DNA of 32,119 nt. It comes from Sphingobacteriales bacterium. Lineage in GTDB: Bacteria; Bacteroidota; Bacteroidia; Sphingobacteriales; Sphingobacteriaceae. The DNA is taken from the NCBI GenBank assembly GCA_004294495.1, contig REAS01000154.1, forward strand, positions 1 to 32,119. The letters are read 5' to 3'. How positions within the stretch are numbered: the first letter of the stretch is position 1; every line of letters begins with the position of its first letter. Below, piece by piece: positions 1 through 32,119 of the stretch. The position numbers and the translations under genes were made by a program. The notes beneath the pieces were generated by a model that saw only the letters and a program-made list of their open reading frames with translations, was not told the DNA's origin and searched no databases.

Positions 1-184
1 CTTATTCAAAAATATTAAATAGCTAAAATAATTTTAAAACTTTTTTAAAATTTCTACCAGTTTTTGCTGTTTTATTTGGATGTTAACATAGAATACGCAC
101 CTAACAACCTAAAATTCATACGCATCTAAAAATTAATCACTAAACAATTATCCGCTTATTGCGGGATTTTGAAATCATAAAAAT

Positions 185-967
185 ATGCCACAAGAGATTT
201 TTGCACTTTTCGAAGGTTCGTACTCGGTAGATGTTACCAAAAAATTTATCCCATTTGATGCTAGTGTGCATAATAAAGCAGATAGGCCAGCATCGTTATT
301 TATTTATGTACAGCCTTTTTTATTAAAAACTGCAAACGAATTATTGGTTTTAGATACTGGTTTGGGCTATAATAACGATAATGGCGATATGGTTTTGCAC
401 CAAAATATTATAAATGCGGGCTATAATCCCAGCGATGTTACTAAAGTTTTGATGACTCATTTGCATTACGACCATAGTGGGGGTATGGTTTATAACAGAA
501 ACGGAAAACTAGAATTAAGTTTCCCAAATGCAGAGTACGTGGTGCAAAGGGGCGAATGGGAAACGGCTTATAGTAACACTTCAAAATCGTACCGAACCGA
601 AATTTTTGATGTTTTACAACGCAGTGGCCAATTGGTGTTAATTGATGGAGATGGTGTTTTAACGCCCGAAATTAGTTATGAATTAACTGGCGGGCATTGT
701 GAGTTTCACCAAGTTTTCCATATTAAAACTAACGATAATTATTATTTTTTTGGTGGCGATATTTTACCTGAACCACAACAATTACTTAAAAAATTTGCTG
801 CAAAATATGATTTTGATGGCCGCAAAGCTTTAGAGTTACGACTAGTTTATGGCGATAAAGCAGTTGAAAAAAATTGGATTTGCCTTTTTTACCACTCGGA
901 TAATAAAGCTATAGCAAGGGTGAAAAAAAATGAGGTTGGTTTTTATTTTGAAGATATTTATTTTTGA
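185..967 (+). CDS. Metallo-beta-lactamase-fold hydrolase
   Basis: A 260-residue cytoplasmic protein with the zinc-binding HxHxDH signature at residues 92-97 (THLHYDHSGG). Further likely metal ligands are His171 in GGHCEFH, Asp192 in GGDILP and His237 near the C terminus, so both metal sites look complete. This is the MBL-fold layout of quorum-quenching lactonases, glyoxalase II-like enzymes and many uncharacterised hydrolases, and the substrate cannot be read from the sequence. No signal peptide is visible, which argues against a secreted beta-lactamase. The ATG start at 185 is the first in frame after an AT-rich leader. The gene converges with the receiver-protein gene on the minus strand and the two coding ends overlap by 10 bases. 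The fold is certain; the function is open. Confidence 0.85.
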   Translation: MPQEIFALFEGSYSVDVTKKFIPFDASVHNKADRPASLFIYVQPFLLKTANELLVLDTGLGYNNDNGDMVLHQNIINAGYNPSDVTKVLMTHLHYDHSGGMVYNRNGKLELSFPNAEYVVQRGEWETAYSNTSKSYRTEIFDVLQRSGQLVLIDGDGVLTPEISYELTGGHCEFHQVFHIKTNDNYYFFGGDILPEPQQLLKKFAAKYDFDGRKALELRLVYGDKAVEKNWICLFYHSDNKAIARVKKNEVGFYFEDIYF

Positions 968-1371
968 ACCAATTGCTCTAGTAATTCTTTAATTTTATCA
1001 ACAGATAGCGGCTTAGAAATAAATTTATCTATAAAATTATAGTTTTCGGCTTTTAAAATATCGTTACGATAAACAGATGAAGATATAATGTGAATTATAG
1101 TTTTTTTAATTATAAATGGCAAAATATCTTTTTCGTATATATCAAGAAAATCCCAACCGTTCATAGTTGGCATATTTAAATCTAAAAAAATAATATCGGG
1201 TAAGTTGCTTTCGTTGTTTATCCCTTTTTTCAAAAAACTTAATCCATCCTCACCATTGGTAAAAACAGTAATTTTAGTATCTATAAGAGATTTACTTATT
1301 AATTTTTGAGCAATAAAATTATTAATCTCATCGTCATCAATCATTAATATGTGAGTTACATTATTTATCAT
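958..1371 (-). CDS. Stand-alone response-regulator receiver protein
   Basis: A 137-residue protein that is only a receiver (CheY-like) domain. The acidic pocket is at residues 12-14 (DDD), the predicted phosphoacceptor is Asp64 in FLDLNMP, the switch hydroxyl is Ser97 or Ser98, and the conserved lysine is Lys120 in SKPLS. There is no output domain, so it probably passes a signal by protein contact, as single-domain receivers of Bacteroidota multi-step phosphorelays do. No histidine kinase gene is adjacent, so its partner must be encoded elsewhere. It lies downstream of yceI on the same strand but is separated from it by a strong hairpin, so it is probably transcribed on its own. Its 3' end overlaps the convergent hydrolase gene by 10 bases. 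Confidence 0.85.
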   Translation of the reverse strand: MINNVTHILMIDDDEINNFIAQKLISKSLIDTKITVFTNGEDGLSFLKKGINNESNLPDIIFLDLNMPTMNGWDFLDIYEKDILPFIIKKTIIHIISSSVYRNDILKAENYNFIDKFISKPLSVDKIKELLEQLVQK

Positions 1372-1406
1372 AATTATAAAGGTAAAAAGCCATCTCTAAC
1401 TTATAA

Positions 1407-1444
1407 AAAATAATAGGAAGAAACGTATTTCTTCCTATTATTTT
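1407..1444 (-). terminator. Hairpin terminator after yceI
   Basis: A perfect 17-bp stem (1407-1423 with 1428-1444) encloses a CGTA loop. On the minus strand it is followed by a T run, and the other side is also T-rich, so it could act in both directions. It lies 8 bases beyond the yceI stop codon and upstream of the receiver-protein gene, separating the two transcripts. Confidence 0.8.
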
Positions 1445-1452
1445 ATTTTTAA

Positions 1453-2040
1453 TTATTTGTTTGCTATTAGCATAATGTTTAACTCAAAATCGTTATCAAT
1501 AGCTTTATCGCCTAGGTTAAAAAAGCTTTTAGATCCATAACGTATATCAAATTTTGTTCTATCAATTAAAACTTTTTTAGCTTCGGCCAATAAAGTATTT
1601 CCTTTAAATGTAATACTAGCCGGAAAAGTAATACTGCTTGTAATACCTTTTATGGTTAAGTTGCCAGTAATATTTGCGGTGGTTTTAGTAAGTGGCTTTA
1701 CATATGTAATTTCAAATTTAGAAGAAGGAAATTTTTCTACACCAAAAAAATCGTCGGCTTTTAAATGCCCTACTAATTTATCCATGTACTCGCCGGTTAA
1801 ATCGGTACAGGTAATTGATGTCATATCCAAATCAAAATTGCCACTTTTTAAATTTTTACCTTGGGTGGTTAATTTACCCGATGCAATTTTAATTCCACCT
1901 GCGTGTTCGCCTGTTACTTTACGGCCAATCCATGTTACGGAAGATTTGTTTACATCAACATTGTACGTTGTGTTTTTTTCTAATTTAAAGCCAAACAATA
2001 AGATTGTTAAAAGACTTAATAGCAATGCTGTTTTTTTCAT
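1453..2040 (-). CDS. YceI-family secreted lipid-binding-fold protein
   Basis: A 195-residue protein with an N-terminal signal peptide (KK, then a leucine-rich hydrophobic stretch to about residue 18), so it is exported. The mature part matches the YceI lipocalin-like beta-barrel: an opening of the type Y-x-V-D-x-x-x-S-x-V-x-W-x-G-R/K, a central S/G-x-F-D-L-D-M strand followed by a DDFF-x-x-x-xFP-SSKFE segment, and a closing beta-rich segment with the motif NDFEL. Family members bind isoprenoid-type lipids or are induced by stress; the ligand here is unknown. Length is normal for the family. The gene stands alone between a terminator downstream and an AT-rich leader that contains a 12-bp palindrome. 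Confidence 0.88.
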   Translation of the reverse strand: MKKTALLLSLLTILLFGFKLEKNTTYNVDVNKSSVTWIGRKVTGEHAGGIKIASGKLTTQGKNLKSGNFDLDMTSITCTDLTGEYMDKLVGHLKADDFFGVEKFPSSKFEITYVKPLTKTTANITGNLTIKGITSSITFPASITFKGNTLLAEAKKVLIDRTKFDIRYGSKSFFNLGDKAIDNDFELNIMLIANK

Positions 2041-2071
2041 AATAATTTAAATTTATTTTTTTTAAAAATAA

Positions 2072-2083
2072 ATGTTTAAACAT
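2072..2083. promoter_or_regulatory. 12-bp palindrome upstream of yceI
   Basis: ATGTTTAAACAT is a perfect palindrome 32 bases upstream of the yceI start codon, in an AT-rich leader. Its core resembles the TGTTTAAC octamers around the sigma-factor promoter at 12.8 kb. It may be an operator, but short AT palindromes also arise by chance in this base composition. Confidence 0.25.
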
Positions 2084-2179
2084 CTAATTTACATTCTTTA
2101 TAAAATTATGATATTGGGTTTACAAAAGTTATGCCCAATTTATTAATTAAAAATTAATAAACTAGTTTTAATTATAAAT

Positions 2180-2725
2180 TTAAAGTTGCCGTGATTTAAG
2201 TCTGTTTTTTTTATACGCTTTTACAACTAGCATAATAAGAATAGCAAATAATATTAATCCAATTAAACCATAAGCCCAGTCAATAGCACTTTTTAGAATT
2301 ACGGTAAATACTATGGCTACTAAAAATATGGTTGCTAGTTCGTTCCAAAGCCTTAATTGAGTGCTAGTCATCCAATATTTTCCACGCTTTAATTGATTAA
2401 TAATGTTACCACAAATTATGTGGTAAATTATTAAACCAGCCACAAAGCAAAGTTTTACCCACATCCAATCTGTTTTTAAAAGTAATGGGTTTAGGTAAAG
2501 CATTAACAATCCCGCCCCAGCGGCTAAAAGCATTGCTGGTGTAGTAATAATGTTCCACAATTTGCTTTCCATAATCTCAAATTGCTTTTGCAATATTATT
2601 CTTTCGGTTTCGGGCTTTAGGTTGGCTTCGGTATGGTAAATAAATAAGCGAACAATGTAAAATAAGCCGGCCATCCAGCTTACTACAAAAATTATATGAA
2701 TGGCGAGTGTGTATTGGTATAGCAT
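2180..2725 (-). CDS. hemJ: HemJ-type protoporphyrinogen IX oxidase
   Basis: A 181-residue integral membrane protein with about four to five hydrophobic helices (roughly residues 8-28, 57-78, 88-108, 128-146, 150-168). It fits the HemJ/UPF0093 family, which oxidises protoporphyrinogen IX to protoporphyrin IX in the next-to-last step of heme synthesis. His10, in an early IHIIFVVSWMAGLFY-like helix, corresponds to the heme-ligating histidine reported in cyanobacterial HemJ. Conserved features also include the TTPAMLL helix and a lysine in the WVKLCF segment. The family's usual length is about 140-190 residues. hemE lies about 0.6 kb upstream on the same strand, which supports a heme role over the related CopD copper-resistance label. 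Two small antitoxin-like genes intervene. Confidence 0.85.
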   Translation of the reverse strand: MLYQYTLAIHIIFVVSWMAGLFYIVRLFIYHTEANLKPETERIILQKQFEIMESKLWNIITTPAMLLAAGAGLLMLYLNPLLLKTDWMWVKLCFVAGLIIYHIICGNIINQLKRGKYWMTSTQLRLWNELATIFLVAIVFTVILKSAIDWAYGLIGLILFAILIMLVVKAYKKNRLKSRQL

Positions 2726-2808
2726 TGGGGTTTACAATAAAGGCCGAGACGAGTGATGCACTGTAATTATTTGAATAGAATTTATGTGCTTATTGTACTG
2801 ATATATAA

Positions 2809-2988
2809 TTATTTTAACCATTTATCTAATTTTTTTTCAGCGGCTTCTTGGGATAAAACATTTCCTTCTTTAATCTGCAACAATCCTAAATCAATTTTTT
2901 GAAGCAAAACAATACGTTCCATTAGCTCATCTGCCGAGAATTCCTCGGGCATATTTTTTAGTGTTTCTATTAGTGCTGCTTTTTTCAT
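2809..2988 (-). CDS. Small antitoxin-like protein, no toxin partner
   Basis: A 59-residue, charged, helical protein. It contains the segment NMPEEFSADELMERI and ends in VLSQEAAEKKLDKWLK, a pattern common in Bacteroidota addiction-module antitoxins, where a helical N-terminal half precedes an amphipathic toxin-binding tail. The reading frame could begin at a TTG at 3012, but that codon lies inside a TATATTTG sequence that looks like a promoter -7 element (3010-3017), so the ATG at 2988 is preferred. No RelE/ParE-like gene lies within 100 bases on either side: hemJ is 83 bases downstream and a 105-base non-coding gap lies upstream. The assignment is by sequence character only, so the antitoxin call is tentative although the gene itself looks real. 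Confidence 0.55.
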   Translation of the reverse strand: MKKAALIETLKNMPEEFSADELMERIVLLQKIDLGLLQIKEGNVLSQEAAEKKLDKWLK

Positions 2989-3117
2989 TTTTCTGGAAAA
3001 TACAATATTCAAATATAATTTTATATGTTAGTAAATAATTACTCGGATGAGTAAGTGAAGCTTTACAACCAACTTAACATCTTTTTTGAATTGGTTTGTT
3101 GGTATTAAAACAAACAT

Positions 3118-3318
3118 TTATAAAAATTGTATAAATGATTTGATGTTTTTTATGGGCTCTGCAAGCCCCTTACCTTTGTGTGCATTTTTAATTGTTTTTG
3201 CAGTTAAAGCGTTAGGAGTTTTTACTGTATTAGGTTCTATAACCACTCCTAATTCTTTAAGTAATTGAGTTACCAATTGTATTTTTTGGGGAGGAATATT
3301 TATAACACGTGTTTCCAT
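3118..3318 (-). CDS. Second small antitoxin-like protein
   Basis: A 66-residue protein with an N-terminal strand-helix (TRVINIPPQKIQLVTQLLKE, then LGVVIE) and a C-terminal tail of the form ALTAKTIKNAHKGKGL followed by a short helix. This layout is typical of small RelB-type antitoxins from Bacteroidota, where a TxxxIxxAxxGKG stretch precedes the toxin-wrapping tail. The frame opens at a TTG (3322-3324) inside a TATATTTG promoter-like sequence, so the ATG at 3318 is chosen. If that promoter is used, the mRNA would be nearly leaderless. It lies just downstream of hemE on the same strand, with only 38 bases between, and no toxin gene is present. Identity as an antitoxin is inferred. Confidence 0.5.
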   Translation of the reverse strand: METRVINIPPQKIQLVTQLLKELGVVIEPNTVKTPNALTAKTIKNAHKGKGLAEPIKNIKSFIQFL

Positions 3319-3356
3319 AATCAAATATAAATTATATTGTTGGCAAATTATAGCCG

Positions 3357-4382
3357 CTAATATCTAAACTCTTTTACTACATCAATAGCATATTTTACAT
3401 TATCAAAAGGTATATCGGGCATAATGCCGTGGCCAAGGTTAAATATAAATCCTTTTTCGCCACGCATACGTTCAAAAAGGCGGTGTATGCGGTCTTTTAT
3501 TACAGCCTTATCTGCGTATAAAATATGCGGATCGAGGTTGCCTTGTACTGCAATGTTATGCGGTAGGCGGGATTTAATATCTTTTAAATCTACATTCCAA
3601 TCTATTGATATTACATCTGGTTTTGCCTCGGCCATAAGTGGTGCAAAAACCGAACTTCCTTTACAAAATGATATTACGGGTACGTTTGTACGGTTTAATG
3701 CGGCAATAATTTCTACGTTGTACCGGTGCGAAAACTCGTTATAATCGTCCCAACTTAAGGCCAATGCCCAGCTATCAAATAATTGCACTGCATTTACGCC
3801 TGCGGCAATTTGAAGGTTTAAATAATCAATAGTTACTTTAGCAATTTTGGCTAATAAGCGGTGTGCCAATTGCGGCTGGTTGTGTATTAGTAGTTTGGTT
3901 AATTTAAAATCTTTTGATGAACCACCTTCAACCAAATAACTCATAACCGTAAAAGGTGCACCTGCAAAACCAATTAATGGGATACTTTTATTAAGCCTTT
4001 GTTGTATTACTTTTATGGCATCAGCCACGTATTGCAACTTATGTATGCAGTTGGTTTCTAAGGCTTCAATATCGGCAGCGGTTCTAATTGGGTTGGCAAA
4101 TTTTGGCCCTACACCTTGGGTAAAACTTAAATCGCCACCCATGGCTTCGCCTGTTACCAAAATGTCCGAAAATAATATAGCGGCATCTATCCCCAATAAA
4201 TCAACGGGTAACATTGTAACATCGGCCGCTATTTCGGGTGTTTTACACATTTCTAAAAACGAATATTTGTTTTTAATTTCCCAATATTGCGGCATAAAAC
4301 GCCCAGCTTGGCGCATAAACCAAACAGGTGGGCGAGGGGTTTCTATCGAAAAAGCGGCATCTAATAGTAAAGTATTTGTCAT
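3357..4382 (-). CDS. hemE: Uroporphyrinogen decarboxylase
   Basis: A 341-residue cytosolic enzyme that decarboxylates the four acetate side chains of uroporphyrinogen III to give coproporphyrinogen III in heme synthesis. The N-terminal family signature RPPVWFMRQAGRFMPQY carries the substrate-binding arginines Arg24 and Arg28. The catalytic aspartate is Asp73 in ILFSDI. The GFAGAPFTVMSYLVEGG signature and the C-terminal NLGHGIMPDIPF segment are also present. Length is normal and no frame disruption is seen. It is followed on the same strand by two antitoxin-like genes and hemJ, so the heme genes may still share a transcript. The ATG at 4382 gives the usual distance to the first motif. Confidence 0.97.
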   Translation of the reverse strand: MTNTLLLDAAFSIETPRPPVWFMRQAGRFMPQYWEIKNKYSFLEMCKTPEIAADVTMLPVDLLGIDAAILFSDILVTGEAMGGDLSFTQGVGPKFANPIRTAADIEALETNCIHKLQYVADAIKVIQQRLNKSIPLIGFAGAPFTVMSYLVEGGSSKDFKLTKLLIHNQPQLAHRLLAKIAKVTIDYLNLQIAAGVNAVQLFDSWALALSWDDYNEFSHRYNVEIIAALNRTNVPVISFCKGSSVFAPLMAEAKPDVISIDWNVDLKDIKSRLPHNIAVQGNLDPHILYADKAVIKDRIHRLFERMRGEKGFIFNLGHGIMPDIPFDNVKYAIDVVKEFRY

Positions 4383-4496
4383 TATAATAATGGTTTTTAT
4401 TTTGGGGCCGTTTTTTAAATTAGGCTTAAATATTTTGCAATTTTAGTAAAACTTGTTTTATTAATTGTTTGGGTTATGTAGAATTGTGTTTTGGTA

Positions 4497-5009
4497 TTAC
4501 AATTTTTCAATCTCGTGTGCTATATTTTTTAGAATACTTTTATATTTTTCGGTTAGTGGAAGTTTATCCGCTTCGGCTACCCAATACAATCCTTTGTTTT
4601 TGTTTTTGTTACGCAAGCTTATGTTAGCTAAATGCATTAAAGTGCTGCCTAAATCGTTTGCTTTTAAGCCTAAAGTAGTGGCTTTGGCTAAATGTGTTTC
4701 GGCAATTGTATAGTTAAGTTGTTGTAATGCAATGTTGCCTAAAATTAAATGGTAATAAGGTATGCGACGTTTGTTTAACCTTTCGGGATTTTTTATGGAT
4801 AGCAATAATTCCTTTGCCTTTTCGTAATTTTTGTATTTTAACTGTTTAGCTGCTAATATTACAGTACCTTCTTTAAAATAACCAAAAACTACCATGCCTA
4901 CTAACAAAATACCAAAAGTTGCTATTGGGTAAACTTGGTAATAGGCGGCAAATGCTGCAGCTAAAATCAGCAATAGCGATACAAAAATACGGGCTTTGTT
5001 GGTAAGCAT
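4497..5009 (-). CDS. Inner-membrane protein with TPR-like domain
   Basis: A 170-residue protein with two closely spaced N-terminal transmembrane helices (about residues 7-23 and 27-44), followed by a soluble helical region. That region holds two or three degenerate tetratricopeptide-like repeats: the segments around YKNYEKAKELLLSI, YYHLILGNIALQQLNYTIAE and STLMHLANISLRNKNKNKG each form an A/B helix pair. TPR modules mediate protein-protein contacts, so it is probably a membrane-anchored scaffold or adaptor. No catalytic motif is visible. It lies 114 bases upstream of hemE on the same strand, and a repeat block precedes it. The biological role is unknown; the domain description is moderately confident. 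Confidence 0.7.
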   Translation of the reverse strand: MLTNKARIFVSLLLILAAAFAAYYQVYPIATFGILLVGMVVFGYFKEGTVILAAKQLKYKNYEKAKELLLSIKNPERLNKRRIPYYHLILGNIALQQLNYTIAETHLAKATTLGLKANDLGSTLMHLANISLRNKNKNKGLYWVAEADKLPLTEKYKSILKNIAHEIEKL

Positions 5010-5065
5010 TTATAATATTAAAAAGTAAAATCCACTCTCGGTTTCCTATCCCTTATCGTTCTTCC

Positions 5066-5285
5066 TTCCCCTCTCGGTCTCCCCAAAGGGGAGATGCCTA
5101 ATTGTAGAGGCAATGGGTTATTAAATGAGTGGAAAATCTAAAATCTCAACCTCCTTTTGAACTCGGCAATGGGTTATTAAATGAGTGGAAAATCTAAAAT
5201 CTCAACCTCCTTTTGAACTCCCTTTCCCCTCTCGGTCTCCCCAAAGGGGAGATGCCTAATTGTAAAGGCAATGGGTTATTAAATG
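5066..5285. repeat. Nested direct repeats with a GC-rich palindrome
   Basis: The 317-base gap 5010-5326 has no gene and consists largely of repeats. A 56-bp unit occurs twice in exact tandem (5109-5164 and 5165-5220). A 62-bp unit that overlaps it occurs at 5066-5127 and 5224-5285 with one mismatch. The longer unit contains the palindrome CTCCCC-AAA-GGGGAG (5079-5093 and 5237-5251), a GC-rich hairpin of the type dispersed between genes in Bacteroidota. It lies between the 3' end of the response-regulator gene and the start of the TPR-like gene, both on the minus strand. The regular structure suggests a REP-like element enlarged by duplication. Confidence 0.85.
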
Positions 5286-5326
5286 TTAATGAAAATCTAA
5301 AATCATCAATCAAAAATCAAAAATCA

Positions 5327-6031
5327 TTAATGTGTATCGGTAAACTTATAACCTACACCACGTATAGAGTGAAAATAAATTGGGTTTTTTTGGTCGGGTT
5401 CAAAGTATTTTCTAAATGTAAGTATAAAATTATCGATGGTGCGGGTTGATGGGTAAACATCATAATTCCACACCGTTTCTAAAATTTGTTCTCTAGATAC
5501 GGCTTCGTTTTTACGTTCAATTAACAATTTTAACAGCATTGTTTCTTTTTTGGTTAGTGCAGTTATGCTATCATCGGCATTTTTGACTTCGAAAGAGTTA
5601 AAGTAAATGGTTTTATCGCCAATTTTAAAGGAGTTAAACTCTTTAAGCTCGTCGCCTTTTTTACTACGTTTTATAAGGTTGTTCACTCTTAAAATTAGTT
5701 CTTCTAAATTAAATGGTTTTGTAAGGTAATCGTCGGCACCTTTTTTAAGGCCTGTAACTCTATCTTCCGATGTGTTTTTGGCAGTTAAAAACATTATTGG
5801 CACATCGCTGTTTTCTAAGCGTATAGTTTCTGCTACCTGAAAGCCGTCTATCTCGGGTACCATAACATCTAAAATAATTAGATCAAATTTCTCCTCTTTA
5901 TAAACCTTTAGGGCTTTTTTACCATCGGTTACGGCTCGTACAAAAAAGCCTTCTAGTTCTAAGTTTAATTTTATGGCTTCTAAAAGATGTTCTTCATCTT
6001 CCATTAGTAGTATGCGTTGTTTTATAGACAT
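5327..6031 (-). CDS. OmpR-family response regulator
   Basis: A 234-residue transcription factor. The receiver domain (about residues 5-118) has the acidic pocket at 11-13, phosphoacceptor Asp55 in ILDVMVP, Thr83 and Lys105 in TKPF. The winged-helix DNA-binding domain (about 135-232) shows LTKKETMLLKLLIERKNE, a WNYDVYPSTRTID recognition segment and the closing IRGVGYKF wing. It is the natural partner of the histidine kinase encoded at 6987-7850, and resembles the RprX/RprY-like pairs of Bacteroidota. The two partners are separated by an AbiEii-like gene and its putative mate, all on one strand with gaps of 17-18 bases or overlaps, so one transcript is likely. The stimulus and regulon are unknown. 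Confidence 0.93.
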   Translation of the reverse strand: MSIKQRILLMEDEEHLLEAIKLNLELEGFFVRAVTDGKKALKVYKEEKFDLIILDVMVPEIDGFQVAETIRLENSDVPIMFLTAKNTSEDRVTGLKKGADDYLTKPFNLEELILRVNNLIKRSKKGDELKEFNSFKIGDKTIYFNSFEVKNADDSITALTKKETMLLKLLIERKNEAVSREQILETVWNYDVYPSTRTIDNFILTFRKYFEPDQKNPIYFHSIRGVGYKFTDTH

Positions 6032-6049
6032 TTTTGTGGTTTTATAGGG

Positions 6050-6697
6050 TTAATTTTGCATGGTTAAAGGTGTAAATTTTTTTGATGGATTATTTACCAT
6101 AGCCAATAATCTTTTTTCTATTATTTGCCATTTTAATTTACCTACCATCAAATTTATGGGTTCGTTAAAATCAATATCCTCAAAGTAGGTTAGTGCTTTG
6201 GGTATCATTAAAGGATTTGAGTTGGTGTATTTTTCTCGATAAGCTCTGTGCATCACATCAAGCGAAATAAAAGACGATAAATAAGCAATATCTATAAAAT
6301 CTTTTAAACGAGTACCATTACTCATAATAGCATTTAATTTCATTGCGGCAATATCGGGCAGGGCGGCCATTCTAACATTTTCTATTAATAAAGTTGCTTC
6401 TATATTAGGATATTGATGAGCAATAAAATCAACCTTAACATTGTCAATCTCGCCTTTTAAAGTGTTTTTATTTATATAGTTTTGTTTAAAATTATATCTG
6501 TTTTCTAACTCAGTAAGTAGGTTGGTGGCATCGAAAGGATTTTTGCAAAAAAAATCTAAATCAATACTATCTCTATGGGCAATTTGTAAGGCTAAAGCTG
6601 TTCCTCCTACCAAAACAAAATCGTTAAAAAAACTGTCATTCATCAGCTTTATCAGTAATTCCAATGTTGAACTTTTAACAGCGACTCTCTGTAGCAT
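6050..6697 (-). CDS. AbiEii-like nucleotidyltransferase, putative toxin
   Basis: A 215-residue member of the nucleotidyltransferase family that includes the AbiEii/AbiGii toxins of type IV toxin-antitoxin and abortive-infection systems. The GG-T motif is at residues 31-33 (VGGTALALQ), followed by the metal-binding pair Asp46/Asp48 in DSIDLDFF. A likely third acidic residue is in VKVDFIAH, and a downstream MKLNAIMSNGTRLKDFIDIAYL segment is characteristic of the family. Known members transfer nucleotides to target RNAs such as tRNA. It is shorter than classical AbiEii (about 300 residues) but similar to many Bacteroidota members. Its start overlaps the upstream gene by 46 bases, suggesting translational coupling. 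It is inserted between a kinase gene and its regulator gene. Confidence 0.85.
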   Translation of the reverse strand: MLQRVAVKSSTLELLIKLMNDSFFNDFVLVGGTALALQIAHRDSIDLDFFCKNPFDATNLLTELENRYNFKQNYINKNTLKGEIDNVKVDFIAHQYPNIEATLLIENVRMAALPDIAAMKLNAIMSNGTRLKDFIDIAYLSSFISLDVMHRAYREKYTNSNPLMIPKALTYFEDIDFNEPINLMVGKLKWQIIEKRLLAMVNNPSKKFTPLTMQN

Positions 6698-6969
6698 CTT
6701 AAATTTATTAGTGGAATATGAAACACAATATGTACAAAATTCATATCTTTTTTGTTCAAATATTTTATTTCTTTTATGGTTTCAATTACATTATCTATAC
6801 CATATATATTAAAAATTGCTTGAAAATCATCGGGCCAACCTCTTTCAATTACTCGTTGTATAACTTGTTTACGCATTGCTTGATAATCAAAATCAACAAG
6901 GTTATATTCCCAAAGTAATGTGGGGTTAATTTCTTTAATATTGGGATTTTTATAACTAGAAAAATACAT
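6652..6969 (-). CDS. DUF6922-like protein, putative AbiEii partner
   Basis: A 105-residue protein without signal peptide or membrane segment. It opens with a PTLLWEYNLVDFDYQAMRKQ segment, continues with VIQRVIERGWPDDFQAIFNIYG and ends around DMNFVHIVFHIPLINLRCY. This matches small Bacteroidota proteins, labelled DUF6922 as far as I recall, that lie directly upstream of AbiEii-type nucleotidyltransferase genes. Its place in the pair suggests an antitoxin or regulatory subunit, comparable in position to AbiEi, but it shows none of the AbiEi winged-helix features I could recognise. Its last 46 bases overlap the start of the AbiEii-like gene. It begins 17 bases after the histidine-kinase stop codon. 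Confidence 0.65.
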   Translation of the reverse strand: MYFSSYKNPNIKEINPTLLWEYNLVDFDYQAMRKQVIQRVIERGWPDDFQAIFNIYGIDNVIETIKEIKYLNKKDMNFVHIVFHIPLINLRCYRESLLKVQHWNY

Positions 6970-6986
6970 TTATATGAAACTCTAAT

Positions 6987-7850
6987 TTAACTAAAATTAA
7001 CCTCAAAAACAGTACCATTAGGTAAATTATTTTTAACTTTTATGGTAGCTTGGTGGTGGTCTAAAACCTGTTTTACAATAAATAATCCTAAGCCAGTACC
7101 TTTTGTTTTTCGGGTATCTTCGTTACCAACTCTATAAAATTTATCGAAAATTTTAGGCTTTTCTTCATCGCTAATACCTATACCTAAATCGGCTACGGTA
7201 AAAATTGTTTTGCCTAAATTATTGCGCTTTAAGCTTACATGTATAGGCATACAGCTTTCCGAATATTTAACTGCGTTTTCTATTAAATTGGTTATAACCG
7301 ATGAAAGGGCAAAATCATCGCCTTTAATTGAAATATTGGGTTCAATATCAGTCATTAAAGCCTCTGCATCGCATACATGTATTTGCAAGCGAGCCACTAT
7401 TTTATCTACCAAATTCGATAAATTAAAAGGCTCTTTTGGGAAACTATACGATTTGTTTTCTATACGTGTGGCCAGCAACATATTTTCTACCAAATCGGCC
7501 AGGCGTTCAATATCTAATAAAGACTTACTAATAAAATTTTGCTGTTGTGCTTTATCTAAATCTCGTTTTAATATAGTTTGCAGGTACAGTTTTATTGATG
7601 CCAAAGGCGATTTTAACTCGTGGGTAACACTTAATAAAAAGTTTTTTTGTTGTGCGTTTATCTTTTTTTCTTTATTGATGGCTCGGTGTAATTTATAAGC
7701 ACCAAATGCCATTAAAGATACAAACACAAAACCTTCGCCAAACACCATTCCTCTACGCATAGGTTCTAGCCTAACCATTATGCTGGCCCACCAAAGCAAT
7801 TGCGCTATTACGTAAAAAACTAAAATGTAAAATATGGTTAGCGGTTTCAT
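6987..7850 (-). CDS. Membrane sensor histidine kinase
   Basis: A 287-residue sensor kinase with two N-terminal membrane helices (about residues 6-26 and 38-54) and almost no periplasmic domain, so it probably senses a membrane or internal signal or needs a partner. The H box SVTHELKSPLASIKL puts the phosphorylated histidine at His78. The ATPase domain has the N box NLIENAVKYS, the G1 box ADLGIGIS, an F box around KIFDKFYR and the G2 box KGTGLGLFIVKQ. All catalytic motifs are intact. It is the first gene of the minus-strand operon whose last gene is the OmpR-type regulator. Its start lies 310 bases from the divergent surE gene. Confidence 0.93.
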   Translation of the reverse strand: MKPLTIFYILVFYVIAQLLWWASIMVRLEPMRRGMVFGEGFVFVSLMAFGAYKLHRAINKEKKINAQQKNFLLSVTHELKSPLASIKLYLQTILKRDLDKAQQQNFISKSLLDIERLADLVENMLLATRIENKSYSFPKEPFNLSNLVDKIVARLQIHVCDAEALMTDIEPNISIKGDDFALSSVITNLIENAVKYSESCMPIHVSLKRNNLGKTIFTVADLGIGISDEEKPKIFDKFYRVGNEDTRKTKGTGLGLFIVKQVLDHHQATIKVKNNLPNGTVFEVNFS

Positions 7851-8117
7851 TCTTTCATTGATTTTTTTAAAAATAGCAACATTATAATTTTATTGCAACA
7901 TAAAAAATTACCAAACCTAAATATAAAGTTATTTTTAAATAACCTTTAACTGGCTTTTAACTAAAACATTATAATTAAACAATTAAGTTTTTAATACAGT
8001 TAATTATTGTTATAAATTACAATACTAATACATTTTTCTAACCAATATTTATCGAAATAATAATTAAAATAAATTAGAGTCGTTTTTATTTATTAAAATT
8101 TACCATTATGATTTTTG

Positions 8118-8125
8118 TATTTTTG
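8118..8125 (+). promoter_or_regulatory. Likely -7 promoter element of surE operon
   Basis: TATTTTTG matches the Bacteroidota TAnnTTTG -7 consensus and lies 38 bases upstream of the surE ATG. A clear TTTG at the -33 position is missing, so this is a partial match. The rest of the 310-base divergent gap (7851-8160) is AT-rich, and I see no gene or strong hairpin in it. Confidence 0.45.
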
Positions 8126-8163
8126 CACCACAAAAGCATCCCAAAATAAAATTAAAACAATTG

Positions 8164-8940
8164 ATGAAAAACAATAAACCTACCATTTTAGTGGTAAACG
8201 ATGATGGTATTACCGCACCAGGTATAAAAGCTTTAATTGAGGTAATGCAAGAAATTGGTAACGTAACGGTGGTAGCACCCGATAGTCCGCAATCGGGAAT
8301 GGGCCACGCAATTACCATTGGCAAGCCACTACGATTAGATAAAGTGCACCTTTACGAAGGCGTTGATATGTACAAAAGTAGCGGCACCCCGGTTGATTGC
8401 GTAAAGTTGGCAGTAAATAAAATTTTTAAGGGTAAAAAACCCGATTTATGTGTTTCGGGTATCAACCATGGCTTAAATAATTCTATTAATGTAATTTATT
8501 CGGGCACCATGTCGGCAGCGGTAGAAGGTTGTATAGAAAGCATTCCATCGGTAGGTTTTAGTATGGACGATTATACTTGGGATGCCGATTTTGAAGCATG
8601 CAAGCCATTTATTAAAGCTATTTGCTTGCAAATTTTACAAAATAGTTTGCCGGCTGGCGTTTTGTTAAATGTAAATTTCCCCAACAATACACAACCAATA
8701 AAAGGTATTAAAATTTGCCGACAAGCAAATGCCAAATGGGCCGAGGAATTTGACGAACGTCAAGACCCATACAAACGTAATTATTACTGGTTAACTGGCG
8801 TTTTTCAGCTTAACGATAAAGGCGAAGACAGTGATGTTTGGGCGTTAAACAACCACTACGCATCGGTAGTGCCAGTACAATTTGATATGACGGCGCACCA
8901 CGCCATTAACACTTTAAACCAATGGGAATTTAATGTTTAA
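8164..8940 (+). CDS. surE: 5'/3'-nucleotidase SurE
   Basis: A 258-residue phosphatase of the SurE family, which removes 5' and 3' phosphates from nucleoside monophosphates and is linked to stationary-phase survival. The metal-binding NDDG motif is at residues 12-15 (TILVVNDDGITAPGIKAL), followed by APDSPQSGMGHAIT with the active-site serine region. The asparagine-bearing SGINHGLNNSINVIYSGT segment is also present, and all are intact. A TTG lies directly before the ATG at 8164; the ATG is chosen because it fits the usual N terminus. The gene overlaps the next reading frame by 8 bases and heads a surE / small membrane protein / lpxB operon. Confidence 0.96.
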   Translation: MKNNKPTILVVNDDGITAPGIKALIEVMQEIGNVTVVAPDSPQSGMGHAITIGKPLRLDKVHLYEGVDMYKSSGTPVDCVKLAVNKIFKGKKPDLCVSGINHGLNNSINVIYSGTMSAAVEGCIESIPSVGFSMDDYTWDADFEACKPFIKAICLQILQNSLPAGVLLNVNFPNNTQPIKGIKICRQANAKWAEEFDERQDPYKRNYYWLTGVFQLNDKGEDSDVWALNNHYASVVPVQFDMTAHHAINTLNQWEFNV

Positions 8941-9196
8941 GAAAGATAGCGTTTGGCTAGGCCTAGGTTTAGGTTTGGTAACACCCGGTTTGGGTTTTTT
9001 AATTGTGGAGTTATTGAAAAGAAACATAACTTACTTAGGCAAAGCCGATTTACTGTATATAGGCTGTGTAGCTTTAAATTTATTATTACTAAAATTGGCC
9101 TACAAAAAGGAAATGGAAGCAACTGCCCGTGGCATAATATCGGCCACTTTTGTTTGTGCTTTGTTATTCTTTTACTATAAAGTAAACCAAGGGTGA
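8933..9196 (+). CDS. Small membrane protein between surE and lpxB
   Basis: An 87-residue protein with three predicted membrane helices (about residues 8-25, 37-55 and 65-83). The first is glycine-rich (WLGLGLGLVTPGLGFLIVE). There is no catalytic motif and no assigned function. It begins inside the last codons of surE (8-base overlap) and ends in a 4-base overlap with lpxB, so all three proteins should be translated from one message. Similar small proteins stand in this position in other Bacteroidota as far as I recall, and may be labelled as SurE only because of the neighbour. A role in the envelope or in lipid A synthesis is possible but not shown. Confidence 0.75.
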   Translation: MFKKDSVWLGLGLGLVTPGLGFLIVELLKRNITYLGKADLLYIGCVALNLLLLKLAYKKEMEATARGIISATFVCALLFFYYKVNQG

Positions 9197-10305
9197 AATA
9201 TTACTTGGTTTCCGGGGAAGCATCGGGCGATTTACATGGCGCAAACCTAATTAAAACCTTAAAAACGGTTGATAATAATGCCGATTTTAGGTTTTTTGGT
9301 GGCGATTTAATGCAAGCCGAAGGCGGTACATTGGTTAAGCATTATGCCGATATGGCATTTATGGGTTTTTTAGAAGTGGCTTTAAATCTTAAAACCATTT
9401 TAAAAAACATTAGCTTTTGCAAAGCCGATATTTTGGCCTACCAGCCCGATGTTTTAATTCTAATTGATTTCCCGGGCTTTAACCTAAAAATTGCCTCGTT
9501 TGCAAAAAAGCAGGGAATAAAAGTTTGCTACTACATATCGCCAAAAGTGTGGGCTTGGAACCAAAAACGGGTTTTAAAAATTAAACGCGATGTTGATAAA
9601 ATGTTTTGCATTTTACCCTTCGAAGTAGATTTTTATAGGAAATGGGGAATGCAAGTAGAATATGTAGGAAACCCGCTTTTAGATTCCATTGAGAACTTTA
9701 CCCAAAACCCAAACTTTAAAACCGATAATAACCTCGGTAATAAAAAAATAATTGCCCTTTTACCTGGCAGTCGTAAGCAAGAAATAGCGTATATTTTGCC
9801 CGTAATGCTATCGGCAGTAGATAGTTTTACAGATTACCAATTTGTAATTGCAGGTGCACCATCATTTAGTCCTGATTTTTATTTGCCCTACACGGCAGGC
9901 AAAAATATACCCATAATTTTTAACCAAACTTACAATTTATTGCAAAATGCCCATGCTGCAATTGTAACATCGGGTACTGCAACTTTAGAAACCGCATTGC
10001 TTAATATACCCCAAGTGGTGCTGTATAAAGGCAGTAAAATTTCTATTGCTATAGCCCGTTTACTGGTTGATATTAAGTTTATAAGCCTAGTAAATTTAAT
10101 TATGGATAAAGGTATTGTTAAAGAGCTTTTACAAGAAGATTGTACTACCGAAATGCTCAAAACTCAACTCAATTTTATTTTAGCTGGCGAAAAAAGAACC
10201 AAAATGCTTTTAGATTATAAAGATTTAGCGAATGTGATGGGCAAAGCCGGAGCATCGGAAAAAGTGGCTAAATTGGTGTATGGTTGGTTGCAAACTGCGG
10301 TTTAG
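9193..10305 (+). CDS. lpxB: Lipid-A-disaccharide synthase
   Basis: A 370-residue peripheral inner-membrane glycosyltransferase (family GT19) that joins UDP-2,3-diacylglucosamine and lipid X to form the lipid A disaccharide. The N terminus YYLVSGEASGDLHGANLIK is diagnostic. Further family signatures are LIDFPGFNLKIASFAKK, YYISPKVWAWNQKRVLKIK, VEYVGNPLLDSI, LLPGSRKQEI and the sugar-nucleotide-binding VTSGTATLETALLNIPQVVLYK. Length is normal. Translation starts at a GTG (9193-9195) that shares GTGA with the stop codon of the preceding small gene. This start places the SGEASGD motif at residues 6-12, as in homologues. Confidence 0.96.
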   Translation: MKYYLVSGEASGDLHGANLIKTLKTVDNNADFRFFGGDLMQAEGGTLVKHYADMAFMGFLEVALNLKTILKNISFCKADILAYQPDVLILIDFPGFNLKIASFAKKQGIKVCYYISPKVWAWNQKRVLKIKRDVDKMFCILPFEVDFYRKWGMQVEYVGNPLLDSIENFTQNPNFKTDNNLGNKKIIALLPGSRKQEIAYILPVMLSAVDSFTDYQFVIAGAPSFSPDFYLPYTAGKNIPIIFNQTYNLLQNAHAAIVTSGTATLETALLNIPQVVLYKGSKISIAIARLLVDIKFISLVNLIMDKGIVKELLQEDCTTEMLKTQLNFILAGEKRTKMLLDYKDLANVMGKAGASEKVAKLVYGWLQTAV

Positions 10306-10639
10306 ATTTTTGGTGGGATGGTTTGAGTAAGCACTAATAGTTGTGTTTATGTAGTAGTTCTATGGTATTTATTTCTAATTTAATATCCTTTTTTTGCAAA
10401 ATTTAAAAACAAGTAAATTTGTTATTGTTTAATCGACGACTAAATTTTATTTAACAAACCGTAGTCCCCAACATCGCAACCCACGTTTCAGACTAAGGAC
10501 AGGGGGGGGGTGTTGTGTTACTATACTCCATAAAATTCTCCCTTTGATTTAAAAGTGCAAAATTTAAAAAATATAATTTAATTACTATTTATAACGTATA
10601 GATTGTTACTTCAAAATATGTCTTTACTTTTACACCAAC
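10306..10639. other. Gene-free gap with a poly-G run
   Basis: This 334-base gap between lpxB and the acetyltransferase gene holds no reading frame that resembles a protein. It contains a run of nine G residues at 10502-10510, striking in such AT-rich DNA, next to a relatively GC-rich stretch (about 10460-10515). No clear hairpin or tRNA is visible. Confidence 0.6.
10603..10632 (+). promoter_or_regulatory. Possible promoter of the GNAT-crtZ-murB operon
   Basis: TTG at 10603-10605 is followed after 19 bases by TACTTTTA at 10625-10632, a 7-of-8 match to the length and pattern of TAnnTTTG. The implied start of transcription is close to the ATG at 10640, so the leader would be very short. This is a weak to moderate match. 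Confidence 0.35.
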
Positions 10640-11239
10640 ATGCAACCAAACATACCTTTTTCGCAAACCGTAATATTAGAAAACAACGTTGCATTGTTAC
10701 GCCCTATACAAGAAAGTGATTTTCCTCATCTAATAGATTTTGCTTTATTAGAACCCGAAATCTGGGAATTCTCTTTGGTATCAGCCAGTGGCAAGCAAGG
10801 TTTATCAGATTATATTTACGAAGCCATAAAAGCCCAACAAAACCAAACCCAATACACTTTTATAGTTTTTGATAAACGAACAAATACTTATGCCGGCTGT
10901 ACTCGTTTTTACAACATACAACCAACTAATAAAGCACTAAGTTTAGGCTACACTTGGTATGGCAAACAACATCAAGGTACGGGTTTAAACAAAAATTGCA
11001 AATATTTACTACTTAGTTATGTCTTTGAAAACTTGGGTTTTGAGCGGGTAGAATTTAGAGCAGATAAAAACAACAAAAAAAGCATAGCAGCTATGCAAAG
11101 CATTGGCTGCACTATAGAGGGTGTTTTACGTAGCGATTGCTATAAAACCAATGGCACCCCAAGAGATAGCATTGTTCTAAGCATTTTAAAAACCGAATGG
11201 CTAGCTACACTCAAACAACAACTAGCAAATAAATTGTAA
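10640..11239 (+). CDS. GNAT-family N-acetyltransferase
   Basis: A 199-residue acetyltransferase of the RimJ/RimL subgroup. It opens with LLRPIQESDFPHLIDFAL, has a central strand pair (YTFIVFDKRTNTYAGCTRFYNI), the acetyl-CoA-binding region around GYTWYGKQHQGTGLNKNCK, where Q/G-rich residues replace the textbook QxxGxG/A loop, and the RimJ/RimL-type ending VEFRADKNNKKSIAAMQSIGCTIEGVLR. These enzymes transfer acetyl groups from acetyl-CoA to N termini or small amines; the substrate here is not predictable. It is the first gene of a tightly packed set with crtZ (4-base gap) and murB. Nothing looks truncated. Confidence 0.88.
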   Translation: MQPNIPFSQTVILENNVALLRPIQESDFPHLIDFALLEPEIWEFSLVSASGKQGLSDYIYEAIKAQQNQTQYTFIVFDKRTNTYAGCTRFYNIQPTNKALSLGYTWYGKQHQGTGLNKNCKYLLLSYVFENLGFERVEFRADKNNKKSIAAMQSIGCTIEGVLRSDCYKTNGTPRDSIVLSILKTEWLATLKQQLANKL

Positions 11240-11243
11240 AACT

Positions 11244-11696
11244 ATGTGGCAAGCTGCACTAAACATTTGCATTATTTTACTAACCATTGCTGCAATGGAA
11301 GCAGTGTCATGGTGTATTCATAAATACCTTTTCCATGGTCCATTGTGGTTTATACATAAAACCCACCACCAACCACATAAGGGTTATTTAGAGCTTAATG
11401 ATATTTTTAGTTTTGGTTTTGCAATTTTAGCTATGGCTTTAATGTGGCAAGGCCACCAAAATTTAAGCTTAAGCTTTTGGGTAGGTACGGGTATTACGGT
11501 GTACGGCATTATTTATTTTGTTTTTCACGATTGTTTTATACATAACCGCGTAAAAGCCTTTAAAAGTAATAATGTTTATTTATGGGCCATAAAACGGGCT
11601 CACAAAATCCACCATAAATCTTTACAAAAAAAGCCCGCAAGTTTTTTTGGATTGTTGTGGGTTAACAAAAACCAATTAGTTTTGCAAAAAAAATAA
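11244..11696 (+). CDS. crtZ: Beta-carotene hydroxylase (CrtZ type)
   Basis: A 150-residue integral membrane non-heme di-iron oxygenase that hydroxylates beta-ionone rings, turning beta-carotene into zeaxanthin. The four histidine clusters of the family are all present: HKYLFH (His26, His31), HKTHH (His38, His41, His42), HDCFIH (His95, His100) and HKIHH (His120, His123, His124). The LELNDIFSFGFA stretch and HGPLWFIHKTHH match CrtZ better than the longer sterol-desaturase relatives. Membrane helices lie around residues 5-24, 54-68 and 76-94. No other carotenoid gene (crtB, crtI, crtY) is in this window, so the pathway must be completed elsewhere. Confidence 0.9.
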   Translation: MWQAALNICIILLTIAAMEAVSWCIHKYLFHGPLWFIHKTHHQPHKGYLELNDIFSFGFAILAMALMWQGHQNLSLSFWVGTGITVYGIIYFVFHDCFIHNRVKAFKSNNVYLWAIKRAHKIHHKSLQKKPASFFGLLWVNKNQLVLQKK

Positions 11697-11697
11697 A

Positions 11698-12714
11698 ATG
11701 CTAGAAATACAACATAACGTATCGCTAAAAAATTTTAACAGTTTTGGCATCCAAGCTTTTGCAAAATATTTTGTAGAAATTAATACCGAAGAACAACTCA
11801 GCCAATTATTTAACAACTCCCAAATAGTTAAAAACCCCATATTAATTTTAGGTGGTGGCAGTAACTTGCTGTTTACTCAAAATTTTGATGGTGTGGTAAT
11901 TAAAATAAACATAAAAGGTATTAAGCATATAGTTGATAACCAAAATGTACTTGTAACTGCGGGTGCTGGCGAAGTTTGGAACGATTTAGTACTTTATGCG
12001 GTAAACAACAATTTTGCCGGCCTAGAAAACCTATCCTTAATACCTGGCTCGGTTGGTGCATCGCCCATACAAAACATTGGCGCCTACGGGGTCGAGCTTA
12101 AAGATGTTTTTGAAAGTTGCACCGCTTTTGAAATTGAAACACACAAAATTAAAACTTTTTTAAAAGCTGATTGTGCTTTTGCTTATCGCGAAAGCATATT
12201 TAAACAAGCCTTAAAAGGTAAATATATTATTACCAGCGTAACGTTCAATTTAAAGCTTAAAGCCAATTTAAACACACAATATGGCGCTATATCGCAAGAG
12301 CTACACAATCAAAATATACAAAATCCAACCATAAAAAACATTTCGGATGTCGTATCTCAAATACGGGTTTCTAAACTTCCTAACCCAAGCACTATTGGTA
12401 ATGCTGGCTCATTTTTTAAAAACCCAATTGTAACAAAAGACCAAGCAAACCAGCTAATTAAAAACTACCCTCAAATAGTAAATTTTAGTGTAGATGACAC
12501 CCAAGTAAAACTAGCAGCAGGTTGGTTAATAGAGCAGTGTGGCTTTAAAGGTTTGGTAGTTGGCAATACGGGTACGTATAAAAATCAGGCCTTAGTTTTA
12601 GTTAACTATGGCAACGCCTCCGGACAAGAAATTTTTAATTTTTCATCCCAAATTATAGAAACTGTGCAACAAAAGTTTGGTGTTACTTTAGAGCGTGAAG
12701 TAAATATTATTTAA
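11698..12714 (+). CDS. murB: UDP-N-acetylenolpyruvoylglucosamine reductase
   Basis: A 338-residue cytosolic FAD enzyme that reduces the enolpyruvyl group to make UDP-N-acetylmuramate, an early step in peptidoglycan synthesis. The start NFNSFGIQAFAKYFVEI and the FAD-binding ILGGGSNLLFTQNFDGVVI are typical. The signatures SLIPGSVGASPIQNIGAYG, the catalytic arginine in AYRESIF, the catalytic serine in NAGSFFKNP and a glutamate near the C terminus (LEREV) are all in place. The length and YRES-type layout match the E. coli-like type I MurB. It starts one base after the crtZ stop codon, so it is co-transcribed with crtZ and the acetyltransferase. Confidence 0.97.
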   Translation: MLEIQHNVSLKNFNSFGIQAFAKYFVEINTEEQLSQLFNNSQIVKNPILILGGGSNLLFTQNFDGVVIKINIKGIKHIVDNQNVLVTAGAGEVWNDLVLYAVNNNFAGLENLSLIPGSVGASPIQNIGAYGVELKDVFESCTAFEIETHKIKTFLKADCAFAYRESIFKQALKGKYIITSVTFNLKLKANLNTQYGAISQELHNQNIQNPTIKNISDVVSQIRVSKLPNPSTIGNAGSFFKNPIVTKDQANQLIKNYPQIVNFSVDDTQVKLAAGWLIEQCGFKGLVVGNTGTYKNQALVLVNYGNASGQEIFNFSSQIIETVQQKFGVTLEREVNII

Positions 12715-12778
12715 AATTTCTCATTACAATTTAACTCCCACTTAAAAATCTTATTACCAATACGTTATGCTGTAAATT

Positions 12779-12818
12779 ATTTTTGTTTAACTTTTTTTAA
12801 AAAAAGTTAAACAAAAAT
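12779..12818. promoter_or_regulatory. 40-bp perfect palindrome upstream of sigma gene
   Basis: A perfect inverted repeat without any loop is centred between 12798 and 12799. Its arms contain TGTTTAAC (12784-12791) and GTTAAACA (12806-12813). It lies 64 bases after the murB stop and abuts the -33 element of the sigma-gene promoter. The T and A runs mean it could be a bidirectional terminator for murB. Its position and the recurrence of the octamer nearby also fit an operator. Confidence 0.6.
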
Positions 12819-12849
12819 TTGTTTAGTATTAAATTGCGTATTACATTTG
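12818..12849 (+). promoter_or_regulatory. Promoter of the ECF sigma gene
   Basis: TTTG at 12818-12821 is followed after 20 bases by TACATTTG at 12842-12849, a full match to the Bacteroidota vegetative promoter pattern. Transcription would start near 12855, leaving a leader of about 25 bases. TGTTTAA-type octamers overlap the -33 element (12820-12827), overlap the -7 element (12848-12855, TGTTTAAG) and lie just before the start codon (12870-12877, GTTAAACA). Confidence 0.7.
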
Positions 12850-12879
12850 TTTAAGTTTTACAATTAAAAGTTAAACAAA

Positions 12880-13413
12880 ATGACAAGTATAGAATTTAGC
12901 ACCCTAGTTACACGTCAAGCTCCATCTCTAAGAGTTTACGCTTTACGTTTCACTCACGATACTGATGATGCCAATGATTTGGTGCAAGATACCATGTTAA
13001 AGGCAATTACTTATTTTAACAAGTTTAAAGACGGTACAAACTTAAAGGGTTGGTTGTATACCATCATGAAAAATACTTTTATTAACAATTACCGCAGGTT
13101 TATTAAAATAAGCTCGTTTGTTACCAAAACCGACGAAATATCTTCACAACAATTATCATACAGCGCAGCACATAATCAAGGCGAAAATAAGTTTGTAATG
13201 GATGATATTAAAAATGCATTAGGTAATTTGCAAAAAGAATATTATGTGCCTTTTACCATGTATTTTGAAGGATACAAATACCACGAAATTGCCGATCATT
13301 TAGAAATACCCATTGGTACAGTAAAAACCCGAATACACGTTGCCCGTAAAATGTTAAAACAAGATTTAAAAGTTTACGATAATAGCAGTAAAAAACGTTT
13401 ACTACAAGCATAA
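12880..13413 (+). CDS. ECF-type RNA polymerase sigma factor
   Basis: A 177-residue sigma-70 family factor of the extracytoplasmic-function class. Region 2 runs over about residues 10-80 and includes the conserved DANDLVQDTMLKAI segment and GWLYTIMKNTFINNYRR. Region 4 runs over about residues 110-165 and includes YVPFTMYFEGYKYHEIADHLEIPIGTVKTRIHVARKML, a helix-turn-helix for -35 recognition. No anti-sigma gene is adjacent, so control is probably transcriptional or by a distant partner. It resembles the widely conserved Bacteroidota ECF group lacking a linked anti-sigma factor. The gene is flanked by its own promoter and a clear terminator and is therefore monocistronic. Confidence 0.93.
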   Translation: MTSIEFSTLVTRQAPSLRVYALRFTHDTDDANDLVQDTMLKAITYFNKFKDGTNLKGWLYTIMKNTFINNYRRFIKISSFVTKTDEISSQQLSYSAAHNQGENKFVMDDIKNALGNLQKEYYVPFTMYFEGYKYHEIADHLEIPIGTVKTRIHVARKMLKQDLKVYDNSSKKRLLQA

Positions 13414-13415
13414 AA

Positions 13416-13446
13416 AAAACAAAGGGAAATTAATTCCCTTTGTTTT
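13416..13446 (+). terminator. Hairpin terminator after sigma gene
   Basis: A 13-bp perfect stem (13416-13428 with 13434-13446) with a 5-base loop lies 2 bases after the sigma-gene stop codon. The stem contains the GGG/CCC core and ends in a TTTT run, as expected for intrinsic termination. Confidence 0.85.
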
Positions 13447-13669
13447 AAATAATCCTAAACCTTAAAAAAACAAAATGGTTTTATTCCCTCAAAAAAAACC
13501 AATGTTACTTTAACTTATCAAAAGCCATACCAAAAAACACGTTTCTGTTCATTTTGTTTAATAATAAAATAAAATTTTAAATAATTTTCGGTAATTACAT
13601 AAGGTTATTCAATACTTTATTAAATTAGTAAAATATTTTAAATTTTTTTACTAAAATTAAATTAATAAG

Positions 13670-14794
13670 ATGATAGTTGGCGTACCTCGAGAAATAAAAA
13701 ATAACGAAAACCGTGTAGGCTTAACCCCAGCTGGTGCACACGAATTAATTAGAAGAGGACATTCCGTAATAATTGAGACACACTCGGGTGCGGCAAGTGG
13801 TTTTAGAAACGAAGACTATGAAGAAGTAGGCGCAAAAGTTGTACTAGACGAACTAGAAATATGGGCAACAGCCAATATGATTGTGAAAGTTAAAGAACCA
13901 ATTGGCAAAGAACTTCATCTGGCAAAAAAAAATCAATTAATTTTCTGCTTTTTCCATTTTGCATCCGACTTAAAACTAACCAACGCCATGATAGATAGCG
14001 GAGCAGTTTGCTTGGCTTACGAAACAGTAGAAAAAACAGATAAATCTTTACCCATTTTAGTACCCATGAGCGAAGTTGCAGGCCGCATGGCCATACAACA
14101 AGGTGCTAGGTATTTAGAAAAACCCGTAATGGGCCGTGGTGTTTTATTGGGCGGCGTACCCGGCGTTACACCCGGTAAAGTTTTAATTATTGGTGCTGGT
14201 GTGGTAGGCGTTCAAGCCGCAAAAATGGCATCGGGTTTGGGTGCTCATGTAACCATTTTAGATACCGATTTACAACGTCTACGTTATATAAACGATGTTT
14301 TGCCCCCACACGTAGTAACCATGTTCTCAAGCGAATACAATATTAGGCGTTTGGTAGGCACACACGATTTAATTGTGGGTGCCGTATTAATTGCTGGTGC
14401 CAAAACTCCAAAAGTTATTACCCGTGATATGCTGAAACTTATGCGCCCAGGTACTGTAATAGTTGATGTATCGGTAGACCAAGGCGGCTGTATAGAAACC
14501 TGTAAACCCACAACTTTAGAAAATCCAACTTACATTGTTGATGGTATTTTGCACTATTGCGTAAGCAATATGCCTGGTGCTGTGCCTTTTACATCTACTA
14601 CCGCTTTAACAAATTGTACCCTACCGTACATATTAGAGCTAGCCGATAATGGCTGGAAAAAAACTTGTTTAAATAGCTACGAATTACTAAAAGGCTTAAA
14701 TATAATAAACGGCGAAATTGTACACCGAGGGGTAGCATCCGCTTTCGATTTACCTTTTAAAGGCGTTCATCATTTTTTAGATAACAACGAATAA
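13670..14794 (+). CDS. ald: Alanine dehydrogenase
   Basis: A 374-residue cytosolic enzyme that interconverts L-alanine and pyruvate plus ammonia with NAD. The N-terminal signature VGVPREIKNNENRVGLTPAG includes the substrate-binding Arg15. Lys75 in VKVKEP and His96 in CFFHFASD correspond to the catalytic lysine and histidine of the family. The Rossmann fold follows around GKVLIIGAGVVGVQAAKMA with an acidic residue after the second strand (ILDTD). Length is normal. The 256-base upstream gap contains a 9-bp inverted repeat (13625-13633 and 13646-13654) close to the start codon that could be a regulator site. A REP-like hairpin follows the gene. Confidence 0.96.
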   Translation: MIVGVPREIKNNENRVGLTPAGAHELIRRGHSVIIETHSGAASGFRNEDYEEVGAKVVLDELEIWATANMIVKVKEPIGKELHLAKKNQLIFCFFHFASDLKLTNAMIDSGAVCLAYETVEKTDKSLPILVPMSEVAGRMAIQQGARYLEKPVMGRGVLLGGVPGVTPGKVLIIGAGVVGVQAAKMASGLGAHVTILDTDLQRLRYINDVLPPHVVTMFSSEYNIRRLVGTHDLIVGAVLIAGAKTPKVITRDMLKLMRPGTVIVDVSVDQGGCIETCKPTTLENPTYIVDGILHYCVSNMPGAVPFTSTTALTNCTLPYILELADNGWKKTCLNSYELLKGLNIINGEIVHRGVASAFDLPFKGVHHFLDNNE

Positions 14795-14802
14795 ATATTT
14801 TT

Positions 14803-14902
14803 GGGCGTTCGGGCGGGCTTTTCGCTACAATAATTTTATTATTCTTTGGCTTTACAAGCCAAAGAATAATAAAATTGATTTTCGCTGCAATCCCTAACGC
14901 TC
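14803..14902. repeat. REP-like element with long hairpin, doubling as terminator
   Basis: A roughly 100-bp element has near-inverted ends (GCGTTCGGG at 14805-14813 and CCCTAACGC at 14892-14900; 8 of 9 bases pair). It has a near-direct repeat (TTTTCGCTACAA and TTTTCGCTGCAA) and a central hairpin with a perfect 21-bp stem (14832-14852 with 14856-14876) and a TAC loop. Sequences with GGGCGTTCGGGCGGGCT and CCCTAACGC ends are dispersed between genes in many Bacteroidota, as I recall. The hairpin directly follows ald and could terminate it. Confidence 0.75.
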
Positions 14903-14954
14903 TAAAATCGTAAATAAAATCAATTTTTTGCAAAAAAATATTGCAAATTTAAAA

Positions 14955-15437
14955 ATGCTTTACGCTTATTTAGAAACACCTATAGGCACCATTAGTATAT
15001 CCGAAGAAAACGGTTTTATTAGCTCGGTTTTATTTGTGAATCAAAAAACGCAGCCCCAAAATCAAAGCAATTTGTTAACCGAAGCAAAAAACCAACTTAC
15101 AGCATATTTTAATGGTGAACTTACCATATTTAATCTTCCACTAAAACAAGCAGGTACTTTATTTCAGCAAAATGTTTGGCAAAATTTGCAAAATGTAGCT
15201 TATGCTAAAACATCCTCATACTCGGCTTTAGCCAACAAAATGCAAAATATATTAGCTATTAGGGCAATTGCTGCCGCAAATGGCAAAAATAAAATTATGA
15301 TAATTGTGCCTTGCCATAGAGTTATAGGCAAAAATGGAGAAATGACGGGTTACGCTGGCGAAATTTGGAGAAAACTATGGCTGCTAAACCACGAAATTAA
15401 AATTGCAGGGCTTGGTCAAGCTACTTTGGAGTTATAA
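14955..15437 (+). CDS. ogt: O6-alkylguanine-DNA alkyltransferase
   Basis: A 160-residue suicide repair protein that transfers O6-alkyl groups from guanine to its own cysteine. The active-site motif IIVPCHRVIG places the acceptor at Cys120. It is preceded by the DNA-binding helix-turn-helix region (SSYSALANKMQN, then the RAIAAANGKN recognition segment) and followed by GYAGEIWRKLWLLNHE. The usual NPI before the active site reads NKI here, a mild departure. A TTG at 14928 could extend the frame by nine residues, but the ATG at 14955 gives the normal start (YAYLETPIGTI) and is chosen. The gene stands alone after a REP-like element. Confidence 0.93.
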   Translation: MLYAYLETPIGTISISEENGFISSVLFVNQKTQPQNQSNLLTEAKNQLTAYFNGELTIFNLPLKQAGTLFQQNVWQNLQNVAYAKTSSYSALANKMQNILAIRAIAAANGKNKIMIIVPCHRVIGKNGEMTGYAGEIWRKLWLLNHEIKIAGLGQATLEL

Positions 15438-15506
15438 TTAAAAACCCGAGTTCGATTATTGATTTTAAAATAATTTTTACTGCTAATTAGGCTTACAAAA
15501 TATTTA

Positions 15507-15857
15507 GGCTCTTCGCCAAAAACTGTGGATAGACTTTTAATTATAGATTTATTACCATTAAACAGGTGTGCGATTGGGGACGGCCTAGCCTGCCTGCCGG
15601 CAGGCTATTATTTGGATAGGGAAGCCAATAAAGTTAAAATTAAAAATTAAAAAAATTTAAACGCGTGGAAAGGTTTTTGAATTTTACCTTTTGAATTTTC
15701 TGTGCGCCTTGAATTGCGCAATAAAAAATTTATTGAGCTTACCAGACAAATTATAGCAAGCCTTGATTTTTTCTTTCTTTTTCATCAAAGAAAAAGAAAT
15801 AAATAAATGCCTATTATTTTAATGAAATTATTTATCCACACATAATGGTGAAGAGCC
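15507..15857. mobile_element. Candidate ISL3-like MITE (non-autonomous element)
   Basis: Imperfect terminal inverted repeats of 25 bp (15507-15531 and 15833-15857; 20 of 25 positions pair) begin GGCTCTTC and end GTGGATA. GGCTCTT-type ends are characteristic of ISL3-family insertion sequences, which make 8-bp target duplications. The flanking 8-mers AATATTTA and AAAATTTT agree at 6 of 8 positions, which is weak support. The 351-bp interior has no transposase frame. It contains a GC-rich palindrome (15592-15605) and a hairpin of 10 bp (15774-15783 with 15790-15799). Confidence 0.5.
15592..15605. repeat. GC-rich palindrome
   Basis: GCCTGCCGGCAGGC is a perfect 14-bp palindrome, preceded by a further CCTG step, in otherwise AT-rich DNA. 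CCTGCCGGCAGG cores recur between genes in Bacteroidota. It lies inside the candidate MITE. Confidence 0.6.
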
Positions 15858-16037
15858 AAAATTTTTAGCATTAACCGATTGCTTCGGCATACTTTTTTAC
15901 CCTAGTTCCCGATGATAGAACACTATTTAAAATCCCCCTTCGTTGGTTTGACAGGGCAAACGCATTTAAGATTTTGGTACATAATTTATATTATGGGATA
16001 CTTCGCTTCAATCTTAATAAGAAAAAATATGTGCTTT

Positions 16038-16107
16038 TGTCACTCTGAGTGCAACGAAGAGTCTCAAGAACGCCTTTTATGAGACTCTTCAATCGTTCAG
16101 AGTGACA
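16038..16107. repeat. Long imperfect inverted repeat
   Basis: Two pairs of perfect 11-bp arms are nested: 16038-16048 with 16097-16107, and 16056-16066 with 16080-16090. Unpaired internal bulges separate them and a 13-base loop closes the structure. The arms contain GTCACTCTGA and GAAGAGTCTC, a repeat type I recognise as dispersed in Bacteroidota intergenic DNA. The rest of the 852-base gap 15438-16289, apart from the candidate MITE, shows no gene. Confidence 0.75.
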
Positions 16108-16289
16108 GAACGTAGTACAGTTAAATGCGTTAGCCCTAGTTGGTTTGATGGCCTTTAACTAAATGTTAGTTTAATTCTATATTAATGTTAAAAAATTATT
16201 GCATTAATTTGAATTGCCAATAATAAACTTTAAGTATTTAATACAATATTTACTTAAAACACAATCCTAATTTAACCGTTATATAATTT

Positions 16290-17720
16290 ATGAAAATTCT
16301 ACTTACAGGTGTAACAGGTTATATTGCACAACGATTGTTGCCTGTATTATTAGAAAATAGCCACCAAGTAATATGCTGTGTACGAGACAAACACAGGTTT
16401 AACACCCAAAAATATCCAACCCAAAACCCAACCGTTATTGAAGCCGATTTTCTTAAACCTAAAACGCTTATAAATATTCCGAATGATATAGATTTTGCCT
16501 ATTACTTAATTCACTCAATGTCGGCAAATACAGGCGATTTTGAAAATATGGAGCAAACCTGCGCTCAAAATTTTGTGGAATGTATAAGTAAAACCAATGC
16601 TAAACAAATTATATATCTAAGTGGGATTGTGAATGACAATGTGTTATCAAAGCATTTATCATCAAGAAAAAATGTTGAAGATATTTTAGCAAATGCCAAC
16701 ATACCGCTTACTACATTAAGAGCGGGTATAATTGTGGGTTCGGGAAGCGCATCGTTCGAGATTATAAGAGATTTGGTAGAGAAGCTACCTATAATGATAA
16801 CCCCTTTATGGATAAAAACACGTTGCCAACCAATAGCCATACGTAACGTAGTTGAGTTTTTAAATGGTGTTTTGGGTAACGCACAAACCTTTAATAAAAG
16901 CTACGATATTGGCGGTCCTAATGTATTAACATACAAGGATATGCTTTTGCGTTTTGCTAAAATTAGAGGCTTAGCTAGGCATACTTTTGTAGTACCCGTC
17001 ATGACGCCCAAAATATCATCATACTGGTTATATTTTGTTACTGCTACTTCCTATCCACTAGCCAAAAACTTGGTTGATAGTATGAAGGTTGAAGTAATTT
17101 GTACGCCCAATAATTTAGCGCAACTACTAAACATTAACTTAATAGATTACGATACATCCATAAAATTAGCATTTGATAAAATAGAGCAAAACCAAGTATT
17201 ATCTAGTTGGAAAGATGCCCAAACCAGCGATATTTTAGCAAATGGAATTTCTACATATATAGAAGTGCCTGTAAATGGCTGTTTTAAAGATGTACGTAAA
17301 CGGGCTATAAAAAACGAAAAAAATGTTTTAGATAAGATTTGGGCTATTGGCGGAATAAATGGTTGGTATTATGGCAATTGGCTATGGAAACTTAGAGGAT
17401 TTTTAGACCAACTCACTGGCGGGGTGGGTATGCGCCGCGGCCGACGAAGTCATACAGAAATTGCCCCTGGCGAAGCTTTAGATTTTTGGAGAGTGTTGCT
17501 TGCCAACCGTGAAGAAAAAAGAATGCTTTTATATGCCGAAATGAAATTACCTGGCGAGGCTTGGTTAGAATTTAAAATTTTTGAAAATCATCTAATACAA
17601 ACTGCAACTTTTAGGCCCTTGGGTGTTTGGGGTAGGTTATATTGGTATGCTGTTTACCCATTTCACGGTTTTATTTTTAATGGGATGATTAATAATATTG
17701 TAAACTCCCCAAAACCATAA
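16290..17720 (+). CDS. NAD(P)-binding DUF2867 protein (YbjT-like)
   Basis: A 476-residue two-domain protein. The N-terminal part (about residues 1-290) is an atypical short-chain dehydrogenase/NmrA-like Rossmann domain with the nucleotide motif LLTGVTGYIAQRLLP and an IYLSGI strand. The C-terminal part (about 325-470) matches DUF2867, an SRPBCC-like lipid- or ligand-binding fold, with GGVGMRRGRRSHTEIAPGEAL and the closing GRLYWYAVYPFHGFIFNGM. E. coli YbjT has a related NAD(P)-binding domain. The reaction is unknown; a role in modifying or sensing a hydrophobic ligand is possible. The alkB-like gene starts 2 bases after its stop codon, so the two were probably co-transcribed. Confidence 0.85.
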   Translation: MKILLTGVTGYIAQRLLPVLLENSHQVICCVRDKHRFNTQKYPTQNPTVIEADFLKPKTLINIPNDIDFAYYLIHSMSANTGDFENMEQTCAQNFVECISKTNAKQIIYLSGIVNDNVLSKHLSSRKNVEDILANANIPLTTLRAGIIVGSGSASFEIIRDLVEKLPIMITPLWIKTRCQPIAIRNVVEFLNGVLGNAQTFNKSYDIGGPNVLTYKDMLLRFAKIRGLARHTFVVPVMTPKISSYWLYFVTATSYPLAKNLVDSMKVEVICTPNNLAQLLNINLIDYDTSIKLAFDKIEQNQVLSSWKDAQTSDILANGISTYIEVPVNGCFKDVRKRAIKNEKNVLDKIWAIGGINGWYYGNWLWKLRGFLDQLTGGVGMRRGRRSHTEIAPGEALDFWRVLLANREEKRMLLYAEMKLPGEAWLEFKIFENHLIQTATFRPLGVWGRLYWYAVYPFHGFIFNGMINNIVNSPKP

Positions 17721-17722
17721 TT

Positions 17723-18319
17723 TTGAATTTATTTGATACCCAAACCACCAATTTATTGCCTTATGATGGCGAAGTAAATTACTATTCAAATATATTTACC
17801 CAAACACAAATTGATGATTATTTTAATAACCTATTAACTACTATTGCGTGGCAAAACGACGAGGTAATACTATTTGGCAAGCATATTATTACCCAACGAA
17901 AAGTTGCTTGGTATGCCAATAACGGTTTGAGTTATACATACTCCAATACCACTAAACATGCTTTAGCTTTTACAAAATAATTAAATGACCTTAAAACCAT
18001 TGCCGAAAAATTAGCTAATACTACTTTCAACGCCTGCTTACTAAATATGTACCACAACGGCAGCGTGGGTATGGGTTGGCATAGCGATAACGAAAAATCA
18101 ATTGTACCAAACAGCACTATAGCCTCTTTTAGTTTTGGTGCCGAAAGAAAATTTGCTTTTAAACATAAAAAAAGTAAACAAACGGTTTCAACGGTGTTGC
18201 AAAATGGCACTTTGCTTTTAATGAAAAACACCACCCAAAGCCATTGGTGGCATAGCTTGCCCAAAACTAAAAAAGTTATTACCGCCCGTATTAACCTTAC
18301 GTTTAGGCAAATGATATAA
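17723..18319 (+). pseudogene. alkB: AlkB-like DNA dioxygenase interrupted by one stop codon
   Basis: The frame encodes a 2-oxoglutarate/Fe(II) dioxygenase of the AlkB family, which removes alkyl groups from DNA bases by oxidation. It is interrupted by a single TAA at 17978-17980. Before the stop are the NLLPYDGEVNYY start and RKVAWYANNGLSYTYS, the substrate-binding segment. After it, in the same frame, come FNACLLNMYHNGS, the iron-binding WHSD, a second histidine in SHWWHSLP and the 2-oxoglutarate-binding RINLTFR. With the stop read as one residue the product would be 198 residues, normal for the family. The stop replaces a residue in FTK-x-LNDLK, where a glutamate codon (GAA) is a likely ancestor. 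The start is a TTG coupled to the upstream gene. A sequencing error or readthrough remains possible. Confidence 0.85.
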
Positions 18320-18544
18320 TTTTTTTTAGATAGATTAGAAAGACTCGCTAAGTTTTAAAAAAGTGGCAAGTATAGTCTAAACAAAACGATAAGGCCAACT
18401 TTGTTAATGCCTTAAAGCATCAAATAACACTAATTTACAGGGTTTTAAAGTAAAGTATAACTATCAAATCTTAGCTATTATCTAATTTTCCAATTTTTTA
18501 CCTCCCAAAAAGAAAAAAAAGAGTTATTCAATTCATTTAAAAAA

Positions 18545-18552
18545 TATATTTG
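18545..18552 (+). promoter_or_regulatory. Likely -7 promoter element of helicase gene
   Basis: TATATTTG fully matches TAnnTTTG and lies 21 bases before the ATG at 18574. A TTG inside it is an in-frame codon, which explains why the frame seems to begin earlier. No TTTG is visible at the -33 position. Confidence 0.5.
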
Positions 18553-18573
18553 TGCGTTATTAAAAATCAAACA

Positions 18574-20172
18574 ATGGAAATTTTAGAGCTTAACGATTTA
18601 AAAAAAAGTACGGTTAAAAAGCAATTCGATAAAGTAATAAAAAACCTGCAAGACAATGATTTTAAATCGGCCGATGTAAAAAAAATGCAAAACACGGGTT
18701 TTTACAGGGCCAAGTTAGACGATACCAACCGCCTGCTTTTTAAGTTTGGCAAATATCAAAATAAAACCTACCTTATTGTTTTAGAAGTAATTTTAAACCA
18801 CGCTTACGAAAAATCGAGGTTTTTAAACGGCGCAACATTTAAAGATAGTGATTTATTAGCCATAACATCTATCGATAAAATCGAAATCCAAGACATTGAA
18901 CCCATTAATTACATCAATAAAAATCAACGGAAAATATATTTTTTAAACAAAACCTTATCGTTTGATGATGTGCAAGAACAAGCCTTGCAATTGAACAGTC
19001 CTTGTATAATTATAGGTTCGGCGGGTAGTGGCAAAACGGCTATCTCGCTCGAGAAAATGAAAACCTTAACAGGTAAAATATTATACACCACACGGTCTAG
19101 CTATTTAATGGAAAGCGCATCGCAACTGTATTACAGTAACGATTACGAAAATCCACAACAAGAAATAGATTTTTATACCATTGACGAGTACCTGTTTACC
19201 TACCATTTACCGCAAGAAAAAGAAGTAACTTTTAAAGTTTTTGAGCAATGGATAAGCCGTTACAAACAAGCTTATAAAATAAAGGATAGCCATAAAGTTT
19301 ACGAAGAATTTAAGGGCGTAATTACAGGTGGGCAAATAAATTGTGCCTATTTAAGCGAGAACGATTATGTTAATTTAGGCATCAAACAATCTATTTTTCC
19401 CACCGCCGAAAGAGCAAGCTTGTACCAATTGTTTATTAAATATTTAGATTGGATGAAGGAGAGCAAGCACTACGAAGTTAACTGTTTGGCTTTTGATATT
19501 TTACCTAAAATTACGCCCGAGTACGATTATATTATTGTGGATGAGGTGCAAGATATACCTAATATTTTATTACACGCTTTGCTAAAATCGTTAAAAAAGG
19601 AAGAAAACTTTATCCTCTGCGGCGACTCGAACCAAATTGTACACCCCAACTTTTTCTCCTGGACACAGGTAAAACAGCTATTTTATCATCAAAACCTAAA
19701 ACAAAACATTACCCATATTTTATCGGTAAATTACCGTAACACACCAGAGGTTACCACAATAGCCAATAAATTATTGATGCTTAAAAACGCCAGGTTTGGT
19801 AGTATTGATAAAGAAAGTTCTTACCTGGTACAATCAAACGCTAGCCACAAAGGCGTGGTAGAGTTTTTAGAATGTACTACGGCCACACAGGTGGATATGA
19901 ATGTGAAAACCCAAAAATCGGTAAAGTTTGCCATTTTGGTTTTGCGTAACGAGGATAAAGCCGAAGCCCGCAAGTATTTTCAAACGCCGCTGAGTACGAG
20001 AATATTATACTTTTTAATATCTTATCAAACAATGCCGCCGAATTTAGAGCCATTGCCAGCGGCATTAACAAAGAAGATATTACCGAAGAAAGTTTTACCT
20101 ATGCTAGAAATAAAGACAAAACCGATAGAAGCCTGGATGAATATAAATTTTACATCAACTCGCTTTACGTAG
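18574..20172 (+). pseudogene. UvrD/SF1-like helicase, 5' part of a frameshifted gene
   Basis: The 5' part of a gene that runs to 21311. Residues 1-85 resemble a RelE/ParE-type fold (KKQFDKVIKNLQ, then GFYRAKLDDTNRLLFKF). An SF1A helicase core follows: Walker A GSAGSGKT at 148-155, Walker B VDEVQD at 322-327, motif III around GDSNQIVHP at 350-358 and motif IV VNYRNTPEV at 385-393. At about codon 472 (19987-19992) the frame changes. After QTP the sequence should continue into motif V (T-x-H-x-x-K-G, then EYENI), but the piece before EYENI is missing and the remainder is in another frame. The 32 or so codons up to 20172 are therefore out-of-frame sequence. The ATG at 18574 is preferred over an earlier TTG inside the promoter. 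Confidence 0.85.
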
Positions 20173-21311
20173 GCATTACCCGGGCCATGCACAACCTATA
20201 TGTGCTTGAAACCAACAAAAAAAACGAGCTATTGCATTTGTTAGACTTAACCGATTTTAAAACCAAAACTAGTTTAGCCAACCAACAATCAACCTTAGAA
20301 GATTGGACAAAAGAAGCCAACAAACTAGCCAAACAAGGTAAAGACGAGCAAGCCGAAGCCATTAAAACCCAGTTTTTAAAAAAACAACCTTTGCCTTATA
20401 CTCCGTTAAATGAAGAAGCATTGTTAGAATTGGTGCCACAAGCCCTAAACAAAGATTTTTATAATAAAAAAGCCAAAGACAAACTGTTTAACTCCGCCAT
20501 TTTAAACTTTAACGTTACACATTTAAACCAACTATCGGTACTAAAATACAATGCCGCCAACAACTGGGCAACCGAGGGTAAAAATTATTTACGCCGTACT
20601 TATATAGATTACGCCACCGATAACCTAAAAACTTTAATACCCAAATTAGAGAAATATGGTATTAATTACCGCAGCGAAGTAAACCATAGCCCACTAATGC
20701 TGGCTTGCTTTTTTGGTGCCGAAAAAATTTGCAAATATTTGGTTGACAACGGAGCCGATACCGCCGCAGTTGATATGTTTGGTAAAAATGCCTTACAGGT
20801 AACATTGGTAAATGCTTTAATAAATCCCGATAAAAAAAACGACTTAATAAAAAACGCTTTTAAGTATTATAAAAACCAGCCCATTAGGTTACAGTTCGAA
20901 GATAAATTAATTAAAATTGATGCCCACCAAGGCGAATATTGGATGGTACAATTTGTATTAGCCACCAGCCAAATGCGCATATCATCATTGGCTGTGGGTT
21001 TAGATAATGGTGCATTATATTCCGATACTTTTGCTTCGTTTTTTGAGGGCATAGCCGATAATATTATACCCGACTTTAGAAAAAAACGAAGCTACATATC
21101 ATCGTTATTGGCCAAAAACGAAATAAATAGAGACGATAAGTACAACAAAAAACTATTTTTAAGGCTTAAAAACGGCATTTATGTGCTCAACCCTTTTGTT
21201 AAAATATATAGCAATGACCAATGGCTTGGTCAAAAACATTTTTATGGTTTGAATACTTTTTCTCAGTATTTAGACCCACAAGACCAACGGTTTACTGGCA
21301 TTTTTAAATAA
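19986..21311 (+). pseudogene. Helicase motif VI and ankyrin repeats, 3' part of the same gene
   Basis: This frame continues the helicase after the frameshift. It reads AEYENIILFNILSNNAAEF (end of motif V), then the motif VI signature YVGITRA at 20166-20186. A lysine-rich helical linker follows, and about 150 residues beyond motif VI lies at least one clear ankyrin repeat (SPLMLACFFGAEKICKYLVDNGAD, next to MFGKNALQVTLVNAL). The C-terminal 130 or so residues contain MRISSLAVGLDNGALYSD and RLKNGIYVLNPFVKIYS, with no domain I recognise. The first ATG (20187) directly follows motif VI, so a protein starting there would be only the linker, ankyrin and tail part. Reading the two frames as one gene accounts for the placement of every helicase motif. 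Confidence 0.8.
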
Positions 21312-21369
21312 GCAAGGTTGGTGGTTTTAGGGTTTTGATGTGAACGGTTTAACAAAGAGGCATTTTAGG

Positions 21370-21510
21370 ATTAAGCATTTTTAATCGCCACCAGCACCCT
21401 ACCTATCCTTTAATCTTAAAAATCATAATTGAAACAATTAGCATTTTTACTTTTATTTACCGCCCGCATCCTACCCATATTTTAATCCTATACATGCTAA
21501 TTCAGACAAT
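21370..21510. repeat. Two degenerate direct repeats in the gap before susC
   Basis: The 427-base gap 21312-21738 has no gene. Two diverged copies of a roughly 65-base unit lie in it. Each has an AAGCATTTTT- or TAGCATTTTT-like start, an ACCxACCC-type block, and a TTTAATCxTA stretch followed by AATTxxxACAAT (about 21370-21440 and 21437-21510). Similar ATCCT/AATTCAGACAA repeats are common between genes of Bacteroidota. Confidence 0.5.
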
Positions 21511-21659
21511 AATAGCCACCAAAATCACCAATAAAAGCTTATAAACCATCAAATGCACTATTTTACGCTAAAATAACATCAAAAATTGCCAATTTAATTA
21601 CATTTTAAATTACCTTATAATTCTAAGTTTGTACCATTGTGTAATTGTTTTAAATTAAG

Positions 21660-21690
21660 TTTGCATTATATTTAACAAATTTTAACTTTG
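21660..21690 (+). promoter_or_regulatory. Promoter of the susC-susD operon
   Basis: TTTG at 21660-21663 is followed after 19 bases by TAACTTTG at 21683-21690, a full match to the Bacteroidota promoter. Transcription would begin near 21697, giving a leader of about 42 bases before the susC ATG. Confidence 0.8.
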
Positions 21691-21738
21691 TATCCTAAAT
21701 ATAAAATTTAAACCAACCAATTTTTAAATTAATCTTGT

Positions 21739-24672
21739 ATGAATAAAATTAAACAGACACTTTTTTGGTGTATTGCTTTTACAGTTTTTTCTGTATTTCA
21801 ATTTAGCCCAACTTTTGCCCAAGAAAACATTACCGTTAAAGGTAAAGTTGTTGATGATAGCAACGAACCCTTAATTGGCGTAAGTGTTGGTATTAATGGC
21901 GCTAAAGGGGGTACCCGTACCGATGTTAATGGCGATTTCCAAATTTCGGTACCAGCAACAACCAGAACACTAAAGTTTTCGTACATAGGTTTTGATAATA
22001 AAACTGTGGCTGTAACGGCAAATATGAAAGTAGCGTTAAAATCTGCAACCAATACATTAGAAGACGTGGTGGTAACAGGTTACCAAACCGTTAAAAAGAA
22101 AGATTTAACTGGTGCAGTATCTAACATTACCTCAAAAGACTTTAACCAAGGTAATGTAACCAGCTCTATTTTACAAATACAAGGTAAAGTTGCTGGTTTA
22201 GTTATTGTACAATCTTCGGGTAATCCTAACGATGCGCCAACTATACGTTTACGTGGGCAAACATCTTTATATGGCGATCAAAATCCATTAATAGTGGTAG
22301 ATGGTGTACAACTTAATGGTGCAGCAGATTTAGCTTTAATTCCTCCGGGCGATATTGCAACTTATGATGTTTTGAAAGATGCATCTGCAACTTCTATTTA
22401 CGGTAGCCGTGGTGCTAATGGGGTAATTATTGTTACCACTAAAAAAGGTGCATCGGGCCAAGCAAGGGTAGATTACCAAGGCTTTGCAGCAATTGATAAC
22501 CAAGCAAAATATGCTGATTTGTTAGACGGCGACCAGTGGAGAGCAGCAAACCCAGCATATACTGCCCGGCCAGAATTTTCTAGTACCGCTAAAACCAATT
22601 GGCAAAAAGAAATAACACGCCAAGCTTATACGCAAAGCCACACAGTTTCAGTTTCGGGAGGTAGTAAGGGTTTTACCTACCGAGGTTCTGCAAATTACAT
22701 AAACCAAGATAATATTGTACCCAATAGCGGTAGGCAACAAATGGGTATTCGTTTTAATGCCGAACAAAAAGCACTAAACAATAAGTTAGAGTTACAATTG
22801 GGCATTGCAAATAGCATAACTAACCAAAAAAATCAAACTCCTTACTGGCCATTTATTAATAATGCCTCTCCAGCATTAGCTATATATAATGAAGATGGTG
22901 GATATAATTTATTTAATCTTCAAAACGGACAATTACGTAACGAAGTGCAAAAGCAAAACCAAATTAGAAACGAGGAGCGTAGAAATTACACCCAATACTC
23001 TGGAAGTGCAAAATACACCATATTTACAGGTTTAAAAGCTGGTGTAATGGGAACCTATACCACAAATACTAATAATACCGATTATTGGAGTCCGCAGTAC
23101 GATTTATCTAAAACTAAGGAAGAGTTTCCAAATTTTGCTAGAAAAACTAATGCAACTACCGATAATTACCGAGGCGAAGTAAATTTAAGCTACGATAAAT
23201 CTATTGGTAAACATAATTTTAATGTATTTTCGGTTTACGAGTATCAATATTTTACTAACAATAGTTTTAGAGCCGAGGCAACAAATATTTTTAGCCCTTT
23301 CTTCCAAGAAAATGATTTAAGCAACAGTGATCGTATAAATAGAGATCAGACTTCTTTTAGAGCCGAAAACAAATTGATTTCTTTATTAGGACGCTTAAAC
23401 TATAATTACGATAACAAATATTACGCAACTTTAAGTTTACGTAGAGATGGTTCAACTAAGTTTGGTGTAAATAACAGATGGGGAACTTTCCCAGCAGCTA
23501 ATGTTGCTTGGCGTATTACCCAAGAAAGTTTTATGAAAGACATTTTATGGGTTAATGATTTAAAATTGAGAGCGGGTTATGGCCAAACTGGTAACCAAGA
23601 TGCCCTTACCGAATACAATTCTCTACTTTTAAGAACATCTAGTTTTGATGGTTTACGTGTTAATTACGCTATTGATCAAAACCCCAATCCAAATTTACAA
23701 TGGGAAGTGCGTAAAGGTAGAAATATTGGTTTAGACTTTGCTTTATTTAATAGTAGGTTATCAGGAGATATTAATTATTTTAATGATATTACCAACAGAT
23801 TGCTTTTTAATTACGAAGATTTTGATGCTTTACCTATACCAGCAACTGGCGGTAAACCTACGGGCAAGTATATATTAGCTAATGTTGGTAGTTTAACCAA
23901 CAAAGGTTTAGAGTTAGCTTTAAACTTTAGAGCCGTTGAGAAAAAAGATTTTCAATGGACAGTTGGCGGACAAATATCTGGTGTACGTACTAAAATTAAA
24001 ACCTTAGAAGATGCTTCGGGTACTTTATCAAAAAGTAGCAAAATAGTTTCTGGACGGCATTATTATGGTGGCTCCTTTGATTTAACTTATTTACAAGCAG
24101 GTTATACCCCTTTCGTATTTCAATTGCCTAGGTATTTGGGTTTAGATGCTGATGGTAAACAATTAGTAAGTGCCGATAGTACTTACATTGACCCTAGTCC
24201 AAGATTCAACTACGGTATTTCTAACTCATTTACGTATAAAAATTTTAACTTAAGTTTCTTTGTTAGGGGTGTATCTGGTGTCAAAATATACAATGCAACT
24301 GCAAACGATTTAGAAAGTGGTATTCCAATTAGGTTAGCTTCTGGGTTTAACACTACTAACGCTGGTTTAGAGGGTAATATTCAAGATGGTGTAAAACCAT
24401 CGGACAAATGGATAGAAAATGCATCGTTTTTACGTATGGATAACGCAAGTTTAGGTTACACCTTTAAACAATTTAAGGGTATAAAAAATCTAAAAATATA
24501 TGTTGCAGCAAATAATATATTTGTAATAACTAAATTTAAAGGTTTAGACCCCGAAACTGGCGTATCTGGTAGAATCAACCAAGATAACCCAACAAATTAT
24601 AATTATATAAATGTAGAGGAACAAACACCAAGAACGCGTTCTTACTCGTTTGGTATTAATGCTTCTTTTTAG
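21739..24672 (+). CDS. SusC/RagA-family TonB-dependent outer-membrane transporter
   Basis: A 977-residue outer-membrane barrel that imports oligomers together with its SusD lipoprotein, powered by TonB-ExbBD. A signal peptide (residues 1-27, ending around FSPTFAQ) is followed by a carboxypeptidase-regulatory-like domain (about 32-105, VKGKVVDDSNEPLIGVSV and SYIGFDNKTV). A TonB-box-like segment EDVVVTGYQTVKKKDLTGAV comes next, then the plug with PLIVVDGVQL and ATSIYGSRGANGVIIVTTKKG. The rest is a beta-barrel ending in an aromatic-type terminal strand (SYSFGINASF). Length is normal for the family. No carbohydrate-active enzyme, anti-sigma factor or hybrid regulator is adjacent, so the substrate is unknown; it may be a glycan, peptide or other polymer fragment. 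Confidence 0.95.
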   Translation: MNKIKQTLFWCIAFTVFSVFQFSPTFAQENITVKGKVVDDSNEPLIGVSVGINGAKGGTRTDVNGDFQISVPATTRTLKFSYIGFDNKTVAVTANMKVALKSATNTLEDVVVTGYQTVKKKDLTGAVSNITSKDFNQGNVTSSILQIQGKVAGLVIVQSSGNPNDAPTIRLRGQTSLYGDQNPLIVVDGVQLNGAADLALIPPGDIATYDVLKDASATSIYGSRGANGVIIVTTKKGASGQARVDYQGFAAIDNQAKYADLLDGDQWRAANPAYTARPEFSSTAKTNWQKEITRQAYTQSHTVSVSGGSKGFTYRGSANYINQDNIVPNSGRQQMGIRFNAEQKALNNKLELQLGIANSITNQKNQTPYWPFINNASPALAIYNEDGGYNLFNLQNGQLRNEVQKQNQIRNEERRNYTQYSGSAKYTIFTGLKAGVMGTYTTNTNNTDYWSPQYDLSKTKEEFPNFARKTNATTDNYRGEVNLSYDKSIGKHNFNVFSVYEYQYFTNNSFRAEATNIFSPFFQENDLSNSDRINRDQTSFRAENKLISLLGRLNYNYDNKYYATLSLRRDGSTKFGVNNRWGTFPAANVAWRITQESFMKDILWVNDLKLRAGYGQTGNQDALTEYNSLLLRTSSFDGLRVNYAIDQNPNPNLQWEVRKGRNIGLDFALFNSRLSGDINYFNDITNRLLFNYEDFDALPIPATGGKPTGKYILANVGSLTNKGLELALNFRAVEKKDFQWTVGGQISGVRTKIKTLEDASGTLSKSSKIVSGRHYYGGSFDLTYLQAGYTPFVFQLPRYLGLDADGKQLVSADSTYIDPSPRFNYGISNSFTYKNFNLSFFVRGVSGVKIYNATANDLESGIPIRLASGFNTTNAGLEGNIQDGVKPSDKWIENASFLRMDNASLGYTFKQFKGIKNLKIYVAANNIFVITKFKGLDPETGVSGRINQDNPTNYNYINVEEQTPRTRSYSFGINASF

Positions 24673-24695
24673 TACATAAATTTAAATATTAAGAC

Positions 24696-26309
24696 ATGAA
24701 AAAAGGAAAAATTAAATCAACCATTGTTTTCTCAATGGCGCTGTTAGGTTTAGGTGCCTGCACAAAACTAGAGCCTAAAGTTTACAGCAAATTATTAGCA
24801 GGTGATCTTTACAGCGATACAGCAACATTAAATAATGCACAAGATTTAGTAAATATTAGACTTATTGAATATGGTAATGGCGAACAAACAAGATTGGGAA
24901 ACGCGGCTAGTGGCGAGTTAGTTGATCCATTAAATGGCTTTGGTAATGCAGAACAATACACAAAAGCCGCATATTTACACCAGTTTAATCCAACGCACAA
25001 TACCTATAACCAAATGTGGGAAACGTTTTACTCGGGTATATCGCTTGCAAATTTAACTATTTACGAAGTTGAGAATTTACCTAATAAGCCCGCAAATATT
25101 GCAAAAATTTTAGCAGAGGTGCGTGTATCTAGAGCTTTCTTTTTGTACAATGCCATGGACGCTTTTGGAAATATCCCGCTAGATACCGCATATAAAAAAG
25201 CCCCGGGCTCGGTTAAAACTAACACTCGTTTAGAAGCCTTTAACTATATTGAAAAGGAATTAAAACAAAATATTCCTTTATTGGGGGACAACGCAACCAA
25301 TAAAACAAGAATGAACAAGTATTTAGGCTACACAATTTTAGCGCAATTGTACATAAATGCCCAAGTTTACACAGGTACACCTAGGTGGGCAGATGCTGTA
25401 GCAGCATGCGATATGGTTATAAATTCTGGTAAATATAGATTAAGCAATAACTATTTCGATAATTTTGCAGCCATACAGTCAACAGATGAAAATATGTTAG
25501 TTGCAACAAAAGAAACTGTTCCTGGGTTAGGGGGAAATACCTTTGTAATTGAAAGTGTTCACGAAAAAGGCGGCCCAGCTATCGGTATTAAGGGTGAACC
25601 TTGGGGTAGGTTTGTTTCTACTGCCGAAAACTATAATATTTACCAAAGCGAAGATATACGTAGAAGGCAATTTTTGGTTGGTAGGCAATATGCTGCTTTA
25701 CCAGGGCAAAGAATAATTGATGGTGCAATAAATACAGGTGCTGCATTAAAAAGTACAACCTCAGGAAATTTAATATATAACTTAAATATTAATAAAGTTG
25801 TTAGATGGGGCCCGTTAGATGTAAAGAATCCTAAAACAAACCCAGTAGATTCACAATTAAGCTTTGGCGCCCGTAATGTAAAATATTATCCGCAAGAAGG
25901 TTTAAGTGTTAATAATACCAACTCGTTTAATAACGATTATGTGATATTGCGTTACGCTGATGTTGTTTTAATGAGAGCAGAGGCAGCATTTAGATTAGGG
26001 GATTTACCCACCGCAACATCTTTATTAAACCAAATTCGCGTAAGAGCGTTTGGTAACGCAAACTTTAATATTTTAACACCAACAATAGAAGTTATTAGAG
26101 CCGAGCGTACTAGAGAATTCATGTGCGAAAACTATGCCCGTAGAGATGATATACGTTTCGAGGTTGCTGGGTCTGCAATTAAGTATTGGACTAAAGCTAA
26201 AGAACCATTAAAACCTTTAGCAGATCCTGATTTGCATACTGCAATTTACCCAATACCAGCTAAACAAATACAGCTAAATTCAAGACTCAGTCAAAACCCG
26301 GGTTACTAG
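24696..26309 (+). CDS. SusD/RagB-family surface lipoprotein
   Basis: A 537-residue lipoprotein that forms the lid of the SusC transporter. The signal peptide ends in the lipobox LGLGAC, with lipidated Cys22 followed by TKLEPK. The mature protein begins with the TPR-containing SusD N-terminal region (YNQMWETFYSGISLANL, EVRVSRAFFLYNAMDAFGNIPL). It ends with the RagB/SusD C-terminal domain (YVILRYADVVLMRAEAAFRLGD, ATSLLNQIRVRAFG, and a run towards AIYPIPAKQIQLN). The gene starts 23 bases after susC and is followed by a hairpin terminator, which supports a two-gene operon. The substrate is unknown. Confidence 0.95.
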   Translation: MKKGKIKSTIVFSMALLGLGACTKLEPKVYSKLLAGDLYSDTATLNNAQDLVNIRLIEYGNGEQTRLGNAASGELVDPLNGFGNAEQYTKAAYLHQFNPTHNTYNQMWETFYSGISLANLTIYEVENLPNKPANIAKILAEVRVSRAFFLYNAMDAFGNIPLDTAYKKAPGSVKTNTRLEAFNYIEKELKQNIPLLGDNATNKTRMNKYLGYTILAQLYINAQVYTGTPRWADAVAACDMVINSGKYRLSNNYFDNFAAIQSTDENMLVATKETVPGLGGNTFVIESVHEKGGPAIGIKGEPWGRFVSTAENYNIYQSEDIRRRQFLVGRQYAALPGQRIIDGAINTGAALKSTTSGNLIYNLNINKVVRWGPLDVKNPKTNPVDSQLSFGARNVKYYPQEGLSVNNTNSFNNDYVILRYADVVLMRAEAAFRLGDLPTATSLLNQIRVRAFGNANFNILTPTIEVIRAERTREFMCENYARRDDIRFEVAGSAIKYWTKAKEPLKPLADPDLHTAIYPIPAKQIQLNSRLSQNPGY

Positions 26310-26334
26310 TAATCTATTATAAAAATAACATTTT

Positions 26335-26370
26335 AAAAGGAAAGGTATCTTAAGTGGTACTTTTCCTTTT
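26335..26370 (+). terminator. Hairpin terminator after susD
   Basis: A stem of 15 pairs including two G-T wobbles (26335-26349 with 26356-26370) with a 6-base loop lies 25 bases after the susD stop codon. It ends in a T-rich tail, as in intrinsic termination, and separates susCD from the following FG-GAP gene. Confidence 0.75.
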
Positions 26371-26399
26371 TTATTTGCATTAATTTTTAGCTTTGTTTT

Positions 26400-29300
26400 A
26401 TGTTAAATTGTATTAAAAGTTTCAAAAATTTATTAATAATTATTGTTGTTTTGGCAGCTTGCAATAAAACAAATCCAAAACAAAACCCGCTATTTATTAC
26501 TATGCCCTCAGCCCATACGGGCATAAATTTCAATAATATGGTATCCTATACCGATAGCTTTAACGTTTTTAAATACCGTAATTTTTTTAATGGGGGCGGT
26601 GTTGCCATTGGCGATATAAACAACGATGGTTTAGCCGATGTTTTTTTTACCGCTAACCAACAAAATAACAAATTGTACTTAAACAAAGGCAATTTTAAAT
26701 TTGAAGACGTTACGCTAAAAGCGGGTGTTAAAGGCATACACAAATGGCATACTGGCGTAACTATGGTTGATATTAATGCCGATGGCTGGTTAGATATTTA
26801 TGTTTGTAACAGTGGGGATTTAAACGGCGATAATAGAGCAAACGAATTGTACATAAACCAAAAAAATGGCACTTTTAAGGAAGATGCCGCATTGTATGGT
26901 TTAGATGATAAAGGCCTATCAACCCATGCCGCCTTTTTTGATTACGACCACGATGGCGATTTAGATTGTTACGTATTAAACAACAGTTTTAGACCTATAG
27001 AAAGTTTTGGTTTTGATGTAAACCAACGATACGAAAGAAATTTTAAAGGTGGCCACCGTTTGTATATAAATAACAATAGTAAATTTGTGGATGTTAGTGC
27101 CCAAGCTGGTATTTATGGTAGCGAAATTGGATTTGGTTTAGGATTAACTGTAGGCGATGTAAACAATGATGGTTGGGATGATATTTACGTATCGAACGAT
27201 TTTTTTGAAAAAGATTATTTATACATCAACCAAAAAAATGGCACTTTTAAAGAAGAAATTGATGAAGCAATGGGACATATAAGTCAAGCTTCTATGGGTT
27301 GCGATATAATGGATGTAAACAACGATGGTTATTTGGATATTTTTACCACCGATATGCTACCCGAAACCGATTTTAAACTTAAAACCACCACCGTTTTTGA
27401 TGATTACAATGTTTCAAACGCAAAAATAAAAACCGATTACCACCATCAATATGGTGCTAACTGCTTACAACTAAACAACGGCGATGGTACTTTTAGCGAA
27501 GCAGCTGCTTTTGCTGGTGTAAATGCAACAGATTGGAGCTGGGGCGCACTCTCTTTCGATTTTAATAACGATGGCCTTAAAGATATTTTTGTAAGTAACG
27601 GCATATCTAAAGACCTTACCAACCAAGATTTTTTAAACTATTTTAGTAGCGATGTGGTATTTAACACTGCAAAAGCTGGCAATTTAGATTTCAAAGTAAT
27701 GATGGATAAAATGGAGGCGAACCCGATTGCTAACTATGGCTTTGTAAATCAAAGTAATAGCGTATTTAAAAACGAAACTGCAAATTTAGGTTTAGATGCT
27801 TTAAGCTTTAGCAATGGCGCAGCCTATGGCGATTTAGATAACGATGGCGATTTAGATTTAGTAGTTAATAACGAAAATCAAATTGCTTTTGTGTACAAAA
27901 ATACCGCTCGGCAAACATTAAAAAACAATTATTTAAAAGTTAAATTGTTAGGTACAGGTACTAACACATTTGGTTATGGCGCAAAAGTTACCATTTATGC
28001 AAAAAAACAAATGCAAATGTTGCAACAAATGCCTAGTCGTGGTTTTCAAAGTTCGGTTGAACCAATACTTAGTTTTGGTTTAAATAAAATATCACAAATA
28101 GATAGTTTGGAAGTTTTATGGCCTAACCTGAAATACCAAACGTTATACAATTTAACCAGCAACACTACCATTACTTTAAAGCAAATAAACGCCACAAAAC
28201 TTTTTAATGAAAAAATTGAAACTCACAATACATTATTCAGTAATGTTAGCACCAAAAGTTTGTTGGGTAATATAGCGCACAAAGAGAACAATTATATTGA
28301 TTTTAATACCGAAAGGTTGATACCTAAAATGTTATCGGCCGAAGGGCCAAAAATTACCAAAGCCGATGTAAATGCCGACGGCTTAGAGGATGTTTTTGTG
28401 GGTGGCGCAAAAGGCGATGAAAGTAAACTCTTTATACAAACCCAAAATGGCTTTAAACAATTTGTACAGCCAGCCTTTACACAAATTAACTTTACCGATA
28501 ATACCGATGCCGTTTTTTTTGATGCAGATAAAGACGGGGATAACGATTTGTTATTGGTATACGGTGGGAACGAAGACAAATTAGGCTCAATTTTTTTACA
28601 ACCCAAGTTGTTTTTAAATAACGGAAAAGGTTTATTTGATCGAGGCGCAGGCTTACCATTACTAACCATAAATGCAGCGTGTGTAAGTGTAAACGATTAC
28701 GATAATGATGGCGATATTGATGTTATTGTTGGCGCCCGCAGTATTCCTGGGGCTTATGGTGTAGCGCCAAAAAGTGCTTTATTACAAAATAATGGTAAAG
28801 CACAATTTACAAATGTTACCCAAAAGCTTGCTCCACAATTACAAACTTTGGGTATGGTAACCGATGCCCAATGGGCAGATATTGATAACGACAAAACAAA
28901 AGAATTAATTGTAGTTGGTGATTGGATGCCTGTAACTGTATTTAAAAGTAAAAATAGCAAATTAGAAATAGCCTATACCATACCCAACTCTTTAGGCTGG
29001 TGGAATTGCGTAAACGTTACAGATGTAGATGGTGATGGCCTGCTAGATATATTAGCTGGCAACCTTGGGCTAAACTCCAAAATTAAAGCAAATATTACAC
29101 AACCTGCAAGTTTGTATGTAAACGATTTTGATAATAACGGCCAACCCGAGTGTATTGCAGTATATTACAAACCCGATGGTAAGCCTTACCCTTTTAACTT
29201 AAAAAATGATTTGGTTGCGCAAATACCCAGTTTAAAAAAGAAATTTTTAAGATTTGATGCATACGCTGGTAAATCAATAGAAGATGTATTTACGCCAGAA

Positions 29301-29702
29301 TTACTCGCACAATCTATTCATTTACAAGTTAATGAAACCAAAACAAGTTTGTACAAAAATATGGGAAAAGGTAAATTTGTTAGTCAAGCATTACCTTATC
29401 AGGTTCAACTATCGCCAGTTTATGCCATTTTAGTATCCGATTTTAATAACGATAATAAAAAAGATATTTTTTTTGGAGGCAATTTTTTTGGCTTAAAGCC
29501 CGAAGTTGGTAAATACGATGGCAGCTATGGCGTTACACTATTAGCAAAACCTAATCATAAATTTGATTACGTAAAACCAAAACTAGCCGGTTTATTTATT
29601 AAAGGCGAAGTTAGGGATGCCGTTGAAGTTAAAAACGAAACAAAAAATTATGTTTTTATAAGTAGAAATAATGCTGATTTGCAGTTGTTCCAAAACAAAT
29701 AA
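26400..29702 (+). CDS. VCBS/FG-GAP-repeat lipoprotein with ASPIC/UnbV-like domain
   Basis: A 1100-residue lipoprotein; the lipobox VLAAC puts the lipidated cysteine at residue 21. It carries about fourteen calcium-binding D-x-D/N-x-D-G-x-x-D loops, for instance GDINNDGLADVFF, VDINADGWLDIYV, FDYDHDGDLDCYV, GDVNNDGWDDIYV and ADVNADGLEDVFV. Three late loops are degenerate (NDKTKE, NNGQPE, NDNKKD). An ASPIC/UnbV-like segment lies around GYGAKVTIYAKKQMQML, GFQSSVEPILSFGL and SLEVLWPNL, dividing the repeats into two beta-propeller-like halves. Such proteins commonly sit next to SusC/SusD pairs and are thought to act at the surface in binding or processing polymers. No catalytic triad is visible. 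A terminator precedes the gene, so its expression may be partly independent of susCD. Confidence 0.9.
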   Translation: MLNCIKSFKNLLIIIVVLAACNKTNPKQNPLFITMPSAHTGINFNNMVSYTDSFNVFKYRNFFNGGGVAIGDINNDGLADVFFTANQQNNKLYLNKGNFKFEDVTLKAGVKGIHKWHTGVTMVDINADGWLDIYVCNSGDLNGDNRANELYINQKNGTFKEDAALYGLDDKGLSTHAAFFDYDHDGDLDCYVLNNSFRPIESFGFDVNQRYERNFKGGHRLYINNNSKFVDVSAQAGIYGSEIGFGLGLTVGDVNNDGWDDIYVSNDFFEKDYLYINQKNGTFKEEIDEAMGHISQASMGCDIMDVNNDGYLDIFTTDMLPETDFKLKTTTVFDDYNVSNAKIKTDYHHQYGANCLQLNNGDGTFSEAAAFAGVNATDWSWGALSFDFNNDGLKDIFVSNGISKDLTNQDFLNYFSSDVVFNTAKAGNLDFKVMMDKMEANPIANYGFVNQSNSVFKNETANLGLDALSFSNGAAYGDLDNDGDLDLVVNNENQIAFVYKNTARQTLKNNYLKVKLLGTGTNTFGYGAKVTIYAKKQMQMLQQMPSRGFQSSVEPILSFGLNKISQIDSLEVLWPNLKYQTLYNLTSNTTITLKQINATKLFNEKIETHNTLFSNVSTKSLLGNIAHKENNYIDFNTERLIPKMLSAEGPKITKADVNADGLEDVFVGGAKGDESKLFIQTQNGFKQFVQPAFTQINFTDNTDAVFFDADKDGDNDLLLVYGGNEDKLGSIFLQPKLFLNNGKGLFDRGAGLPLLTINAACVSVNDYDNDGDIDVIVGARSIPGAYGVAPKSALLQNNGKAQFTNVTQKLAPQLQTLGMVTDAQWADIDNDKTKELIVVGDWMPVTVFKSKNSKLEIAYTIPNSLGWWNCVNVTDVDGDGLLDILAGNLGLNSKIKANITQPASLYVNDFDNNGQPECIAVYYKPDGKPYPFNLKNDLVAQIPSLKKKFLRFDAYAGKSIEDVFTPELLAQSIHLQVNETKTSLYKNMGKGKFVSQALPYQVQLSPVYAILVSDFNNDNKKDIFFGGNFFGLKPEVGKYDGSYGVTLLAKPNHKFDYVKPKLAGLFIKGEVRDAVEVKNETKNYVFISRNNADLQLFQNK

Positions 29703-29715
29703 AATACGATTTTCT

Positions 29716-30666
29716 TTAATAAATAGGGTAATACAAAGCCATATCTACATAAGAACTATCGTTTTTTGGCAACTTGTTATCTAAAAATTTTTCGAAAGCA
29801 CTTACTACTTTTGTTAAGCCATATCTAGTTACATATTTATCCATTGAACTATATATTTGCCCACGTTTGCGGTATTCTCCTTTATAATAACCAATTAACA
29901 TATTACCATTTTTAGGCATTTGTAAGTAGGCAACTTCGGAGTTAAGTTTTACTTTTTTATCTATTATTACCAACATACTGGTTACTATTACCGAATCGGA
30001 GCTTACATTAGTAATTACTAAGAAAGGAAAGTTGCGGCATTTTAAGTTGTTTCTTTTTGCATAAGCAAACAATGTTTTTTGTAAAGAATCGGCAACGGTA
30101 AAAGTTTTTTCTTTTATAACGGTTTTGTTAGTAGTTACAAAATCGGTATCTGCCACTCCTGTTTTTACTATTTTAAAACCATAATATAACGAAGGTGTAT
30201 CGTAATAATTTTTAAGGTTTTGGGCAAAATTATAAGTCGATTTTTTATTGGTTAAGCTTAGCCAACAATAGTTTAGAAAAGAAGTTTTTAAAAGCTGTAC
30301 TACCTTTACTTTATCGTTTTTTGTAAATATTGCTTTTAAAACCACGCTTGTGTTTGCATCGTTTTCCAAATTAATAACTAACAAAGTTGGGCCAAATAAA
30401 TTTACATGGGTTAATTCACCATTTACGGTAAAGGCAAATTTGTTTTCTTTAAAATTTTCACTTATTTGGTATTTTGAAGAATCATTTTTAAAAGCTTTTT
30501 TAAATGGTAGGTACCAGTTTTTCCAATTATTGGGATTATTAATTTGGTTGGCAACATCTAAAATAGAGATATTAATGTTGGTCTCGTAGGATTTTGTGTA
30601 AGGAATAAATGCTGAAATTAGCACAATAATAAGTACACCGATACTTGCTTTAATATAATTATTCAT
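29716..30666 (-). CDS. Membrane-anchored SRPBCC/effector-binding-like protein
   Basis: A 316-residue protein with one N-terminal transmembrane anchor (residues 5-22) and no other membrane segment. The region after the anchor (about 28-165) resembles a START/polyketide-cyclase fold: the segment VANQINNPNNWKNWYLPFK has the usual W-x-x-W pattern near the start. The C-terminal part (about 185-315) looks like a GyrI/AraC-type effector-binding domain, with alternating strands around AEVAYLQMPKNGN-type text and a YYKGEYRK motif. This two-domain arrangement recurs in Bacteroidota and may bind hydrophobic ligands. No catalytic residues are known. The gene converges with the FG-GAP gene, leaving 13 bases, and diverges from smpB. 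Confidence 0.7.
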   Translation of the reverse strand: MNNYIKASIGVLIIVLISAFIPYTKSYETNINISILDVANQINNPNNWKNWYLPFKKAFKNDSSKYQISENFKENKFAFTVNGELTHVNLFGPTLLVINLENDANTSVVLKAIFTKNDKVKVVQLLKTSFLNYCWLSLTNKKSTYNFAQNLKNYYDTPSLYYGFKIVKTGVADTDFVTTNKTVIKEKTFTVADSLQKTLFAYAKRNNLKCRNFPFLVITNVSSDSVIVTSMLVIIDKKVKLNSEVAYLQMPKNGNMLIGYYKGEYRKRGQIYSSMDKYVTRYGLTKVVSAFEKFLDNKLPKNDSSYVDMALYYPIY

Positions 30667-30782
30667 ATTTTGTGTTTATTAATAATTGAGCAAAAATAGA
30701 AGTTGATTTGGTATTTTTTATTTTATTTTGGCATTAATACCATCAATTTAAATCAAAATGGTTTAAAATTAGTATTATACAC

Positions 30783-30790
30783 TATTTTTG
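30783..30790 (+). promoter_or_regulatory. Possible -7 promoter element of smpB
   Basis: TATTTTTG matches TAnnTTTG and lies 42 bases upstream of the smpB ATG. No TTTG is seen at the expected -33 position (GGTTTA occurs there), so the match is partial. Confidence 0.4.
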
Positions 30791-30832
30791 TTTTTAATAT
30801 GTTTTTCTGGATTTGAAAAAAATTAAATAACT

Positions 30833-31282
30833 ATGGCTCTAGATATTAATATTAGAAATAAAAAGGCAACATTTGAGTATCAAATATTAGATAAATATAC
30901 TGCTGGTTTAAAATTACTAGGTACCGAAATAAAATCTATTAGGCAAGGTAAAGCCAATATTGGCGATTCGTTTTGCAATTTTATTAATGGCGAATTGTAT
31001 GTACGTAATATGGATATTTCAGAGTATTCTCACGGGAGTTTTTATAATCATGCCGCTAAACGCGACCGCAAACTACTACTTAACAAAAAAGAATTAAAGA
31101 AACTACTTATTAAGGGCGAAGACAAGGGGCTAACTATTATTCCCTTACGTATTTTTATAAACGAAAGGGGTTTTGCCAAAATGGATATTGCTTTAGCACA
31201 GGGTAAAAAAATGTTCGATAAACGCGAAACGCTTAAAGAAAGAGATGTAAAACGGGAAATGGATAAGGCTATGAAAGGATAA
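30833..31282 (+). CDS. smpB: SsrA-binding protein SmpB
   Basis: A 149-residue RNA-binding protein that escorts tmRNA to stalled ribosomes in trans-translation. The N terminus [21 protein letters not shown] is typical, and is followed by the oligonucleotide-binding core with [18 protein letters not shown] and [15 protein letters not shown], then [16 protein letters not shown] and [18 protein letters not shown]. The basic C-terminal tail ([21 protein letters not shown]) inserts into the mRNA channel and is complete. Length matches the family. The partner tmRNA gene is not in this window. It converges with pcm, leaving 13 bases. Confidence 0.97.
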
Positions 31283-31295
31283 TTTTTTTCTTATT

Positions 31296-31955
31296 TTACC
31301 AAGCTTGCTCGCCCAAAAGCGGCACAAATTTAAAAGTATCTAAAATAAATTTTTCAAAATCGTTCTCATTTATCCTTACAATTTTCATCATTTGCTGTTC
31401 TTTATTATCGCCAACAGGTATTACTAAAATGCCCCCAACTGCCAATTGTTTAAGTAATATTTGAGGCACAAATGGCGCCCCAGCGGTTACAATAATTTTA
31501 TCGTAAGGGGCAAATTCGGGAATACCTTTAGAGCCATCGCCACAAAAAAATTGTGCATTATACCCTAAATGCGGCAACACTTTTAAGGTGCGGTTATACA
31601 GTGCTTCTTGCCTTTCTATGGTGTACACAGTTGCACCCATTTCTAATAAAACGCAAGTTTGGTAGCCACAACCAGTACCTATTTCTAAAATTTTATCCCC
31701 TTTTTTTATTTCTAATAATTGAGACTGGTAGGCAACCGTGTATGGGTTTGATATGGTTTGGCCGTCGCCAATAGGGAAAGCTTTATCTATGTAAGCATGT
31801 GCCCAAAAAGTTTCGTCGAAAAAATAATGCCGTTTAACGCTACCAATTGCATTAAGTACGCTTGCATTTGTAATTCCTTTTTTTTCTTTTAGCTCAATAA
31901 CTAACTTTTTTCTAGCCCCTTTTTCGCGGTAATTATCAACAAACTTGTATGCCAT
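31296..31955 (-). CDS. pcm: Protein-L-isoaspartate O-methyltransferase
   Basis: A 219-residue cytosolic methyltransferase that uses S-adenosylmethionine to methylate isoaspartyl residues in aged proteins so that they can revert to aspartate. The family signature around the substrate site, FPIGDGQTISNPYTVAYQSQLL, is followed by the SAM-binding motif I ILEIGTGCGYQT and an acidic strand end (YTIERQEALY). Downstream motifs are FCGDGSKGIPEFAPYDKIIV, TAGAPFVPQILLKQL and GGILVIPVGD. Length is normal and no disruption is seen. The gene has its own AT-rich upstream region (31956-32119), in which nothing else is visible. Confidence 0.95.
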   Translation of the reverse strand: MAYKFVDNYREKGARKKLVIELKEKKGITNASVLNAIGSVKRHYFFDETFWAHAYIDKAFPIGDGQTISNPYTVAYQSQLLEIKKGDKILEIGTGCGYQTCVLLEMGATVYTIERQEALYNRTLKVLPHLGYNAQFFCGDGSKGIPEFAPYDKIIVTAGAPFVPQILLKQLAVGGILVIPVGDNKEQQMMKIVRINENDFEKFILDTFKFVPLLGEQAW

Positions 31956-32119
31956 TTAGGGGTAAAAATAGTAACCTAAAATTAAACATCACTATTTTAA
32001 GCAGTAATTATCAAATTATTTATCAATGTCGTTTACTTAAGCAATATCTATATTCTTTTATACACCATATTGTACAATTTTTTAGGTTTGTGATTTCGAG
32101 GGTTTTTTCTGTTTAATCT

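Follow-up and report, generated by a model that had tools for sequence, protein, structure and literature searches.

In Streptomyces, the LitR-LitS light pathway controls the gene for an ECF sigma factor. CarH operators are built from repeats with the consensus TnnACA, according to the cited part of the source (PMC9304148), and in Thermus thermophilus CarH, His132, the cobalt ligand of the light state, is described as important for tetramer disassembly (PMC10442372, in part). The light-inducible genes of the Pseudomonas PmlR2/PplR group include folE and cryB in the available section of PMC9758184. One light-induced Chryseobacterium is reported to be without genes of the car and lit operons, as far as the cited portion of that study extends (PMC7064467), and the literature searched, which was mostly literature open without subscription, described no LitR/CarH operator from Bacteroidota.

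Here we describe a pair of inverted repeats at the promoter of an ECF sigma factor gene in a Sphingobacteriaceae genome. The two dyads most probably form a bipartite LitR/CarH operator, through which the promoter would be repressed in the dark and released by light, as judged from the sequence and distribution of the sites.

Paired dyads at a sigma factor promoter

The window analysed here is a 32,119-bp stretch with 33.5% G+C, numbered contig C32 in a draft genome of 2.38 Mb. It contains a perfect, loopless 40-bp palindrome with 20-bp arms at 12779-12818, the core of which is a distal dyad of the form TTGTTTAA-N16-TTAAACAA (12783-12814, no strand assigned; candidate LitR operator O1). A proximal dyad of identical form, TTGTTTAA-N16-TTAAACAA, with an imperfect core, lies at 12847-12878 (no strand assigned; candidate LitR operator O2), and the two centres are 64 bp apart. 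The half-sites contain the octamers TGTTTAAC (12784-12791), GTTAAACA (12806-12813 and again 12870-12877) and TGTTTAAG (12848-12855), with a further octamer, TGTTTAGT, at 12820-12827, and the 15-mer at 12802-12816 recurs exactly at 12866-12880. An earlier, sequence-only reading of this DNA had described the palindrome, five octamer sites and the 15-base repeat, and every coordinate proved exact on recheck. Its count of five was one too high, as the 12820 octamer coincides with the -33 box of the promoter; the others resolve into two dyads of the same design, and the role of the second dyad as the partner of the palindrome had been overlooked.

The arrangement is exceptional for this DNA. The runner-up among palindromes in the window is 14 bp long, and the longest palindrome in each of 100 dinucleotide shuffles of the window averaged 16.9 bp, with a maximum of 26 bp. 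The octamer density that had been remarked on also stands out: four TGTTTAA(C/G) octamers fall within 102 bp, compared with no more than one in 92/100 shuffles and two in the remaining 8/100, and the TGTTTAA-N16-TTAAACA dyad was found in none of the 100. Over the whole window the bare 7-mer was not enriched (30 found versus 26.6 expected); the unusual feature is how the 7-mers are arranged, rather than their number. Near-dyads occur in the window at 10425-10457 and 13554 and were assigned no role. We also considered the 22-bp spacing of half-sites as two CarH steps of 11 bp, but dropped this idea because the figure changes with the choice of half-site centre, and because the spacer can be N16 or N17.

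Downstream lies the proposed regulated gene, which encodes a 177-residue ECF sigma factor (12880-13413, + strand) with Sigma70_r2 and Sigma70_r4_2 matches above the Pfam cut-off. Its -33 box, TTTG (12818-12821, + strand), was assigned from the Bacteroidota -33 consensus and from the conservation of promoter columns, and is overlapped by TGTTTAGT. The -7 box, TACATTTG (12842-12849, + strand), lies in conserved columns and matches the Bacteroidota consensus TAnnTTTG, placed at -12 to -5 in the cited excerpt (PMC9723704). With a spacer of 20 bp, the two boxes follow the pattern of Bacteroidota sigma-A promoters and imply a putative transcription start near 12854. The dyads are tightly interwoven with these elements: only 3 bp separate the end of the distal dyad from the -33 box, and the proximal dyad shares the TTTG of the -7 box through its left half, while its right half stops 1 bp 5' of the sigma gene ATG.

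Upstream on the same strand lie a gene that had been called murB (11698-12714, + strand), used here as context only, and an FA_hydroxylase-family gene (11244-11696, + strand; PF04116 above cut-off), which we take to be CrtZ-like and which adjoins the murB-sigma pair in several relatives. Elsewhere in the window, an AlkB-like 2OG-Fe(II) oxygenase gene (17723-18319, + strand) carries one in-frame stop, and the part 3' of this stop aligns with PF13532, beginning at profile position 103; the gene is either a pseudogene or the product of an assembly error. A run of nine G at 10502-10510, the sole G or C run of at least 7 in the window, sits between a reading frame that ends at 10305 and one that begins at 10640, and is a possible slippage site or assembly artefact.

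Half-sites and spacing are conserved

The sequence-only reading had proposed looking for conservation in relatives, and there the half-sites and their spacing are kept. An orthologue of the sigma gene is present in all 18 genomes of the genus, and in 16 of the 18 its promoter carries both dyads with centres 63-65 bp apart, a dyad being scored as kept with at most 3 mismatches in 16 letters (0-2 for the distal and 0-3 for the proximal dyad across the 16). Both dyads were also found in 3/3 sampled genomes of a second genus (g5), with a 64-bp offset. The two exceptions in the window's genus are G103, with one dyad, and G108, with neither a dyad nor a half-site upstream of the sigma gene.

In an alignment of dyad-bearing promoters (13 of the 18 genus sequences; G018, G097 and G113 were set aside for being almost identical to G084, and G103 and G108 for lacking the double dyad), 36/46 half-site and promoter-box columns were identical in at least 12/13 sequences, compared with 12/114 columns elsewhere (p = 1e-16). 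The spacer within the dyads differs among relatives in both sequence and length (16 or 17 bp), so it is the half-sites, and not palindromicity, that are conserved. At the position of the 12820 octamer, relatives have TGTTTCC, TGTAGAA, TGATGTT and others, with only the TTG of the -33 box in common; we therefore rejected TGTTTAGT as a fifth site and regard it as that TTG plus chance.

Dyads precede light-associated genes

A search of the draft genome for paired sites, also suggested by the sequence-only reading, returned exactly three full N16 dyads, two of them at the sigma promoter, and no more. The third (C124:6759-6790) lies 31 bp before a gene of the 6-pyruvoyl-tetrahydropterin-synthase (PTPS) family that is followed, in order, by folE, SDR, flavin reductase and TetR genes; TIGR03643 lies before the PTPS gene, and a DASH cryptochrome gene is divergent. 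The additional N17 candidates in the genome were matches with 1 mismatch only (4, versus 2 for the control) and were treated as chance. Upstream of the DUF2867 oxidoreductase gene at 16290, which we take to be a possible light gene, there is no dyad.

Across the family, the N16 dyad occurs in 34/151 genomes, compared with 4/151 for a reversed-pattern control, and the N17 form was present in 38/400. The loci that we fetched contain 84 distinct places with an exact N16 or N17 dyad (81 from one scan and 3 from a further one), 64 of which are upstream of five gene classes: sigma (24), litR (22), PTPS-folE (9), crtI (5) and rhodopsin (4). A script assigned 57 of these places to light-associated genes, and the other 7 (five crtI and two rhodopsin) were assigned via neighbouring frames. 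Of the five crtI phytoene desaturases, four were searched as proteins and all four scored above the NCBIfam CrtID cut-off; three of the four dyad-bearing rhodopsins were searched and all three match PF01036. In one locus (L042), the rhodopsin gene is followed by a Lycopene_cycl-family gene. Each of the nine PTPS-folE places has one exact dyad. The remaining 20 places lack a light-associated neighbour, and some lie inside genes; the litR promoters of the window's own genus showed no clear dyad. An exact N17 dyad in genus g14 (L224, 1501-1533), not counted as a target, stands about 80 bp before a reading frame that is presumably catalase-like.

The draft genome itself (G000) carries LitR, a DASH cryptochrome and the CrtZ-like FA_hydroxylase gene, and G065 is a rhodopsin-bearing relative. 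Phytoene synthase had no match in the draft genome, nor did rhodopsin, for which the search control was also silent. The draft genome may be reduced in this respect, or these genes may lie in its missing part. As neither gene was matched, a light switch here would act on the sigma gene and the pterin-cryptochrome cluster rather than on visible pigment.

A LitR/CarH-type regulator accompanies the dyads

Two MerR proteins are encoded in the genome. One of them, a 295-residue protein on contig C150, has MerR_1 followed by B12-binding_2, both above cut-off, which is the LitR/CarH domain order, and aligns with T. thermophilus CarH (5c8d/3whp) over residues 4-220 with an E value of about 1e-18. The AdoB12-binding residues are nearly invariant among LitR relatives (W131 and H177 in 61/61, E141 and H142 in 60/61, in a set that includes stretches L083-L112), and all four are present in the C150 protein. 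The equivalent of His132 is found in 0/61; Gln takes its place in 39, and Arg, Ala, Leu or Ser in the others; the C150 protein has Gln. As His132 is important for disassembly in T. thermophilus, the light step may differ in Sphingobacteriaceae LitR. Against the NCBIfam CarH equivalog NF052513, the C150 protein scores 97.3 bits versus a cut-off of 400; it is a relative of, but not a member of, this narrow model.

The presence of LitR tracks that of the dyad. LitR was found in 33/34 genomes with an exact N16 dyad versus 29/117 without (p = 5e-15, kinship ignored), the latter being LitR genomes that lack the exact N16 form, and outside the genus in 18/19 dyad genomes versus 27/114 others (p = 3e-9, kinship ignored). 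A named set, comprising 50 of 80 sigma-bearing loci (all those with a dyad at no more than 2 mismatches plus a hand-picked spread), gave LitR in 8/9 with a sigma dyad at no more than 1 mismatch versus 8/41 without (p = 2e-4, kinship ignored). The named genomes overlap the larger genome sample, so the two tests are not independent of each other, and neither are species of one genus within the LitR counts. G108, which lacks the dyads, is also the only member of the genus without a LitR match, and in G065 and G075 litR and the cryptochrome cluster share one short stretch. Exceptions are Daejeonella oryzae (L118), the one dyad-bearing member of the named set that has an exact N17 sigma dyad yet no LitR match at E 1e-20, and L215, which has an exact N17 sigma dyad and whose genome, G077, is absent from the LitR-positive set. 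These two could reflect the recent loss of LitR, a contig absent from the assembly or the action of a different regulator.

A proposed light switch and its alternatives

We propose that in the dark an AdoB12-loaded oligomer of the C150 LitR would bind both dyads at the sigma promoter. As the dyads, about six helical turns apart, bracket the promoter, the bound protein would cover the -33/-7 region, and RNA polymerase would be blocked. Light would break the cobalt-carbon bond and release LitR from the dyads, after which the ECF sigma factor would be made together with the products of the PTPS-folE operon beside the DASH cryptochrome gene. The 64-bp offset, at about six helical turns, would also place both dyads on the same side of the DNA, and bridging by one LitR oligomer is possible; such bridging would not always be needed, as the PTPS-folE operon and the G103 sigma gene have single dyads. 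Binding, repression, light release and any bridging are what we infer from these features.

A wider generalization is about evenly balanced: a Sphingobacteriaceae branch of B12 photoreceptor repressors without His132 would read long-spaced inverted TAAACA dyads in place of tandem direct repeats, paired dyads six turns apart would bridge a promoter, and ECF sigma factor, cryptochrome-pterin, carotenoid and rhodopsin-retinal genes would form a joint light regulon.

The palindrome might instead be a terminator for murB, with the neighbouring octamers arising by chance in AT-rich DNA. It lies 65 bp past the murB stop codon and its RNA folds at -15.5 kcal/mol (z -4.5), yet a terminator scan reported no terminator-like site at 12779-12818, and the stem has hardly any G-C pairs and no U-tract. 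Across 16 folded genomes the energy of the distal dyad ranges from -15.0 to -3.6 kcal/mol, which makes a terminator role doubtful, and no U-tract follows it in any of them, whereas the half-sites are kept even where the hairpin is weakest. Dyads also precede litR, crtI, rhodopsin and PTPS genes, far from murB. We consider this explanation highly improbable and rejected it, the hairpin being unconserved and unlike an intrinsic terminator; the sequence-only reading had named a palindrome that only ends murB transcripts as what would undo an operator, and the hairpin is neither conserved nor followed by a U-tract. Its proposal of a multi-site operator going beyond a terminator is instead upheld by the 16/18 conserved promoters and by the dyads at unrelated transcription units, and an operator role for the dyads is strongly supported by these sequence comparisons. 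Autoregulation by the sigma factor, which it had also entertained, was set aside because many relatives keep the sigma gene without dyads and dyads occur at other genes; the product is an ECF sigma factor and not a repressor, and it is LitR/CarH that tracks the dyads.

Which protein reads the dyads, and to what effect, admits two further alternatives. TetR proteins often bind palindromes, and the last gene of the dyad-bearing PTPS-folE operon, which is kept in L056, L057 and L062, encodes a TetR protein whose C-terminal domain belongs to PF17931. This protein is the most plausible other regulator, and LitR would then co-occur with the dyads only through genes that travel together. We consider this unlikely: in other genera, 22 dyads are directly upstream of litR and 5 of crtI, no TetR match was found in the 3-kb loci of those dyads, the half-site fits the CarH repeat, and LitR is what tracks the dyads. 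Slightly less probable still is that LitR binds but activates, as classical MerR proteins do, or that it mainly uses one dyad and the other is accessory. The single dyads of the G103 sigma gene and of each of the nine PTPS-folE places would suit such an arrangement, but the proximal dyad occupies a repressor position, on the -7 box and next to the start codon, and the 63-65-bp spacing is constant wherever two dyads exist. The characterised CarH proteins are, moreover, dark repressors in the cited parts of PMC9304148 and PMC10442372.

For light sensing in Bacteroidota, these results supply a concrete candidate operator sequence along with its probable targets, and they place rhodopsin, carotenoid, cryptochrome and sigma factor genes under a single predicted B12 light switch. 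They also raise the structural question of how a CarH-like protein would read inverted, widely spaced half-sites and respond to light without His132. Dyads of this kind might also be used in Bacteroidota as promoters controlled by light.

Comparison with known light-responsive operators

The CarH operators of T. thermophilus, Bacillus megaterium and myxobacteria resemble the dyads in their half-site, as the TAAACA of both dyads fits TnnACA. The likeness extends, in the available part of PMC9304148, to sites that overlap promoter elements, a regulator combining MerR and B12-binding domains, and carotenoid genes among the targets. The same source describes those operators as direct repeats of 11 bp, three or four in tandem (PMC9304148), whereas the sites here are inverted repeats with N16 or N17 spacers. 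Two separate inverted repeats bracket the promoter in place of the tandem repeats of a CarH operator, and the regulator lacks the His132 of T. thermophilus CarH.

In Myxococcus, a light pathway controls the gene for the ECF sigma factor CarQ (in the cited part of PMC8156234), as proposed here. CarQ is restrained by an anti-sigma factor, whereas the sigma gene described here appears to be promoter-controlled. Unlike in the LitR-LitS and CarQ systems, litR is unlinked to the sigma gene in the window's genome.

The class II LitR proteins PmlR2/PplR of Pseudomonas do not bind B12 and have a LOV protein partner. They use two sites of the form TGTACA-N12-TGTACA (PMC9758184, in part), and two elements of paired half-sites are likewise present here. 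Their regulon resembles the proposed one in including folE and a cryptochrome gene. The half-site and spacing differ, with N18-N19 separating the hexamers TGTTTA and TAAACA. The closest promoter layout is that of Pseudomonas mendocina PmlR2, where the -35 region carries one site and the other falls between the start site and the ATG, as given in the available section of that study (PMC9758184).
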